From Cloacibacillus porcorum (lineage in GTDB: Bacteria; Synergistota; Synergistia; Synergistales; Synergistaceae): a DNA stretch of 64,000 nucleotides. The stretch is taken from assembly GCF_001701045.1 (NCBI RefSeq), contig NZ_CP016757.1, positions 1,853,501-1,917,500 on the forward strand, written 5' to 3'. Both the position numbers and the translations under genes were made by a program. The notes under the pieces were generated by a model that saw only the letters and a program-made list of their open reading frames with translations, was not told where the DNA came from and did no database searches. This document shows positions 1 to 64,000 of this stretch, piece after piece (the stretch's first letter is position 1; every line of letters begins with the position of its first letter).

Positions 1-508
1 TGTTCTTTTCATCCGCCACTTCACGGGCGACACGCCCCTCCATGACAAGGGCGTTGATGATCTCGGATTCCCTCTCTGAAAGCTGCGAAAGCGCATTTTC
101 CAGATCTATAGACCATTCGCTGCGGCTCGACTCATTATAGAGCAGAGAATTATCCGTACTCTCGTCAATAAACACGGCCTCGTCAACAGGAATTGGTGCT
201 TTGGCCTCCACACGCTGGAGAAAGTTGATCATTCTTCCGCGAATTTTGTAATAGGCAAAGGTGGAAAAACGGATATTTCTTTCGACATCGAAAGAATCGA
301 CTGCATTTATCAGAGCGAGCATCCCCTCCTGAATGAGATCCTGATATGTGCTGTAGGGGACCTTTAATTTCTTTGCGAGCCAATAAACCATAGGACGATT
401 GGCAAGGATCAATTCTTCCCTCGCCTCTTCGCTTCCGGCTGCGCATTCTCTCCATAACTGGGAGTCGTCGCGCCGCTGATCGATATTATGTTCCGCACCT
501 GTACTCAT
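1..508 (-). CDS. sigma-70 family RNA polymerase sigma factor (3' end outside window)
   Basis: Promoter-recognition subunit of RNA polymerase, cut off at the window edge after about 169 residues. The translation from the ATG at 508 carries a region 2 core (YQDLIQEGMLALINAV, then FSTFAYYKIRGRMI), which is the core-binding and -10-binding segment of FliA/SigB-type alternative sigma factors. It is followed by a linker and the start of region 4 (LSERESEIINAL). A weak GAG-rich Shine-Dalgarno sequence precedes the ATG. The specific regulon (motility, stress or envelope) cannot be told because the rest of region 4 and the neighbouring genes lie outside. Family assignment is firm; subclass is not. Confidence 0.85.
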   Translation of the reverse strand, partial: MSTGAEHNIDQRRDDSQLWRECAAGSEEAREELILANRPMVYWLAKKLKVPYSTYQDLIQEGMLALINAVDSFDVERNIRFSTFAYYKIRGRMINFLQRVEAKAPIPVDEAVFIDESTDNSLLYNESSRSEWSIDLENALSQLSERESEIINALVMEGRVAREVADEKN

Positions 509-580
509 CTCATCACACTCTTTTCTCAGAGACAAGGTAACTAACTCTAGACATTTTACCACATTATATTTAAATTGACT

Positions 581-1285
581 CTATAATATCGGCATTGAAG
601 TTACCACGGCCTCGCTCATCTTCAGATGCAGCGTATCGTTTAGATAGGCGAGGACGAATCTGTTTCCCGCCTCCACGCTGAACGCGGAGATGGAACAATT
701 ATCGATGCGCGTCTTCCAAAATATGTTTGACCGCGGCAGCCCGAGCATCGGCAGGAACAGCCCGCGCAGCATCGCGCCGTGGCCGACGACGACGATATTA
801 TCCTCCGGCCGCTCCAGCAGTATTTTTGCGACCTGCGCGGACCTTTCATACAGCTTCTCCATGCTCTCTCCGCCGGGTGCGTCGACATGCAATTGGTTGC
901 TGCGCCATTTATAAAAGAGCTCTTCACCGAAGCGCTCTTTTATTTCTTTGACTGTAAGCCCCTCCCACTCGCCAAAGTTTACCTCTTCCAGAAGATTCAG
1001 CCTTTCCACTTTAATGCCCACGTGGTGAGCAGCGATATTCTCCGCCGTCTCATAGGCGCGGGAAAGAGGGCTGCTGATCACAGCATCTATCTCCGCACCG
1101 GCGAAGCGCAGCCCGGTCTTGCGGGCCTGCTCGCGTCCCTCCTCACATAGCGGGATATCGGTGACGCCCTGATAACGGAACAGGTTGTTCCATTCCGTCT
1201 TTCCGTGGCGTACAAAAAAGATCTTCTTGCCCGCGATCGGCGCGCTGAGTCCCGGAGCCTCGTTTATCATATTTTTCTTATCCAA
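581..1285 (-). CDS. histidine phosphatase family protein (phosphoglycerate mutase-like)
   Basis: A 234-residue cytosolic phosphatase of the branch-1 histidine phosphatase superfamily. The phospho-accepting motif VRHGKTEWN is at about residues 25-33 with His27 as nucleophile. FGEWEG follows mid-protein, and VGHG near residue 168 supplies the second catalytic His. The most likely start is a TTG at 1285, eight bases after GAGGG; an ATG five codons downstream is an alternative. Members of this size include alpha-ribazole phosphatase CobC, GpmB-like enzymes and broad-specificity phosphatases. No cobalamin genes adjoin it, so the substrate is open. It stands alone between the sigma factor and the DUF1848 gene, all on the same strand. 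Confidence 0.85.
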   Translation of the reverse strand: MDKKNMINEAPGLSAPIAGKKIFFVRHGKTEWNNLFRYQGVTDIPLCEEGREQARKTGLRFAGAEIDAVISSPLSRAYETAENIAAHHVGIKVERLNLLEEVNFGEWEGLTVKEIKERFGEELFYKWRSNQLHVDAPGGESMEKLYERSAQVAKILLERPEDNIVVVGHGAMLRGLFLPMLGLPRSNIFWKTRIDNCSISAFSVEAGNRFVLAYLNDTLHLKMSEAVVTSMPIL

Positions 1286-1463
1286 ATAATATGCCCTCTC
1301 TCTATATATATACGACAGACTTTATAGAGCCAATGCCATATTCGTTATCCACAATAAAATGCCCATTCAAATAGCACCGCGGCATCTGAAATATCTTATC
1401 ATATGGCGGCGGTAAAAGTCAGCCCGGAGCTATACGTAAAGTACCGGCGTCTGTCACGCAAAA

Positions 1464-2405
1464 TCAGCTGAATATATTGCCCTGGCGGCATCTACGGCAC
1501 GGAGGCGTCTTCCGCTCCGAGATACTATCCCCCAGGCCGATCTCTCCGCACAGCAGCGGCAAGACCGGATCGTGCCTCGCGACGTTTCGCGCGACATTCC
1601 TCATGCTCCGGTTCGCGTAACAGTATCTGCAGCCGCTGGGACAGGTGCCGTACATCCCGATATCGACGCTTTCCGCACAGCCGCACGCCGTCCTTTGATT
1701 TTTATCTCTTTTAGCCTCAATCCTGTGGCCGGAGATTTTCCCCAGCAAATCGGCGTCCACGCAGCGTCCGTGAGCGACGCCGCAGTACTCCAGCTGGATG
1801 TCTTCGGCACAGCTCTCCAAACGCAGTTCATAGGAGGAAGCGATATCGGAGATGGATTTCGCCAGCATGGACTTCCGCTCCGGCACGAGAGGGTGAACTG
1901 AGAGCTCCGCCAGGTCTTTTCGTGTGCTGCGATAAAGGTCTATGAAGCTGAAGACACATTTTTTCGTATAACTACGCAGACTGCGGGCAAGGCGTTCAAA
2001 GTATTTTATGTGATAGGCAGACGTGTATTTTTCATTTATCAATATCGGATCATAACGCCAGATCACGCGTTCTGGACCGATCATATCGGAGAGCCTTTTG
2101 AACGTCGGAATGATGTGCCCCGCCTTCGAGCAAACTCCAGGTTCCACGTCGGCAGCGTATGAGTTTAAGGTAAATTGAAAGTAATAATGATACCGCGCAA
2201 GCTCTCCCAGCCTTGGCAGCATCGGCGTGGGATCTTTAGTCCAAAATACTATGCCGTCGACGGCGTCCGGCGTAATATTTATCCTGCTCACATGGTGAAA
2301 GTTCATCGGATTCCTGACTAAAGCAAAGCCATCCCGAATCCTGTTGAAAAACCATTCCGCGTAATGAGCAGGAATATCGGTCCTTCGGCTTACACTTAGT
2401 ATCAT
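1464..2405 (-). CDS. DUF1848 family protein with C-terminal Cys cluster
   Basis: A 313-residue protein matching the DUF1848 family by its N-terminal VSRRTDIPA motif, the FWTKDP stretch and a C-terminal cysteine cluster (CGCAE, then CPSGCRYCYAN). That cluster resembles a radical-SAM-type or other Fe-S binding site, and a further Cys pair sits at the very C-terminus. The biochemical role of the family is not established, and I infer only a probable metal cluster. I chose the ATG at 2405 because a GGGACGGAGAT ribosome-binding site lies directly before it and the conserved family start (MILSVSRRTD) begins there; the longer open frame has no such site. Confidence 0.8.
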   Translation of the reverse strand: MILSVSRRTDIPAHYAEWFFNRIRDGFALVRNPMNFHHVSRINITPDAVDGIVFWTKDPTPMLPRLGELARYHYYFQFTLNSYAADVEPGVCSKAGHIIPTFKRLSDMIGPERVIWRYDPILINEKYTSAYHIKYFERLARSLRSYTKKCVFSFIDLYRSTRKDLAELSVHPLVPERKSMLAKSISDIASSYELRLESCAEDIQLEYCGVAHGRCVDADLLGKISGHRIEAKRDKNQRTACGCAESVDIGMYGTCPSGCRYCYANRSMRNVARNVARHDPVLPLLCGEIGLGDSISERKTPPCRRCRQGNIFS

Positions 2406-2460
2406 ATCTCCGTCCCTTCCCCCGTATCCTGAAAGTCCAATCATCATATAGGATAGCCAC

Positions 2461-2493
2461 AAAAAAGGGCCTGGGATAACTCACCCAAGCCCT
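2461..2493 (-). terminator. rho-independent terminator of the tRNA-Gly/tRNA-Thr unit
   Basis: On the minus strand AGGGC-T-TGGG pairs with CCCA-G-GCCCT across an eight-base loop and is followed by six T residues. It lies just downstream of tRNA-Thr and upstream of the DUF1848 gene, so it should end the two-tRNA transcript. Confidence 0.85.
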
Positions 2494-2504
2494 TAATAGT
2501 TAAA

Positions 2505-2580
2505 TGGAGCCAACGTCCGGATTCGAACCGGAGACCTGCGCATTACGAGTGCGCTGCTCTACCTGCTGAGCCACGTTGGC
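2505..2580 (-). tRNA. tRNA-Thr(CGT)
   Basis: Full cloverleaf on the minus strand: acceptor GCCAACG/CGTTGGC, D-arm with GGCTCAGCAGGTAGAGC, anticodon stem GCGCA/TGCGC with loop CTCGTAA giving anticodon CGT (Thr, ACG), T-arm GGTTCGAATCC and encoded CCA. Second gene of a two-tRNA transcript behind tRNA-Gly, six bases apart. Confidence 0.96.
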
Positions 2581-2586
2581 CTCTTT

Positions 2587-2662
2587 TGGAGCGGACAACG
2601 GGATTCGAACCCGCGACCCTTAGCTTGGGAAGCTAATGCTCTACCAGCTGAGCTATATCCGC
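2587..2662 (-). tRNA. tRNA-Gly(CCC)
   Basis: Full cloverleaf on the minus strand: acceptor GCGGATA/TGTCCGC with one wobble, anticodon stem TTAGC/GCTAA with loop TTCCCAA giving anticodon CCC (Gly, GGG), T-arm GGGTTCGAATCCC and encoded CCA. First gene of the tRNA pair, about 30 bases downstream of a stable-RNA-like promoter. Confidence 0.96.
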
Positions 2663-2683
2663 GCAATCAACGGGAGATATAAT

Positions 2684-2707
2684 AGCATAACTTCCCGAAC
2701 TATGCCA
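2684..2707 (-). promoter_or_regulatory. extended -10 promoter of the tRNA-Gly/Thr unit, sharing an element with the kor promoter
   Basis: Minus strand TGG-CATAGT resembles an extended -10, followed by a GC-rich discriminator (TCGGG) and GAAGTTATGC. The predicted start lies about 30 bases before tRNA-Gly. Nearly the same string, with partial dyad symmetry (GCATA...TATGC), occurs at the korD promoter. A GC-rich discriminator is typical of stable RNA promoters under stringent control. Confidence 0.55.
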
Positions 2708-2722
2708 GCCCCTTTTGAAAAA

Positions 2723-4222
2723 TTATTGCTTTTTTCCCGCCTCTTTTTTATCTTTCCAGGGAGTTGGCAGCTCTTTCGTCTCAAGATCATCGCCCGCGCG
2801 GTACTGCCAGCCTCCGCCAAGCGCGAGACAAAGGCCGACCGCCGAATTGAGACGGTCCGCCCGGCTGCCCTCAAGCTGCAGCTGTACGGCGAGCAGGCTG
2901 CGCTGGGCGTCCAGCAGGTCAAGCTGGCTTGTCATTCCGTCAAGGTACTGGCTCTGCGCCAGTTCAAAGGCCCTGCGCTGGGCCTCTTCCTGCTTGATCT
3001 CCAGGGCTACGACCTCTTCGCTCTTTTCGTTGGCGTTGATGGCGTCGATAGTCTCTTTCATCGCGTTCTGTACAGTTTTATAGTACTGGGCGAGCGCCTG
3101 CTGGGCCGCCGCCTCTGTTTTTTTTACGTTTGCCTCAAGCTTCCCTCCGTTATAGAGCGGCGCTACGATCCCGGCCGCCGCCGCCCAGCCCGTCGGGCCG
3201 TCCAGCATATCGCTCACCGAGTTGTTGACGTTTCCGATCAGGCCGCTGAGAGAGATCGTCGGATACTGCGCCGCCTTAGCGGAGCCAATGTTAGCGAGCG
3301 CCGTGCGGTAGTTGAAGGCCGCCTGCAGTATATCGGGGCGCTGAGTCAACAGCTCCGCAGGGAGCCCCTCTGGAATTGAGGGACAGGGCGGAAGTTCCGC
3401 TATGTATGCCCCGCGCGGCACTTCGCGCGCGGCGAACTCTTTGGGGTCGCGTCCCATCAGCAGCAGCAGCGAGGTTTCGTACTGCGTCATCGCCAGCTGC
3501 AGCTGCTGGACCTGTACCGCCGTAGAGGCGACAAGGGCCTCGTTGCGCCGCACCTCCAGCTCGCTGACCTGTCCCTGTTCGTACTGGTACTTGCTCAGGT
3601 CAAGTGTCCTCTGCTGTGACTTGAGGTTTTCCTGGGCGATTTGTATCTGCCGGTCGGCGGCGCGCAGTGAGAAGTAATTCTTCGCCACCTCGCCAGCCAA
3701 TGACAGACGGACCGTGTTCTTCGCCGCTTCGGTCGCAAGGATGTTTTCTCTCGCCGCGCGGGTAGCCTTCTGGAGCTTGCCCCAGAGGTCCATCTCGTAG
3801 CTTACGCCGCCGGCGGGTTCAAGCAAATTTGTCTCATCGCGTTTACCCTCCGCGCCGCCAAGAATATATGAACGAGAAGCGTCAAGCTGGGCGTTCAAGG
3901 AGGGGCGCTGTTCACCGCGCGCCACCTTGAACGCGGCGCGCGACTGGGCGACAGCGGCCAGGGCTCCTTCGAGATCACGGTTGCGCCTGAAGGCCTCGTC
4001 GATGCACTGATTGAGGACCGGTTCGTTAAATAGCGTCCACCAAGCGGTATCTGGCGTTATCTTTTCCACCGGAGCAGCTTTGTCTGCCCGGATGTCGCCG
4101 GAGACGGAGCTCACATAGGCTGGCGGCATATCGTACGCCAGCGGAGACGTTATCTTTGGCCCCAGGTCTATATGAAAAAACGACCCGATAAAAAGTGCCG
4201 CTAAAAGCGCGCTGGTAGTCAT
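2723..4222 (-). CDS. TolC/OprM-type outer-membrane efflux protein
   Basis: The outer-membrane exit duct of the tripartite RND pump, 499 residues, the usual length of NodT/OprM-type factors. A hydrophobic N-terminus serves as signal sequence; no lipobox cysteine is visible, unlike many OprM proteins. Two OEP repeats follow, with hallmark pieces WWTLFNEPVLN, YEMDLWGKLQKATRAARE, LTQRPDIL and SAKAAQYPTISLSG, and long helical stretches. The last gene of the operon; its ATG directly abuts the stop codon of the RND pump gene, indicating translational coupling. Substrates could be drugs, bile acids or dyes; nothing in the sequence decides. Confidence 0.92.
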   Translation of the reverse strand: MTTSALLAALFIGSFFHIDLGPKITSPLAYDMPPAYVSSVSGDIRADKAAPVEKITPDTAWWTLFNEPVLNQCIDEAFRRNRDLEGALAAVAQSRAAFKVARGEQRPSLNAQLDASRSYILGGAEGKRDETNLLEPAGGVSYEMDLWGKLQKATRAARENILATEAAKNTVRLSLAGEVAKNYFSLRAADRQIQIAQENLKSQQRTLDLSKYQYEQGQVSELEVRRNEALVASTAVQVQQLQLAMTQYETSLLLLMGRDPKEFAAREVPRGAYIAELPPCPSIPEGLPAELLTQRPDILQAAFNYRTALANIGSAKAAQYPTISLSGLIGNVNNSVSDMLDGPTGWAAAAGIVAPLYNGGKLEANVKKTEAAAQQALAQYYKTVQNAMKETIDAINANEKSEEVVALEIKQEEAQRRAFELAQSQYLDGMTSQLDLLDAQRSLLAVQLQLEGSRADRLNSAVGLCLALGGGWQYRAGDDLETKELPTPWKDKKEAGKKQ

Positions 4223-7200
4223 TTACTTCGCCTCCCCTTCCGCTGTTGAAACTGCATCTTCGGCTGCGGAATCCTTTTTATGTGAAGAGAGCCGCATGAC
4301 CATCATAAAGAAACAGGGTACAAAGAATATGCCGATCACGGTGGATGCCACCATACCGCCTATTATACCCGTTCCGATCGAGTGTCGGCTGGCGGCGCCC
4401 GCGCCGGTACTGATGGCGAGCGGCAGGACTCCGAGTATGAAGGCCAGCGAGGTCATGATGATCGGCCGGAAGCGCAGGTGCGAGGCGTTTACCGCCGCCT
4501 GCATCAGCGGCACCCCTTTTTGGTGCTCTTCCAGCGCGAATTCAACGATCAAAATGGCGTTCTTCGCGGATAGGCCGATCAGCGTGACCAGCGCCACCTG
4601 GAAGTAAAGGTCGTCTGAGAGGCCGCGCAGCATCGTCGCGGCAAAGGCGCCGAAGAGCGCGAAGGGAACGGATAGGACCACCGCGAAGGGCAGGCTCCAC
4701 CGCTCGTACTGCGCCGCCAGAATGAGGAATACCATGATAATTCCCAGCACGAAGGCGATCATCGTCGCCGATCCGGTCTGCTTCTCCTGATATGCCGTAC
4801 CGGTCCAGGCGAGCGTATAGCCGTCCGGCAGCGTCGCCGCCGTCTCCTCCAGGGCCTTTATCACCTGCCCGGAGGTGTAACCAGCGGCCGGCTGTCCCGT
4901 CAGCTTCGCGGCGGGAAAGACGTTGAAACGCTCCATTGTGTCCGGTCCCGTCGTCGGCCGCAGTTCGACCAGCGACTCCAGCGGTATCATGTCGCCGTTC
5001 TGTGAACGGATATAGGTATACTTGATGCCGTCAGGCCTGTCCCTGTAATTCGACTCGGAGGAGATGAGCACCTGGAAGGTGCGCCCCATCTTGTCGAAGT
5101 CATTTACATAGTAGTTGCTGTAGATGCTGCCCATCGCCCCAAAGACATCCGCAAGGCTGACTCCGAGCGATTTAGCCTTCACCCTGTCGATGTAGACGTA
5201 ATACTGCGGCACCTTCGTTGAGAAGGTCGTCGTCACGCTCGCGATTTCCGGCCTCTTGTCTGCCTCTTCAATGAACTTCTGGACGATGGCCTCAATTTCA
5301 TCGGCATCCGTGGTTTCCCTGCTCTGCAGATAGCCTTCGACGCCGCCAGTGGTGCTCATGCCGATGATCGCCGGCGGATTAAAGGCAAAGACCTGCCCCT
5401 CGGGAATGCTCCAGGCCTTCCCCATCACTTTACTCGCCACGGAGAACGAATCCTCGCCCGCTCCCTTGCGCTGGTCCCAGTCTTTTAGCCTGATGAATCC
5501 CGCGCCATAGTTGGACTGGTTGGAAGAGTTGAGGATGTTGTATCCGGCAAAGACGAGCGCCGTCTCCACCTCCGGCATGGAGGATGTTATATCGGAGACC
5601 TTCTTCGCCAGCTCTTCGGTCTGGTTGAGCGCGCTGCCGTCAGGCAGGGACATAGATTCCATGATGATCCCCTGGTCTTCGTCGGGAACCAGGGAGGTCG
5701 GCAGCGTCACCGCCATCCGCGCCGTAGCTCCGAGAAAGAGCAGAAAGACGACAAAGACGACAACGCCGTGTTTGAGCATTACACGCACGGAAGATGAGAA
5801 ACCGTGCGTGAGGCGGTCAAAGAAGGAATTGAACCATTTAAATAAGATAAATTTTGGCTTGTGGTCCGAGGGTTTCAGGATCATCGCGCAGAGCGCCGGA
5901 GTCAGCGAGAGCGCCACAAAGCCGGAGATTATGACCGAGGTCGCGATCGTAACCGCAAACTGCTTATAAAGTTCACCTGTGAACCCTCCAAGGAAGGCGA
6001 TCGGCACAAAGACGGAGGTGAGCACGAGAACGATGGCGATGACAGGCGCCGTGACCTCTTCCATCGCCCTGCAGGTCGCGTCGAAGGGAGACAGACCGTC
6101 CTCCTCCATATGGCGGTCGACATTTTCAATGACGACGATCGCGTCATCGACGACCAGCCCTATCGCCAGGACGACGCCAAAGAGCGTCAGCGTGTTGATT
6201 GAGAAGCCGAAGGCTTTGAGTCCCGCAAAGGTCCCGATTATGGAGACAGGGACGGCGAGACAGGGAATTATCGTGGCGCGGAAGTCCTGCAGGAAGAGCA
6301 GGACGACAAGGAATACCAGCACCAGCGCCTCTATGAGCGTGATGATGACCTCTTCTATCGATACGCGGACGAAGGTCGTGGTGTCATAGGGGATATCGTA
6401 GACGAGCCCGCTGGGGAACTTTTTCTGCGCCTCGGCAAGCTGAGCCTTGACCTCGTCGCATACGTGTATGGCGTTGGCTCCCGGAGCGAGGGTGACCCCG
6501 ACGGGGACGGCGGGCGTGCCGTTCTGCGTTCCAGAGAAGCTGTAGTTTTTCGCGCCAAGCTGCACACGCGCGATATCCCTGAGATAGACGGTCTCTCCTC
6601 CAGGGATGCTCTTGATAATAATATTCTCAAATTCCTCTTCCGTCGTCAGACGGCCGGTCGTAGTCATAATGTAGGTTTTCTGGATATCGGCCTTCGTCGG
6701 CGCGTCGCCGAATCGGCCCAGAGCATACTGGCTGTTCTGGTCCTGTATCGCGGCGGCGACATCGGAGGGGGTTATCCCCAGCTGCGACATCTTGTCTGGC
6801 TTGAGCCAGATGCGCATAGCGTAATCCTGGTTTGTGAAGATATTGACGTCGCTGACTCCGGGAATGCGCTTGAGGCCGTCAACGACGTTGAGCAGCGCGT
6901 AATTGCTTATATAGGTCGTGTCGTATATTCCCTGCGGCGAGAAGAGCGAGAATATGAGCAGCAGGTTGGGAGACGACTTCTGCACAACGATACCATATTG
7001 GCGGACCTCCGCCGGTATTGAGGGCGTGGCCATCTGCACGCGGTTGTTGACGTTTATCGTCGCCTGATCGGGGTCAGTACCAAGCTCAAAGGTGACGGTG
7101 AGAACCATGTTTCCCTGTCCGTTGCTGACAGAGTTCATGTATATCATGTCGTCGACGCCGTTTATCTGCGTCTCCAGCGGCGCGGCCACGACCTGCGCTA

Positions 7201-7372
7201 TGACCTCGGGCGTCGCTCCCGGATACTGCGCGCTGACGGTGACCTGCGGCGGCACAAGTTCAGGGAACTGCGCGATGGGAAGTGTATAGATGGACACTAT
7301 CCCCGCGATAACGATAACTATTGAGCAAACGGTCGCCAAAATGGGCCGTTTTATAAACATTATGGAAAACAT
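4223..7372 (-). CDS. RND multidrug efflux transporter, HAE1 family (AcrB-like)
   Basis: Inner-membrane proton-driven pump of 1049 residues, full length for AcrB/MexB. The first transmembrane helix (RPILATVCSIVIVIAG) is followed by the porter motif FPELVPPQVTVSAQYPGA. The TM4 proton-relay motif GLVVDDAIVVIENVDR carries the two adjacent Asp, and the partner Lys is in the TM10 segment GLSAKNAILIVEFA. Two large periplasmic loops lie after TM1 and TM7. Acts with the periplasmic adaptor encoded upstream and the TolC-like protein encoded downstream; it abuts both with no intergenic bases. Classification as HAE1 is firm, the drug spectrum is not known. Confidence 0.96.
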   Translation of the reverse strand: MFSIMFIKRPILATVCSIVIVIAGIVSIYTLPIAQFPELVPPQVTVSAQYPGATPEVIAQVVAAPLETQINGVDDMIYMNSVSNGQGNMVLTVTFELGTDPDQATINVNNRVQMATPSIPAEVRQYGIVVQKSSPNLLLIFSLFSPQGIYDTTYISNYALLNVVDGLKRIPGVSDVNIFTNQDYAMRIWLKPDKMSQLGITPSDVAAAIQDQNSQYALGRFGDAPTKADIQKTYIMTTTGRLTTEEEFENIIIKSIPGGETVYLRDIARVQLGAKNYSFSGTQNGTPAVPVGVTLAPGANAIHVCDEVKAQLAEAQKKFPSGLVYDIPYDTTTFVRVSIEEVIITLIEALVLVFLVVLLFLQDFRATIIPCLAVPVSIIGTFAGLKAFGFSINTLTLFGVVLAIGLVVDDAIVVIENVDRHMEEDGLSPFDATCRAMEEVTAPVIAIVLVLTSVFVPIAFLGGFTGELYKQFAVTIATSVIISGFVALSLTPALCAMILKPSDHKPKFILFKWFNSFFDRLTHGFSSSVRVMLKHGVVVFVVFLLFLGATARMAVTLPTSLVPDEDQGIIMESMSLPDGSALNQTEELAKKVSDITSSMPEVETALVFAGYNILNSSNQSNYGAGFIRLKDWDQRKGAGEDSFSVASKVMGKAWSIPEGQVFAFNPPAIIGMSTTGGVEGYLQSRETTDADEIEAIVQKFIEEADKRPEIASVTTTFSTKVPQYYVYIDRVKAKSLGVSLADVFGAMGSIYSNYYVNDFDKMGRTFQVLISSESNYRDRPDGIKYTYIRSQNGDMIPLESLVELRPTTGPDTMERFNVFPAAKLTGQPAAGYTSGQVIKALEETAATLPDGYTLAWTGTAYQEKQTGSATMIAFVLGIIMVFLILAAQYERWSLPFAVVLSVPFALFGAFAATMLRGLSDDLYFQVALVTLIGLSAKNAILIVEFALEEHQKGVPLMQAAVNASHLRFRPIIMTSLAFILGVLPLAISTGAGAASRHSIGTGIIGGMVASTVIGIFFVPCFFMMVMRLSSHKKDSAAEDAVSTAEGEAK

Positions 7373-8572
7373 TTATTTTGCTCCCTCTACTGCTACCTTT
7401 TCGCCGGGACGCACCTTGCCGACGCCGTCAAGAACTATTCTCTCTCCCTCTTCGAGCCCCTTGCCCACAAGGCAGGTATTGTCTATCGTCCTAAGTATCG
7501 TTATCTCGACCTTTTCCGCCGTATTTTCGTCGTTAAGTTTGTAAACGAACGATTTTTCGCTGGCCTGCAGGATGGCTTTAAGCGGCACCTGAATGATGTT
7601 GGGGACATAATATCCTTTTACATAGACGCGTACAAACTGCCCTGAATAGAGGGAGTTGCCCTTGTTGTCAAATACGGCGCGCGCGTTGATCGAAGCGGTC
7701 TGCGGCGTGACGAACTGGTTCTGGAAGTCTATCTTTCCCTTTTTATCTATCTTAGTACCGTCACCCAGCGCCAGCTCCACATAGGGTCCGCCCTCTTCGG
7801 TTTTAAGGAAACCCTGTTCTGCAAGCTGCTTACTTTTACGATATGTGTCGGCGGGTATCGCAAAATCAACGTAGACCTTGTCTGACTGTACGATCGTAGT
7901 CAGAAGCCCTCCCGCCTCGATTAGATTCCCCACGGAATAATTTTCTTTGCCGCTCAGACCCGCGATCGGAGCTCTGACGGTCGTCCATTCCAAATCTATC
8001 TGGGATTGGCGCAGCGCGGCGCGTGCCGCATCCACCGCTGATTTCGACGCCTTGAAGTTCGACTCCGCCGTATCAAAATCAGCCTTACTCACGGCGTTTT
8101 TCTTATAAAGAGCCGACGCTCTGTCATAATCCGACTTCATCAGGTTCATCTGCACTTCGCTCTGCTTCAGCGAAGCGTAATTCCTGTTGACGGCGGCGCG
8201 GTAGGGTGCCTGATCGATGACGAACATGACCTGACCGGCCTTTACCGGCATGCCCTCTTTATATGATTTTTTCTTTATGATGCCTCCGACCTGCGCGCGC
8301 AGCTCCGCCTGTTTGAAACCCGCCGTCTGTCCAGTGTATTCCATTGTGATCGGCATGTTGGAACGTTTGACCGTCATTTCAGAGACGACTGGAGGCGGGA
8401 CCATCGCAGCGGCGGCTGCGGCGGCCTTTTTCTTTTCTTCGTTCTTAAAATACCACCAGCCCGCGGCGGCGGCGATAATTATGAATGCGATGATTACGTA
8501 TACTATATATTTTTTGCTCTCGGCATTCTGGGGCTCACTCTGTATTTCCGTTGTCTTGTTTTCGTTTTCCAC
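7373..8572 (-). CDS. RND efflux periplasmic adaptor (AcrA-like)
   Basis: Membrane-fusion protein linking the RND pump to the outer-membrane duct, about 399 residues. A single N-terminal membrane helix (IVYVIIAFIIIAAAAGWWYF) is followed by an Ala-rich spacer, a biotinyl-lipoyl domain (LRAQVGGIIKKKSYKEGM), an alpha-hairpin (about residues 120-190) and a beta-barrel, with closing motif RIVLDGVGKVRPGEKV. I prefer the GTG at 8572, which follows GAGGAG by 11 bases; an in-frame ATG at 8593 has no ribosome-binding site. There is no lipobox. First gene of the three-gene efflux operon; no TetR repressor adjoins it, which is unusual for this class. Confidence 0.92.
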   Translation of the reverse strand: MENENKTTEIQSEPQNAESKKYIVYVIIAFIIIAAAAGWWYFKNEEKKKAAAAAAAMVPPPVVSEMTVKRSNMPITMEYTGQTAGFKQAELRAQVGGIIKKKSYKEGMPVKAGQVMFVIDQAPYRAAVNRNYASLKQSEVQMNLMKSDYDRASALYKKNAVSKADFDTAESNFKASKSAVDAARAALRQSQIDLEWTTVRAPIAGLSGKENYSVGNLIEAGGLLTTIVQSDKVYVDFAIPADTYRKSKQLAEQGFLKTEEGGPYVELALGDGTKIDKKGKIDFQNQFVTPQTASINARAVFDNKGNSLYSGQFVRVYVKGYYVPNIIQVPLKAILQASEKSFVYKLNDENTAEKVEITILRTIDNTCLVGKGLEEGERIVLDGVGKVRPGEKVAVEGAK

Positions 8573-8614
8573 GGATACATCTACTCCTCGCATAAGGACA
8601 ATTTAGTAAATTTC

Positions 8615-8642
8615 ATTATAACATACTAAATAAAAATGAAAG
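8615..8642 (-). promoter_or_regulatory. promoter of the RND efflux operon
   Basis: Minus strand perfect TATAAT (8615-8620) with a weak CTTTCA 16 bases upstream. The predicted start lies roughly 35 bases ahead of the preferred GTG start of the adaptor gene. Confidence 0.55.
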
Positions 8643-8769
8643 ACGCCGCCTCAGTGATAGCAGCAATACATTATCTGAAATACCGAATATGGCGGAGCCG
8701 TGACGCCGGCATATGTCCGCTCCGGCACGCCCACGCCGTAAGTTATGAGGGCCGGGGACGCTGCGTAAG

Positions 8770-8790
8770 AAAAACTCCGGGCCTTCCGGA
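8770..8790 (-). terminator. terminator downstream of rlmD
   Basis: Minus strand TCCGG-loop-CCGGA hairpin followed by GTTTTTC, about 60 bases after the rlmD stop codon. The rest of the 8.6-8.85 kb gap shows no gene. Confidence 0.55.
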
Positions 8791-8851
8791 AAAGGATGCA
8801 TTTTAGGCAGCTATTACAATAAAGCAGGAACGTTTTAAGTTGTAAAGGACT

Positions 8852-10222
8852 TTATTTCCCTGTTTTAACTAGCAGCGCCGCCGTCTCCACGTGCCCGGTC
8901 TGCGGGAACATATCGAAGGGACGCGCCTCAAGCGGCGTGTAGCCTCCCTCCGCGAGGCGCTTGATATCTCTGGCGAGCGTCGCCGGGTTGCAGGAGACGT
9001 ATACGATCCTCTCCGGAACCGCCTTCAGCATCGCGGCGATGACTTTTTCGTCGCAGCCGGAGCGCGGCGGGTCCACCACTACGACGTCGCAGCGGCTGCC
9101 GCTTAGGCTCTCCGCGATATCCTCCGCCTGAGCGGTGTGCGGGACGATCTTTTTTATGCCGTTCCGTTCGGCGTTGCCGGCGATATACTTCGCCGCGGGA
9201 AGCCAGCTTTCAACGGCGGTCACCTCGGCGCCGCCGGCGGCTAAGAAGGCGGTGAGGCTGCCGACGCCGGAATAGAGTTCGAGTATTTTACCGGGCGCGC
9301 CGTCGAGGGCAAGCCCCGCGGCGTACTCGTAAAGACTGAGGGCCTGGGCGGAGTTCACCTGGAAAAAGGAGCTGGCCTCGAAGGTGAAATTATATCTTCC
9401 CAGCCGTTCACTCATCAGCTCCGCGCCGTATATGGGTATGGTACGGCCGCCCCAGATGAAATTCCCGGGAGAGTCGTTTATGTTATATACCATCCCAGAC
9501 AGTCCCTTTATCTTTTGCGCGGCGGAGCGCAGGCTCTTTTCCTCTTTTTTTGAAAGCGGCCGTCTGCCGATCACCGCGCAGAGCGAATCCTCGCCGAACT
9601 GCGCCTGCCTAACGACGATATGGCGGATCAGCTCGTTCGGCAGTGACCGCCTGCCCTCGCGCGCGCCGCAAAAGCCCTCTTCGCGCAGTGCCGTGAGAAG
9701 CCCGTTAAGATTTCTATTTATCTGCGGCAGCAGTACGGGGCAGTCGGAATATGGGATTATATCGTGGCTGCGCGGCCTGTAAAAACCCGCGCGCAGGCTT
9801 TCGCCGCCAAGGCTCTGCACCGGCAGCGACGCCTTGTTGCGGTAACCCCAAAGCTCCGGCGAAGGAACGCACTCATGAACGTTCGGCGCCTCTATCCCGC
9901 CGATCCTCTCCAATGCGTCAACAACCGTCTTCCGCTTCATCCTCAGCTGGGCGCCGTAGGATATGTGCTGGAGCTGACAGCCTCCGCAGCGTCCAAAGAT
10001 GCCGCAGGCCGGCGTTATACGCTCGGGCGATTCGGATAACCTGCGCAGCACTTTAGCCGTCCCGTAGTTTTTCTTCTTTGTGACAAGACGGGCTTCCACC
10101 TCTTCGCCAGGAAGGGCGTCGGCGACAAAGACAACAAAACGCTCGTCGCCCGCGCGGACGACGCCTTCGCCTTCGTTATTAAGATCTGAAATCGTAACCT
10201 TTATCTTATCTCCCTGTATCAT
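8852..10222 (-). CDS. rlmD: 23S rRNA (uracil-5-)-methyltransferase, RlmD/RumA family
   Basis: SAM-dependent methyltransferase that makes 5-methyluridine in 23S rRNA (U1939 in E. coli). An N-terminal TRAM RNA-binding domain (about 1-60) precedes Fe-S cluster cysteines Cys73, Cys79 and Cys82 (ACGIFGRCGGCQ) with a fourth Cys further on. The Rossmann methylase core carries LELYSGVGSLTAFLA, the VVVDPPRSGC motif and the catalytic-cysteine segment YVSCNPATLARD. Length of 456 residues is normal. The related RlmCD and TrmA-type enzymes differ in specificity, so the exact uridine is inferred. Single-gene unit, divergent from the EIIC-EAL gene. Confidence 0.92.
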   Translation of the reverse strand: MIQGDKIKVTISDLNNEGEGVVRAGDERFVVFVADALPGEEVEARLVTKKKNYGTAKVLRRLSESPERITPACGIFGRCGGCQLQHISYGAQLRMKRKTVVDALERIGGIEAPNVHECVPSPELWGYRNKASLPVQSLGGESLRAGFYRPRSHDIIPYSDCPVLLPQINRNLNGLLTALREEGFCGAREGRRSLPNELIRHIVVRQAQFGEDSLCAVIGRRPLSKKEEKSLRSAAQKIKGLSGMVYNINDSPGNFIWGGRTIPIYGAELMSERLGRYNFTFEASSFFQVNSAQALSLYEYAAGLALDGAPGKILELYSGVGSLTAFLAAGGAEVTAVESWLPAAKYIAGNAERNGIKKIVPHTAQAEDIAESLSGSRCDVVVVDPPRSGCDEKVIAAMLKAVPERIVYVSCNPATLARDIKRLAEGGYTPLEARPFDMFPQTGHVETAALLVKTGK

Positions 10223-10289
10223 GGGTGATACTATACACTAAAAACCGCCCTCTTGCGTAGGTAAAATCCTCTTCCATACCTTAGTATTA

Positions 10290-10307
10290 TATGGCTATAT
10301 CGCCATA
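10290..10307. promoter_or_regulatory. inverted repeat upstream of the EIIC-EAL gene
   Basis: TATGGC-TATATC-GCCATA, a perfect 6-bp inverted repeat with 6-base spacer, ends 19 bases before the EIIC-EAL start codon in the divergent rlmD region. It could be an operator; no cognate regulator is identifiable. Confidence 0.35.
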
Positions 10308-10326
10308 ATATACGGAGAGTATATAA

Positions 10327-12426
10327 ATGAAAATAGATAATACCATAGAAATGATAGAGACTTTACCAATGACGAGGGCGCTGCGTACGGCCCTGGTAAT
10401 GTCCATCCCCATCCTGATGATCGGTTCCTTCTCGCTGATACTTAAGTCTCTTCCCATACCGGCCTATCAGCGCTTTTTAGAGATTTTTTTCGGCGGCGCG
10501 CTTCGTGATATTCTGGACATCGCCCACCGGGCGACGTTTGGGATATTTTCACTCTATATGGTGCTTGCGGTGAGCAGGAATTATTCGCAGGACAACAGCT
10601 CCGACCCGCTCATGTTTTACGGCGCACCGATCGCTTCGCTGATATCCTTCGTCATTTTATGCGGTTTTTTTTCCGGGCGTCCCTCAATAGCGGCTCTCGG
10701 CGTCAACGGCATGTTCACCGCCCTCCTATGCGCCGTATGCATACCTCCGGCATATCTTTGCTTTGTTAAGAGATTCGGCGGCAGGCGAAGGATATATACC
10801 AAAGGGGCGGATTATATATTCAACCTCGCGATCGGCTCCCTGCTGCCGCTCTTTCTGACGGTACTTTTCGTCTCTTCGCTTAACTATATTATCGTACAGT
10901 CATTCGGCGTCTCAGGGCTGTATGAACTATTGGTAAAGGGCGGACAGCACATTTTCAGCGGCAGGGAGCGTTCACTGAAAAGCGCGGTACTCTTCCTCGT
11001 ATCTTCAGGGGTGATGTGGTTCTTCGGCATCCACGGCAACAATGTGCTCGACAGTGTTATTAAAACCGTCTTTTACCCCGGCATAGAGGTAAACCATTCA
11101 ATGCTTGCCGTAGGGCTGGTCCCCAGCGAGATATTAACGAAGACCTTCTTTGACACCTTTGTATATATGGGCGGCTGCGGCGGCGCTATCTCGCTGTTGG
11201 CCGCCGTACTTATTTTTTCTAAGAGGCCCAGCAGCCGCAACCTCGCCAAGCTCGCTTTTCTGCCGATGCTCTTCAATGTCAACGAGATCATGCTCATCGG
11301 CCTGCCGGTGGTACTCAACCCAATATTCCTGATCCCCTTTATCCTGACGCCGATAACCTCATGTCTGATCTCATATGCCGCCTTTTACTTTGAACTGCTC
11401 CCTGTCACCGTCAACGCCGTCGAATGGACTACGCCGGTGCTCTACGGCGGCTATGCTTCGACAGGATCTATGGCCGGCGTGCTGCTGCAGCTGGTAAATA
11501 TGATCGTTGGCGTCTTCATCTACCGTCCCTTTATTCTCTTTTCAGACAAAGAGCAGGAGCTTATCTCCAACAAACAAATGAACGCCCTTGTGAGGCTGCT
11601 GCAGGAACAGGAGGTGAAACGCTCACCGGTGATGCTGACAGAGCTTTACGGAACGATGGGGGCCGTGGCGAAGGAGCTGGCGGAAGATCTCGATTACGCG
11701 CTTTTCTCACATGAACTGATGCTCTATTATCAGCCGCAGTTTGACGACAAAAGGCGCTGTATCGGCGCGGAGGCGCTGCTGCGCTGGAACCACCGCCGCT
11801 TCGGCTTTATCTATCCCCCACTTATCATAAAGCTGGCCGAAGAGAAGGGCTTCCTCTCGGAACTGGAAGAGAATATAATAATACGTGCCGCGAAGGATCT
11901 GCCGCTTGTGCAGAATGCCTTGGGCAGCGAAATATCCGTGAGCGTCAACGTATCCGGTCTGACGATCGAGACCGACGCCTTTGAACAGTTCCTGAAAAAA
12001 GCCGCTCTCAGCGGAAAGATAAACGCCGGAAAGATCAACCTCGAGGTCACAGAGCAGATGGCTCTCAGCTCCGACCCGCGAACGGAGGAGCGTCTCCGGA
12101 GGATATGCGCTTTGGGTTTTCATCTGGAGATCGACGATTTTTCCATGGGACATACGTCAGTCAAGTTTTTGCAGAGCGGCATCTTTGGAACGGTAAAGCT
12201 CGATGGAGCGATCATAAAGGATATCCTGCACAATCAGAGAAGCCGCGAGATAATCGCCTCCATCATGGGGCTCTCCCGCTCGCTCGGATTTAAGGTCATC
12301 GCCGAATATGTGGAGAACGAGGCCATCATGGAGGCGCTTGAGGAGATAGGCTGCCGAGCATACCAGGGGTACCTTTTCAGCCCGCCGCTGCCGCTTGATA
12401 GGCTGCCGGAGTCCGTCAAAAAATAA
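10327..12426 (+). CDS. PTS EIIC-like membrane domain fused to an EAL c-di-GMP phosphodiesterase
   Basis: A 699-residue fusion. Residues 1 to about 410 form a multi-helix domain of the PTS EIIC (lactose/cellobiose) type, with the signature FFGIHGNN near 235-242 and an NEIMLIGLPVVLNP segment. After a short linker an EAL domain (about 455-695) keeps the main catalytic signatures: EAL at 482-484, VNVS, EVTEQ, the DD pair in DDFSMG, KLDG, AEYVENE and QGYLF. It is therefore predicted to hydrolyse c-di-GMP in response to a sugar or to transport state. No EIIA or EIIB gene is nearby, so it probably senses rather than phosphorylates sugar. The lspA gene follows after 24 bases. Domain calls are firm; the ligand is unknown. 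Confidence 0.88.
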   Translation: MKIDNTIEMIETLPMTRALRTALVMSIPILMIGSFSLILKSLPIPAYQRFLEIFFGGALRDILDIAHRATFGIFSLYMVLAVSRNYSQDNSSDPLMFYGAPIASLISFVILCGFFSGRPSIAALGVNGMFTALLCAVCIPPAYLCFVKRFGGRRRIYTKGADYIFNLAIGSLLPLFLTVLFVSSLNYIIVQSFGVSGLYELLVKGGQHIFSGRERSLKSAVLFLVSSGVMWFFGIHGNNVLDSVIKTVFYPGIEVNHSMLAVGLVPSEILTKTFFDTFVYMGGCGGAISLLAAVLIFSKRPSSRNLAKLAFLPMLFNVNEIMLIGLPVVLNPIFLIPFILTPITSCLISYAAFYFELLPVTVNAVEWTTPVLYGGYASTGSMAGVLLQLVNMIVGVFIYRPFILFSDKEQELISNKQMNALVRLLQEQEVKRSPVMLTELYGTMGAVAKELAEDLDYALFSHELMLYYQPQFDDKRRCIGAEALLRWNHRRFGFIYPPLIIKLAEEKGFLSELEENIIIRAAKDLPLVQNALGSEISVSVNVSGLTIETDAFEQFLKKAALSGKINAGKINLEVTEQMALSSDPRTEERLRRICALGFHLEIDDFSMGHTSVKFLQSGIFGTVKLDGAIIKDILHNQRSREIIASIMGLSRSLGFKVIAEYVENEAIMEALEEIGCRAYQGYLFSPPLPLDRLPESVKK

Positions 12427-12450
12427 AATATATATGGAGGGGGACGCGAA

Positions 12451-12909
12451 TTGAGAGAATATATATCTTCGAAAGCAGCGCTGATATGCACCGCCGCCTT
12501 TTTTATCTCTCTCTTCGCTGACAGGCTGACGAAATATGCGGCGTTAAGGCTGGGATGGAACACCAGCCTTAACGCCGGTCTCTCTTTCGGGCTCTTCAGC
12601 GAGACCGGATCTTCCGTGGTTACGGCGGCCAGCGCAGTTATCTTATTGATATTATTGATTCTTTGTGTACACTGCGCGCGCTGGCGGGGGCCGCTTTTCC
12701 GTCTCGGCGGCGGTTTTATGCTCGGCGGGGCCGCCGGTAATCTCATGGACAGACTGTCCTGCGGACAGGTGATCGACTGGCTTCCGCTTCCTATGTCGGA
12801 GATATTTTTCCGAGGCGGGCTATGGATAAACGCGGCGGATATTTTTCTGTCCGCAGGAGCGGCGATGATAATTTTCGCACTTTGGAAAGAGCGCAAAAGC
12901 GGCTTATAG
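12451..12909 (+). CDS. lspA: lipoprotein signal peptidase (signal peptidase II)
   Basis: Inner-membrane aspartyl protease that removes signal peptides from diacylglyceryl-prolipoproteins. The 152-residue protein has four hydrophobic segments and all family motifs: DRLTK near residue 24, NAGLSFGL, GNLMDRL with the first catalytic Asp, and WINAADIF with the second. The start is a TTG preceded by GGAGGGGG at good spacing. It probably shares a transcript with the EIIC-EAL gene and converges on the response regulator gene five bases away. Confidence 0.93.
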   Translation: MREYISSKAALICTAAFFISLFADRLTKYAALRLGWNTSLNAGLSFGLFSETGSSVVTAASAVILLILLILCVHCARWRGPLFRLGGGFMLGGAAGNLMDRLSCGQVIDWLPLPMSEIFFRGGLWINAADIFLSAGAAMIIFALWKERKSGL

Positions 12910-12914
12910 GCCGG

Positions 12915-13727
12915 TCAAACTTTATTCCGCCCGCGCCCGCTTACCTTTGTCAGGTATCCAACCGTAAACTCCGCCCAACTGTAGTTCTTCATATACTCCC
13001 CCGTAAAGGAATTTACCGCGGCGACCTCACCGCGCAGAAAGCGGTAATAATCGCAGTCGATCATCTCGGGATTCACCGCCACGTTGTTCCGTCCCTTGAT
13101 AATGACGTCGTCGGCACCCTCGGCCCTCAGCGCCGCGATCAGGTCGGAGATGAAGGTATGTATCTGGTTGAGCAGAGAGCGGTCATAATTTTTACATTCC
13201 CATAGTATGGCGGCAATCTCCGCCATCGTCGCGCCCGCCCCGCGCCGGTCAATCAGATAGGCGAACAGCTCCTTTGACTTTGCTCTTTTAAAATGTACTG
13301 GCCTGTCGCCCGAGAAGACCTCAAAGTTGCCAAAGGTCTGGACGCGCAAGCGACATCCCCTATCCTTAGCCACGGAGAGACGCAGATTGGCCAACTCCGC
13401 CTCAATATCCTCAATAGAGGCCGGTTTCAGCAGATATCCGGAGGCACGAAGCTTAAAGGCGTCCACCGCGTATTCGGAATACCCGGTGAGGAAGATCACC
13501 GCAGCCGTGGGCGATATTCTGTTTATCTCCGTGGCAAGCGCCAGCCCGTCCATGCCGCGCATATTGATGTCGACAAAGGCGGCGTCGATATTATTTTCCT
13601 CTATATACTTAAGAGCCTCCGCCGGTTTTGTGAAACCCTTGACTTTTGACACGTAGGGAAGCGATATGAGCTGCTCCACAAGATCCTCAAGGACAAGTTT
13701 TTCGTCGTCTACCGCAATGATTTTCAT
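12915..13727 (-). CDS. response regulator with SARP-like DNA-binding output
   Basis: A 270-residue two-component regulator. The receiver domain (1-118) has the acidic pair in VDDE, phospho-acceptor Asp53 (FVDINMRG), the Thr of FLTG and Lys in LLKPAS. The output part (about 128-260) reads as an OmpR/SARP-type winged helix (RVQTFGNFEVF, FKRAKSKELFAYLI) plus a short helical extension like the beginning of a bacterial transcriptional activation domain. This differs from the LytTR output that usually accompanies LytS-type kinases. The partner kinase gene lies three bases upstream, so the two form an operon. An 11-bp tandem repeat upstream of that kinase is a candidate target. Confidence 0.85.
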   Translation of the reverse strand: MKIIAVDDEKLVLEDLVEQLISLPYVSKVKGFTKPAEALKYIEENNIDAAFVDINMRGMDGLALATEINRISPTAAVIFLTGYSEYAVDAFKLRASGYLLKPASIEDIEAELANLRLSVAKDRGCRLRVQTFGNFEVFSGDRPVHFKRAKSKELFAYLIDRRGAGATMAEIAAILWECKNYDRSLLNQIHTFISDLIAALRAEGADDVIIKGRNNVAVNPEMIDCDYYRFLRGEVAAVNSFTGEYMKNYSWAEFTVGYLTKVSGRGRNKV

Positions 13728-13730
13728 AAC

Positions 13731-15578
13731 TTATACACTCCTAACGCCAGGTTCTTGGCCTTTACGCTTGGGAATAAAGATTTCCACCACCGTACCGCCG
13801 CCGACCGCGCTTATGACCGACAGGCTGCCGCCGCAAAGCGTCTCCAGCCTCTTTCGCGTATTTTCTATTCCTACATGGCTTCTGTCGTCATTATTGACCC
13901 TCTCCGGGTCAAACCCCACGCCGTCGTCGGAAACCTTAACCAAGTATCCACTCCCGGTCTCCGCCGATGAGATGGTGATCGTGCCTCCACCCTCTTTCTG
14001 GGTAATGCCGTAGCGGATGGCGTTTTCAACAAGGGGCTGGATAGTGAGCACCGGTATCAGAAAACGGCTTGCCGTGATATCATACTTGACCCGGACGTCA
14101 TCTCCGAAGCGCAGCTCCTCTATGTAGAGATAGTTTTTCATATGGGCAAGCTCCCGGTCAAAGGTTATCAGCGGTTCATGTGAGAGTGAGTCCATATTGC
14201 CGCGAAGATATTTTGAAAAGCGTGTTATAGCCTCGCGCGCCGTCTCCGGGTCTTTGGCACAGAGAGCCTTGATCGCCGCAAGGGCATTGTAGAGGAAATG
14301 CGGCTGTATTTGCGAAAGCATTATCGCCACCCGGCTCTGGATGAGCGCCCTCTCCATCGAATCTGTCTCGGCGGCGGCGTCAGCGTTTCGTTTAAACTGC
14401 CAGACGAGTATTCCCCACTGCACCGATACAAAGATGAGAAATCCCGTGCGCGTCCATAGATTGGCGTTATAATGATTTCCCCAAAAGAACAGAATATCAA
14501 GACATCCGCCGGCAGCGACGGGCAGAACGGAGAAAAGTACCGCCGTGCTGAAGGTTTTCCGCCTTTTTCTCCGTTCACATAGCAGCGCCAGGAGCGAGAC
14601 CGCCAGCGCACCCATGAGGATATTCGATCCATAGAACGAGGTGTCATATACATCTATTCTGCCAGCCAGCTGGCGGGCCTCGACGAAGATAACGCTCACG
14701 GCCTGAAATATGGAGTAGGCCATCAGCGTCATACGGCGTCTGCCGGTGGTGTATGTCGAGATATAAAGAGTAAAAAATATCCCCATGAAATACAGCCCGT
14801 ACATATCAAGACTTCCGATGAAAGCCGGATAGGGCACTAGAAGCGGCAAGATGTCAAACTGTATGGAAAACCATATGCCGCTGCTGATGGTAAAGGCCGC
14901 GCCATAAAAGAGATCTTTCGTCTTGTGCCGTTTCAAAAATAGCAGTAACAGCGCCGTGCATAATTCCAGCAGCCCCAGAAAAAAGACGAATATTCCCACC
15001 ACAAAGGAGAAACCATGCTTTGTGAAGACCATTCGGTAGAGCGCGTCGGGAGAGCCGCTGTACATCTCATTGAGCAGGACGTTAACGCTGCTGTAGTGCA
15101 CCTTCTTATAAACATTTGATATCTCCAGCCTGATATCGTCATCCTTCGCTATGCCCGGTGAGGCAAAAAAATGCCACACATTGCCGGGGCTTCTGACATA
15201 TAGCGACGTCGAGCGGTCATAGCCAAAGCTGTATATCTGCGTACCATTCCTGAATAACCTGATCCGCAGGTCGGTAATGCGCAGCATGACAAAATCTTTT
15301 TTCTCCACGTTCTCGGAGAGACGTCCCGTTACAACGATGTTTCTATGACCGCTTAAATCGAAGCGCGTATCTTCACGCAGCTCCTTTTCCTGGCCGCCGT
15401 CAACGCTGTAAGTACCTCTGATATATAGGTGCGAGAAAGGCGAATCGAGGCTCAGCTTTGCGTTCTCCTGCGTCACGAGCCAGGAGGCAAGAATATAAAG
15501 AAGCGCGAGAGCGGTAATTAACAGTACACATAGGGCCCTATCCGTAAAAAAATATCTCAGTTTCAGTCGCTTGAACAT
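13731..15578 (-). CDS. LytS-type sensor histidine kinase with 7TM sensor (7TMR-DISM-like)
   Basis: Membrane sensor kinase of about 615 residues. An N-terminal anchor helix is followed by an extracytoplasmic beta-rich domain (about 40-190) and a block of seven helices (about 195-390), the layout of 7TMR-DISM receptors. The cytoplasmic part is of the His_kinase/LytS type: SQIQPHFLYN with His427 as the predicted phosphorylation site, QPLVENAIRYGI as N-box and DDGVGFD as G-box. The ATG at 15578 follows GGGAGGCGGGCC, a better start than the ATG seven codons upstream. First gene of the two-component operon. Confidence 0.88.
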   Translation of the reverse strand: MFKRLKLRYFFTDRALCVLLITALALLYILASWLVTQENAKLSLDSPFSHLYIRGTYSVDGGQEKELREDTRFDLSGHRNIVVTGRLSENVEKKDFVMLRITDLRIRLFRNGTQIYSFGYDRSTSLYVRSPGNVWHFFASPGIAKDDDIRLEISNVYKKVHYSSVNVLLNEMYSGSPDALYRMVFTKHGFSFVVGIFVFFLGLLELCTALLLLFLKRHKTKDLFYGAAFTISSGIWFSIQFDILPLLVPYPAFIGSLDMYGLYFMGIFFTLYISTYTTGRRRMTLMAYSIFQAVSVIFVEARQLAGRIDVYDTSFYGSNILMGALAVSLLALLCERRKRRKTFSTAVLFSVLPVAAGGCLDILFFWGNHYNANLWTRTGFLIFVSVQWGILVWQFKRNADAAAETDSMERALIQSRVAIMLSQIQPHFLYNALAAIKALCAKDPETAREAITRFSKYLRGNMDSLSHEPLITFDRELAHMKNYLYIEELRFGDDVRVKYDITASRFLIPVLTIQPLVENAIRYGITQKEGGGTITISSAETGSGYLVKVSDDGVGFDPERVNNDDRSHVGIENTRKRLETLCGGSLSVISAVGGGTVVEIFIPKRKGQEPGVRSV

Positions 15579-15625
15579 GGCCCGCCTCCCACAGCGCAAA
15601 GTAGTTATAAAAGGATATTATATAA

Positions 15626-15647
15626 AGTCCAACAAAAGTCCAACAAA
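15626..15647. promoter_or_regulatory. exact 11-bp tandem repeat, candidate SARP-type operator
   Basis: AGTCCAACAAA occurs twice without any gap, about 50-70 bases upstream of the kinase gene and about 175 bases ahead of the divergent TetR/REC/GGDEF gene. SARP regulators are known to bind direct repeats with an 11-bp period. This makes it a plausible autoregulatory site for the SARP-like response regulator of the same operon. Inference only. Confidence 0.45.
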
Positions 15648-15819
15648 TTTTGTCATTTTTACAGTAAACTATTCATTTGCGGGGTGATTTTTCTATACTA
15701 ACATATGTTGTTGATAATTATTATAGTTTATGTTATGTTATGGTGCAAAAGTTGGAATGATACTGCAATCATGAAATAGATGGTTTCAGTGAAGCTGAAA
15801 TCATACGGAGGCCTCTTCA

Positions 15820-17514
15820 ATGCGGATATTTGACCTGAAATTCGGCCGACAGACTTTTGAAAAACCGACACTTGAATTTCTTGAAAGAGCCTTTGCTCTA
15901 TTTATAAGAGACGGCCTTTCGTTAACATCGATGGAGACGATCTCCGGCATCGGCGGAAGCACCGCCGATGTCAAAAGCTGCCCATTTACGACAAAAGAGG
16001 ACGTAATATCCGCTCTGCTGGAGATAGTCTTTCAATATACCGCCGGGCAGATGCTGGAGTCCTGTGATTCCGCCGGTTATGCAGATCTTTCCGGTTTAGA
16101 GAGGCTGCGTCTTTATATAACGCAGCAGGAAAAGATATTGGCCGACAGCCCTGAGATTTTTATCTTCTTCAGGGAGCTGGAAAGCGCCTTTGCCAGAAAA
16201 GAGCTTTCAGATCATCTGCTGAAAAAATATACCGACGGCATGCTACCCATAAGAGAACGCCTCACCGAGTCCTATAGAATCGGCGTCAAAGAGGGTACGG
16301 TACGTAAGGATACTGACATCGGGCGTGCCTCGTCGGTATTCTTCAACACGCTTATGGCTCTGCTCCAACACATCGCCGCGATGAGCCGGATTACCGCCGG
16401 GTATGATTCCGCCAGCGAAATATCCATCTTTGCGGACTCCATGCTGGGGTATCTGAAATATTGTGCGGCGGCGAAAGATAATAATAACGGCTATATCTTA
16501 TCCTCCTCCCTGAAAACGGTGGAGTTTCCCGAAGGGGAAGGCAAAACATCCGCCGACAAAAATTTGATACTGATCGTGGACGACGAATGGGTCAACCGCG
16601 CCATCCTCTCAAAGATGTTCAGCGGCATCCACGCCACCGCCGAAGCGGAAAACGGCGCAGCGGCCTTGGAATACCTTAAACGGCACGGGCGGAAGGTAAA
16701 GATAATACTGCTCGACCTGCTGATGCCGGTCATGGACGGCTTTGAGCTGCTGGCCCTCATCAAAGCGGACGAGACGTTAAAAAATATCCCAATAATCATC
16801 ACCTCAGTGGCGGGGGAAAAGAGCGAAGAGCGGGCACTGGCGATGGGTGCGGATGAATTCATCGCCAAGCCTTATGTTCCCGCCGTCCTGCGGCAGCGAG
16901 TCGAGACCGTCCTGGAAAACGCACGGCTGCGCGCAGAAATGCGGGCGACCGAGGGCCGGAACGAGATCATAAAAGAGGCGTTTTTCGACTACCTGACCGG
17001 GATCTATAACAGGCGGGGCTTTGAAACTACCCTGCGCGCCGGAGATTTTTCCGATAAAGAGATGCTCCACGCCTTCTATATGCTGGATATGGACAATCTG
17101 AAAATGTATAACGATACCAGGGGACACAGCTGGGGAGACAGCGCGATAAAGGCCTTTGCCTACGCATTGAAAGAGAACCTTCGCACATACGACATCGCGG
17201 CCCGTATTGGCGGAGATGAGTTCGTCGTTCTGCTCAAAAATCTGCCCTCCAAAGAGACGGCGCTCCAACGCGGCAGCGATTTTTGCACGAAGGTATGCCA
17301 GTCCGGTTTTGAGGACCCCATATCATGTTCAGTGGGACTTACAGTCTTCAAAGGCGAGCCGAATATGAAGAGGCTGATGGAAGAGGCAGACGCGGCGCTC
17401 TACGCGGCCAAAAGAAGAGGCAGGCACTGCTGCTGCATATGGGACGAGGCCACGATGAAGATACCGTACACATCAGAGGAAACGGAAAAGAGACGATTTG
17501 ACAATGAACGGTAA
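15820..17514 (+). CDS. TetR-like N-terminus fused to REC and GGDEF: predicted diguanylate cyclase
   Basis: A 564-residue three-part protein. Residues about 12-215 align by eye with the TetR fold: FALFIRDGLSLTSMETISGIGG in place of the usual helix-turn-helix, then FTTKEDVISALLEIVF, then a helical ligand-binding-like body. A receiver domain follows (about 240-360) with Asp299 in LLDLLMPVMDG and Lys in IAKPY. The GGDEF domain (about 385-545) has an intact active site, RIGGDEFVVLL at 462-472. Predicted to make c-di-GMP when phosphorylated, probably by the hybrid kinase whose start it overlaps. Whether the HTH still binds DNA is doubtful. A TTTCAG/CTGAAA hairpin sits upstream of its ribosome-binding site. 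Confidence 0.82.
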   Translation: MRIFDLKFGRQTFEKPTLEFLERAFALFIRDGLSLTSMETISGIGGSTADVKSCPFTTKEDVISALLEIVFQYTAGQMLESCDSAGYADLSGLERLRLYITQQEKILADSPEIFIFFRELESAFARKELSDHLLKKYTDGMLPIRERLTESYRIGVKEGTVRKDTDIGRASSVFFNTLMALLQHIAAMSRITAGYDSASEISIFADSMLGYLKYCAAAKDNNNGYILSSSLKTVEFPEGEGKTSADKNLILIVDDEWVNRAILSKMFSGIHATAEAENGAAALEYLKRHGRKVKIILLDLLMPVMDGFELLALIKADETLKNIPIIITSVAGEKSEERALAMGADEFIAKPYVPAVLRQRVETVLENARLRAEMRATEGRNEIIKEAFFDYLTGIYNRRGFETTLRAGDFSDKEMLHAFYMLDMDNLKMYNDTRGHSWGDSAIKAFAYALKENLRTYDIAARIGGDEFVVLLKNLPSKETALQRGSDFCTKVCQSGFEDPISCSVGLTVFKGEPNMKRLMEEADAALYAAKRRGRHCCCIWDEATMKIPYTSEETEKRRFDNER

Positions 17515-20500
17515 ATATTCCGCACTTAAGCTGCTGGAACGCCTTTGCGGAGCGCTCTTTAACAGCGGAGATATGACAGCGGCAGCGCTATCTCTCTCAA
17601 AAGACTTCGAGCTGGTAATTGATGGAACGACGACGGAGGGCTCGGACGATTCTCTCCGCGCCCTGGCCGCTTTCGCCAAGGAGTCCTTCCCCGCCGTCGT
17701 CTCCTTTAAGGATGAAATGGAAACAAACGAGGGCGGGTCCGCCTTTCTTAAAGCTGTAAGCGGTGAAACATCGTTTTTACTGGCGGCCACGGCAAACGGC
17801 GGTAAACTTTTGTCTCTGGAGGTAAGACGTTCGTGCCCTGCCGCACCGTGCGGCGCGGAAAATACCGAGCTATTTCAAGAGGTATTGGCCCAGTCGGATA
17901 TCGCGGTCATCGTCTGTGACGCGGAGAGCTATGAGATACTATATGTCAATGACGCCGCCTACAAAATGGCCGGAAAAGAACCAGGCGGCTATCGGGGCAA
18001 AAAATGTTATGATTATATGCTGGACGAGGCCTCGCCCTGCAGCTTCTGTACCGTTGGGCTGTTTACCGCCAACGCGATCACCAAAAGCGAACTTTACCTC
18101 GAAAAATTGGGAAGATATTTTTCCGTCAGCGGAAAAAAGCTGAATTGGCGCGGGAGAGAGGCCTTTGTCGAGTATTTTTATGATATAACGGATGAGAGAA
18201 TGGCAAGGCTGGAGATGGATTCCGTATACAAGAACCTCCGCATAAGCCTGGACGAGATCTCGCTGATATATAACTCAATCCCGGGCGCGGCGTTCAGATG
18301 CCGCTTTGACGATCGGTGGACGATCATATCCGCCAACGACGGCCTGTTTAAATTCCTCGGCTACACGCGGGAGGAGTTTATGCAGATGGGCAACAGTATA
18401 GCAGCCGTTATCTATCCCAAAGACGGCGCGGCGATACACGATAAGATACGCTCCCAGCTCGCCGGCGGCAGCACGACGATCGTGACCGAGAACCGCCTGG
18501 TCTGCAAAGACGGCAGCGTCAAGTGGATACACCTGCGCGGCGAGCTGATGAAAGATGAGAACGGCGAGGAATTTTTCTTCTGCGTTTTTGTCGATATCAC
18601 TCAGCAGAAACAGGCGGAAGATGAGCTTGAAGAGAGCAGGATCAAGCTTGCGGCGGCGATCAATCACGCGGGGCTCGAATATTGGGAATATGACATCGCC
18701 GCAGACAAAGCTTACATCCGTGACTTTTCACATTCTATCCATAAATTACCGGCAGTAATAGAGAATTTTCCGGAGAAACTCATTGAAAACGGCTTTATCC
18801 ATGAGGACGACTGCGAAAAATACCGTGAAATGCACACAAAAATGAAGGCCGGGGAGAAAGACGTCGTCCACGATTTAAGGGTTCGCGCAGCCGGCGGGAG
18901 CGAATATAAATGGATGAGGGTGCATTACACTAACATCTTCGATAAACAGGGCACGCCCTTAAGGTCGGTCGCCACCGCGCTTTCGCTTGATGAGTACAAA
19001 GATCTGGAAGAGCAGTTTAAAGTCGCCGCCTCACAGTCCGGAATGACCGTCTGGAGTTACGACTTCGCAAAAAAACAGATCATACGGAGCCACACCGCGG
19101 AGACCGCCAATAAATTGGACCAGACGATTGAAAATGCGCCCGAGAGCATTATCGCCCTCGGACTCGTGCACCCGGACGACGTTGAAAAATTCCTCGGCCT
19201 CTATGAGAGGATGGAGGCCGGAGAGCGTTCCCTTTCGGAGGTCATACGCGTCAAAAAAAGCGATACTGACAGTTACCGCTGGGAGAGGGTCACATATACT
19301 ACGGTCCCGGACCGCTCAGGCAGGCCTCTTCACGCGATCGGAACAAGCGTCGACGTTACCGAACAGGAGCTGCTCGAAATCCGTTATGAGGAAGAGAAGG
19401 CGTACTCTGAGATACTTGAAACCAGCACGCTGGTCAACTACAGGATAAACATAACCCAGGACAGGATCATCAGCAAAAAGAGTTCCCGCCCTGAATATCT
19501 CATCGGCGATATCAATAAGACAGAGACTTTTTCCGAATTCTGTGACAAAATGACCGGGTTCGCCGTAGGTAAGGACGATATCAAAACGGTGAGAGAATTC
19601 TATTCCGCGAAAAATCTGCTGCGCGATTTCAATAGAGGAGAACATTCAAAATCCGCAGAATACCACCGGCTCTTCCCCGACGGCAGCATCAGGTTCGTGC
19701 GGGCCACTTTCCGTCTGAAAATAGCCCCCAACAGCGGCGATCTCCATGGATTCCTCTATTCGGAGGACATCACCGGAGAGCGGCTCATGAAGAGCCTGAT
19801 AGACAAAGCCGTAGAACAGGACTATGACTACGTCGCCTTCATCGACGGCATCAGCGGGCACGCCACCTGTTTTGGAAACAAAAATTCCGGCGCCGTGCTC
19901 CCTCCGTCGCACTGCAGCGATTTTGCGCGGGCAACCAAAGAACATATCGAAAACTGCGCGGTTCCCTGCGACCGGGAGCGCGTAATTATGGAAAAGTCAC
20001 TGGATAATGTCTGCCGCCAGCTTGGTGAAGCGCCGACATATACGGTATATTACACCGCCGTCCAAAAAGACGGCTCGCAGGGCCGAAAGAAACTCTGTTT
20101 TTCGTATATCGACAGGGAGACAAAAAAAATACTCCTCACCGAACGCGACATAACCGACATTTATGAGGAGGAGCAGCGGCAGAAGGATATCCTCGCAGCC
20201 GCGCTTTCCGCCGCGGAGCAGGCAAACACCGCGAAAAGCAACTTCCTTTCGCGTATGTCGCATGAGATCAGGACTCCGATGAACGCCATCATCGGGATGA
20301 GCGCAATCGCCGCGCAGTCTATCGGCAACGACGGCGAGGTGGCCGACTGTATCTCAAAGATCGGTATCTCCTCGCGTTACCTGCTTTCACTCATAAATGA
20401 CATCCTTGACATGAGCCGCATCGAGAGCGGCAAGATGCTGCTGAAAAACGAAAACATCCCCTTTGAGGAATTTATCAACGGTATCAACTCTATCTGTTAC

Positions 20501-21787
20501 GCACAGGCTCAGGAGAAAAAAGTCGATTATGAATGTCTCGTGAAGAGCGGTACGGAGGATTATTACGTTGGAGACGCAATGAAGCTGCAGCAGGTGCTGA
20601 TAAATATTCTCAGCAACGCCGTTAAATTTACGCCGGAGGGCGGCAGGGTCGGCTTCAGTGTGGAACAGCGCCAAAAATTTAAGGACGGCGCCCTGCTCCG
20701 CTTCGTGATAAACGATACCGGCTGCGGCATCTCCGACGAATTTCTCCCCCGGCTTTTTGAGCCGTTCGCGCAGGAGTACAGCGGTTCGACCTCCCTCTAC
20801 GGCGGCACCGGCCTCGGGCTTGCGATCTGTAAAAGTATCGTCGATATGATGGACGGGCACATCGACGTCCGCTCTATCAAAGGCGTGGGAACCGAGTTCA
20901 CCGTGGAGGTCCGGCTAGGCATCACGGAAGAATCGCGTGTGAAGGGACATAAGAAAAGCCTCCGCAGCTTCACAAACCTCCGTACGCTCGTGGTGGACGA
21001 TGACATCACCGTGTGCGAACATACGGTGACCACCCTCAAAGAGATGGGGCTGCAGGCCGAATGGGTCGACAGCGGAGAAAAGGCGGTAGCTCTCGTCGAA
21101 GTAAAATGGCGGGACAACAAGTACTACGACTTGATCCTGCTTGACTGGAAGATGCCCGGGATGGACGGCATCGAGACCGCAAAACGCATTCGCGCTACTG
21201 TCGGCCCGGAGGTGACGATCATCATAATGACCGCCTACGACTGGTCGTCGATAGAGCACGAGGCAAAGCTGGCCGGCGTCAACCTCCTTATGGGCAAGCC
21301 CATCTATAAAAGCTCCCTCATCTCCGCCTTTGAGAGAGCCCTGGGTGAAAAAGAGGTTATAAAAGCCGTGCGGACGGAGGACTTTAATTTCCGCGGACAC
21401 CGTCTGCTTCTGGCGGAAGATCATCCTCTGAACGTCGAAGTGGCGAAAAAACTGCTCGAAGGAAAGGGCTTCGCCGTCGAACATGCGGAAAACGGTCTGC
21501 GGGCCATTGAGCTGTTCAGCAAATCGGCGCCGGGTTGGTACGACGCCATACTGATGGACATCCGCATGCCGCTGATGGACGGCCTGCAGGCGGCGAACAA
21601 CATCCGCCACCTGAGCAATACCGACGCGAAGAGCATCCCCATTATCGCGATGACGGCAAACGCCTTTGAGTCCGACATCGAAGACAGCCGCCGGGCGGGA
21701 ATGAACGCGCACCTCGCAAAACCGATAGAGCCGGAGCAGCTCTTCCGCACGCTCTACAATCTCATCCGCGGTACAAATGAGTCTTAA
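17504..21787 (+). CDS. multi-PAS hybrid sensor histidine kinase with two receiver domains
   Basis: A very long (1428-residue) soluble signalling protein without membrane helices. After a divergent N-terminal segment there are about five PAS/PAC-type modules between residues 115 and 760, several ending in an ITE/DIT-type PAC tail. A Cys-rich sensor-like stretch (about 765-890) comes next, then HisKA (SHEIRTPMNAII, His920) and HATPase_c (NAVKFTPEGG, GTGLGLAI). Two receivers follow, with Asp1214 (LLDWKMPGMDG) and Asp1352 (LMDIRMPLMDG). The ATG at 17504 overlaps the end of the upstream diguanylate cyclase gene by 11 bases. The pair probably forms one phosphorelay controlling c-di-GMP. The signal is unknown. 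Confidence 0.9.
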   Translation: MNGKYSALKLLERLCGALFNSGDMTAAALSLSKDFELVIDGTTTEGSDDSLRALAAFAKESFPAVVSFKDEMETNEGGSAFLKAVSGETSFLLAATANGGKLLSLEVRRSCPAAPCGAENTELFQEVLAQSDIAVIVCDAESYEILYVNDAAYKMAGKEPGGYRGKKCYDYMLDEASPCSFCTVGLFTANAITKSELYLEKLGRYFSVSGKKLNWRGREAFVEYFYDITDERMARLEMDSVYKNLRISLDEISLIYNSIPGAAFRCRFDDRWTIISANDGLFKFLGYTREEFMQMGNSIAAVIYPKDGAAIHDKIRSQLAGGSTTIVTENRLVCKDGSVKWIHLRGELMKDENGEEFFFCVFVDITQQKQAEDELEESRIKLAAAINHAGLEYWEYDIAADKAYIRDFSHSIHKLPAVIENFPEKLIENGFIHEDDCEKYREMHTKMKAGEKDVVHDLRVRAAGGSEYKWMRVHYTNIFDKQGTPLRSVATALSLDEYKDLEEQFKVAASQSGMTVWSYDFAKKQIIRSHTAETANKLDQTIENAPESIIALGLVHPDDVEKFLGLYERMEAGERSLSEVIRVKKSDTDSYRWERVTYTTVPDRSGRPLHAIGTSVDVTEQELLEIRYEEEKAYSEILETSTLVNYRINITQDRIISKKSSRPEYLIGDINKTETFSEFCDKMTGFAVGKDDIKTVREFYSAKNLLRDFNRGEHSKSAEYHRLFPDGSIRFVRATFRLKIAPNSGDLHGFLYSEDITGERLMKSLIDKAVEQDYDYVAFIDGISGHATCFGNKNSGAVLPPSHCSDFARATKEHIENCAVPCDRERVIMEKSLDNVCRQLGEAPTYTVYYTAVQKDGSQGRKKLCFSYIDRETKKILLTERDITDIYEEEQRQKDILAAALSAAEQANTAKSNFLSRMSHEIRTPMNAIIGMSAIAAQSIGNDGEVADCISKIGISSRYLLSLINDILDMSRIESGKMLLKNENIPFEEFINGINSICYAQAQEKKVDYECLVKSGTEDYYVGDAMKLQQVLINILSNAVKFTPEGGRVGFSVEQRQKFKDGALLRFVINDTGCGISDEFLPRLFEPFAQEYSGSTSLYGGTGLGLAICKSIVDMMDGHIDVRSIKGVGTEFTVEVRLGITEESRVKGHKKSLRSFTNLRTLVVDDDITVCEHTVTTLKEMGLQAEWVDSGEKAVALVEVKWRDNKYYDLILLDWKMPGMDGIETAKRIRATVGPEVTIIIMTAYDWSSIEHEAKLAGVNLLMGKPIYKSSLISAFERALGEKEVIKAVRTEDFNFRGHRLLLAEDHPLNVEVAKKLLEGKGFAVEHAENGLRAIELFSKSAPGWYDAILMDIRMPLMDGLQAANNIRHLSNTDAKSIPIIAMTANAFESDIEDSRRAGMNAHLAKPIEPEQLFRTLYNLIRGTNES

Positions 21788-21831
21788 CCCCTTGAAATAT
21801 ACTGGGGATTTTATCAGAATATAAGAAACAG

Positions 21832-21847
21832 GCCATAAATTTATGGC
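21832..21847. promoter_or_regulatory. perfect 16-bp palindrome upstream of the C39-like gene
   Basis: GCCATAAATTTATGGC is its own reverse complement and lies about 34 bases before the start codon of the secreted C39-like protein. It has the size of a dimeric repressor operator. Confidence 0.45.
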
Positions 21848-21880
21848 GTCAAGTTTATAGTAAAAAGGAGACACACTTAC

Positions 21881-22651
21881 ATGAAAAAACTGCAACTTAA
21901 CGCGGTGATAACTGCCCTGATAATATGCTGTACCTCGGCGGCGGGCGCAGCGGAGCGGGTCGTGCCCTTTCCGCCGGAGCTGGATACCAAGTCAGCTGGC
22001 GCCTCTTCCTATAACGCCGCAGGCGATGTTAAGGATTCCCCATATTTTCCGTCAAAGGATTACTTCACATTAACAAGCAGCAACAAGGGCCTCACTATAC
22101 TGAGCGGCTTCCCCACCTACCAGCAGACGACGGAGGTCACCTGCGGACCGGCCGCCGCCCTCACGGTGCTCTATTACTTCGGGAACAAAAAGTATGACGA
22201 GCATATGCTCTCCATCCTTATGGACACGCTGCACGAACCTAAGAAGGGCGGCGAAATGGGTACCTCGACCTCCGGCATGGTAAAGTTCTTCAAGTCCATC
22301 GGCTGGAAGGTGGCCTCAAGTCTGGACCGCCCTCAGGGCAAGAGCTATGACTTTGAAAATCCTCAGCAGTTCAAAGACTTTGTCCTCAAGAACCTTAAAG
22401 AGGGCGTGCCGGTGATGGTTGAAAATATGTACTGGGGCGGACATTGGCGCGTCATCATCGGTTACGATACGATGGGCACGGAAAAGACCACCGATGATGT
22501 GATCATCTTTATGGACAGCTACGACGTGCTCGACCACCGCCAGGACGGCTACGCCGTACAGGCCGCAGAGGGCTTCTTCTACACGTGGAAGGATATGGAA
22601 TATCTGCCGAAGGGTGAACGTGTGCAGCAGTGGCTCACAGCCCGTCCATAA
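21881..22651 (+). CDS. secreted C39-like (papain-fold) peptidase family protein
   Basis: A 256-residue exported protein. The signal peptide spans about residues 1-23 (two Lys, hydrophobic core, AGAA cleavage region). The mature part is a Peptidase_C39_2-type domain: Cys88 in EVTCGPAAAL after the oxyanion Gln, His188 in GGHWRVIIGYD and Asp212 in FMDSYD form a plausible catalytic triad. Unlike bacteriocin-exporter C39 domains it has no ABC transporter attached, and no leader peptide gene is visible nearby. A periplasmic or extracellular cysteine peptidase or transglutaminase-like activity is inferred. Single-gene unit with its own terminator; GGAG ribosome-binding site. Confidence 0.82.
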   Translation: MKKLQLNAVITALIICCTSAAGAAERVVPFPPELDTKSAGASSYNAAGDVKDSPYFPSKDYFTLTSSNKGLTILSGFPTYQQTTEVTCGPAAALTVLYYFGNKKYDEHMLSILMDTLHEPKKGGEMGTSTSGMVKFFKSIGWKVASSLDRPQGKSYDFENPQQFKDFVLKNLKEGVPVMVENMYWGGHWRVIIGYDTMGTEKTTDDVIIFMDSYDVLDHRQDGYAVQAAEGFFYTWKDMEYLPKGERVQQWLTARP

Positions 22652-22672
22652 GCCATCTGCAAAACTGACGCA

Positions 22673-22705
22673 GCCTCCGCGCATTGACCGGCGCGGAGGC
22701 TTTTT
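22673..22705 (+). terminator. terminator of the C39-like gene
   Basis: GCCTCCGCGC and GCGCGGAGGC form a perfect 10-bp stem with an eight-base loop followed by five T. Confidence 0.9.
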
Positions 22706-22746
22706 CATTTATACGGCACCCGTCTTATCCATGTGATATTGAAACT

Positions 22747-22780
22747 AAAAAAAAGAGGCCTCCTCGGAAGGAAGCCTCTC
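22747..22780 (-). terminator. terminator of the korDABC operon
   Basis: On the minus strand AGAGGC-TTCCT pairs with AGGA-G-GCCTCT around a short loop and runs into a long T tract, about 30 bases after the korC stop codon. Confidence 0.88.
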
Positions 22781-22808
22781 TTGATATTCTATGGCTTTTG
22801 CCGCGAAG

Positions 22809-23378
22809 TTACTTCTTCGCCGCTACCGCCTCAGACATCATCTTGTAGCCCTCGTCGAAGGCCTTTTCATTGAGCTCTTCGGTTCCCTTGGGAACGCGGG
22901 CAAGGATAGCATCCTTGATCGCCTGGGGCTTTGTCAGTCCCTTGTCCTCAAGCACCTTCGCCGCCGTACCGAGCGCCACCATGTTGACAACGATCTCGCG
23001 TCCAAGCTTCTCACGCGCCGTTCTGACGATGGGGAGCATGTAGACTTCGGCGTCAAGCTTCGGGGGGTCCGTCACAAAGAAGTCGTCGAGGATGACTGTC
23101 GCGCCCTTCGCCGTATCATGGCTGTAGGTGTCGCACGCCTTCTGTGTGAGGATGACCTGAAGGTTGGGATGGGCAGCCTTCGGATAGTCTATTTCGCCGC
23201 GGTCGTAAACAACTTCCGACTTGGAAGCGCCGCCGCGGGCCTCAGGGCCGTAAGCCTGGCTCTGTACTGAATTGAGGCCCTCTGTACGGAGTGCAGCCGC
23301 CTCACCCAGGATCACTGCGGCGAGAATGACTCCCTGTCCGCCGGATCCAGCAACGCGAATTTCAAAACGATCGCCCAT
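22809..23378 (-). CDS. korC: 2-oxoacid:ferredoxin oxidoreductase, gamma subunit (KorC-like)
   Basis: Gamma subunit (189 residues) of a four-subunit 2-oxoacid:acceptor oxidoreductase. The family opening RVAGSGGQGVILAA and the QAYGPEARGGASKSEV segment are both intact; these belong to the POR/KOR gamma domain that completes the CoA-binding region. Last gene of the korD-A-B-C order. That order, and the separate small ferredoxin subunit, match 2-oxoglutarate or 2-oxoisovalerate enzymes more than pyruvate enzymes, but substrate cannot be fixed from sequence by eye. In an amino-acid fermenter it would oxidise 2-oxoacids from deamination and reduce ferredoxin. Confidence 0.9.
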   Translation of the reverse strand: MGDRFEIRVAGSGGQGVILAAVILGEAAALRTEGLNSVQSQAYGPEARGGASKSEVVYDRGEIDYPKAAHPNLQVILTQKACDTYSHDTAKGATVILDDFFVTDPPKLDAEVYMLPIVRTAREKLGREIVVNMVALGTAAKVLEDKGLTKPQAIKDAILARVPKGTEELNEKAFDEGYKMMSEAVAAKK

Positions 23379-23390
23379 GATCCGTACCTC

Positions 23391-24221
23391 CTATGCCTTT
23401 CCCTGCGCGCGCGCGATGACGTCGTTGTAACGGTCCGTGTACTCGCGGGCGTTCTCTATGTTGACGAATTCGCCGACAACGATCTTGCCCTCAAGCTCCT
23501 CGGGCGTCATCTTGTCAGCCTGCGCCTTGAGGACAGTATGCTCCTTGAGGAACTTAATGTTGTCCGTCGGGCGGCTGCGCTTGTTCTTGCGGCCAAACTG
23601 CGTGTGGCAGAACGAGATGATCTCGACGAGCGCAAAACCCTTCTTCTGATGTTCGATCGCCTTTTTCAGTATCTGCTCGCACATCACGGGGTTGGCGACT
23701 GTCGCGCGGGCGACATAGGTCGCGCCGGCGCCGGCTGCCAGTTTGCAGATGTCGAACGTCGGGTCGATTGATCCATAGGGGGCCGTTGCGGCGAAGGCGC
23801 CTTCCGGCGTCGTCGGCGAGGCCTGTCCGCCGGTCATACCGTAGATGTTGTTGTTCATCAGAACGGCGGTGATACCGATATTGCGGCGGCAGGCATGGAT
23901 GAAGTGGTTGCCGCCGATCGCGGTGCCGTCACCGTCGCCCATGACGTTGACGATCGTGAGTTCGGGGTTGGCCAGCTTGACACCCGTCGCGAAGGCGAGT
24001 GAACGGCCGTGCGCCGTGTGGAGCGTGCAGGCGTCGATATAGCCGGGCATACGGCTTGAGCAGCCGATACCTGATGAGATACAGACCTTTTCCTTCGGGA
24101 TGTTCAGGTCTGAAATGGCGCGGAGGATGGAGTGCATGATAATTCCGTGTCCGCAGCCAGGGCACCAGATATGGGGCATGAACTTAGTGCGCAGAAGTTT
24201 CTTTACATCTTCGCGTGGCAT
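23391..24221 (-). CDS. korB: 2-oxoacid:ferredoxin oxidoreductase, beta subunit (KorB-like, TPP-binding)
   Basis: Thiamine-diphosphate-binding beta subunit of 276 residues. The Fe-S/TPP opening WCPGCGHGI lies at about residues 19-27. The TPP-Mg motif GDGDGTAIGGNH is near 96-107, followed by NNNIYGMTGGQ. Together with the alpha subunit it forms the active site that decarboxylates 2-oxoacids to acyl-CoA. It starts two bases after the korA stop codon and ends 12 bases before korC, so translation is closely linked. Confidence 0.93.
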   Translation of the reverse strand: MPREDVKKLLRTKFMPHIWCPGCGHGIIMHSILRAISDLNIPKEKVCISSGIGCSSRMPGYIDACTLHTAHGRSLAFATGVKLANPELTIVNVMGDGDGTAIGGNHFIHACRRNIGITAVLMNNNIYGMTGGQASPTTPEGAFAATAPYGSIDPTFDICKLAAGAGATYVARATVANPVMCEQILKKAIEHQKKGFALVEIISFCHTQFGRKNKRSRPTDNIKFLKEHTVLKAQADKMTPEELEGKIVVGEFVNIENAREYTDRYNDVIARAQGKA

Positions 24222-24223
24222 AG

Positions 24224-25354
24224 TTACGCCACCTCCTTGATGAAGGACATAATCTCAGCCGGCTTGTAGAGTTCGCCGTTGATAAGGCTCTTACTGTGTA
24301 CTTCGCAGTTGGCCTTGACGGCTCTCTCGACTTCCAGCACCATCTGTCCGGCATTGAGTTCCGGAACGATGATGTGCTTTACTCTCTTCGAGAACGCGGC
24401 TATTTCTTTATCCGGGAAGGGCCAGAGTGTGATCGGACGGAAATGTCCGACCTTGACTCCCTGCTCGCGGAGCTCGCGGATCGCGCGGAGCGAGGAACGG
24501 GAGACGGAGCCGTATGATACGACCACGATCTCGGCGTCTTCCATGAAATCTTCTCTGTATTCAACGATCTCGTCGCGGCAGCGGTCAACCTTGCGGATGA
24601 TGCGGTTAGCCTTGAGGTCGATGTCGGGAGCGTCGTTTGTCGGGAAGCCCCACTCATTGGTGGTGAGACCCGTCACATGCCAGCGATAGCCGTCGCCGAA
24701 GGCGGGCATCGGAGGAACGTCGTCGGCATCGGGGCGATAGGGCACGAAATCGTCGGGCGCTACGGTCGGCTTCTTGCGGTCTACGACCTCATAGCTCCCG
24801 GGTTCGGGGATGACGATCTTCTCGCGCATGTGTCCAATGACCTCATCAGCCATGACGAGTACCGGCTGACGGAAGCGTTCGGCCATGTTGAAGGCCTTGA
24901 TCGTGATCGTGTAGCACTCCTGAATTGAGCAGGGGGCGTAGGCGATCGTTGCGTGGTCGCCGTGTGTTCCCCACTTGGCCTGCATTACGTCAGCCTGGGA
25001 AACCTTCGTGGGAAGCCCGGTCGAGGGACCGCCGCGCTGGATGTCGGCGAGAACCATCGGGATCTCCGCGATATATCCATAACCGAGAAGCTCCTGTTTG
25101 AGGGAAATTCCGGGGCCTGAGCTCGCCGTCATCGCCTTAAGGCCTGCTATCGAGGCGCCAAGGGTAGCGGCGATTCCGCCGATCTCGTCCTCCATCTGGA
25201 CGAACTTTCCGCCCAGCTTCGGGAGCTCTTCGGACATAACTTCCATAACTTCTGTTGACGGGGTGATCGGATATCCGCCGAAGAACCTGCAGCCGGCGGC
25301 GATAGCGCCCATTGCTATGGCCTTATTACCCTGCCAAAATTCGTTCTGGGCCAT
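24224..25354 (-). CDS. korA: 2-oxoacid:ferredoxin oxidoreductase, alpha subunit (KorA-like)
   Basis: Alpha subunit of 376 residues carrying the pyrimidine-binding and transketolase C-terminal domains. The opening GNKAIAMGAIAAGCRFFGGYPITPSTE and the central TASSGPGISLKQELLGY are typical of KorA/VorB. The C-terminal ends with GQMVLEVERAV. The conserved YPITP motif positions the substrate carboxylate. Starts two bases after korD. Confidence 0.93.
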   Translation of the reverse strand: MAQNEFWQGNKAIAMGAIAAGCRFFGGYPITPSTEVMEVMSEELPKLGGKFVQMEDEIGGIAATLGASIAGLKAMTASSGPGISLKQELLGYGYIAEIPMVLADIQRGGPSTGLPTKVSQADVMQAKWGTHGDHATIAYAPCSIQECYTITIKAFNMAERFRQPVLVMADEVIGHMREKIVIPEPGSYEVVDRKKPTVAPDDFVPYRPDADDVPPMPAFGDGYRWHVTGLTTNEWGFPTNDAPDIDLKANRIIRKVDRCRDEIVEYREDFMEDAEIVVVSYGSVSRSSLRAIRELREQGVKVGHFRPITLWPFPDKEIAAFSKRVKHIIVPELNAGQMVLEVERAVKANCEVHSKSLINGELYKPAEIMSFIKEVA

Positions 25355-25356
25355 GG

Positions 25357-25557
25357 TTATTCACACTCCTTAACAGTGATTGCCAGGTCCGGGCAGATAT
25401 TCTCGCACTGGCGGCAGCCAATGCAGTCCTCCGGACGAACCGCTACGCTCTTAACCTGATCGTTAAGTTCCAGAACCTTCTTGGGGCATATAGCGATACA
25501 GAGGCCACATCCTTTACACCACTTCTCAACAACGTCGATGTTGAACTTCTTCGCCAA
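25357..25557 (-). CDS. korD: 2-oxoacid:ferredoxin oxidoreductase, delta (ferredoxin) subunit (KorD-like)
   Basis: Small ferredoxin subunit with two [4Fe-4S] motifs: CKGCGLCIAICP and CIGCRQCENICP. It passes electrons from the TPP site to free ferredoxin. I favour the TTG start at 25557, which follows GGAAGGAAGG by a suitable spacer and gives 66 residues beginning LAKKFNIDVV; an ATG eight codons upstream (25581) is open but lacks a ribosome-binding site. First gene of the operon. Confidence 0.9.
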   Translation of the reverse strand: MAKKFNIDVVEKWCKGCGLCIAICPKKVLELNDQVKSVAVRPEDCIGCRQCENICPDLAITVKECE

Positions 25558-25622
25558 AAGACCCACCTTCCTTCCACACATCTAATCGATTTTGTCTGTC
25601 AACCAGAACTACTGAGACTCGA

Positions 25623-25668
25623 TTGGCATAACTTCCCGTATTATGCCAAAGTTTGCGCATTTATTCAA
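25623..25668 (-). promoter_or_regulatory. korDABC promoter with 9-9-9 inverted repeat over the -10
   Basis: Minus strand TTGAAT, 17-base spacer, then TGG-CATAAT (extended -10) with GC-rich discriminator ACGGG. TTGGCATAA at 25641-25649 (read on minus) and its exact complement at 25623-25631 flank nine bases, so any dimeric regulator bound here would cover the -10 and start site. The central string recurs at the tRNA-Gly promoter. Confidence 0.6.
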
Positions 25669-25720
25669 GGAAAAGATTAAATTCTTTATTTTCTGATAAC
25701 TTTAAAATATTATGAACAAT

Positions 25721-26377
25721 TTATCTGTCAGTGGGGCCGATGTCCGGTTCGCGCAGATATTGCGCCTGGACTTCCCGCGGAGAGAGCGCCTTTGCCGCGT
25801 AGATCCAGCCCATTTGAGCGCAGGCTCCGCCGGAGGCGCTCTCGCGTTCAATTACGGGACAGCCGCTTTCCCGCAGTCTCCCATACTGGGCGACGTCTGG
25901 AGAGACGATCACCGCGTCGGGATATCCTTTAAGCGTCTGCAGCAGCGCATCTTCGGAGACGAACGCAGGGGGGACGGCGGCGGCGCCTTTGCGCGAATCG
26001 TAGACCGCAGCGTAACAGTGGGTGCGCTTTGCCTTAAAGACCGGCACGAGGCAGTCATATCTATCTTTCAAGTCCCAGATGAAGATCTCCAGCGACGACA
26101 GCGGCACCACGGGCAAAAGCAGCGCCTCCGCGAGGGCCGCCCCGTAGGCGATACCGGCACGAATGCCCGTATAATACCCCGGCCCCACACCGACCGCGAG
26201 AAGCTCTAAGTCAGACATCGTCATTCTTGCCTCATCAAGAAGGTCCGCCGTTATGAGCGGCAGTTCCTCGGACTGACGGCGGCCAAGTTCAAGATTGCGC
26301 TCTCCGATGATATTTCCGTTTATGGCAAGGCCGACGTTCGTCCAGCGTCCGGCACAGTTTATCCCCAGTATTTTCAT
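25721..26377 (-). CDS. tsaB: tRNA threonylcarbamoyladenosine biosynthesis protein TsaB
   Basis: Non-catalytic partner of TsaD in making t6A37 on ANN-decoding tRNAs. The 218-residue protein has the N-terminal ASKHA-type strand MKILGINCAGR and the signature GVGPGYYTGIRAGIAYG near residues 62-78. Its ATG overlaps the tsaE stop codon (ATGA), which fits stoichiometric production of the two subunits. TsaD is not in the window. Confidence 0.92.
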   Translation of the reverse strand: MKILGINCAGRWTNVGLAINGNIIGERNLELGRRQSEELPLITADLLDEARMTMSDLELLAVGVGPGYYTGIRAGIAYGAALAEALLLPVVPLSSLEIFIWDLKDRYDCLVPVFKAKRTHCYAAVYDSRKGAAAVPPAFVSEDALLQTLKGYPDAVIVSPDVAQYGRLRESGCPVIERESASGGACAQMGWIYAAKALSPREVQAQYLREPDIGPTDR

Positions 26378-26886
26378 TCCGCACTCACCATCGTTTTTAT
26401 CTCCTCCACAACCCTCCGAAGGGCTTCGCAGGCCGCCTCTCCGTAACCTGTGAATGTCAAACTTCTGGATTCACCGTCTCCGGGGGCCGCCTCAAATTCA
26501 ACGTCTATCCTGTCGCCATCCGGAGCCTCCGTCCATCGTTCAGCCCACTCCACCACCGCCGTGAAGCCCTCTTCGAGATATTCCTCTATTCCAAGAGAAT
26601 TGATCTCCGCCTCATCTTCCAGCCGGTAAAGGTCGGCATGGAGAAGCGGGACCGCGCCCTCGTATTCGCTCATGATGATAAATGTCGGGCTCTTTACGCG
26701 TTCGTAACCCAGCGCGTGCCCCACGCCCTGCGTCAGCTTCGTCTTCCCCATTCCGAGAGAACCTTTGAGCAGAACGAGCAGTCCAGGATATGCCGCATTC
26801 CCCAGAGCCTTCCCCACGAGGAAGGTCTCTTCCGGACTCTCGCTTGTAACTATGAAACTGTTACTTAAGCACTGCCGGAATCTCAT
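26374..26886 (-). CDS. tsaE: tRNA threonylcarbamoyladenosine biosynthesis ATPase TsaE
   Basis: Small P-loop ATPase of the TsaB-TsaD-TsaE complex. Walker A is GSLGMGKTKLTQG, followed by SPTFIIMSEYEG and HADLYRLEDEAEINSLGIEEYL, all family signatures. The ATG at 26886 with GGGGAG seven bases upstream gives about 170 residues, close to the family's 150-160; the frame is open 12 codons further but without a ribosome-binding site. It lies within the last 26 bases of the nnrE/D gene. Confidence 0.92.
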   Translation of the reverse strand: MRFRQCLSNSFIVTSESPEETFLVGKALGNAAYPGLLVLLKGSLGMGKTKLTQGVGHALGYERVKSPTFIIMSEYEGAVPLLHADLYRLEDEAEINSLGIEEYLEEGFTAVVEWAERWTEAPDGDRIDVEFEAAPGDGESRSLTFTGYGEAACEALRRVVEEIKTMVSAE

Positions 26887-28393
26887 CGGCAATCTCCCCT
26901 GCGAGCGCTCCGCGTACCCCAAGGCGCGCCTCCAAAGCCTCTCCCGCTAATCCGTGCGCCAGCGCGCCCGCCGTAGCGGCGTCGGCTATCGGAATCCCCG
27001 CGGCGATAAACGCGCCGATGATACCGCTCAGCACGTCGCCCGATCCGGGAACGGCCAGCGACGGCGACCCCGCAGCGATCATCCGCAGCTCTTCCGAGGA
27101 AGCGACCAGCGTGTTCCTCCCCTTAAGCAGTGCCTGTCCCGTCTTAGCGGTAAGCGCAAAGGCGCACTCGGCCCGCTTCGAGTCCACCTCCGCGGGAGTA
27201 AGGCCGAGAATGCGTCCGGCCTCCGCGCTGTGCGGCGTCAGCAGGACGTCTGCCCGCGGTGCCAGCTCAGACAGATTTCGGCCATAGAACCAGAGCATAT
27301 CGGCGTCCAGCAGCAGCGGCAGGCGGCAGTTTTTCCAGAGCCAGAGGAAGAGCTCCTCCACCCCCTCGGAACGGCCGCATCCTGGCCCCGCTACAAGCGC
27401 CGCGCATTTTGGCAGCCATTCGGAGATGACGGCGGAGGCCGACGCGCCTTCGACCTCTCCGTTTCTCGTCGCGAGCGGCAGGACGATAGCCTCCGGCAGC
27501 TCCGCGGAGATATGGGGGGCGATAAAGTCAGGAACCGCCGCAAAAACAAGCCCAGCGCCGGCGCGCAGCGCGCCGCGGACCGTAAGCAGCGGCGCGCCGC
27601 GATAGCTGCCGCTGCCGGCATATACAAGCAGGTTGCCGCGCTCAGTTTTATGTATGTTACGGGAAATTTCCGGCAGCATCCTATGCAGGTCGCCGGATTC
27701 ATAAAGAGACATTTTTGGTCTTCTGGGCAGTATAGCCTCGGGCGGCACGCCAATATCCGCGGTTATTATCCGGCCACAGCAATCCGCCGCCGGACAAAAG
27801 GCCATGCCGTACTTCGGGGCCAGGAAGGTGACTGTCTCGGCGGCCCTTATACATGGCTCATAGACGCCGCCGCTTTCTGGATCTATCCCCGAAGGGATAT
27901 CCAGAGCGAGGACATTTTTACATCCCTCTAAAAGCCTTATAAGGCGTGCCGGCTCTTTACGCGGCGCGCCGGACGTTCCTGTTCCGAGCAAGCCCTCTAT
28001 CACGCAGCGTGCGCCGCCAATCAGCGAGGAAATCTCGGAATCGGTCAGCTCCGGCGTATCGAATATCCTCAGTCTTTCGCCGTCAAACCGTCTCAGTATC
28101 GCAAGATTTACCGCGGCGTCATTTTTATAAACCTCGTCGGCGTCGCTCTTTAATACTGTCACTGCCGCCCCGCCGATGAGGAGATGGCGCGCCGCGGCAA
28201 ATCCGTCGCCGCCGTTGTTTCCGCGGCCAGCCAATATGACAAAACGGTCCTTTGGATCACCGGCCAGTTCGACAGCCGCGCGGGCGGCGTTTTTCGCGGC
28301 ATTCTCCATCAGTACTACGGATGGGACGCCATATTTGGCGGCGGCGATATTATCCGCTTCGCGGATATCCGCCGGCATATAGAAATTTTTCAT
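26861..28393 (-). CDS. nnrD: bifunctional NAD(P)H-hydrate epimerase / ADP-dependent NAD(P)H-hydrate dehydratase
   Basis: Nicotinamide nucleotide repair enzyme of 510 residues combining both activities, as in E. coli NnrDE (YjeF). The N-terminal epimerase domain (1-210) has AGRGNNGGDGFAAARHL and LDIPSGIDPESG. The C-terminal ribokinase-fold dehydratase (about 225-505) has LVAGPGCGRS, LTPHSAEAGRIL and the GSGDVLSGIIGAFIAAG nucleotide motif with the catalytic Asp. GGAGGG lies eight bases before the ATG. It sits between acpS and tsaE, a common bacterial arrangement. Confidence 0.94.
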   Translation of the reverse strand: MKNFYMPADIREADNIAAAKYGVPSVVLMENAAKNAARAAVELAGDPKDRFVILAGRGNNGGDGFAAARHLLIGGAAVTVLKSDADEVYKNDAAVNLAILRRFDGERLRIFDTPELTDSEISSLIGGARCVIEGLLGTGTSGAPRKEPARLIRLLEGCKNVLALDIPSGIDPESGGVYEPCIRAAETVTFLAPKYGMAFCPAADCCGRIITADIGVPPEAILPRRPKMSLYESGDLHRMLPEISRNIHKTERGNLLVYAGSGSYRGAPLLTVRGALRAGAGLVFAAVPDFIAPHISAELPEAIVLPLATRNGEVEGASASAVISEWLPKCAALVAGPGCGRSEGVEELFLWLWKNCRLPLLLDADMLWFYGRNLSELAPRADVLLTPHSAEAGRILGLTPAEVDSKRAECAFALTAKTGQALLKGRNTLVASSEELRMIAAGSPSLAVPGSGDVLSGIIGAFIAAGIPIADAATAGALAHGLAGEALEARLGVRGALAGEIADEIPAVLK

Positions 28394-28395
28394 CG

Positions 28396-28761
28396 TTATC
28401 CCTCCAAAACTACCATGGCGGCGGCCATGCCGGATTCATGAGAAAGGCTGAGAAAGACTCGGATTATACCCTCTTCCTCAAGACGGCGCTGAAAATCGGC
28501 GCTGAAATTGAATACGGGTCCCCTTTCAGTGCGAACCACCTCGCAGGCATCGAGTCCCATCTTCCCAAGCCCCCAGCCGCCGGCCTTAGCCAGAGCCTCC
28601 TTCGCGGCAAAGGCCGCGGCATAATGCGAGGCGGCGTCCGCCTTGTCTTTGGCATAGGCGATCTCGCCCTCTGAGAACAGACGTTTGACAAAGCCCTCTC
28701 GCGCGACAGCCTTTTTCATACGTTCGATGTCGCACAGGTCAATACCGATGCCTCTGATCAT
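28396..28761 (-). CDS. acpS: holo-[acyl-carrier-protein] synthase
   Basis: Transfers 4'-phosphopantetheine from CoA to acyl carrier protein. The 121-residue product is standard length, with GIGIDLCDIERM (Mg-binding Asp) at the N-terminus and FAAKEALAKAGG (Mg-binding Glu and Lys) in the middle, and SLSHE near the end. I chose the ATG at 28761 because of the GGGGGGCGGATT site before it. That ATG overlaps the stop codon of the glucosaminidase gene (ATGA). Confidence 0.94.
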   Translation of the reverse strand: MIRGIGIDLCDIERMKKAVAREGFVKRLFSEGEIAYAKDKADAASHYAAAFAAKEALAKAGGWGLGKMGLDACEVVRTERGPVFNFSADFQRRLEEEGIIRVFLSLSHESGMAAAMVVLEG

Positions 28762-29510
28762 AATCCGCCCCCCATAGCCGTCTCGATGGCCCTCTCCTGC
28801 CATTTTTCCAATATCCCGAAGCCCTTCGCGGTCTCAAACTGCCGGTGCAGTTTCTTCTTCCACGCGCGGCCATATATCTCCGGTGCCAATTTTACAGCCT
28901 TTAGGGCCAATTTTTCAAAATATCTGTGATCGGTAGCCCATTTCCCATACCTACCCTTATACAGGCCGCCCAGATATCCCCAAATATTATTATTATGTTT
29001 CGCCGAGATAGGATAATCATCCCTTATTTTCCTGGAATAGTCGCCGAGAAACTTCTTCAGCGACCTGTATTTTCTGAACGAAGATCTTACCATTACACTC
29101 TTTCCGCCGATATGCTCTTCGCTCAATATATCTATATAGGGCATTCCCAACGTCTTCCAGGCCTTGTTTGCCTTTATTCCCGCGCCGTTTTTACCTTCGC
29201 GCCAAAGCCTGCTCTGCCAGTCGCCCGTCTCATGTGAGCAGTGGACGGCGGCGCCGAAGGGGTTAACGCTCTTGTATTTTTTGGCCGCGCGGTAGAAATC
29301 TATCGTAGAAAAGCCCTCGGCTCTCCAGGGAACGGCCAGCAGACAAAATAAAAGGCAGAACAGTCCTCCGTAACGTAAAAAAAGGCGGCACCGTTCTGCA
29401 CCTATAAAATATCGATTTTTTAGTTTTTTAAGACAGTCCATTAATATAAAAATTAAATGTATAAACGGATAACAGAACCTTAAAATAACCGATACTCCCC
29501 AAAATTCCAT
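28758..29510 (-). CDS. glucosaminidase-domain (FlgJ/GH73-like) exported protein
   Basis: Predicted peptidoglycan hydrolase of up to 250 residues. A positively charged N-terminus with a hydrophobic helix around residues 45-62 exports or anchors it. The catalytic part begins STIDFYRAAKKY and has AAVHCSHETGDW, where Glu94 matches the catalytic Glu of Mannosyl_glycoprotein endo-beta-N-acetylglucosaminidase-like (glucosaminidase) domains, followed by GAGIKANKAW. The start is uncertain: the ATG at 29510 has no good ribosome-binding site and an ATG at residue 24 is possible. The gene is wedged between an orphan receiver and acpS, overlapping the latter by 4 bases. Confidence 0.75.
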   Translation of the reverse strand: MEFWGVSVILRFCYPFIHLIFILMDCLKKLKNRYFIGAERCRLFLRYGGLFCLLFCLLAVPWRAEGFSTIDFYRAAKKYKSVNPFGAAVHCSHETGDWQSRLWREGKNGAGIKANKAWKTLGMPYIDILSEEHIGGKSVMVRSSFRKYRSLKKFLGDYSRKIRDDYPISAKHNNNIWGYLGGLYKGRYGKWATDHRYFEKLALKAVKLAPEIYGRAWKKKLHRQFETAKGFGILEKWQERAIETAMGGGL

Positions 29511-29511
29511 T

Positions 29512-29907
29512 CTAAGGTTTTATCAGCGCCGCCAGAATGTTGTACAGGTTCGTCGGATCCACCGGTTTGGCAAAATGGGCATTCATCCCCGCCGCCAGAG
29601 AATTGTCCCTGTCCGCACTGCAGTCTTTCGCCGTCATTGCGATTATCGGTATAGTACGGGCATCCTTCTTGGCGCTGGCACGGATGGCTCTCGCCGCGTC
29701 AAGGCCGTCCATCACAGGCATGCTGATGTCCATCAAGATTGCGTCAAAATAACCGTCGGGTTCGTTAAGAAACAGCTCAAGGCCAGATTTGCCGTTATTT
29801 GCGTGTACCACAGAGATTCCCTCATGTTCAAGTACTTTTATGGTAATAGAGGCATTTAAGGAGTGGTCTTCGCATAGCAATATGCGCTTTCCGGACAGGG
29901 TTACCAT
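29512..29907 (-). CDS. stand-alone response regulator receiver (CheY-like)
   Basis: A 131-residue receiver domain without output: acidic pair in LLCEDHSLN, phospho-acceptor Asp60 in AILMDISMPVMDG, Thr in AMTAK and Lys in FAKPVD. By eye it resembles the second receiver of the multi-PAS hybrid kinase at 17504-21787 more than typical CheY (IIAMTA, GMNAH-AKP), which suggests duplication from such a kinase and a role in phosphorelay. Start at the ATG preceded by GGAAGGAAGAG. First gene of the operon leading to tsaB. Confidence 0.88.
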   Translation of the reverse strand: MVTLSGKRILLCEDHSLNASITIKVLEHEGISVVHANNGKSGLELFLNEPDGYFDAILMDISMPVMDGLDAARAIRASAKKDARTIPIIAMTAKDCSADRDNSLAAGMNAHFAKPVDPTNLYNILAALIKP

Positions 29908-29963
29908 TTTGACTCTTCCTTCCATGGCGTAATGTATGGTTACTCATAAACTCTATAATTAAA

Positions 29964-29988
29964 ATTATACCATTTTTTAAAAAATGGT
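29964..29988 (-). promoter_or_regulatory. promoter with overlapping 20-bp perfect palindrome
   Basis: On the minus strand a perfect TATAAT (29964-29969) directly follows ACCATTTTTT-AAAAAATGGT, a perfect 20-bp palindrome that covers the spacer and -35 region. It drives the REC-glucosaminidase-acpS-nnrD-tsaEB operon. The palindrome may be an operator or an A/T-rich structural element. Confidence 0.55.
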
Positions 29989-30045
29989 CATCATCTCCAA
30001 GCAGAGAATTTTATCTCAGAGATGATTCATATGTGTCTGCTAATC

Positions 30046-30944
30046 GTAAGCGTCAAAACTACCGTACCTATGCCAATAAGCAGATATATTATATTATCAG
30101 TTTTCAGAGTCGTTGAGTCCGGCATCAGAGGCATGGTCACAGGATTCGTCGTTGTCGCCGGCCGTTGAATCAGTCTGCTCTTTCAATTTGCAGCGGCATG
30201 GAATCTCTTTGCTCCAGGGCAGGAGAGTATAGTATCGCTCCGGTGCCGTGTTGGGCATGCTTTCAAGGATGTATTTGAGGTATTCGTATGGTTTGAGGTG
30301 GTTCTCTTTTGCCGTCTCTATTATTGAGTAGATTACCGCGCTGGTTTCCGCTCCTTTGGGGGAGCAGGAAAAGAGCCAGTTTTTTCTGCCTATGACGAAT
30401 GGTTTTATGCTTCGTTCCGCTAAGGAGTGTTCAAGGCCCACGCGAATAAGGCATCCGTTATTGCCTTGCTTTGTTCTAGTCTTTTGACACGACGCTCTTC
30501 CAGCGTCAGTTTTGTATAGTCACGTTCAAGAGCGAAGAGTCTGTCGCAGTATTCAAGTCCTTTTTGTGAGGCGCAGGCTGGTTGTTCTTGTAGGACTGCC
30601 TGTATCCCTTCGTGAATTTTTCTTCTCACATGGGCCCGGCAGCCACAGCGGCGAATTCTGCACCGAGTCTGCCATATCCGCATAGCCGTCTGTGTGCAGA
30701 TAGCCTCTGAAGCGCTCTTATTACAGAAGATAAACATAGACTCACCGCTGAAATCACAGGCAAGGCTGAGATTTACGATGGCAGCCAGACCATCGACACC
30801 CTTACGCATATTCGCAGCGCCGCAGACAATATATATCTTTATTACTGCTCTCGATCATAAAACTGCTCCCTTCTGCGATGCTTAATAAGGGGAGTTTACA
30901 TGCTTTTTGACTTAATTTATAGGTACGGGAGTTTTGACGCTTAC
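30046..30944 (-). mobile_element. IS66-type non-autonomous element, copy 1 (899 bp)
   Basis: Bounded by 26-bp terminal inverted repeats starting GTAAGCGTCAAAAC, which differ at one position. GTAAGCG ends are typical of IS66. Inside are the 5' part of the tnpB (Orf2) gene and the 3' half of the tnpC transposase, joined by a deletion, so the element cannot move by itself. An almost identical copy of exactly the same length lies 4.2 kb to the right. No 8-bp target duplication is seen at its flanks. Confidence 0.85.
30097..30809 (-). pseudogene. IS66 tnpB::tnpC deletion remnant
   Basis: Two overlapping reading frames. The first begins MRKGVDGLAAIVN and FCNK (Orf2/TnpB) and passes into RRCGCRAHVRRK and RLFALERDY of the TnpC transposase. 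The second continues with AERSIKPFVIGRKNWLF and the Orf3 C-terminal domain. The N-terminal half of TnpC with most of the DDE core and all of TnpA is missing, and the frame is broken near 30420-30441. Confidence 0.85.
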
Positions 30945-31065
30945 TTTATACCGAACGCACTTACCGGAAAAACAAGGCGGCCTCGGAGAGGCATACCAGC
31001 GATTGCTATAAAAATTTCCATTATGTCTTTTCCATCTATTGCCCGTTTACTTTTGAATACAAAAA

Positions 31066-31093
31066 AGGGCTTCCAGCAAAAGCCAAAAGCCCT
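31066..31093 (-). terminator. terminator of tRNA-Val(GAC)
   Basis: Minus strand AGGGCTT ... AAGCCCT stem followed by six T, some 12 bases after the tRNA 3' end. The same structure is repeated near 35.24 kb beside the tRNA fragment. Confidence 0.75.
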
Positions 31094-31103
31094 GAATTAT
31101 CAA

Positions 31104-31178
31104 TGGTGGACGATAGAAGAATTGAACTTCTGACCTCTTCCGTGTCAAGGAAGCGTTCTACCTCTGAACTAATCGTCC
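31104..31178 (-). tRNA. tRNA-Val(GAC)
   Basis: Minus strand cloverleaf: acceptor GGACGAT/ATCGTCC, anticodon stem CTTCC/GGAAG with loop TTGACAC giving anticodon GAC (Val, GTC), T-arm AGAAG-TTCAATT-CTTCT, CCA encoded. The 3' two-thirds of this gene and its terminator recur at 35.27 kb. Confidence 0.94.
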
Positions 31179-31259
31179 GTGACCTGACAGGAAGAAATTC
31201 TACCGTGGAATCCCTTTTCTGTCAACACCCTGCGCCGCAAATTGTTATTGCTTTGTTAA

Positions 31260-32179
31260 TTGCAAAAGTAACCGAGTCCCCCAAGTGATATAAGCATCGT
31301 AATAACTTCTGCGAAAAAGATAAGAGAACGCCAGTCGCATTAACTTTTGCGAGGGAGTATGATCATAATATCTTTAGCCGCCTTGTCTTTTGAATGGAGT
31401 GTTCGCCATGAATTGTTTTTCTCACTTGTCACTCTCAGATAGGATAAGGATAGAGAGCAGTCTCAACTCAAGGAGGTCTTTTAAGAAAATTGCCGAAGTT
31501 TTAGGCAAACATCCTTCGTCTATTTCTCTTGAGATCAGAAAGCATTTGCAGAGGAAAAGGACGGGCGGCGCCGGACAGTGCTTCAATGACTGTGCCAAAC
31601 GCATGGGATGTAAACGTTCCGGGCTTTGTAACGTGAAGAGGCGTCAAAGAACATTTCAAGGTTGATAAGAGCTGTCGTAAGGGAAGGATGTTCTCAGATT
31701 TTACAGAGTATCTGAAAGACAATCCAGACGTTTCTCCAGTTCAAATAGACACCGTCGAAGGTATCAAAGGAGGCCCAGTCTTGTTGACCGTCCACTTTCT
31801 CGACACGTCGTTCATGCTGGCCTTTCTCCGCGGCGCCAATACCGCACGCTCCGTGTCCGATGTCTTTGACGGACTTTATTCCCTCTTGGGCATTGAGAGC
31901 TTCAAACTTCTCTTTCCTGTGATCCTCACAGACAATGGAAGTGAGTTTTCCGCTCCCATGGCACTTGAAAAAGATGCTGGCGGCATACGGCGCTGCCGTG
32001 TATTTTACTGTGACCCGTCGTCTCCGTTCCAAAAGGGCGTTATTGAAAACAATCATGAACTGATACGCCGCATCATTCCCAAAGGAAAAAGCTTCGGCGG
32101 ACTATCTCAGCCACAAATACAGCTTATGATGGACCATATCAATTCGTACAACAGAAAGTGGTCTCGGTTACTTCTGCAA
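31260..32179 (+). mobile_element. IS30-family remnant with terminal inverted repeats
   Basis: TTGCAAAAGTAACCGAG at the left end matches, with one change, the complement of the right end CTCGGTTACTTCTGCAA. Between them lies a disrupted IS30-type transposase. At 920 bp it is shorter than an intact family member, reflecting an internal deletion. Confidence 0.75.
31390..32160 (+). pseudogene. IS30-family transposase, internally deleted and frameshifted
   Basis: The first frame (31390-31665) holds the N-terminal helix-turn-helix typical of IS30 (HLSLSDRIRIESSLN, KIAEVLGKHPSSISLEI). The second frame (from 31688) holds the DDE catalytic domain: VQIDTVEG with the first Asp, LTDNGSEF with the second and QKGVIENNHELIRRIIPKG with the Glu. 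The cysteine-rich middle is lost and the C-terminus runs into the right inverted repeat. Confidence 0.85.
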
Positions 32180-32309
32180 AGTTGCAGTTATTTTTGCTAT
32201 TCACAAATCTTTCCACTCATATTTTACTATCGCATAGCATCCCATATTTAGTGTTATATAATCTTTTCTTGCTTTATCTTGAAATGCAATGTAAAATGTT
32301 GTACCGGAT

Positions 32310-32393
32310 GCGGGAATGGCGGAATTGGTAGACGCGCAAGACTTAGGATCTTGTGCCACCGGCGTAGGGGTTCGAGTCCCCTTTCCCGCACCA
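32310..32393 (+). tRNA. tRNA-Leu(TAG)
   Basis: Class II tRNA of 84 bases: acceptor GCGGGAA/TTCCCGC, anticodon stem CAAGA/TCTTG with loop CTTAGGA giving anticodon TAG (Leu, CTA), a long variable arm, T-arm GGGGTTCGAGTCCCC and encoded CCA. Confidence 0.96.
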
Positions 32394-32564
32394 TTTATGC
32401 AGGATGTATACGCGTATCATTATTTTCCTATTTTTGCTTTTGTCCAATAAGATTTTGCAGTCCGCAGAGGCTCGTCTTTCATTTCCAGTATAACAAAACA
32501 AAAACAGACTATTGATATGAAATCAAGGTCATCAGAAGAGACTGGAATTCCTTCCTCATCACCG

Positions 32565-33083
32565 TTACTTCTCCTTGGGACCGCGGCGCTGAAAAAGTTT
32601 TTTAAGCCAAAGCTTAAATGGGAGGCAATATCTTTCTTTGGCACAGGAGACCATATCCTCGGAACAGATAAGCGTTATATAGGCCAGCACCGATGCCGAT
32701 ATCGAGAGCATATATAACCCTAGCCCCGCACCGATGCCAAGCACCGTTATAAGATATACCTCCGCCGCCGTCGTGATCCCCTTTATGTCACCGTGCGGGC
32801 TCTTATATATTATCCCCGCTCCTATAAAGCCGATACCAGTCAGCATACCAACCATCAGACGCGCGGGGTCTGTCCTCACGCTGACCTCATGCGGATAGGA
32901 GTAGGCCAACTCGGTAAAACCGTAGGACGAGATGATCGCCACTGTACAGGCGGCCAGAGAGATGAGTATATGCGTACGTGCGCCGATAGGTTTATTCCTA
33001 TGCTTGCGCTCCATTCCAAAGACCGCGCCTAAAAAAGCGGCCAGCATCAGCCGGCATAAAATCTCAAATTCTCCAATATACAT
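32565..33083 (-). CDS. MgtC/SapB family membrane protein
   Basis: Inner-membrane protein of about 172 residues with four to five hydrophobic helices. Family hallmarks are GMERKHRNKPIGARTHILISL, the DPARLMVGMLTGIGFIGAGII stretch and KGITTAAEVYL. MgtC proteins are linked to growth in low Mg2+ and to control of membrane ATPases, but the molecular role in this organism is not known. The ATG at 33083 follows AGGAGGTGGACGG. It probably shares a transcript with the small regulator gene upstream. Confidence 0.9.
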   Translation of the reverse strand: MYIGEFEILCRLMLAAFLGAVFGMERKHRNKPIGARTHILISLAACTVAIISSYGFTELAYSYPHEVSVRTDPARLMVGMLTGIGFIGAGIIYKSPHGDIKGITTAAEVYLITVLGIGAGLGLYMLSISASVLAYITLICSEDMVSCAKERYCLPFKLWLKKLFQRRGPKEK

Positions 33084-33161
33084 CCGTCCACCTCCTAAAA
33101 TAAAATCGGGCAGTAGAACCGGAGAGCGGCCGGCCCTGCTGCCCCTGTACAATAAAGATCG

Positions 33162-33422
33162 TTAGTCCGAAAGATCTACCAGCTGCGCTTTGACACCCTC
33201 AAGCGCGTTAAGCTTGCTTTCAAGCTCTCTTGAGGTCTCATTACAGCAACAGAGCTGAAGCACCAGAAGCCCCGCCGGCGAACAGGTACCAGGCGTAGAT
33301 TGATCGTGGAGGCCAAGCCTTGTCAAAATCGAGCATCCATACTCGGTCAGCACACGCTGTACCTCAACGGCGCATTTATCACGATTATAGATTCTCACCG
33401 CCATGATCTGATAACAATTCAT
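33162..33422 (-). CDS. TM1266-like ACT-domain protein (iron-only hydrogenase system regulator type)
   Basis: An 86-residue soluble protein. It recalls the TM1266 family through VQRVLTEYGCSILTRLGLHD, the CSPAGLLVLQL core and the ending KLNALEGVKAQLVDL, a small ACT/NikR-C-like fold. The family is named for its frequent neighbourhood with [FeFe]-hydrogenase maturation genes, which are absent here. A function in regulation is therefore by association only. ATG at 33422 preceded by AAGGGG. Confidence 0.75.
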   Translation of the reverse strand: MNCYQIMAVRIYNRDKCAVEVQRVLTEYGCSILTRLGLHDQSTPGTCSPAGLLVLQLCCCNETSRELESKLNALEGVKAQLVDLSD

Positions 33423-33589
33423 TTCGAGCACCCCTTATCTGTACATATTATATTTATCTTACAATTCCTAAACGTTAGTCTAACATATAAAACTATTTTC
33501 TACAATTTGTCTTATCGCCTATTTCTATGATAAATAACATCTTTGTTGAGTTAAAGTAAAAAAAGTCGTAGCATTTTTTGTTTTTCATA

Positions 33590-33617
33590 TTGACACAAAC
33601 TATATTTTGATTATAAT
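33590..33617 (+). promoter_or_regulatory. promoter of the five-tRNA cluster
   Basis: Consensus TTGACA and TATAAT separated by 16 bases, about 36 bases before tRNA-Arg. Confidence 0.85.
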
Positions 33618-33652
33618 TATTCGCGTGCTTCGGCAGAGGCAGTGTGAAATGT

Positions 33653-33729
33653 GCGCCTGTAGCTCAGCCGGATAGAGCAACTGCCTTCTAAGCAGTGGGC
33701 CGGGGGTTCGAGTCCCTTCAGGCGCGCCA
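33653..33729 (+). tRNA. tRNA-Arg(TCT)
   Basis: Acceptor GCGCCTG/CAGGCGC, anticodon stem ACTGC/GCAGT with loop CTTCTAA giving anticodon TCT (Arg, AGA), T-arm GGGGTTCGAGTCCCT, CCA encoded. First of the cluster Arg-His-Lys-Lys-Val. Confidence 0.95.
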
Positions 33730-33765
33730 CTTTAACAAGTGCGAAGCACAGAAAAAGTTGTTTAT

Positions 33766-33843
33766 GGTGAGTGTAGCTCAATTGGTTAGAGTACCGGATT
33801 GTGGTTCCGGTGGTTGCGGGTTCAATTCCCGTCACTCACCCCA
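33766..33843 (+). tRNA. tRNA-His(GTG)
   Basis: Anticodon stem CCGGA/TCCGG with loop TTGTGGT giving anticodon GTG. The extra 5' G (-1) opposite discriminator C73, a hallmark of tRNA-His, is encoded; CCA is encoded. Confidence 0.95.
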
Positions 33844-33868
33844 CTAAATAGCTTTTGTTTAAATGGTT

Positions 33869-33944
33869 GGATCGTTAGCTCAACTGGCAGAGCACCTGAC
33901 TCTTAATCAGGGGGTTACAGGTTCGATTCCTGTACGATCCACCA
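33869..33944 (+). tRNA. tRNA-Lys(CTT), copy 1
   Basis: Anticodon stem CCTGA/TCAGG with loop CTCTTAA giving anticodon CTT (Lys, AAG); acceptor GGATCGT/ACGATCC; CCA encoded. Identical over its whole length to the next gene. Confidence 0.95.
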
Positions 33945-33965
33945 ACTTAAAAGGAAGACGCGTTT

Positions 33966-34041
33966 GGATCGTTAGCTCAACTGGCAGAGCACCTGACTCT
34001 TAATCAGGGGGTTACAGGTTCGATTCCTGTACGATCCACCA
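33966..34041 (+). tRNA. tRNA-Lys(CTT), copy 2
   Basis: Same sequence as the preceding tRNA-Lys, 21 bases downstream; a tandem duplication. Confidence 0.95.
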
Positions 34042-34050
34042 TTTTTATCT

Positions 34051-34125
34051 GGGCGATTAACTCAGTGGTAGAGTGTCACCTTCACACGGTGGAAGTCGTT
34101 GGTTCGAACCCAATATCGCCCACCA
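34051..34125 (+). tRNA. tRNA-Val(CAC)
   Basis: Acceptor GGGCGAT/ATCGCCC, anticodon stem TCACC/GGTGG with loop TTCACAC giving anticodon CAC (Val, GTG), CCA encoded. Last gene of the cluster. Confidence 0.93.
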
Positions 34126-34135
34126 TCGTTATTAC

Positions 34136-34169
34136 AGAGCCCTTGAGATTTTTTGAGGGTTCTTTTTTT
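34136..34169 (+). terminator. terminator of the five-tRNA cluster
   Basis: AGAGCCCT pairs with AGGGTTCT (one G-T pair) around a 12-base loop and is followed by seven T. Confidence 0.85.
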
Positions 34170-34191
34170 ATGCAAAAAATTGCTGTATGCC

Positions 34192-34293
34192 GCAAGCGTC
34201 AAAACTACCGTACCTACACCAATAAGCAGATCTATTGTATTATCGTTCAGCAGAGTCGTTGAGTCCAGCACCAGAGGCAGGGGCACAGGATTC
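34192..34293. repeat. extra 102-bp left-end fragment of the IS66-type element
   Basis: Begins with the element's terminal repeat (GCAAGCGTCAAAACTACC) and follows the element's left-end sequence down to CACAGGATTC, where a complete copy starts afresh with GTAAGCG. The result is a tandem partial duplication of the end in the same orientation. Confidence 0.75.
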
Positions 34294-35192
34294 GTAAGCG
34301 TCAAATATACCGTACATACGCCAATAATCAGATCTATTGTATTATAATTCAGCAGAGTCGTTGACTCCAGCATCAGAGGCATGGTCACAGGATTCGTCGT
34401 TGTCGCCGGCCGTTGAATCCGGCTGGCCTTTCAATTTGCAGCGGCATGGAAGCTCTTTGCTCCAGGGCAGGATGGTATGGTATCGCTCCGGTGCCGTGTT
34501 GGGCATGTTTTCAAGAATGTATTTGAGGTATTCGTATGGTTTGAGGTGGTTCTCTTTTGCCCTCTCTATTATTGAGTAGATTACCGCGCTGGTTTCCGCT
34601 CCTTTGGGGGAGCAGGAAAAGAGCCAGTTTTTTCTGCCTATGACGAATGGTTTTATGCTTCGTTCCGCTAAGGAGTGTTCAAGGCCCACGCGAATAAGGC
34701 ATCCGTTATTGCCTTGCTTTGTTCTAGTCTTTTGACACGACGCTCTTCCGGCGTCAGTTTTGTATAGTCACGTTCAAGAGCGAAGAGTCTGTCGCAGTAT
34801 TCAAGTCCTTTTTGTGAGGCGCAGGCTGGTTGTTCTTGTAGGACTGCCTGTATCCCTTCGTGAATTTTTCTTCTCACATGGGCCCGGCAGCCACAGCGGC
34901 GAATTCTGCACCGAGTCTGCCATATCCGCATAGCCGTCTGTGTGCAGATAGCCTCTGAAGCGCTCTTATTACAGAAGATAAACATAGACTCACCGCTGAA
35001 ATCACAGGCAAGGCTGAGATTTACGATGGCAGCCAGACCATCGACACCCTTACGCATATCCGCAGCTCCGCAGACAATATATATCTTTATTACTGCTCTC
35101 GATCATAAAACTGCTCTCTTCTGCGATGCTTAATAAGAGGAGTTTACATGCTTTTCGACTTAATTTATAGGTACGGGAGTTTTGACGCTTAC
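34294..35192 (-). mobile_element. IS66-type non-autonomous element, copy 2 (899 bp)
   Basis: Same length, same internal tnpB::tnpC junction and nearly the same bases as copy 1, so the deletion predates the duplication. Left terminal repeat has drifted (GTAAGCGTCAAATATACC); the right one is intact. No matching target duplication flanks it. Confidence 0.85.
34345..35057 (-). pseudogene. IS66 tnpB::tnpC deletion remnant (copy 2)
   Basis: Equivalent to the remnant in copy 1, with MRKGVDGLAAIVN at its start and AERSIKPFVIGRKNWLF in the second frame. A few substitutions differ between the copies (for example LTPEERR here, LTLEERR in copy 1). Confidence 0.82.
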
Positions 35193-35271
35193 AGAATTTT
35201 CATCTATTGCCTGTTTACCTTTGAATACCAAAAAGGGCTTCCAGCAAAAGCCGAAAGCCCTGAATTATCAA

Positions 35272-35323
35272 TGGTGGACGGTAGAAGAATTGAACTTCTG
35301 ACCTCTTCCGTGTCAAGGAAGCG
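35272..35323 (-). pseudogene. 3' fragment of tRNA-Val(GAC)
   Basis: Fifty-two bases match the 3' part of the intact tRNA-Val(GAC) from the anticodon arm to CCA, with one difference; the 5' part is replaced by unrelated sequence. The downstream terminator-like hairpin is duplicated as well. Not a functional tRNA. Confidence 0.8.
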
Positions 35324-35561
35324 TATTGTATTCCGTTTAAGATTTGGCTCAAAAAGCTTTTCCGCTGCCACAGCTCCAGGGGAAGGTAGCTGCACAGGGA
35401 GAATTTTAGCCCATTCCGACGGCCGCAGGCTGCTGTTCGTAGCGCTCCCCATACAATGACGGCGCTGTTCGCATACCCAATTAATACTACAAAACCGGCC
35501 TACATGGCTTTTGTTAAAGAGTATGGGATGTCGGCTTCATAATTAAAATGTGATATTAACT
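35324..35561. other. intergenic, no gene recognised
   Basis: Sequence between the tRNA fragment and the gltS promoter. Short open frames exist on both strands but none shows a ribosome-binding site or a recognisable family; probably debris of the same rearrangement. Confidence 0.5.
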
Positions 35562-35591
35562 TTGGCGCTCATAAAATATTCGTGTTATAAT
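35562..35591 (+). promoter_or_regulatory. gltS promoter
   Basis: TTGGCG, 18-base spacer, perfect TATAAT. The roughly 125-base leader contains a small hairpin (GCCAG/CTGGC near 35644-35659) and ends in AAGGAG before the ATG. Confidence 0.65.
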
Positions 35592-35721
35592 AAATTATCT
35601 TTAAAAATAAATAATGCAATGCTTCTTATGATAAGTTACTAAAGCCAGAGACCACTGGCGTATAGTTATTTATATAGAATGCGGCAAGATACAAAAATCT
35701 ATTATATAAGGAGAAAATAAT

Positions 35722-36975
35722 ATGTTATTTGAGCTCCTCAACGGTATAGCTGTTTTAAAGTTCGACGCCCTATGGACTACGACGCTGGCAATTATTTTGC
35801 TCTTAATCGGTTTCGCGATCAGGAACAAGGTCGGCATCATTGGCAGGTTTTGTATCCCGGCGCCGGTTATCGGCGGCCTTTTGATGTCCATCACCACGCT
35901 TATACTTCACCATACGGGAAATTTCACCGTTCAGTTCACAACCTCTATGCAGTCGCCGATGATGCTGGCCTTTTTTACTACGGTCGGAGTCGGCGTAAGC
36001 TTTGGACTGCTTAAAAAGGGAGGACGCGCGCTGATAATCTATCTGGTATTCTGCTGGGTTCTGGCGGCGATACAGAATGCCTTCGGCGCCGGACTCGCCT
36101 CGGCGCTGGGGTTGAATCCGCTTCTGGGCATCATGGCCGGGGCCGTATCTCTTGAGGGCGGACATGGCGCGGCCGCCGCCTTTGGTCCAATGGTGGAAGG
36201 GTTAGGAGTAAAAGGCGCGGCCGCGGTAGCCATAGCCTCGGCCACCTTTGGGCTTATCGCGGGCGGACTTCTTGGAGGGCCGGTAGCCAAGACTCTTATC
36301 GAGCGCCATCACCTAAAGATAGAGGCGAATGCGGATACGATGTTTCAGAAAAGCGCCGACGATATCCTGAATGAGCAGTCCGAGAGAAAAGTAACCAGCG
36401 CCGCTCTGCTCAGCACCCTTGCGCTCGTACTCATTCTTATGGTCATCGGTTCATATCTTTCACAATATATCGCCAGGCTGACGGCCGGAACTAATTTCAG
36501 CCTTCCCGGTTATGTGACTGCGATGTTCGCGGCGGTCGTATTCAGAAATCTAAACGACCACCTCCATTTTGTTAAAATCAACAGCAGCTGTATAGACATC
36601 ATTTCCGATATATCGATCGGCATATTTCTTACCATGGCGATGATGAGTCTGCGCATCTGGGATCTTTACGACCTCGCATTGCCGCTCATCGTGATCCTCA
36701 TGCTGCAGACGACGCTAATCGTGCTACTGGCGATGTTTGTCCTGTTCCGCCTGCTGGGGAGGGATTATGACGCGGTCGTCATGTGTTCGGGTTTCATCGG
36801 ACATGGCCTGGGAGCCACTCCAAACGCCGTAGCTAATATGGGATCGGTGTGTGAGAGATACGGCGTAATGTCATACAAGGCTTTTCTGATAGTTCCGCTC
36901 TGCGGCGCGGTCCTTATTGATCTTGTCGGTATTCCCAATATAGTATGGTTCATCAATTTCTTTGCCAACCGCTAA
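35722..36975 (+). CDS. gltS: sodium/glutamate symporter GltS
   Basis: Inner-membrane Na+-coupled glutamate uptake protein of 417 residues with about ten to twelve helices. The two pseudo-symmetric re-entrant motifs are present: EGGHGAAAAFGP near residues 149-160 and GFIGHGLGATPNAVANM near 354-370. Monocistronic, with its own promoter and terminator. Glutamate import fits an amino-acid-fermenting life style and the mutase cluster a few kilobases on, although no direct link is shown. Confidence 0.95.
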   Translation: MLFELLNGIAVLKFDALWTTTLAIILLLIGFAIRNKVGIIGRFCIPAPVIGGLLMSITTLILHHTGNFTVQFTTSMQSPMMLAFFTTVGVGVSFGLLKKGGRALIIYLVFCWVLAAIQNAFGAGLASALGLNPLLGIMAGAVSLEGGHGAAAAFGPMVEGLGVKGAAAVAIASATFGLIAGGLLGGPVAKTLIERHHLKIEANADTMFQKSADDILNEQSERKVTSAALLSTLALVLILMVIGSYLSQYIARLTAGTNFSLPGYVTAMFAAVVFRNLNDHLHFVKINSSCIDIISDISIGIFLTMAMMSLRIWDLYDLALPLIVILMLQTTLIVLLAMFVLFRLLGRDYDAVVMCSGFIGHGLGATPNAVANMGSVCERYGVMSYKAFLIVPLCGAVLIDLVGIPNIVWFINFFANR

Positions 36976-36987
36976 AAATCAACAAGA

Positions 36988-37028
36988 AGAGTGCCTAGGT
37001 TTCAGCTTCGGAACCGAGGCACTCTTTT
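36988..37028 (+). terminator. gltS terminator
   Basis: AGAGTGCCT ... AGGCACTCT stem with inner pairing GGTTTC/GGAACC, followed by TTTTT. Confidence 0.92.
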
Positions 37029-37556
37029 TGCGAACTGCATCGCTGCACCGCATAAACGCTGATCATCCGGCACAGGCGGTAATCCTGCCGGTCCGTTAAA
37101 TTATTTCCCCTAAATTGCCTTTTTACGTGAGCCAAGTCCATTTTTTCGGAATGAACCAAATATCCTGTAATTTCGAATGCCAGTTCATGTTTTATTTCAT
37201 GCTGAATTATTTTTCAAATAATCGAAATATTATATCACTGTTATTTACAGGTTCTACGAACGCGTCATCTCACCACAGCCATGGGGACACGCAGACAGCA
37301 TTAGAGGATACCCCTAAAAGCCTGGCCGAAGCCGGTATCCTCGCCCACAATAACACCAATGCCATGAAGAACCAAATATCCGCCTATGAAGCCTATTTAA
37401 ATATACTGCGTAATGCAGCTTGAAAGAGCAGCCGCTGTACTTGGGAACATTCAAATCAAAAGACGGTCTCAACAGCAACATACTGGCTCTACGCCATTTA
37501 TACAAACGGCACCTAGAGGCAATCATTTATTCAAGGGGCTTTTTAAAAGCCGGCTT
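37029..37556. other. gap with possible decayed coding sequence
   Basis: No confident gene. One forward frame (37115-37423) ends in a helical, charged stretch (TPKSLAEAGILAHNN ... YEAYLNIL) and a second frame directly after reads LGTFKSKDGLNSN. They look like two pieces of a broken gene rather than an active one. No ribosome-binding site supports the ATG. Confidence 0.3.
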
Positions 37557-38975
37557 CTAATCGCCGCCTGCCTTGCCGTATTTAAAATCTCCGAAGGCCC
37601 TCTTCCTGACCCAGAGGAAGCAGGCGAAATGGGCCGCGAAGGTCACCGCCCAGGAGACGGGATAGGAGATGTAGACAGTCGCCACGCTGTGCAGGGCCGG
37701 TATATGGAGCAGCGTCGATATCCATACGAGGCGCAGACCGCAGACGCCGAGCAGCGTGACGATCGTCGGCAGCACGGAATATCCCATTCCGCGCATCACG
37801 CCGCCCATCCCCTCCATCAGGCCGCAGATGGCGTAGGCGGAGGCGATCAGCTTCATGCGCTCCATACCGGCTGCGATGACCGCCTCGCTCGAGGAATAGA
37901 TACCCAGCAGCGTATGGCCGAATATGGTGGCGGTGAGCCCCAGCAGACCGCCGACAAGTGCGCTGCAGACAAGACCAACCTTCAGCACCTTATTGACGCG
38001 GTCGAACCTCCCCGCCCCCATATTTTGACTCGTGAAGGATATTATCGCCTGATAAAAGGCCTCCATTGAGAAATAAACGAACATCTCAATGCTGTCGGAG
38101 GCGCAGCTGCCCGCCATGACTACCGCGCCGAACGAGTTTATGAAGGCCTGGATAACGACGTTGGAGATCGAAAAAAGCACCCCCTGCAGTCCCGCGGGAA
38201 TACCGATCCTCAGCATCTTCATAAGATTTTTTACATCGATGCGCGCCTTGGCCGGTGTGAAACGCAGCGCCCCGCTCTCGCGGAGCAGACAGCGTAGCAC
38301 GAGGGCCGCGGAAATACACTGCGCGATGACCGTGGCGATCGCCACTCCGGCCACATCCAGATGAAGATAGATCACGAAAAATAGGTTCAGGAGAACATTT
38401 ACCACACCGGCAAACGAGAGGTAAATCAGCGGCCTTCTGGTATCGCCGACGGCGCGCAGGATCGCGCCTCCGAAGTTATAGAGCATCATCGGCGTCATGC
38501 CGAAGAAATATATGACGAGATAGAGCGTCGCCAGGCCGAGGACCTCCGGCGGCGTCTGCATCATTATCAGTATCTTGCGCGCGAACACTATGCCGAGGAC
38601 CGTCAGAAAAACGCCGCTCACCACAGCGACGATGATCGAGGTGGCGACGGTCTTGGAGATACCCTCCTCGTCCTTGGAGCCGTAGTAGCGCGCGACGAGG
38701 ACGTTCGTACCGATTGAGATGCCGACAAAGAGGTTGGTCATCAGGCTTATGAGAGAGGAATTGGAGCCGACTGCCGCGAGAGAGTTGTCCCCCGCATAGC
38801 GCCCTACCACGATGATATCCGCCGCGTTGAAAAGCAGCTGAAGGATGCTGGAAAACATGAGCGGTATCGCAAAGAGCAGCATCTTAGGCAAAATACGCCC
38901 GCTGCACATATTTATCGCGTACTTGTTTCTGCCGCCTCTGTTCTGATTGATGGTCCTGCCTCTGAATAAAAACAT
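37557..38975 (-). CDS. MATE family efflux transporter
   Basis: Twelve-helix Na+ or H+ coupled multidrug and toxin exporter, 472 residues. Two homologous halves are visible, with the MATE signatures PLMFSSILQLLFNAADIIVVG at the start, GDTRRPLIYLSFAGVVNVLLNLFFV at about residues 175-200 and SFTSQNMGAGRFDRV opening the second half. The start ATG follows GGGAGAGAC. Monocistronic by spacing. Substrate unknown. Confidence 0.94.
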   Translation of the reverse strand: MFLFRGRTINQNRGGRNKYAINMCSGRILPKMLLFAIPLMFSSILQLLFNAADIIVVGRYAGDNSLAAVGSNSSLISLMTNLFVGISIGTNVLVARYYGSKDEEGISKTVATSIIVAVVSGVFLTVLGIVFARKILIMMQTPPEVLGLATLYLVIYFFGMTPMMLYNFGGAILRAVGDTRRPLIYLSFAGVVNVLLNLFFVIYLHLDVAGVAIATVIAQCISAALVLRCLLRESGALRFTPAKARIDVKNLMKMLRIGIPAGLQGVLFSISNVVIQAFINSFGAVVMAGSCASDSIEMFVYFSMEAFYQAIISFTSQNMGAGRFDRVNKVLKVGLVCSALVGGLLGLTATIFGHTLLGIYSSSEAVIAAGMERMKLIASAYAICGLMEGMGGVMRGMGYSVLPTIVTLLGVCGLRLVWISTLLHIPALHSVATVYISYPVSWAVTFAAHFACFLWVRKRAFGDFKYGKAGGD

Positions 38976-39126
38976 TTAACGTCTCTCCCGTGAAGATAAT
39001 TGCCTGTTGGAGATATCATATCCACAGCGAGAGCATTCTAACATCTTATGGTTATTTTGCAATATTATTGCGCTTTTTGGGCACGTATTTTTACAGAGGA
39101 TTAAGACAACCCGCAGTGCGGGGCAA

Positions 39127-39588
39127 TTAATCCTCCGCCGTCAGGAAGTTCCGCTCCAGGTAGATCATATCCTTCAGCCGCACCCCATTTTCAAACATCG
39201 GGTGGTCATAATTGTCGATGAAAAAATCCTTTACGCGGTGGCTCTCCTGAAAGCCGCAGCTCCTGTAAAACGGAATGGTAAGCGGGCTCTCGCCGGTGCC
39301 GACGAGTATCTTGCGGCAACGGCCACCGTACCTCCCGCAGACAAACTCCATCATCTGACGTCCATAGCCCCTGCGCTGGAAACGCGGCTCCACGGCGAGA
39401 TTCTTTATCTCAAAGACCCCGCCTCCCTCGTCCGTTACAACGCAGACGGCGCGCAGCCCGCCGTCGTACAGCGCGAACAGCTCTCCCCGCCACAGATATT
39501 TATCGATCATATCCTCCTGCTCGTCGGCAAGCAGCAGCAGTTCGAGATAGTTCCTCTTGTCTTCTTCCTTTATAAGCTCTATCTTCAT
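39127..39588 (-). CDS. GNAT family N-acetyltransferase
   Basis: A 153-residue acetyl-CoA-dependent acyltransferase. The acetyl-CoA-binding motif A, VEPRFQRRGYGRQMMEFV, follows the strand FEIKNLAV; motif B (IPFYRSCGFQES) is also present. Substrate not deducible. It lies 24 bases downstream of the GlmL-like gene on the same strand and may be the third gene of the mutase operon. Confidence 0.85.
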   Translation of the reverse strand: MKIELIKEEDKRNYLELLLLADEQEDMIDKYLWRGELFALYDGGLRAVCVVTDEGGGVFEIKNLAVEPRFQRRGYGRQMMEFVCGRYGGRCRKILVGTGESPLTIPFYRSCGFQESHRVKDFFIDNYDHPMFENGVRLKDMIYLERNFLTAED

Positions 39589-39612
39589 GCGCTCACCCTT
39601 TAAAATAAAAAA

Positions 39613-41007
39613 TCATGAGAGAGCCTCAAGGCTCTTTTTCATTATCCCCAGCGCCGCCTTCGGTTCATGGCAGACCAGAAGCCCCATCGCATAGAGCATA
39701 TAGCTGCCGTCGGCATAGAGCGCCGCCGTCTCCGGCAGCAGGACGTCCCGCTCGCCGCCCTTCCTCAGCGCCTCCTTCAGCAGCGCCGCCGGATCTTCGT
39801 TGTTTATCAGCGGGCCGCCGGTGCCGATGATGTTTTTTACGCCGCCGAGGTTCTTGCCTCGCTGGAGCAGCTTGCAGCCGACTGAGGCCGTATGTTCTAT
39901 ACATCCCGCGTGACGTCTAGCGGCCGCGCGTACACAATAGGAGGCCAGCGCGGAATCCACGCGGCGTTCTTCGCGCGTGGCGGGCAGAAAAGAGTTGTCA
40001 GCCACACGGCGCGCCACCGCCTCCGCCATAAAGGCATCGGAGACCGCCGCGTCAGCCGCGAGCTTCGCCGTCCCCGCTCCCTCGGCCACCAGCACCGATG
40101 ATTCGCGAAGGCCAAGGTCGCCCTCCACGGTGCGCTTGGCAAACCCCTCGGCGGCTCCGATGAAACGCGCCCCGTCGTATGGGCGCTGTTCCGCGAACGA
40201 ATGCACGTCGGTCGTCGCGCCGCCAACGTCAAAGATAATCAGCTCTCCTAAACCCTTTTCCCCGTCGCAGCCACGGGCGAGAAGCTCCCCCGCCGCCAGC
40301 ACCGCAGACGGAGTCGGCATCAGGATGCCGTCAAGCATCCCCCGCACCCCATCCAGCCCCTTCATATTAATGATGCGCTTCAGGAAAATCTCCCTGACGA
40401 TACTCTCCGCCATCGCGGTGTTCAGCACCCCCACCGAGGGGATGATATTATCGGCAATGAAGCACTCCTTACCGCCGGAGGCGAGCAGAGAGCGCACCTT
40501 GGCGGCGGCAAAACTATTGCCTGCGTATATCACCGGCGCCTGCAGGGAGCTGGCCGCGAGGAGGGCGGCGTTATGCAGCAGGGCGGCCTCGCTGCCCCGC
40601 TCGTAGCCGCCGCAGAAGAGGATTATCTCGACCTTCTCCGCGGCGAGCCCCGCCAGCTCCGGCTCCTTTATCCTGCCGGCGAGCGTGGCGAGAATCTTTC
40701 CTCCCGCGCCGAAGGCGGCGCTGCGGCCTGCCGTGACGCTGAGGCTGCGGCTGAGCCCGATAACGGCCATGCGAAGGCCGCCTGCGGCGCTCGAAGAGGC
40801 CAGCTTCAGCGCTCCGTCAAACTCCGCGGCGGAGAGGACATCCCTCGCCATCTCCAGACAGCGCCGCAGGCCGAGCCGCGCGTCGCTCTTCACCGTGGAG
40901 GCGGTGCATCCGCTGAAAAGAATCCTCTCCTCGCGCGGCGACACCACCGCCACCTTTGTGTGCGTGCTGCCAAAATCCAGCAGCACGGCCTTTCTGTCAC
41001 GCGGCAT
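39613..41007 (-). CDS. GlmL/MutL-family protein associated with B12-dependent mutase
   Basis: A 464-residue ASKHA-fold ATPase of the methylaspartate mutase accessory (MutL/GlmL) family. Nucleotide-binding signatures are LLDFGSTHTKVAVV (residues 9-22), LIIFDVGGATTDVHS and NIIGTGGPLI. Members sit next to genes for glutamate mutase and related adenosylcobalamin carbon-skeleton mutases, and are thought to reactivate the enzyme by exchanging damaged cofactor; direct proof is limited. Its start overlaps the mutase gene by 11 bases, so the two are co-translated. Confidence 0.88.
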   Translation of the reverse strand: MPRDRKAVLLDFGSTHTKVAVVSPREERILFSGCTASTVKSDARLGLRRCLEMARDVLSAAEFDGALKLASSSAAGGLRMAVIGLSRSLSVTAGRSAAFGAGGKILATLAGRIKEPELAGLAAEKVEIILFCGGYERGSEAALLHNAALLAASSLQAPVIYAGNSFAAAKVRSLLASGGKECFIADNIIPSVGVLNTAMAESIVREIFLKRIINMKGLDGVRGMLDGILMPTPSAVLAAGELLARGCDGEKGLGELIIFDVGGATTDVHSFAEQRPYDGARFIGAAEGFAKRTVEGDLGLRESSVLVAEGAGTAKLAADAAVSDAFMAEAVARRVADNSFLPATREERRVDSALASYCVRAAARRHAGCIEHTASVGCKLLQRGKNLGGVKNIIGTGGPLINNEDPAALLKEALRKGGERDVLLPETAALYADGSYMLYAMGLLVCHEPKAALGIMKKSLEALS

Positions 41008-42742
41008 AAATACTCTTCACCACAGATATTATCTTATCCATATCATTATCGCAGTTGACGCCGAGCGCCCGCAGCTCCTCCGTGACGTCGACGGCGAGCG
41101 AGCCGCCCTCCATATTCTCGTTGAGCTGTCCGCCGAGGATAAGCGTCGCCTCCGTCCCCGACTCCCGCATCTTCTCCGTGAGTTCCTTAGCGTAACTGAG
41201 CGCGATCCCGTTATAGGTACTCAGCGCCACGGCCTTCGCCTCGGTCTCGATCAGCGTATCCACGACCTCCTCCGGCGTCACATAATTCCCGAGGTCAAAA
41301 ACGGTCGCTCCCGCTTTAGTGAGAATCGCCTTGACGATCTCCTTACCATAGTCGTGGATGTCCGTCGAGCCGACGAGCACCTTCTCGCCGGATAGCTCCG
41401 CCTCGATCTCGCCGAAGCGGGCAAGCGCCTGGTCCTTCTTGGAATTGAGGTTCTTTATCATATCCGTCGGACGCACCGGCAGCCGTTCCCCTGATGTGGT
41501 CTTTTCACCCGCGCCGAAATTATCCTCCAGCTGGCGCGGACCGATCGCCTTCAACGCTGCGAAAATCTCTCCCGGATGATTGATATCCACGCCGAGGTCG
41601 TCAAGGGCGTTCATCATCCGCTCAAAGAAAATCTTGCCGCAGAAGATATAGAGGTCGCGTTCGGCGTTGACCCGCTCCCAGTTGATGAAGGGGGCCATAA
41701 ACTTTGACTTTTCGATCATCATATCGACCGTCAGATGCCCGTCGACGATCTCCTGCGCCGTCGGGATGCGCACCGCCTCCGTCACCGGCACCGAGGCGAC
41801 GGCGTGTCCCGTCGGCGTGTGGCGCTGGAATATCGCGTCCGCGAGCGAGAAAGAGGCCAGCGCGCCATAATTCCGCTGATAGTCAAGGCCGTAATCCACC
41901 GTGTTGCCGAAGATCATCGTCCCCGGCGTGTGGTGCTTATTGAGCTTCTCCATTACGGAATGAATTATAATCCGTCCCATCGGGTCGCTGAAAAGATTGC
42001 CGTAGGCGAAGGCCATCCGCGCGCCGAGCATATCCTCGACGAGATACCGTTCCATCATCGCCCAGCCCGTGATGCTCGCAAGGTCGCGGAACTGGTTGCC
42101 GAAGCCGTCGTCCATATTGGAATGGACAATCGTCCCCTCCACCTTGCCCATCAGCATGAAGGCTGTCAGAGAGTTCACCGTGCGCTCATACTCAAGCTCG
42201 ACGCCCGGATACTCGTAAGTAAAATAATGCGAGACATTGCCAATGGAGGTGACCCCCGCGTTGAGCGCGAATACGGTATTCTCCAGCGCGTTCGGCGAGC
42301 CGATCATATGATCCGACATATGCGGCTGCACGGGGACTATCTGCCCCAGCGCCGCCCACTCCTCCGGCGTGTTAAGAATAAGCCCCGTGCCCTTCGGCAG
42401 CTTATCCCTGTACGCAGCGGGAACGCCCATCACCCAGTCGAGAATGAAACCAAAGCGCGTGATATAACTGCCGCGCCGTTTCAGCTCACTGTAGATAAAC
42501 TCAATATTCTTCGCCGTCTCCTCCCAGGAATTCCATCCGACATGCGAATGCTTGGAGATGAGCCCCTCGGCGATCGCGCGGCGCTTATACTCCGCCTCGC
42601 TTTTAACGCCATGCTCACGGAAAAACAGCGTCTCCCCCACGGTTATCCCCTTCGCGAGCCTGGAGGCGCCGGCCTCTATCTCTGAGATCGGCGGAAGCTC
42701 CTTCCAATCAAACCTCTTGTTAAACTTTATTTCCAACATCAT
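40997..42742 (-). CDS. single-chain adenosylcobalamin-dependent mutase (glutamate mutase E+S fusion or 2-methyleneglutarate mutase type)
   Basis: About 581 residues. Residues 1-435 resemble the catalytic TIM-barrel subunit of glutamate mutase (GlmE), for example SHVGWNSWEET and GTGLILNTPEEW. Residues 455-580 form a cobalamin-binding domain with D462-x-H464-x-x-G467, then S509-x-Y511 and G538-G539 at canonical spacings (the usual SxL is SxY). Glutamate mutase normally keeps these parts on two proteins. 2-Methyleneglutarate mutase of Clostridium barkeri is a known single-chain enzyme of about this size, so both activities are possible. No GlmS, methylaspartase or nicotinate genes adjoin. The start is one of GTG-ATG-ATG at 42745-42739. 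Confidence 0.85.
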   Translation of the reverse strand: MMLEIKFNKRFDWKELPPISEIEAGASRLAKGITVGETLFFREHGVKSEAEYKRRAIAEGLISKHSHVGWNSWEETAKNIEFIYSELKRRGSYITRFGFILDWVMGVPAAYRDKLPKGTGLILNTPEEWAALGQIVPVQPHMSDHMIGSPNALENTVFALNAGVTSIGNVSHYFTYEYPGVELEYERTVNSLTAFMLMGKVEGTIVHSNMDDGFGNQFRDLASITGWAMMERYLVEDMLGARMAFAYGNLFSDPMGRIIIHSVMEKLNKHHTPGTMIFGNTVDYGLDYQRNYGALASFSLADAIFQRHTPTGHAVASVPVTEAVRIPTAQEIVDGHLTVDMMIEKSKFMAPFINWERVNAERDLYIFCGKIFFERMMNALDDLGVDINHPGEIFAALKAIGPRQLEDNFGAGEKTTSGERLPVRPTDMIKNLNSKKDQALARFGEIEAELSGEKVLVGSTDIHDYGKEIVKAILTKAGATVFDLGNYVTPEEVVDTLIETEAKAVALSTYNGIALSYAKELTEKMRESGTEATLILGGQLNENMEGGSLAVDVTEELRALGVNCDNDMDKIISVVKSIYAA

Positions 42743-42745
42743 CAC

Positions 42746-43208
42746 TTCCCAATTTGAATTCGCATAAGCTAGATTTTATCTCTTTTTTAAATTTTAGCAA
42801 AGAAAAACAACGGCGATATCACGACATGTCAAAAAATCAGAAAATTTGGCAGAGAAAGCGATAAACGCCGGTTTGCGTTCTTAAAGCCTCCCTCTCTAAG
42901 CGAAGTGATAACCGCCTGTTTTGGGTGGCTGACGGAAGGAGAGTTGACCTTATGTTTATGCCGTTTGCCCCTGCCTTGTCACACCAGGTCCCGAGACAGT
43001 ATCCAGAGTCTTTACGTCCGCTGAATTCCGGGTCAGGGCCGGAATGACGAACGTAAACCGCGGATTCGCCGGCAAAGGCAGGAAAAAACGGGATAACAGC
43101 TTGACAAGCAGCAAGGCCGAGCTATATATTACATAAACAGTAATTTTACTTATTTATCTTTGTATGATTTACCTATTTTAATACATTAGAGAAGGAGGGC
43201 GATATGTT
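42746..43208. other. 463-bp intergenic region with palindromic repeats, no cobalamin riboswitch seen
   Basis: Holds the start region of the mutase operon (minus), a hairpin-rich stretch at 42880-42945 (CTCCCTCTC ... GGAGAG with inner CCGCC/GGTGG) of the kind dispersed in gut anaerobes, the inverted-repeat element described separately, and the AAGGAGGG site of the surface-protein gene. I looked for the AGYCACTG-type B12 box and did not find it. Confidence 0.5.
42970..43082. repeat. nested inverted-repeat (REP-like) element
   Basis: The outer arms CCTGCCTTG and CAAAGGCAGG enclose a hairpin with TTTACGT/ACGTAAA and ATTCCGG/CCGGAAT around GTCAGGG. This CCGGGTC-type palindrome resembles dispersed repetitive extragenic palindromes of other phyla. 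A related palindrome stands at the other end of the surface-protein gene. Confidence 0.6.
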
Positions 43209-43321
43209 ATGTCGCCGTGTGAAGGCCGTCAGCCGTTGAATTTATTTAACTTTGACTCACCCCCCCACATAAATTTACTTGGGTTCATTTAAGCCACAGA
43301 GCGCTGCTGCTGCTCTTTGTT
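43209..43321 (+). other. out-of-frame leader of the surface-protein gene with C7 tract
   Basis: An ATG at 43209 stands nine bases after GGAGGG and opens a frame (MSPCEGRQPLNLFNFDSPP) that ends at a TAA at 43290. Seven C residues at 43260-43266 lie in it. One additional C would fuse this start in frame to LSHRALLLLFVLTLFILAAP and the 804-residue protein, giving it a start and a signal peptide. In the printed sequence the long frame has no ATG upstream and only a TTG at 43322. Confidence 0.55.
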
Positions 43322-45736
43322 TTGACCCTCTTCATCCTCGCCGCACCCGGAACGGCACGCGCCGATTTGAAGCGGGACGACAACGGCTGTTACATCATCG
43401 CCACCTCGGAAGACCTTCGTGAATTTAACAGAAGAATCCATACCTCAGGCACCTACAAAATACCGCTCTCCGCCGACGCGCGCCTCACCGCCGACATCGA
43501 CCTCACTCAGGCGGACGGGACCACTACAGTGTGGGAACCTATCGGCAACTATAGCGAAAACGAGCGATACACAGGCACCTTCGACGGCACGGGCCATACA
43601 GTCAAGGGCTATCGGATAAATAAAGCCGACGAGATGGGGTTCTTCGGCACAGTCGGCGGCGGCACGGTGCGTAGGCTCACCGTCAGCGGCGATATTAATA
43701 TCACAGATAAGGGCAACCCCACCTACGCGGGCGGCGTCGCTGGAAACTGCTTCGGCACGATAGAGGGCTGCGTAAACACCGCCTCCCTGACCGTCTCCGC
43801 AGAAGACGTCAGAATAGGCGGCATCGTGGGAGACTGCATAGGGGGCACGATATCAAACTGCGTAAACAGCGGCGATATCGCCAACACCAGCGACAATATG
43901 GGTACCGGCGGCATCGCGGGAAAAAACGAAAGAAAGGGCACGATATCAAACTGCATCAACAGCGGCAATGTCTCAAACAACCTCAGGGGACACACCGGCG
44001 GCATCGTGGGACATAACTACGGCGACGGCAGCAAGATATCAAACTGCCTCAGCAGCGGCGGCAGGATCACAGGCGGCAACTCCAACGTTACCGGCGGCGT
44101 CGTGGGAGTCAACGAAAACAAAGGCACGGTATTAAACTGCGGCTGGCTGGGTTCGTCGGCAGACAACGGCGTGGGAAGTGGCATGGGCATCGTCACCAAC
44201 GTCAAATCACTATCTCCAGATAACGTAAATAAGAGCGTCGTCGCCCTCAGCGCGGATATCACAAAACAGGCCCTCAATAACGGCGATACGGCGACGATCA
44301 GCCTCTCCACCATCTATGGAGACAAAAAGGACTTCGGTACGTATGTGACCAGCATCAACGCGGCGGTATCCAGCCCCGATATACTCTCCGCCGACGTAAG
44401 CGGCGACATCGTCATCCTCACCGCTAAGAGCAAGGTCGGCATGAGGCACACCACCGTCACAGTAACCCTCTCGCCCGACCTTCATCCGACGGACTTCGAA
44501 ACCATGAACCCTTCAAGCAATTCCTCCGATCCGCCGCTGAAATTCACCTTCGGCGTCACGGTGTCGCCAAGGGTCTCAGGCGTCACTATCTACGGTGACA
44601 TCGCCAATCCCATTTATAAGGGCGGCACGCGGAAGCTCGATGCCATAGTGAAACCGAACGACGCGGGCAATAAAAATGTCTCCTGGAAAAGCAGCCGCGA
44701 CGACGTCGCAATAGTCAACGAAAATGGCCTTGTAACGGCAATCGCCGTGGGCAGCGCCGATATAACCGTGACCACCGAGGATACCGATGATGACGGGCAA
44801 CAGTGCACGGATACCTGCACAGTAACGGTCATCCCTGTAAACGTCACCTCCGTCGATATCTCGCAAAAGAGTTTATCCATCGACATGAACGACGAGGGAC
44901 GTACATACAAACTCACGGCCACCGTCCTCCCCGACAACGCCGAATACGACCAGGTCCGCTGGACGAGTTCAAATGAGAAGGTGGCCGTCGTATCGCCTGA
45001 CAAGAGCGACGCGAAGGCACTCACGGCATACGTCACGCCCATCAGCAAAGGCGAGACGTATATCACGGCAAGCGTCGGCGATCTGACGAGCGTTCCCTGC
45101 TTCGTCACCGTCATCCCCGTCTGGGCCGAGAGCGTAACGGTATCACCGGACATCCTCACGCTCGAAGCGGGCAAAAGCGCGAAACTATCCGCTCTGGTCG
45201 GCCCGGAGAAGGCCACCGACAAGAGCGTAAGCTGGAAGAGCGGCGATAAAAATATCGCCACCGTCAGCGAAAATGGCGAAGTATTCGCCCATAACCCCGG
45301 CGGCCCCGTCCTCATCACCGCCACCGCGAGCGGCGCAAAGGATGACGCTAATGTAAGAGCATCCTGCTCCCTCACCGTCACCGCTCCCCCGGTGCCGGTG
45401 GAGTCGGTGGAGATATCCCCCGAGGGCGCGGCGATAAAGGTCGGCGAGAGCTTCCGGTTCACCGCAAAAATACTGCTGGAGAACGCCGACAATAAGGGCG
45501 TCACCTGGAAGAGCGGCGACAAGAAGATCGCCACAGTGGACGCCAACGGTAAAGTGACGGCCGTCGCAGCCGGCGCCACCGCCATCACCGTCACGACCGT
45601 CGACGGTCTGAAGGCGGCCCAGGCCACCGTCTCCGTCAACAAGGTCTACAGCAGCGGCAGCGGCTGTGCCGCGGGCGTGGGGGCGCTGGCGCTCTTCACG
45701 CTGCTGCCGCTCTGTATGAGAAGAAAGAAAAGGTAA
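43322..45736 (+). CDS. GLUG/Big2-repeat surface protein with Synergist-CTERM-like tail
   Basis: Predicted cell-surface adhesin-like protein; 804 codons from the TTG, probably beginning upstream (see the C7 leader). The secretion signal ends at APGTARA-D. Residues about 115-295 carry GLUG-type repeats (GGIVGDCIGGTISNCVNSGDI and variants, period about 30). Four Ig-like Big2 modules follow from about 420 to 775, each with a VSWKSSRDDVAIVNENGLVTA-like pattern. The C-terminus YSSGSGCAAGVGALALFTLL-x-RRKKR fits the Synergist-CTERM sorting signal. Flanked by palindromes; no sortase or exosortase gene in the window. The bacterial surface role is inferred from architecture. Confidence 0.82.
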   Translation: MTLFILAAPGTARADLKRDDNGCYIIATSEDLREFNRRIHTSGTYKIPLSADARLTADIDLTQADGTTTVWEPIGNYSENERYTGTFDGTGHTVKGYRINKADEMGFFGTVGGGTVRRLTVSGDINITDKGNPTYAGGVAGNCFGTIEGCVNTASLTVSAEDVRIGGIVGDCIGGTISNCVNSGDIANTSDNMGTGGIAGKNERKGTISNCINSGNVSNNLRGHTGGIVGHNYGDGSKISNCLSSGGRITGGNSNVTGGVVGVNENKGTVLNCGWLGSSADNGVGSGMGIVTNVKSLSPDNVNKSVVALSADITKQALNNGDTATISLSTIYGDKKDFGTYVTSINAAVSSPDILSADVSGDIVILTAKSKVGMRHTTVTVTLSPDLHPTDFETMNPSSNSSDPPLKFTFGVTVSPRVSGVTIYGDIANPIYKGGTRKLDAIVKPNDAGNKNVSWKSSRDDVAIVNENGLVTAIAVGSADITVTTEDTDDDGQQCTDTCTVTVIPVNVTSVDISQKSLSIDMNDEGRTYKLTATVLPDNAEYDQVRWTSSNEKVAVVSPDKSDAKALTAYVTPISKGETYITASVGDLTSVPCFVTVIPVWAESVTVSPDILTLEAGKSAKLSALVGPEKATDKSVSWKSGDKNIATVSENGEVFAHNPGGPVLITATASGAKDDANVRASCSLTVTAPPVPVESVEISPEGAAIKVGESFRFTAKILLENADNKGVTWKSGDKKIATVDANGKVTAVAAGATAITVTTVDGLKAAQATVSVNKVYSSGSGCAAGVGALALFTLLPLCMRRKKR

Positions 45737-45788
45737 GATAGGATTAAAAGACAGGATAAAGTAAGAAAAAAGGACAGATAAAAGCCAA

Positions 45789-45824
45789 TGAAAGGGCGCG
45801 GGGCGAAAGAGCCGCGCCCTTTCA
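45789..45824. terminator. strong hairpin after the surface-protein gene
   Basis: TGAAAGGGCGCGG pairs perfectly with CCGCGCCCTTTCA around a ten-base loop. The T tract is short on the + strand; it may still terminate the surface-protein transcript. Confidence 0.5.
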
Positions 45825-45864
45825 TACGTACAGACCGCCGCGCAAAAACCCAAAAGCCGCTGGA

Positions 45865-45883
45865 CCCCGGGTCAAGCCCGGGG
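45865..45883. repeat. CCCCGGG-TCAAG-CCCGGGG palindrome
   Basis: Seven-base perfect stem with five-base loop, no T tract. Same GGGTCA-centred theme as the element upstream of the surface-protein gene and like extragenic palindromes known from many genomes. Confidence 0.55.
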
Positions 45884-45937
45884 AGACGGAATACAGCGCG
45901 GTGGACCCGGCCAGAACGTTCGTCAGCCGGGATATTT

Positions 45938-46930
45938 TCAATTTCCCTGCCGCTGATTACCCGTTTCAGGAGGTTTCTGCGCGGAGCGCAGCTCCCGCGA
46001 TTTGGCGATTTCCGCGAGAACGGCGGGATCGGAAGATTCAAGGTAGTTGCTGACCGCCGGATAGGCGAATTTGATTCCCGCCTCCGTGTAGCGCTTGTGC
46101 AGCTCTTCGCGGAACTTGTACCCCACCCGCCACTGGTAGCCGGGAGCCGTCTTTATGAAGCAGCGGAATTTGATCCCGTTCTGCGCGTATTCGGTGATAC
46201 CGTTGAATACCGGATTGGGGAATATTTTCGGATCTCCCTGTTTGACGGTCTCATCGGCAAGCTCCATCAGTATTTTTTTCGCCGCGGCGTAATCGCCCTC
46301 GTAGGGGATCGTCACGTAAATGGCGGTGTAGGACCAGTCTTTCGTGTAATTTATGACGTCCTGGATGGTGCTGTTGGGAATTATGATGAGGTTCCCCTCA
46401 AGGCTGCGCAGGCGCGTAAGGCGCAGTGTGAAGTGCTCGACGGTTCCCTGGTAGTTCCCTATTTGTATCCAGTCGTTTACATTGTACTGGTCTTCCACAA
46501 TTATCAGCACGCCGTTGATGAAGTCGCGGATGAGGTTCTGCGCGGCGAGAGATATGCCCAATCCGGCGATACCGATACCGGCGAGGATGGGTTTTATGTT
46601 TATGCCGATGGCGTTAAGGATGACGAAGCACATCACCGTGGCAAGCAGCACGCGCAGCATCTGGGTCGTGAGCTGCCGCAGGGTGGACATGCGGTACATC
46701 AGCCAGGCGCGGCGTATCTCGTCGTCTTTGTAGACGGTGTTCCGCGCGCGCTCTCCCGCCGCCTGGAAGATGTGCATCATAAGGTATGGTATGGCTTTAT
46801 CGATAAGATACCATATGAGAAGGATAAAGAGGATAAAAAGTATCGTCGCCATGTTTTTCAGAAGAAGTTCGAGGAACATTTCGCCCCTGTATTCAAGAAA
46901 TTGTTTGTGATAACCGGTAATTGTATCCAT
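45938..46930 (-). CDS. small-conductance mechanosensitive channel, MscS family
   Basis: Inner-membrane channel that releases solutes on hypo-osmotic shock. The 330-residue protein has about three N-terminal helices. The pore-lining helix (ILAGIGIAGLGISLAAQNLIRDFINGVLIIVEDQ) is the family signature, followed by the beta domain (QGTVEHFTLRLTRLRSLEGNLIIIPN) and a cytoplasmic alpha/beta vestibule. Monocistronic. Confidence 0.94.
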   Translation of the reverse strand: MDTITGYHKQFLEYRGEMFLELLLKNMATILFILFILLIWYLIDKAIPYLMMHIFQAAGERARNTVYKDDEIRRAWLMYRMSTLRQLTTQMLRVLLATVMCFVILNAIGINIKPILAGIGIAGLGISLAAQNLIRDFINGVLIIVEDQYNVNDWIQIGNYQGTVEHFTLRLTRLRSLEGNLIIIPNSTIQDVINYTKDWSYTAIYVTIPYEGDYAAAKKILMELADETVKQGDPKIFPNPVFNGITEYAQNGIKFRCFIKTAPGYQWRVGYKFREELHKRYTEAGIKFAYPAVSNYLESSDPAVLAEIAKSRELRSAQKPPETGNQRQGN

Positions 46931-47011
46931 AAGAGATCTTCCTCTGTAATTTTATTTGCGTCCTGTATATTGTAACTGATAATGGAGAGGGTAAATCGGT
47001 AATATATTGGT

Positions 47012-47050
47012 AAAAAGAGGCCGGCAACCGTTAAGATCGCCGGCCTTTTG
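47012..47050 (-). terminator. terminator of the parvulin gene
   Basis: Minus strand AGGCCGGCGA ... GTTGCCGGCCT-type stem (GGCCGGC/GCCGGCC) followed by CTTTTT. Confidence 0.85.
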
Positions 47051-47071
47051 TCAGTTTTTACCGTGCTGACG

Positions 47072-48001
47072 TTATTTGGACGCGTTATCCGCGGGCTTCT
47101 CTTCCGCGGGAGCCTCCGGCGTTTTGGCCGCTGGAGCTGCGGGGATGCCGCCAAGGTTCTCTAGGGCCTTTTCGTTGATTTCAACTTTCACCTTTTTTCT
47201 GAGGTCTTCAAGTTCTTTCGCGATATAGCTCATCTGCAGGCGCTGCACGATTTCATCTTTTGCTTCATCGAAGGTGAGCTGTTTTGAGGGACGGCGCTCA
47301 AGCACTTCGAGCACATGCCAGCCGAGGTCGGTCTTTATGGGGCCGACGAGCGAATTCGGGCGTGCGGTCTCTATCGCCTTGTCGATTGATTCCGGCATCA
47401 CGCCCTTCTCCATCCAGCCGAGGTCGCCTCCGCGCTGGGCCGTATTGGTGTCGCGGCTGAATTTCTCGGCGGTCTTGGCGAAGTCTTTATCTTTGAAGAT
47501 ATCGAGGATCGCGTTGTTGGCGTCCTTCTCCGACGAGGTCAGGATATGGCGGAGGTGTGTGGCGGGCGCCTGGATGAATTCCTCTTTGTGCTCCGCGTAG
47601 TATTTCTTTACGGCTTTGTCGCTCATGTCCCATTTTTTGCTGATTTCCTGGAGATAAGCCTCTAGGAGGAGCTGCATACGCTGCCATTTAAGTTTGAGCG
47701 CCACATCCTCACGATCGGCGAGTCCGCTGATGCGCGCGCCCTCGGCGAAGAGCATCGCGTCGGCCATCTGTTTCACCATCTCAACGCGGTCGGCAAGGGT
47801 CGCCTGGGTGAGCATGAGGCCCACCATCATCGGGTTGCCGCCCGCGCTGCTCTGAAGCACCTCTATGACTTCTCCCGGCTTCAGCGATTCGTTGCCGACG
47901 ACCACCGCAGTCTCTTCCGTGGCGGCAAAGGCCGATACGGCTACCGCGGAGACGGAGAGGACGACAGCCGCCCCCATGACTAGTTTCTTTCTTAATGACA
48001 T
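47072..48001 (-). CDS. exported peptidyl-prolyl isomerase (parvulin/SurA-PrsA type)
   Basis: Periplasmic folding factor of 309 residues. A signal peptide spans about 1-27 (SLRKKLVMGAAVVLSVS ... AFA). A SurA-N/PrsA-like helical part follows, then a parvulin domain (about 145-240) with HLRHILTSSEKDA, FSRDTNTAQRGGDLGWMEKG and LGWHVLEVLERR. The tail is rich in Ala, Pro, Glu and Lys. No lipobox is present, so it is soluble in the periplasm rather than lipid-anchored like PrsA. Likely assists outer-membrane protein folding together with the Skp-like protein encoded nearby. Confidence 0.92.
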   Translation of the reverse strand: MSLRKKLVMGAAVVLSVSAVAVSAFAATEETAVVVGNESLKPGEVIEVLQSSAGGNPMMVGLMLTQATLADRVEMVKQMADAMLFAEGARISGLADREDVALKLKWQRMQLLLEAYLQEISKKWDMSDKAVKKYYAEHKEEFIQAPATHLRHILTSSEKDANNAILDIFKDKDFAKTAEKFSRDTNTAQRGGDLGWMEKGVMPESIDKAIETARPNSLVGPIKTDLGWHVLEVLERRPSKQLTFDEAKDEIVQRLQMSYIAKELEDLRKKVKVEINEKALENLGGIPAAPAAKTPEAPAEEKPADNASK

Positions 48002-48108
48002 TCAAAGTTCCTCCCTGAGTTATGATTAAACGTTCCTCAACTCGCATAATGCTACCACAAAAAATAAAATCCGAGGGCGGTAAATTGACCGCCCCCGGAT
48101 TTTTCGCG

Positions 48109-50582
<2,474 letters not shown>

Positions 50583-50583
<1 letters not shown>

Positions 50584-51080
50584 TATAATTCACTACCCTG
50601 GGTCATATTAGATTTCCTCAACTCAGCCATTCTGTCGCGAAGCTGCGCCGCGTATTCGTAATTTTCCGATTTTACGGCCGCTTCCATTTTCTTTGAGAGC
50701 TCAGAAAGCTCCTCCTCCGCCGTCATCACGCGCGCGGAGGTGTCATCTTTTACTTCTTCCTCAGCGGGTACGCTTTGGGACTTCGTACGCTCCTCAAACA
50801 TCGCATCAGGCAGCACTCCGCCGCAGTGCGGACAGAGGCGTGCCGCCCTCTTTCTGGTGTAGGCGCCCCGCAGCGCTGGGATCACCAGCTCTTTGAAGGC
50901 CTCTTCTATATCCATCAGCCCCTCGACCGAGAAGGACATTTTCAATAGATTCGAGACGTCATCCAGATGCAGATGGGCTTCCGCGCACTCCCGGCAAAGA
51001 TGCTGTACCTGCCGCTCCCCGTTCACCACATTGACAAGATGAATCTCCGCGCGTCTGACTTTACACTGTTCGCATAACAT
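50583..51080 (-). CDS. mcsA: McsA-like UvrB/UvrC-motif zinc protein
   Basis: A 165-residue protein with paired cysteine motifs (LCEQCK at the N-terminus, LCRECAE near 29 and LCPHCG near 83) and a C-terminal UVR motif (KSENYEYAAQLRDRMAEL), the architecture of McsA. In Bacillus McsA activates the arginine kinase McsB and modulates CtsR. Here no mcsB lies between it and clpC. It may act directly on ClpC or CtsR. Operon order ctsR-mcsA-clpC. Confidence 0.9.
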
Positions 51081-51091
51081 GGCAACGCCTC

Positions 51092-51577
51092 CTAACTAAG
51101 CGCAAGGCTCGTAAGTAACTTTTTCAACAGGTCAGCCCTCATGATCTCCCGTTTATAGATGGAGATATCATAAAGGGTGCGCCCGTACTCCTCCTGACTC
51201 CGCAGGGCGACTTCGATGAGAAGCCTCTCTCTGGCGGATATCAGCTTTCTGTTCTGCAGGTTCATCAGCAGCCGCTTAGATTCCTGCTCCGATATTTTAT
51301 TGCCGATAAGGTCCTCAAGGTGCAGGACCTCTTCGTCACAATTTTTAAATGTCAGCTGTACCACGCGGATGTAACCGTGACCTCCGCGCTGGCTCTCGAC
51401 CAGAAATCCGTTTTCCGGCGCGAATCTGCTTCTCAGGACATAATTTATCTGACTTGGAACGCATTCAAAGAGTTCCGCGAGATCTTTTCTGCGAAGTGAA
51501 ATGGTGCCTCCGCCATTCTCTTCAAGCAGCTGTCCGATATACTCTTCTATTTTCCTCGTAAGACTCGATGACGACAA
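51092..51577 (-). CDS. ctsR: transcriptional repressor of class III stress genes CtsR
   Basis: Winged-helix repressor of clp genes, about 161 residues. The family core SLTRKIEEYIGQLLEENG, LAELFECVPSQINYVLRSRF and the glycine-rich wing ESQRGGHGYIRVVQL, which is the heat-sensing tetraglycine-type loop region, are all present, as is the C-terminal dimer part (LLKKLLTSLAL). I favour a TTG start at 51577 after GGAG with eight-base spacing, matching the family's usual beginning; the frame is open 18 codons further upstream. First gene of its own regulon. Confidence 0.92.
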   Translation of the reverse strand: MSSSSLTRKIEEYIGQLLEENGGGTISLRRKDLAELFECVPSQINYVLRSRFAPENGFLVESQRGGHGYIRVVQLTFKNCDEEVLHLEDLIGNKISEQESKRLLMNLQNRKLISARERLLIEVALRSQEEYGRTLYDISIYKREIMRADLLKKLLTSLALS

Positions 51578-51636
51578 TGTCTTCACTCCGTTTCTCTGAT
51601 TTTGGACAAAGGCCCGCCTGAATTTAACCAATAATG

Positions 51637-51676
51637 ATTATATATTAATGGTCAATATAAGTCAATCATAGTCAAA
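51637..51676 (-). promoter_or_regulatory. ctsR promoter with three-heptad CtsR box
   Basis: Minus strand TTGACT, exactly 17 bases, TATAAT. On the plus strand the heptads GGTCAAT, AGTCAAT and AGTCAAA begin at 51650, 51660 and 51670, each separated by three bases. This is the tandem (A/G)GTCAAN arrangement known for CtsR binding, and it covers the -35 element and spacer. A fourth, degenerate repeat may follow. Confidence 0.85.
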
Positions 51677-51683
51677 AAGACAA

Positions 51684-51710
51684 AGTAAAAGCCGCCCCAT
51701 AAAGGGCGGC
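51684..51710 (-). terminator. terminator of the skp-like gene
   Basis: Minus strand GCCGCCC-TTTATG-GGGCGGC followed by TTTTAC, ahead of the ctsR promoter region. Confidence 0.8.
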
Positions 51711-51737
51711 GCGCGTATTCAGCCTATTTTACAGCTG

Positions 51738-52157
51738 TTACTTCTTAAGGGCGTTGACGACGTCCTGTGTGAGATCGATGCCGCCGTAGTAGACAAGCGC
51801 CTTGTTTACAACGATCGTGACGCCCTTCTGCTTGGCGACCTTCGCGATCGTGTCATTCACCTCTTTGAGTACAGGATTCATCAGCTTTGCCTCTTCTTCC
51901 CGCATTTCAAACTGGAGGTTCTGAACTATTTCGCTCTTTTTCTTCTCGTCGCTCTCCTTGTCAAAGGCAGCCTTCGCCGCGTTCGACTTCTTCTTGCCAA
52001 GCTCGTCAAGCTGCTTCTGAGCCTGCTGGAACTTCGAGAACTGCTGCAGCACTCCCATATCGTCTACGTAGCCAACCGTGTCGTCCGCCGCGTATGAAAT
52101 CGCACCGAACGCAAAAAGCGCTGCTATGGCAAGCAGTAATGCCGCTGTTTTCTTCAC
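51738..52157 (-). CDS. OmpH/Skp-family periplasmic chaperone
   Basis: Small exported protein of about 139 residues: signal peptide (KKTAALLLAIAALFAFGAISYA-A cleavage), then VGYVDDMGVLQQF typical of the OmpH strand, a long charged coiled-coil (about 40-95) forming the tentacles, and a closing strand GVTIVVNKALVYYGGIDLTQDVV. Skp holds unfolded outer-membrane proteins in the periplasm. The start is a GTG preceded by GGAGGTAATAGG. No BamA or lpxD gene adjoins it, unlike many genomes. Confidence 0.88.
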   Translation of the reverse strand: MKKTAALLLAIAALFAFGAISYAADDTVGYVDDMGVLQQFSKFQQAQKQLDELGKKKSNAAKAAFDKESDEKKKSEIVQNLQFEMREEEAKLMNPVLKEVNDTIAKVAKQKGVTIVVNKALVYYGGIDLTQDVVNALKK

Positions 52158-52366
52158 CCTATTACCTCCTGCGTAAATACTGATATCACTGATACTCTTA
52201 TCCTCAATGACGCACAAAGAAATTTTATCTCTCGAAGCGGATATTGTCCATAGCGGAGCCGCACTTTCAGTATGCGGTATTCAGCTTCACCGCCTCCGGC
52301 AAAATCAAAGTACACGAAACAGCCGAACAGTACCGGGTTTCCGAATGACGACGCAGCTGAAGAGCA

Positions 52367-53293
52367 TCAGACGTCCGCCGCACCGTTTACGCCCAGCTCG
52401 TAGAGCCGCGAAGTTTCGGCGTAGGTACGGGCGATGTCGCGCAGAATGTCGCGGTGTTCGAAATCTTTATTGCAGACGATATTTATCTCCCGCTCCATGC
52501 TGAGGTTCTCGACGGGCAGCACAGTGATCTTGCCCTTCCGCAGTTCGTCAAGGCAGACGCTCCTCGCGAGGATCGATATGCCGAAGCCGCGCCGGATGAG
52601 GTCTTTGATGGTCGCGATATTGTTGACCTCTAGGATGACGTTGAATTCGTCGATCGAGATATTGAGGCTCTCAAGGTGCGACACAAAGAGGTTGCGCGTG
52701 CCTGAGTCGGGCAGGCGCAGGATCATCTTCTCTTTTTTAAGCTCCTCGATGGTGATGATCCCATGTTTCGCGAGCGGGTTGTCATTTGAGAGGGCGGCGA
52801 CAAGGAGGTCCGTGTCGAGGTGCACGGTCCAAAATCCTCCCTCCACGCACTTGCCCTCGACGATGGCGATGTCCACCTCGTAATTTTTCAGTTTCTCATA
52901 GAGGTTGTTTATTGTATCGGTGACGACTGTCATCTTCACGCCGTCGTTAATGCTGCAGTACCGCGCGAGAGCCTCGGCGATCTGGTTGCTCTCCGAGGTA
53001 TGAGTGATGCCGACAGTTATCAGTTTCAGGAAACGCTTTTCCTCGTGGATGTTTTTGCGCAGCTCGTCATACATGTTGGTGAAGCGTTTCGCGTAGCGCA
53101 GAAGTATCTCTCCCTCCGCCGTCAGCCGCAGCTCCCCCTCTTTGCGGTGGAATATCTTTATACCGAACTCATGTTCAAGCTGTTTCACATGCTGACTCAC
53201 CGCAGGCTGCGTGAGTGAGAGTTCGGCGGCGGCGCGAGTGAAGCTCATAGTCTCGCAGACCTTTATCAAGGTTCTTACCTTCTGGTCAAGCAT
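52367..53293 (-). CDS. LysR-type transcriptional regulator
   Basis: A 308-residue LTTR. The N-terminal winged helix has MSFTRAAAELSLTQPAVSQHVKQLEHEFG, followed by a linker helix and a two-lobed effector-binding domain (about 95-300). The start ATG follows GGAGGTAAGGAGA. It is divergent from the cation:proton antiporter gene, the classic LTTR-target layout, so it probably regulates that gene and itself. The effector is unknown. Confidence 0.92.
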   Translation of the reverse strand: MLDQKVRTLIKVCETMSFTRAAAELSLTQPAVSQHVKQLEHEFGIKIFHRKEGELRLTAEGEILLRYAKRFTNMYDELRKNIHEEKRFLKLITVGITHTSESNQIAEALARYCSINDGVKMTVVTDTINNLYEKLKNYEVDIAIVEGKCVEGGFWTVHLDTDLLVAALSNDNPLAKHGIITIEELKKEKMILRLPDSGTRNLFVSHLESLNISIDEFNVILEVNNIATIKDLIRRGFGISILARSVCLDELRKGKITVLPVENLSMEREINIVCNKDFEHRDILRDIARTYAETSRLYELGVNGAADV

Positions 53294-53427
53294 TCTCCTT
53301 ACCTCCCACCGATATAACAAAATTTTATCACATATAAATATTTCATAATTTTACTTTATCCACTTCTCCTATATAATATCACTAAATATTCAAATTATTC
53401 AATATTTATAGAGGGGAGGTTGACGCG
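53294..53427. promoter_or_regulatory. divergent promoter region of the LysR and antiporter genes
   Basis: A very A/T-rich 134-bp stretch with several TATAAT-like boxes on both strands (for example TATAAT in CTATATAATATC) and short dyads of the T-N11-A type. It should hold the LTTR binding site, but I cannot single it out. Confidence 0.4.
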
Positions 53428-54639
53428 ATGGCTGCCATAGCTATCCATTCACATACGTCTACATTGGTACTTTTATCTCTGTCACTGATTCTTTTCGCGG
53501 GATTTTTCGCCACGAGGGTCACGAAGCTTTTCAGGCTTCCCAACGTAAGCGGATATATCATCGCGGGGATGCTCATCGGTCCCGGAATGCTGCACATCAT
53601 CCCCGAGGCGACGATCGAGAATCTTAGCTTTATCAGCGATGTCGCGCTGGCCTTTATCGCCTTTGACGTCGGCAGGTTTTTTAAAAAGGAGGTCATCTGC
53701 GGCAGCGGCACGAAGGTGGTCGTGATAACTATTTTCGAGGCTCTCGTCGCGGGAGTCGCCGTCTCTGTCGCGATGCGCTTCATGTTTTCTTTTTCGTGGG
53801 ATTTTTCATTGCTTCTCGGCGCGATCGCGACTGCTACGGCCCCCGCAAGCACGCTGATGACGATCAACCAGTACGGCGCGAAGGGCGAGTTTGTGAATAC
53901 GCTTCTGCAGGTTGTCGCCTTTGACGACGCCGTCTGCCTATTCGCCTTTACGTTGGCAACTGCCTTCATCGGCATCAGCGGCAACGAGGGCAAGGGACTT
54001 GTCAACCTCCTGGCGCCGCTCTTCTTCAACATCCTGGCCCTCGTCCTCGGCTTTCTGAGCGGCCTCGTCCTGAAAAGGATGATCACGGAGAAGCGGAGCA
54101 ATGAAAACCGGCTGATCCTCGTGATCGCGTTTTTGCTCGCGATCTCCGGTATCTGCGTGATACTCAACGTTTCGCCGCTGCTCTCTTGTATGCTTTTCGG
54201 TGCGGTCTATATCAACCTCACCGAGGACAGGGAGCTCTACAGGCAGATAAATAATTTTTCGCCGCCGATCATGTCCACCTTTTTCATCTACTCCGGCATG
54301 AGCCTCGACCTGGGCAGCCTAAAGGCCTTCGGCGCGGCGGGCGTGGTCTATTTCCTGATCCGCATCGCGGGAAAGTACGCGGGAGCCTACGCCGGATGCG
54401 CGCTCACCGGCAGCGCCTGTAAGGTGAAGAGTCTGCTGGGGCTCGCGCTGATACCGCAGGCCGGCGTCGCCATCGGCCTCGCCTTTCTCGCCCAGCGCAT
54501 CCTGCCGCCGGATATGGGAGACATGCTGCTGACAATAATACTCGCCTCTTCGGTACTCTATGAGCTTGCAGGGCCGGGCGCGGCTAAGTGCGCGCTCGTG
54601 CTTTCGGGAGAGATCCCCAGCCCTCACCGTAAGGAATAG
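53428..54639 (+). CDS. cation:proton antiporter (CPA2/Na+-H+ exchanger family)
   Basis: Inner-membrane antiporter of 403 residues with about twelve helices. Typical parts are the FRLPNVSGYIIAGMLIGPG segment, the GAIATATAPASTLMTINQYGAKG ion-path stretch and the VVAFDDAVCLFAFTLA motif, where the Asp pair corresponds to the ion-binding acidic site. It has no C-terminal TrkA-N domain, so it is the short form. GAGGGGAGG lies before the ATG. Divergent from the LysR regulator, which may control it. Ion (Na+ or K+) uncertain. Confidence 0.9.
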   Translation: MAAIAIHSHTSTLVLLSLSLILFAGFFATRVTKLFRLPNVSGYIIAGMLIGPGMLHIIPEATIENLSFISDVALAFIAFDVGRFFKKEVICGSGTKVVVITIFEALVAGVAVSVAMRFMFSFSWDFSLLLGAIATATAPASTLMTINQYGAKGEFVNTLLQVVAFDDAVCLFAFTLATAFIGISGNEGKGLVNLLAPLFFNILALVLGFLSGLVLKRMITEKRSNENRLILVIAFLLAISGICVILNVSPLLSCMLFGAVYINLTEDRELYRQINNFSPPIMSTFFIYSGMSLDLGSLKAFGAAGVVYFLIRIAGKYAGAYAGCALTGSACKVKSLLGLALIPQAGVAIGLAFLAQRILPPDMGDMLLTIILASSVLYELAGPGAAKCALVLSGEIPSPHRKE

Positions 54640-54875
54640 CCGCATCCATCGCAGCGGTGACGGCAGCTGTTGTTTTTTATTCGTTTAAAATAACTTTTAA
54701 GCGATTCCCTTTTTGAATGAAATACGATATAGTGTATTCATACTTGCCATTGCAGATATGCGCGGCGGTGTCCGCCTTAGTATGCATATGCGCCTGGGTG
54801 CTTGTTATTTTTATATCCGCATGGTTTTACAGTTTTCAGGCAATTATTATGTTGTATCTAGGGTGAGACATTCAG

Positions 54876-57104
54876 GTGATGAAAAGCTCCAGAGGAAAGG
54901 TAACAGTTTCCAGAAAGCTGCCGCTGTTTATAACAGCGCTGGTAAACGCAGCGCTCCTTGCCGCGGTATTTTTTCTCATGGGCAGGGTACAGAATCTGCT
55001 CAATTCCGATACTAAGATCAACTTGACAGAGATAGTAACCCAAAATAAAGACGTTATTACAAGCAAGCTGATGCTCGAGGTCAATAACCTTGATCTTGCC
55101 GCGAAACAGCTGGCCGATCACTATAACAGCGGAAAACAGATGAAGTCCTATTTTATAAAGTTTGTCAAACAGACCGGTGATAAAAATTTGTTCTTCGCGT
55201 TGGGGGACGGTATGGCGGTCTTTCCAGACGGAAAAGAGCTGGACATCTCAGGAAGACGTTATTTCAGACTGGCTATGGAGGGAATCAGCAATATATCGGA
55301 TCAAATCGTGTCAAGAATGAATGGAGACAACGTCTTTATCATCAGCACGCCAGTGTATCATGATAGGAAAGTCGTTGGCACGGTACAGAAGTCATATACA
55401 CTGCCTGAGATGTACAAGCTATGTTCCGTATCTCTTTTTTCCTCGCAGGGGTTCATGTATATCATAAACGACAAGGGATATATACTCATCAGCTCCACAC
55501 AGAATGAGTACAGCCGCGAGTCGGATAATTATTTCCGCATGCTTTACGCTGAAAATCCAGAGGCGGCAAGGCAGCTTGAAAAAGATATCCGTGCAAATAG
55601 ACCGGGTTTTATGGAGACAGCCGTAGGCGGGAAAAAGATATTCTCTGCCTATACGCCGATCGATCAGGTATACGACTGGTATCTCATTTCGAGTGTTGCA
55701 ACTAATGCCGTCTCTCCGAATGCAAGTATCGTGATAAAGCTCTTCTACTTCATCCTTTGCGTTATCGTACTGATTTGCGGACTCAGCATGGCCTATTTCC
55801 TCCACTATAAAAACCGGCAGGGCGAAATGTTCAGAAAGATAGCTTTCGTCGACCCGATAACCGGCGGCAGCACTTACGCAAAGTTCACCTTAGATATGCA
55901 GGAAGTGCTTGGAGAGCCAGGAGATGTCCACTACAGCCTCTTTACTTTTGACATCGATAATTTTAAATATATAAACGGACTCTACGGCTTCGATTTCGGC
56001 GACAAAGTCCTTCGCCGTATCTATGAGTTTTTCGCAGAACGCCTGAACAAGGGAGAGTTCATCGCACGCGTTTACAGCGACCGCTTTATCGCGCTGCTGA
56101 GGGACAGAGATTCCAGGCACATCAACCATCTCTTCTCCGCCGAACTGCAGGTAGAAGAGGTATCGGTCTACCTTTCCGCTGGACTGTATGCGATCGCCAA
56201 CAAAAATGAAAGCATCAGCCTGATGCTTGACAAGGCAAAGATAGCAGCACAGACAGTCAAGGGAATCCGTTATAAGCATGTGGCCGTCTATTCGGAGGAA
56301 TTTGACCGACGTATGATACACGACGAGCAGACTAAGCGCGCAATAGAGTCAGCTTTAGCCAACGACGAGATCATACCCTTTTTCCAGCCAAAGGTCGATA
56401 TCAAAACAGGAAGACTGACTGGCGCGGAGGCGCTTGCGCGCTGGCGCAGGAGCGACGGGCAGCTCGTACCCCCTGGAGAGTTTATCCCTGTCTGCGAACG
56501 GACGGGACTTGTCGTCGCGCTTGATCTGAAAATATTTGAAAAAACGTTGGAATTTCTTGCAGCGCAGATGAAAAAACAAGTCCGTACGCTGCCGGTTTCT
56601 GTTAACTTTTCACGGGCGCATTTCATGACCGCCAATTTCATTGATAAATTGACAGACAGACTGCGTAAATACAGCGTTCCTCCCGAACTTATTGAAGTAG
56701 AACTTACAGAAACAGACTTCATTGCGGACAAGGATATGGTCGGTAAGTTTATTGAAGAGCTGCACGCCAATGGGCTCGCCATTGCTATGGATGATTTTGG
56801 TTCCGGCTATTCATCGCTGAACATGCTCAAAGATATTCCGATCGACGTCCTAAAAATCGACCAGGGATTCCTGAGAGAGGACACGGACAGCGAACGCCAG
56901 CGGGCAATATTCGCGGCGATAGCTCAAATGGCATCAAAGCTACAGATCAAAATAGTCGTGGAAGGGGTTGAGACGCTGGAGAACGTGGAAATGATGAGAG
57001 AGTACGGCTGTTTTATCGCACAGGGATATTACTATGCGAAGCCCATGGACCGGGCCGCTTTTGAAAAACTTCTTGAGGTGGGAAAGATATGTCCAGAAAA
57101 ATAA
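54876..57104 (+). CDS. membrane sensor with degenerate GGDEF and intact EAL domain
   Basis: A 742-residue c-di-GMP protein. Two membrane helices (about 15-37 and 288-310) enclose a Cache-like extracytoplasmic sensor. The GGDEF domain (about 325-470) has VYSDRF at 399-404 instead of GGDEF, so cyclase activity is probably lost and it may bind GTP only. The EAL domain (about 485-735) is intact: EAL at 518-520, ELTET, DDFGSGYSSL, KIDQ, EGVET and QGYYY. It is a predicted phosphodiesterase regulated from outside the membrane. The start is a GTG after GGGTGAG. Its end overlaps the sugar-binding-protein gene by 16 bases. Confidence 0.9.
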   Translation: MMKSSRGKVTVSRKLPLFITALVNAALLAAVFFLMGRVQNLLNSDTKINLTEIVTQNKDVITSKLMLEVNNLDLAAKQLADHYNSGKQMKSYFIKFVKQTGDKNLFFALGDGMAVFPDGKELDISGRRYFRLAMEGISNISDQIVSRMNGDNVFIISTPVYHDRKVVGTVQKSYTLPEMYKLCSVSLFSSQGFMYIINDKGYILISSTQNEYSRESDNYFRMLYAENPEAARQLEKDIRANRPGFMETAVGGKKIFSAYTPIDQVYDWYLISSVATNAVSPNASIVIKLFYFILCVIVLICGLSMAYFLHYKNRQGEMFRKIAFVDPITGGSTYAKFTLDMQEVLGEPGDVHYSLFTFDIDNFKYINGLYGFDFGDKVLRRIYEFFAERLNKGEFIARVYSDRFIALLRDRDSRHINHLFSAELQVEEVSVYLSAGLYAIANKNESISLMLDKAKIAAQTVKGIRYKHVAVYSEEFDRRMIHDEQTKRAIESALANDEIIPFFQPKVDIKTGRLTGAEALARWRRSDGQLVPPGEFIPVCERTGLVVALDLKIFEKTLEFLAAQMKKQVRTLPVSVNFSRAHFMTANFIDKLTDRLRKYSVPPELIEVELTETDFIADKDMVGKFIEELHANGLAIAMDDFGSGYSSLNMLKDIPIDVLKIDQGFLREDTDSERQRAIFAAIAQMASKLQIKIVVEGVETLENVEMMREYGCFIAQGYYYAKPMDRAAFEKLLEVGKICPEK

Positions 57105-58105
57105 CGATTGCCGTACTGACTGTGCTGTTCGTGGCGGCAGCTACCATCATGTTTCACCGAGCCGACGAAAAAAAAGATGTAAAGATCGGCGTCTCCATTG
57201 GCGTCGGCAACGCCATCCGCTGGGAAAATGAAAAAAGATACATGGAGGCGCGCGCGAAAGAGCTAGGCGCTAATATAGAGGTGCGCCTTAACAAGACAAA
57301 CACGCCAAAGACACAGCAGGAAGACTGCCGGGAGATGATAGACAAAGGTATCGACGTACTGATACTGACACCGCGAAGCGTCGCCAATGTAGATAATATT
57401 CTGGAGTACGCGAAAAGCAAGAATGTCCCGGTAATATGTTATGCGCGCGTGGTGCTTGGGAAAAAAATTGACCTTTTCGTCGGCTATGACAGCGCACGCA
57501 TCGGTCAAAAGATGGGGCAGTATATATCTGAGGCGGTATATAAAGGCGATTATATCCTTCTGCGCGGCGATTCAGGCGATAATAACGCGGCACTGCTATA
57601 TGAGGGAGCGATGCGTTACATATCACAAATTAGAAGCGACATAAATATCATCCTCGACTGCGCCGTCCCAGGTTGGTCTCCCTCAGAGGCCAAGCGAATT
57701 GTTAAGGAGGCCATATCCGCCAACGGTAACAGGATCGATGCGATCCTGTCCCCTAACGACAAAATAGCCGAGGCCTGCGCCGAAGCACTTGAAGAACTGG
57801 GGATCAAAAATCATGTCGCCATCACAGGCATGGACGCCGAACTGGAAGCGGTAAGACGCATTGTCAAAGGCAGGCAGGACGTCACCTTTTACATGGACCT
57901 CAAAGAATTGTCCGCCACGGCGGTCAATGAAGCTTTTCATATGGCGAGGGGAGAAAAGGTGAACGTAAACGCTGACTTCGACAACCACAGTGGCGGCACT
58001 GTACCCTCAAATCTAATAACCGGTCAGCTTGTCACTAAAGAAAACCTCAACAAAGTCCTCATCGACAGCGGTTATTTTACAAAAGAAGAAGTTTACGGAA
58101 AATAG
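57089..58105 (+). CDS. periplasmic sugar-binding protein (XylF/RbsB type) without transporter genes
   Basis: A 338-residue type I periplasmic binding protein. An N-terminal hydrophobic segment (TIAVLTVLFVAAATIMF) exports or anchors it; no lipobox. The core follows XylF/RbsB-like lines: VKIGVSIGVGNAIRWE, MIDKGIDVLILTPRSV, FVGYDSARIGQKMGQYI, LLRGDSGDNNAALLYEGAM, DAILSPNDKIAEACAEAL and VAITGMDAELEAV. ABC ATPase and permease genes are absent on both sides. Because it overlaps the sensor/EAL gene, it most likely hands a ligand to that sensor's external domain instead of to a transporter. The ligand is not known. Confidence 0.88.
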   Translation: MSRKITIAVLTVLFVAAATIMFHRADEKKDVKIGVSIGVGNAIRWENEKRYMEARAKELGANIEVRLNKTNTPKTQQEDCREMIDKGIDVLILTPRSVANVDNILEYAKSKNVPVICYARVVLGKKIDLFVGYDSARIGQKMGQYISEAVYKGDYILLRGDSGDNNAALLYEGAMRYISQIRSDINIILDCAVPGWSPSEAKRIVKEAISANGNRIDAILSPNDKIAEACAEALEELGIKNHVAITGMDAELEAVRRIVKGRQDVTFYMDLKELSATAVNEAFHMARGEKVNVNADFDNHSGGTVPSNLITGQLVTKENLNKVLIDSGYFTKEEVYGK

Positions 58106-58334
58106 CGAAAAGCGACATAGGACACTTTACTGTAAAGATGCAAACCTGGCGGCACTGGTATCCCCGAGAGCTGATCTGTACCGACTGCAAAGTGCCGGCA
58201 ATAGAAGGAACCATCAACATGGAGCCGCCGGTCTGCAGGGACGTCGCCGCGGCGGTCGTTTAGATAAAAAACACGGTAAATATCCTGTTCTGTAAAAATA
58301 AATCTCACCCCATTTTTTATAATCAGCTGTGTTA

Positions 58335-58349
58335 TGTTAATATTTAACA
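58335..58349. promoter_or_regulatory. TGTTAA-TAT-TTAACA palindrome upstream of the PfkB-type gene
   Basis: A perfect 6-3-6 inverted repeat, 31 bases before the start codon of the carbohydrate kinase and about 12 bases downstream of a TATAAT (58317-58322). Possible operator. The remaining 58.1-58.3 kb gap shows no gene. Confidence 0.4.
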
Positions 58350-58379
58350 CGTAAAGAACGCCGTGAAGGAGAATCATCT

Positions 58380-59300
58380 ATGTCTGCAGAAACTGTCGTC
58401 TTCGGAACCGTATTTATGGACTGCAAGGGCTTTGCCGCTTACCGCTATGACCCATTGGGGAGAAATGTCGGCTCGGTGAGATTTATCCACGGCGGGGTCG
58501 GACGCAACGTCGCGGAGGACATGGCGGCCATCGGCGCAAAGGTCTCGTTCGTCTCCTCAGTCGACGGCAACGGACTCGGCATCGAGGTGCTCAACAGGCT
58601 GAAAGATGAGGGTATCGACGTCACCCATGTGCGGCGAGCCGCCTCTTCCGGCATGGGGTTATGGCTTGCGGTCATGGACCAGAACGGAGATCTTGCCGCC
58701 TCCATCTCGCAGATGCCTGACCTCTCCATTATGGAGGATATCGTCCGGGAAGAGGGCGAGTCGATCATCGCCGGCTGCCGGAACATCGTCCTTGAGCTTG
58801 ACCTCAACGATTATATTTCGGACACAGTCCTCTCCCTCGCGAAGAGGTATAACAAAAAGGTCTACGGTATAACGGGAAATATGGAGGTCATCCTCCGCAA
58901 CCGCGCCATGCTCGGCGGCCTTGAGTGTTATATCTGCAATGAGACGGAAGCTGGACGGCTTTTTGAGAGGGAGGTCCGCGCGCGGGAACCGGAACAGGTG
59001 CTCACGCTGCTGCGCGGATACGTCGACGCCAACGGTCTTAAATCAATGGTGGTGACTCTGGGAGAATACGGCTCCGTATACTATGATGCCGCCTCGGGGG
59101 AATTTGGCTTTTGTTCCTCTATAGAAACAAAGGTAACAGACACAAGCGGCGCTGGCGACGCCTTTTTCGCGGGAACCACGGAGGCGCTGATAAGGGGCTT
59201 TTCCCTGCGTCAGGCGGTAGGCTACGGCACGAGGCTTGCTTCGTGGATCATAGAGGTGGCAGAGCCCACGCGCGCGCCTCTGCCGGGAAGTTTGTTTTAG
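58380..59300 (+). CDS. PfkB-family carbohydrate/nucleoside kinase
   Basis: Ribokinase-fold kinase of 306 residues. PfkB signature 1 is the HGGVGRNVAEDMAAIGAKV segment (about 38-56) and signature 2 is DTSGAGDAFFAG (about 257-268), with the catalytic Asp in GAGD. Substrate candidates are a sugar or a nucleoside such as pseudouridine. It follows the sugar-binding-protein gene in the same direction but 274 bases away with its own promoter region, so a functional link is only suggested. AAGGAG lies before the ATG. Convergent with the PurA-like gene. Confidence 0.87.
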   Translation: MSAETVVFGTVFMDCKGFAAYRYDPLGRNVGSVRFIHGGVGRNVAEDMAAIGAKVSFVSSVDGNGLGIEVLNRLKDEGIDVTHVRRAASSGMGLWLAVMDQNGDLAASISQMPDLSIMEDIVREEGESIIAGCRNIVLELDLNDYISDTVLSLAKRYNKKVYGITGNMEVILRNRAMLGGLECYICNETEAGRLFEREVRAREPEQVLTLLRGYVDANGLKSMVVTLGEYGSVYYDAASGEFGFCSSIETKVTDTSGAGDAFFAGTTEALIRGFSLRQAVGYGTRLASWIIEVAEPTRAPLPGSLF

Positions 59301-59333
59301 CGGCTTCGGCGCTTTCGCCTTTCGGCCTGCGGG

Positions 59334-60623
59334 TCAATTTATCCGGTAGAGGGCGTTGCCCCACTGGGTTCCAAGGCCGGTCCAGATGACGCGCAGCCCC
59401 ATAAAATCCTCGATAAAACGGATATAGGCCTGAGCCTGCGGCGGCAGCAGATTGAAGTCGGTGCATCCAGGCAGCTCGTCGCGCCAGCCCTCGAAGGCGG
59501 CGTATACCGGTTCGGCGGCGGCGGACTCTTCGGCGGTGAGGTCGCCGCTCGTGCGCAGCTCGCCCCCTACCATGTAACCGGTGCATATTTTCAGCTCGTC
59601 TATCCCCGTAAGGACGTCAAGTTTCGTCACGGCGAGAAGGTCCGCGCCGTTGATCTGCGCGGCATATTTAAGCGCCGGCAGGTCAAGCCAGCCGATGCGC
59701 CTCGGAGTCTCCCCTATTTTGTCGTATTCGCTGCCGCGCGTCCTGATAAAGGCGGCAACTGCGCTCTTATCCTCCGTGATAAAGGGGCCCGGCCCGCTTT
59801 TCGTGCAGTAGGCCTTAGCGGCGCCGATTATCCGCAGCGAGGCGCTATGGCGCAGTCCCGCGCTGAGAAAGGCCGCGGGGGCGATGGTCGTCCCCGGCAG
59901 GACATAGGGATATACGCCGCAGCTGAGATCGTTAAGGCTGCCGCTGCAGCCAGCGAAGAGGGTGCCGATGTTGCGCTCCACAGCCCTGGAGACAGCTTCG
60001 TCCACCGGGCCGATATAGGGCAGCAGCCGCTGTCCCTCTTTCATTATCTTAGTGAAGAGTTTAGCGGGGTCCATCGGCTTTTCGTTGTATATCTTTTCAA
60101 AGTATTCGTTTTTAATCTTGAGGTTCAGTTCAAGCCTTTCGCGCAGCCGCTCGGGAGCAAGCAGATCCCCCGCCCTGATTCCGAGACGGCGCACGTTGTC
60201 CGTAACCGCGTGACCGTAGCCGCGCTGTTCCATCGTGCGGTTCAGATCATGGCCAAGCAGGCGTCCGGCCAGGACGTCGAGCCTTTTATGATAGTCAAGG
60301 ATCAGCGGGCAGCGCGGGCTGATGAGCAGCCGCGAGCGGAATACTCCCGCCGCCGTGAGTCCGGCGATCTCCTCCGATATCTTCTCAAGGTCAAGGGTCA
60401 CCCCGTGGGTTATAACGCAGAGCTTCCCCGCGTGGTGGATGCCGCAGGGCAAATAGTCGAGCGTAAAATGTTCGCCGCCGGCGGTTATCTCATGGCCTCC
60501 GGAGGCGGAACCGTGAAACCGCACAATGACCTCAGAGCGGTTCGCGAAAAAGTCAAGCAGTCGGTTCTTACCCTCCTGACCCCATTGCAGGCCGACGACG
60601 ATGTTATTTTCAGAGGAGACCAT
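59334..60623 (-). CDS. divergent adenylosuccinate synthetase-like protein
   Basis: A 429-residue protein of the PurA fold (full length). Retained parts include WGxEGK, Gly-His (GGHEI, His44), LILDYH, GVYPYV, RRIGWLD and VTKLDVLTG-x-KIC-x-GY. Key positions differ from canonical PurA: the catalytic Asp of WGDEGK is Gln16, NAGHT is SGGHE, the IGTTGRGIGP IMP-loop is replaced by NRTMEQRGYGH, and GAQGTLLD has become GCSGSLND. It may use another substrate, or be a non-catalytic paralogue. Last gene of the envC-ctpA-yibQ operon; its ATG overlaps the stop codon before it, with GGAGG upstream. Confidence 0.8.
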   Translation of the reverse strand: MVSSENNIVVGLQWGQEGKNRLLDFFANRSEVIVRFHGSASGGHEITAGGEHFTLDYLPCGIHHAGKLCVITHGVTLDLEKISEEIAGLTAAGVFRSRLLISPRCPLILDYHKRLDVLAGRLLGHDLNRTMEQRGYGHAVTDNVRRLGIRAGDLLAPERLRERLELNLKIKNEYFEKIYNEKPMDPAKLFTKIMKEGQRLLPYIGPVDEAVSRAVERNIGTLFAGCSGSLNDLSCGVYPYVLPGTTIAPAAFLSAGLRHSASLRIIGAAKAYCTKSGPGPFITEDKSAVAAFIRTRGSEYDKIGETPRRIGWLDLPALKYAAQINGADLLAVTKLDVLTGIDELKICTGYMVGGELRTSGDLTAEESAAAEPVYAAFEGWRDELPGCTDFNLLPPQAQAYIRFIEDFMGLRVIWTGLGTQWGNALYRIN

Positions 60624-61627
60624 CAGATACCTCCTTCCAGTTCAGCAGAGTTATCTTTCATGAGTTTGAACATTTCGGGAATCGTTACCAGCTTTACGGG
60701 CAGCTCTTTGTAGTTTTTATTAAGCTCTTCCAGAAACATCACCGTAGATGGGCGGAAGTGACATATTACGACCAGCGAACCCCGCCGCTGGGCATTTTTT
60801 ACGATCTCGCGGAAGCGGGCGGCAATGGCGTTTTTGTCGGCGGTGTTGTCCAGAAATCCGCGGTTTTGTACAGAGGGGACCCCCGCCGCCACAGCGGTCT
60901 GGTAGGCGACGCTCCTGCCTGAGGTACGGCTGTCGACGAAAAGGAGGCCTCGCTCTTTGAGCTCCGCCATCACCGGCTCCATCAGCTTGGCGTCGGCGGT
61001 GGCGAGCGAACCCCGGTGGTTGTTTATGCCGACGACGCCGGGCAGCGAATCAAGGGCGGCGGCGGTCTTCTGCCGTACCTCTGCCGCGCCCATACCTTTG
61101 CCGATTATATACTGCGAGCTGTCCTTGTCTATCTCCGCCTGCATCGGCAGGTGCAACAGGCAGGGAATCCCCTTGGACTCCGCAAGCGCCAGCGTATCTT
61201 TTGAATGGCGCAGATAGGGCATTATCGCCCAGGTGAGCGGAATGTCCAGCGCCGCGACACGTTTTGTATATTCAATCTGCCCTCCGCCGTCATCGACGAT
61301 GAGGGCCAGCAACGGCACGGGGCCGCCGTATTTTTCATCCACCGGCGATTTTTTGCTTGCGGGACTATCCTCTTTTTCTTTTTTGGGCGTATCAAGAGAG
61401 ACCACGGCAACATCGGCCGAAGCGGACGGCTCCCTGTCTTTCAGCTTCGCGTCCGCGCTGCTGTCGGCGCTGACGGCAACAGTGCCGCTGTCCTGCGATT
61501 TTTCGGCGACCGGAGCGCCGAGGCGTCCGGCCACCACATATATAAGAGCCGCAATAAGGAGCAGCAACAGAGCCAGTCTTATTACGCGGGAACCGCCGCT
61601 TCCCTCTTTTCGGTAGTGCTTACCCAT
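60623..61627 (-). CDS. divergent polysaccharide deacetylase family protein (YibQ/DUF610 type)
   Basis: A 334-residue envelope protein: N-terminal signal anchor (VIRLALLLLLIAALIYVVAG), a Ser/Lys/Glu-rich linker to about residue 100, then the divergent polysaccharide deacetylase domain (LALIVDDGGGQ, LTWAIMPYLRHS, LLHLPMQAE, GVVGINNHRGSLAT, FVDSRTSG, VICHFRPSTV). The His and Asp pattern suggests a metal site. In E. coli yibQ follows envC; the same order here, with ctpA between, points to peptidoglycan remodelling at division. Confidence 0.88.
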   Translation of the reverse strand: MGKHYRKEGSGGSRVIRLALLLLLIAALIYVVAGRLGAPVAEKSQDSGTVAVSADSSADAKLKDREPSASADVAVVSLDTPKKEKEDSPASKKSPVDEKYGGPVPLLALIVDDGGGQIEYTKRVAALDIPLTWAIMPYLRHSKDTLALAESKGIPCLLHLPMQAEIDKDSSQYIIGKGMGAAEVRQKTAAALDSLPGVVGINNHRGSLATADAKLMEPVMAELKERGLLFVDSRTSGRSVAYQTAVAAGVPSVQNRGFLDNTADKNAIAARFREIVKNAQRRGSLVVICHFRPSTVMFLEELNKNYKELPVKLVTIPEMFKLMKDNSAELEGGI

Positions 61628-61639
61628 CCGGGCGCCGTC

Positions 61640-62845
61640 CTATTTTTTCTCTTTGATCTTCTGCTTGAGCACGCCGAGCGCCTTCTGAAGCTGCTTGTCC
61701 TCTTTTTTGTCCTTTTTAGGTTCTCCCTCGACCTTTACGTCGGGCTGGAGGCCCTTGTGATCAAGGACAAAGCCGGACGGCGTGTGGTAACGCGCGATCG
61801 TCACATAGATACCTGAGCCGTCGGGAAGGTTGAAGAGCGTCTGCACCGAGCCCTTGCCAAAGGTTTTCATGCCTACGATGGTACCGCGCTTGTGATCTTT
61901 GACCGCGCCTGCGAATATCTCGGCGGCGCTCGCGCTGCCTTCGTTTACGATAACTACAAGCGGCAGGTTGTTCGCACGCCCCTCTTTAGCGTAAAGCGTA
62001 TCGTTTGCCTTATCGAAGCGGCCCTTCATGCCGACGACCACACCCTTGGGAATGAACTGCGAGGTGACATCTACACAGACGTCGAGAAGCCCTCCCGGAT
62101 TGTTGCGAAGATCCATAATGATGCCCTTCGCTTTCTTGTCAGCCGCCTTTTTGATGGCGGCGCGCAGCTCTCCATCGGTCTTGAGGTTAAAGTGATTCAG
62201 CTTTATGTAGGCAATACCGTCGTTAAGCATCTCCATGCGCACAGTCTTGATCTTGATGATCTCACGCACGATCTTTACCGGTATCAGCTTGTCAACGTTC
62301 TTGCGGCGTATCTGGATGGTCACCGGTTTGCCCGCGGGGCCGCGCAGCATCTTTACGACTTCGTCGCTGTCCATCCCCATAACGTTTTTGTCATCGACTT
62401 TGATGATCTCGTCGAGCGGCTTGATTCCGGCGCGGTCGGCGGGTGTATCCTCAATGGGGGCGATTACTATCGTGCGTCCGTCGCGCGAGGCCATGTAAAT
62501 GCCAAGGCCGCCGTACTCGCCCTCCATCTCCATGTTTTCCTCTTCAAGGGCCTTCGGTTCCACAAAGCGCGTATAGGGGTCGTCAAGGGATTCAACCAGC
62601 CCCTTAAGCGCGCCGTAGTACATCTTCATGTCGTCGACCTTGCCCTTTTTGTCGCCATCCACCTGATAGGTGGAGAGCGCGAGCTTTACCTGTTTCATTA
62701 TTGCCAGCTGCTGCGGTGTGAAGGGCAGGCTCTTTTCCCAATCGGCGCCCACCGCCTGGGGTATTTTATAGAGTGAGACGCAGAGAAGCGCCCCTATCAG
62801 CATCCCTGCGGCGATGTTCAATATCTTCGATCTCAAATCTATCAC
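61640..62845 (-). CDS. S41 family C-terminal processing peptidase (CtpA-like)
   Basis: Periplasmic serine protease of 401 residues. An N-terminal signal anchor (ILNIAAGMLIGALLCVSLY) precedes a PDZ domain (about 100-185, GGLGIYMAS and GIKPLDEIIKVDDKNV) and the S41 protease domain. Catalytic Ser306 is in NEGSASAAE and Lys331 in FGKGSVQT, 25 residues apart as in Tsp/CtpA. Such enzymes trim or control peptidoglycan hydrolases. It lies 24 bases after the M23 gene and 12 before yibQ. Confidence 0.94.
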   Translation of the reverse strand: MIDLRSKILNIAAGMLIGALLCVSLYKIPQAVGADWEKSLPFTPQQLAIMKQVKLALSTYQVDGDKKGKVDDMKMYYGALKGLVESLDDPYTRFVEPKALEEENMEMEGEYGGLGIYMASRDGRTIVIAPIEDTPADRAGIKPLDEIIKVDDKNVMGMDSDEVVKMLRGPAGKPVTIQIRRKNVDKLIPVKIVREIIKIKTVRMEMLNDGIAYIKLNHFNLKTDGELRAAIKKAADKKAKGIIMDLRNNPGGLLDVCVDVTSQFIPKGVVVGMKGRFDKANDTLYAKEGRANNLPLVVIVNEGSASAAEIFAGAVKDHKRGTIVGMKTFGKGSVQTLFNLPDGSGIYVTIARYHTPSGFVLDHKGLQPDVKVEGEPKKDKKEDKQLQKALGVLKQKIKEKK

Positions 62846-62869
62846 GTACCTTTCTTTTATCTTTTTCTT

Positions 62870-64000
62870 TTACTTGTTGAGGTACTTAAGCGGGTTAACC
62901 GCGTTGCCGTTTACGCGCACCTCAAAGTGGAGGTGGTTGCCGGTCGCGACGCCGGTTGAGCCGACACGGCCTATCACCGTCTGACGCGTCACCTTCGCGT
63001 CCTCCGTCGTCTCTATCTTCGAGAGGTGGGCGTAGACGGTGGTAAGGTTTCCGCCGTGGTCGACGATGACGACCTGACCATATCCGCGCATCCAGCCCGT
63101 GTAGAGGACCTCGCCAGGATCGGCGGCTTTGACAGGCGTCCCCTTCGGGGCGGCGATATCAAGTCCCGTATGGGTTATCTTCGTCTTAAATACAGGATGC
63201 ACACGCGTACCAAACTGGCTGGTTATCGTTCCCTGTATCGGCCAGGCAAGACGTCCGCCCTTATAGTAGTTCGGAGTCGGCGTGACAGGCTTTCCCTGCT
63301 TCCTGTTGGCCTCGTCGCGCAGGCGTTTTTTCTCAGCGAGCAGCCTCTTTATCGCCGACTGCATCTCCTGCGAGGCTCTTTGCAGCTCGGCCTGTTCGGC
63401 CATGAAGAGCTTTTTATCCCGGCGGACCTTGGCCAGCAGCTCATTGCGCTCGTCGGCGGCGCTTTTTAGTTCCTTGTTCTGCTGTTTCAGCTCATTGGTC
63501 TGCCCTTTGAGACGCAGATGCTCCTTGCGCAGCTCTTCCTGCGTCATCGTCAGGCGGCGTTTCTGCTCTATAAGGTCGTTGATGAGCTTCTGGTCCTGCT
63601 CCGCGATCTTACCCAGAAGGTAAGAGTTCGCAAGCGCGTCCTCCGCACCCTGCGATGAAAGCAGGAGGTTGAACTCGGCGACACCGCCGTATTTGTAGAT
63701 GTTTACGAGCCGCTTTTTAAGTATCTCCTGAGCGGCGCTGATGTTTTTATTAGCTTCCTTTATATTGTTTGAGAGGGTGAAGATGTTGTTCTGCACCTTT
63801 CTCATCTTGAGGCTCACGACATTGACCTTCTGTTGGGTCACCGTTATCTTCTGGCTCAGGATACCAATCTGCTGCGTAACGTTCTTTTCTTTGCGCTGTG
63901 TCTCTTTGATGTTTTTGTTAACCTTCGACATCTGGCTCTGTATCTTCTGATATTCGCGCTCCTGCTGCTTTATTTCCGCCTCTATCTGGGCCGCCGTCTT
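62870..64000 (-). CDS. EnvC-like M23 metallopeptidase with coiled coil (5' end outside window)
   Basis: Periplasmic murein hydrolase activator or LytM-type endopeptidase, open to the window edge on its 5' side. A long coiled coil (more than 220 residues, rich in Gln, Lys and Glu) precedes the LytM domain. The Zn-binding motifs look complete: HTGLDIAAPKG and, at the end, HLHFEVRVNG, with an internal YAHLS, so it may be enzymatically active, unlike E. coli EnvC whose site is degenerate. Probably part of an ftsEX-envC unit, but ftsEX would lie outside. First visible gene of the envC-ctpA-yibQ-purA-like operon. Confidence 0.92.
   Translation of the reverse strand, partial: KTAAQIEAEIKQQEREYQKIQSQMSKVNKNIKETQRKEKNVTQQIGILSQKITVTQQKVNVVSLKMRKVQNNIFTLSNNIKEANKNISAAQEILKKRLVNIYKYGGVAEFNLLLSSQGAEDALANSYLLGKIAEQDQKLINDLIEQKRRLTMTQEELRKEHLRLKGQTNELKQQNKELKSAADERNELLAKVRRDKKLFMAEQAELQRASQEMQSAIKRLLAEKKRLRDEANRKQGKPVTPTPNYYKGGRLAWPIQGTITSQFGTRVHPVFKTKITHTGLDIAAPKGTPVKAADPGEVLYTGWMRGYGQVVIVDHGGNLTTVYAHLSKIETTEDAKVTRQTVIGRVGSTGVATGNHLHFEVRVNGNAVNPLKYLNK

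Follow-up and report, generated by a model that had tools for sequence, protein, structure and literature searches.

Binding proteins (SBPs) that gate diguanylate cyclases or phosphodiesterases form an acknowledged receptor class (PMC9602780). In the NspS-MbaA system of V. cholerae, which is also found in Sinorhizobium meliloti, a ligand-loaded SBP alters c-di-GMP turnover through a GGDEF-EAL receptor, and in V. cholerae the two adjacent, co-transcribed genes share 16 bp (PMC9993111). In Salmonella, the dCache_1 ectodomain of the c-di-GMP enzyme STM1987 needs the periplasmic binding protein ArtI to respond (PMC8846402). SBPs also dock on membrane sensors in XylFII-LytS of Clostridia (LytS-YesN), where the SBP is XylF-like, and in LuxP-LuxQ, where it sits on the sensor ectodomain in both apo and loaded forms (PMC6321045). 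No paper on a XylF-class SBP gating an EAL protein was found in the open-licence literature.

Layout of the locus and its closest parallels

In the window (the whole stretch of 64,000 nucleotides of the Cloacibacillus porcorum genome analysed here), the gene of a membrane EAL sensor overlaps that of a XylF-class SBP. The features of the locus are as follows:

52259..58334, no strand: block of ~6 kb with the LysR, Na+/H+ exchanger family, sensor and SBP genes, absent from the sister species
52367-53320, minus strand: LysR regulator gene
53428-54639, plus strand: Na+/H+ exchanger family gene
54640..54875, plus strand: intergenic leader after the exchanger gene, with a terminator-like hairpin at 54651-54673 (consensus matches only)
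54879..57104, plus strand: sensor of 741 aa, with TM1, dCache_1 ectodomain, TM2, degenerate GGDEF (YSDRF) and intact EAL (from ORF and Pfam)
57089..57104, plus strand: overlap of the sensor and SBP reading frames, 16 nt in different frames (from the sequence)
57089..58105, plus strand: XylF-class (Peripla_BP_4) SBP of 338 aa, with an N-terminal hydrophobic helix and no lipobox (from ORF and Pfam)

The sensor may start at GTG 54876, although the next codon, ATG 54879, is the better candidate. The SBP starts at ATG 57089, and just 5' of it, within the sensor gene, lies GAGGTGG, which resembles a ribosome-binding site; the two genes may thus be translationally coupled. Because a terminator-like hairpin, recognised by consensus only, follows the upstream exchanger gene, the pair probably forms its own transcription unit with its own promoter. 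A search for Rfam families and riboswitches returned only tRNAs, with no match in the leader.

The sequence-only reading had described a XylF/RbsB-like binding protein whose gene overlaps by 16 bases that of a two-helix Cache-like sensor with a degenerate GGDEF and an intact EAL domain, and had noticed no ABC transporter genes nearby. All of these elements were recovered: the frames share the 16 nt listed above, the sensor and the SBP belong to the classes named (see below), and no ABC genes occur among those read at 50-64 kb (ClpC-like, Skp-like, LysR, Na+/H+ exchanger, PfkB, PurA-like and others, several named from translations). Elsewhere in the window, a second c-di-GMP phosphodiesterase with a sugar-transporter-like sensory module, a PTS EIIC (PF02378) fused to EAL (PF00563), is encoded at 10327-12426 (plus strand), and a probable surface protein of 804 aa, which combines a GLUG motif with four Ig-like repeats of the Big_2 type, at 43322-45736 (plus strand).

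The locus resembles NspS-MbaA in that the SBP gene adjoins a membrane GGDEF-EAL gene with an overlap or at most 20 bp between them (16-nt overlap here, 9 nt in Eubacterium) and in that a sensor with two transmembrane helices combines a periplasmic domain with an EAL domain that has its catalytic residues. However, NspS is a PotD-type polyamine binder whereas the SBP here is of the Peripla_BP_4/XylF class, MbaA has SGDEF, both diguanylate cyclase and phosphodiesterase activity and a putative HAMP domain whereas only EAL is intact in the present sensor, and the SBP gene stands first there but second here, after the sensor gene on the same strand. STM1987 is a diguanylate cyclase, whereas the EAL domain here appears to be of the phosphodiesterase type; ArtI is an arginine SBP that belongs to a transporter, and its gene is not known to lie next to that of STM1987. 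XylFII-LytS likewise joins a XylF-like SBP to a membrane sensor, and similar gene sets were seen in Clostridia, but its output is a histidine kinase and response regulator and its SBPs fall in a clade separate from the EAL-paired ones. LuxP-LuxQ, whose sensor ectodomain is tandem-PAS/dCache-like, differs in its AI-2 ligand and histidine kinase output, and shares with the present pair at least the SBP superfamily. Since NspS-MbaA is an SBP-gated GGDEF-EAL receptor with a 16-bp overlap in V. cholerae, it is a far closer precedent than LuxP-LuxQ, which the sequence-only reading had taken as its parallel.

The sensor and its binding protein

The sensor scores 50.6 bits for dCache_1 (cut-off 45), 52.3 for GGDEF and 229.7 for EAL in Pfam, and consists of a short cytoplasmic start, TM1, the ectodomain (approximately residues 36-276), TM2 and the cytoplasmic domains. 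Its YSDRF sequence departs from a functional GGDEF-type motif (SGDEF), and all 14 of the 14 RocR-type catalytic positions checked in EAL are present, with a complete metal- and substrate-binding set (Q503, E517, R521, N576, E608, T610, E611, D638, D639, K659, D661, E695, E698, and Q715). The sensor is predicted to have phosphodiesterase activity.

The SBP matches Peripla_BP_4 at 166.4 bits, and its best NCBIfam matches are XylF models. Because these scores (198.6 and 204 bits) lie far under the equivalog cut-offs (389.6 and 504, respectively), the protein is best regarded as XylF-like, not as XylF. The closest solved relative is E. coli XylF (PDB 3m9w; phmmer 1.5e-48), which serves XylGH transport. 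Most pocket residues are kept in the window SBP, and all three paired SBPs (including those from Eubacterium, see below) have Arg16, Trp17, Arg91, Asp135, Asn137, Trp169, Asn196, and Asp222 (XylF numbering), but Asp90 and Lys242 of XylF are Ala and Met in all three. In the XylF structure these positions belong to the sugar pocket. Among 27 other XylF-like SBPs, Asp90 is altered in only one (Ser) and Lys242 in two (Phe and Arg). Retention of most of the pocket together with replacement of Asp90 and Lys242 suggests that the ligand is probably small, polyhydroxylated and sugar-like, though not D-xylose. A ligand of the LuxP/AI-2 type was considered as well, with no evidence either way.

A tree of 30 XylF-like proteins unites the three paired SBPs in one clade with support of 100/100, whose stem is long at 1.69 changes per column. 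This clade sits on the transporter-linked side, away from all histidine-kinase-linked SBPs, which group together with support of 87/98. Since the two kinds of SBP occupy separate clades, XylF-like SBPs were probably recruited to signalling separately for EAL sensors and for histidine kinases. The Eubacterium paired SBPs are lipoproteins (lipobox LLSGC), whereas the window SBP has no lipobox. By inspection, no clear signal-peptidase site follows its hydrophobic helix (57089-57160), and on these two grounds the window SBP may remain attached to the inner membrane.

Occurrence and history of the pair

An exact-peptide-pattern scan of 84,980 species' genomes returned one locus, in Eubacterium callanderi, where the orthologous sensor adjoins the SBP gene upstream in the same order and strand, with 9 nt between the genes and identities of 66% (SBP) and 55% (sensor). 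A second Eubacterium genome, a congener very close in these genes, carries the same pair. Comparison of the two Eubacterium species indicates purifying selection (dN/dS 0.04 and 0.07). Both Eubacterium pairs have flanking genes different from those of the window and no CUT2 transporter genes beside them. Further close homologues of either protein were found neither in 188 host-phylum genomes nor in 391 Clostridia and 67 Eubacteriales; a search of smaller orders with a three-row SBP alignment gave nothing new, and plasmid records gave only ordinary XylF-like proteins, approximately 34% identity being the best among the matches listed. The distant dCache sensors checked in Clostridia have no neighbouring SBP of the XylF-like family.

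The sequence-only reading had called for a search for the adjacent pair across Synergistota, and the outcome went against conservation there: the pair occurs nowhere else among the 188 genomes, which otherwise contain only distant SBPs and sensors, with no EAL gene adjoining the nearest SBPs read, and its conservation instead runs across phyla. The same reading would have been contradicted by relatives with unlinked genes, yet no such counter-example appeared, both genes being linked in all three genomes (across two phyla) that have a close homologue of either. Recurrence of order and strand in Eubacterium with a spacing of 9 nt makes the adjacency more than chance. With the pair in only two independent lineages, the linkage carries limited statistical weight.

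In the sister species (one congeneric genome), window positions 51000-52258 and 58335-61339 map approximately 100 nt apart; the flanking genes are present and the ~6-kb block is missing. Because this site is empty and the only close relatives are in Eubacterium, the simplest reading is a probable horizontal gain of both genes together. It is possible that the pair was instead lost in the sister species, although this would require many losses elsewhere. GC3 is 0.56-0.57 in the pair, against 0.58-0.77 in the genes around it, and reaches 0.74-0.75 in the LysR and exchanger genes of the same block, a difference suggesting that the latter two may have arrived separately from the pair. The downstream PfkB kinase was rejected as a component of the system, being syntenic in the sister species, which has no pair.

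Genes for 3-hydroxyisobutyrate-dehydrogenase-like, four-carbon sugar-acid kinase-like (SBD_N/NBD_C) and cyclase-family proteins lie downstream of the Eubacterium pair (L031:9228-12367, plus strand); they may possibly hint at a sugar-acid ligand. Several other proteins with binding domains were observed. A 942-aa protein encoded at ~2.212 Mb of C1 in the host genome (L231:3504-6329, minus strand) has SBP_bac_3 fused to GGDEF and EAL, the SBP thus being covalently part of an EAL sensor. No SBP of the XylF-like family stands beside any of the other EAL genes checked, which are most of those in this genome. Another genus of the family encodes an apparent fusion of a CUT2-type permease with a XylF-like SBP (802 aa, read from translation; L021:1465-3873, minus strand), and an 824-aa frame (L121:6106-8580, plus strand) carries Peripla_BP_4 in its C-terminal part and no recognised Pfam domain in its N-terminal part.

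A proposed dedicated receptor and its alternatives

We consider it likely that the two genes encode a real, dedicated pair in which docking of the SBP on the sensor switches EAL activity. Both proteins would then constitute one receptor. The SBP, placed outside the cytoplasmic membrane (in the periplasm of the window host and lipid-anchored in Eubacterium), would bind a small polyhydroxylated, sugar-like ligand, probably other than D-xylose, and dock on the sensor ectodomain; its open/closed or docked/undocked state would be relayed by the long first helix and by TM2 into the cytoplasm. There, the EAL domain would hydrolyse c-di-GMP, and what is left of GGDEF would serve at most as a regulator that binds GTP. 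Here we infer the docking, the sign of regulation and the ligand class. AF2 models of the ectodomain and SBP, made with two sequences, were of a quality unfit for fold searches (single-chain mean pLDDT 53.7), and no complex was obtained.

Alternatively, the SBP might be an accessory transport protein for a distant ABC transporter, with the linkage reflecting shared regulation or chance co-transfer. Its closest relatives beyond the pair clade are indeed transporter-linked XylF-like proteins, and in Clostridia XylF-like cousins adjoin XylGH-type genes and/or a histidine kinase and response regulator (domains confirmed by Pfam at two loci only, the others assigned by size, motifs and order). The host genome also has RbsA-like fused ATPases in DUF3798-type systems, which makes promiscuous transport conceivable. 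However, these ATPases adjoin two-permease systems, at least one of them with a DUF3798 SBP, and no XylH-type partner was found in the host genome. The window SBP is its sole Peripla_BP_4 protein over the cut-off; among the 20 PF02653 permease genes of this genome are one B6/BMP-like pair, DUF3798-type systems and LivHM-type pairs accompanied by LivFG-type ATPases, and the SBPs of the four LivHM-type systems tested are of the branched-chain or Peripla_BP_6 type. No SBP/XylG/XylH set adjoins the pair or was seen elsewhere in this genome, and the dedicated permease/ATPase partner that the sequence-only reading had named as its refutation could not be recognised there. The pair clade has, moreover, changed two near-invariant sugar-pocket residues, and the Eubacterium copies, too, lack adjacent CUT2 transporter genes. 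We regard a transport role as improbable.

It is also conceivable that the dCache ectodomain binds a ligand of its own and that the SBP acts as a ligand concentrator, a second independent input or a ligand competitor. The ectodomain exceeds the Pfam cut-off for dCache_1, and such domains often bind small ligands directly, usually in the distal module. Between the window and the Eubacterium lineage, however, the distal Cache module shows the lowest conservation within the ectodomain (47% identity, against 64% for helix 1 and 62% for the proximal module). Most of the unpaired dCache-GGDEF-EAL sensors compared, by contrast, conserve it about as well as the other two parts or better; an orthologous control was nearly flat (72/67/69). 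The KRMGI and NVYAVP motifs common to unpaired relatives are also missing from the paired sensors. This shift in constraint, seen in one orthologous comparison, would fit input via protein contact and not via a conserved distal small-ligand site; we regard direct sensing by the ectodomain as unlikely. The ratio of dCache to EAL identity was given up as evidence because it mainly separates orthologues from paralogues. That sensor and SBP are functionally unrelated and merely adjacent could be argued from the few independent occurrences, but order, strand and near-zero spacing agree between two phyla in which the flanking genes differ, and in one of them the genes overlap; we regard this reading as very improbable.

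The dedicated SBP-sensor unit proposed by the sequence-only reading is supported by its co-inheritance in unrelated contexts, by the lack of a CUT2 sugar transporter for the SBP in the genome and by the divergence of the SBP from transport SBPs. The novelty it implied is not, given that SBP-gated logic is already known from NspS-MbaA; new are instead the XylF class of the SBP, the changes in its sugar pocket and the passage of the pair between distantly related bacteria. Few c-di-GMP enzymes have a known input, and a closely linked SBP-EAL pair whose pocket is of the sugar type brings the ligand within reach of direct testing. If the proposed receptor is real, SBP gating of c-di-GMP, so far a matter of polyamines and amino acids in Proteobacteria, would extend to carbohydrates and to Firmicutes and Synergistota. 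The gene pair also hints at how an entire receptor may pass between monoderm and diderm hosts if its SBP is anchored differently in each.
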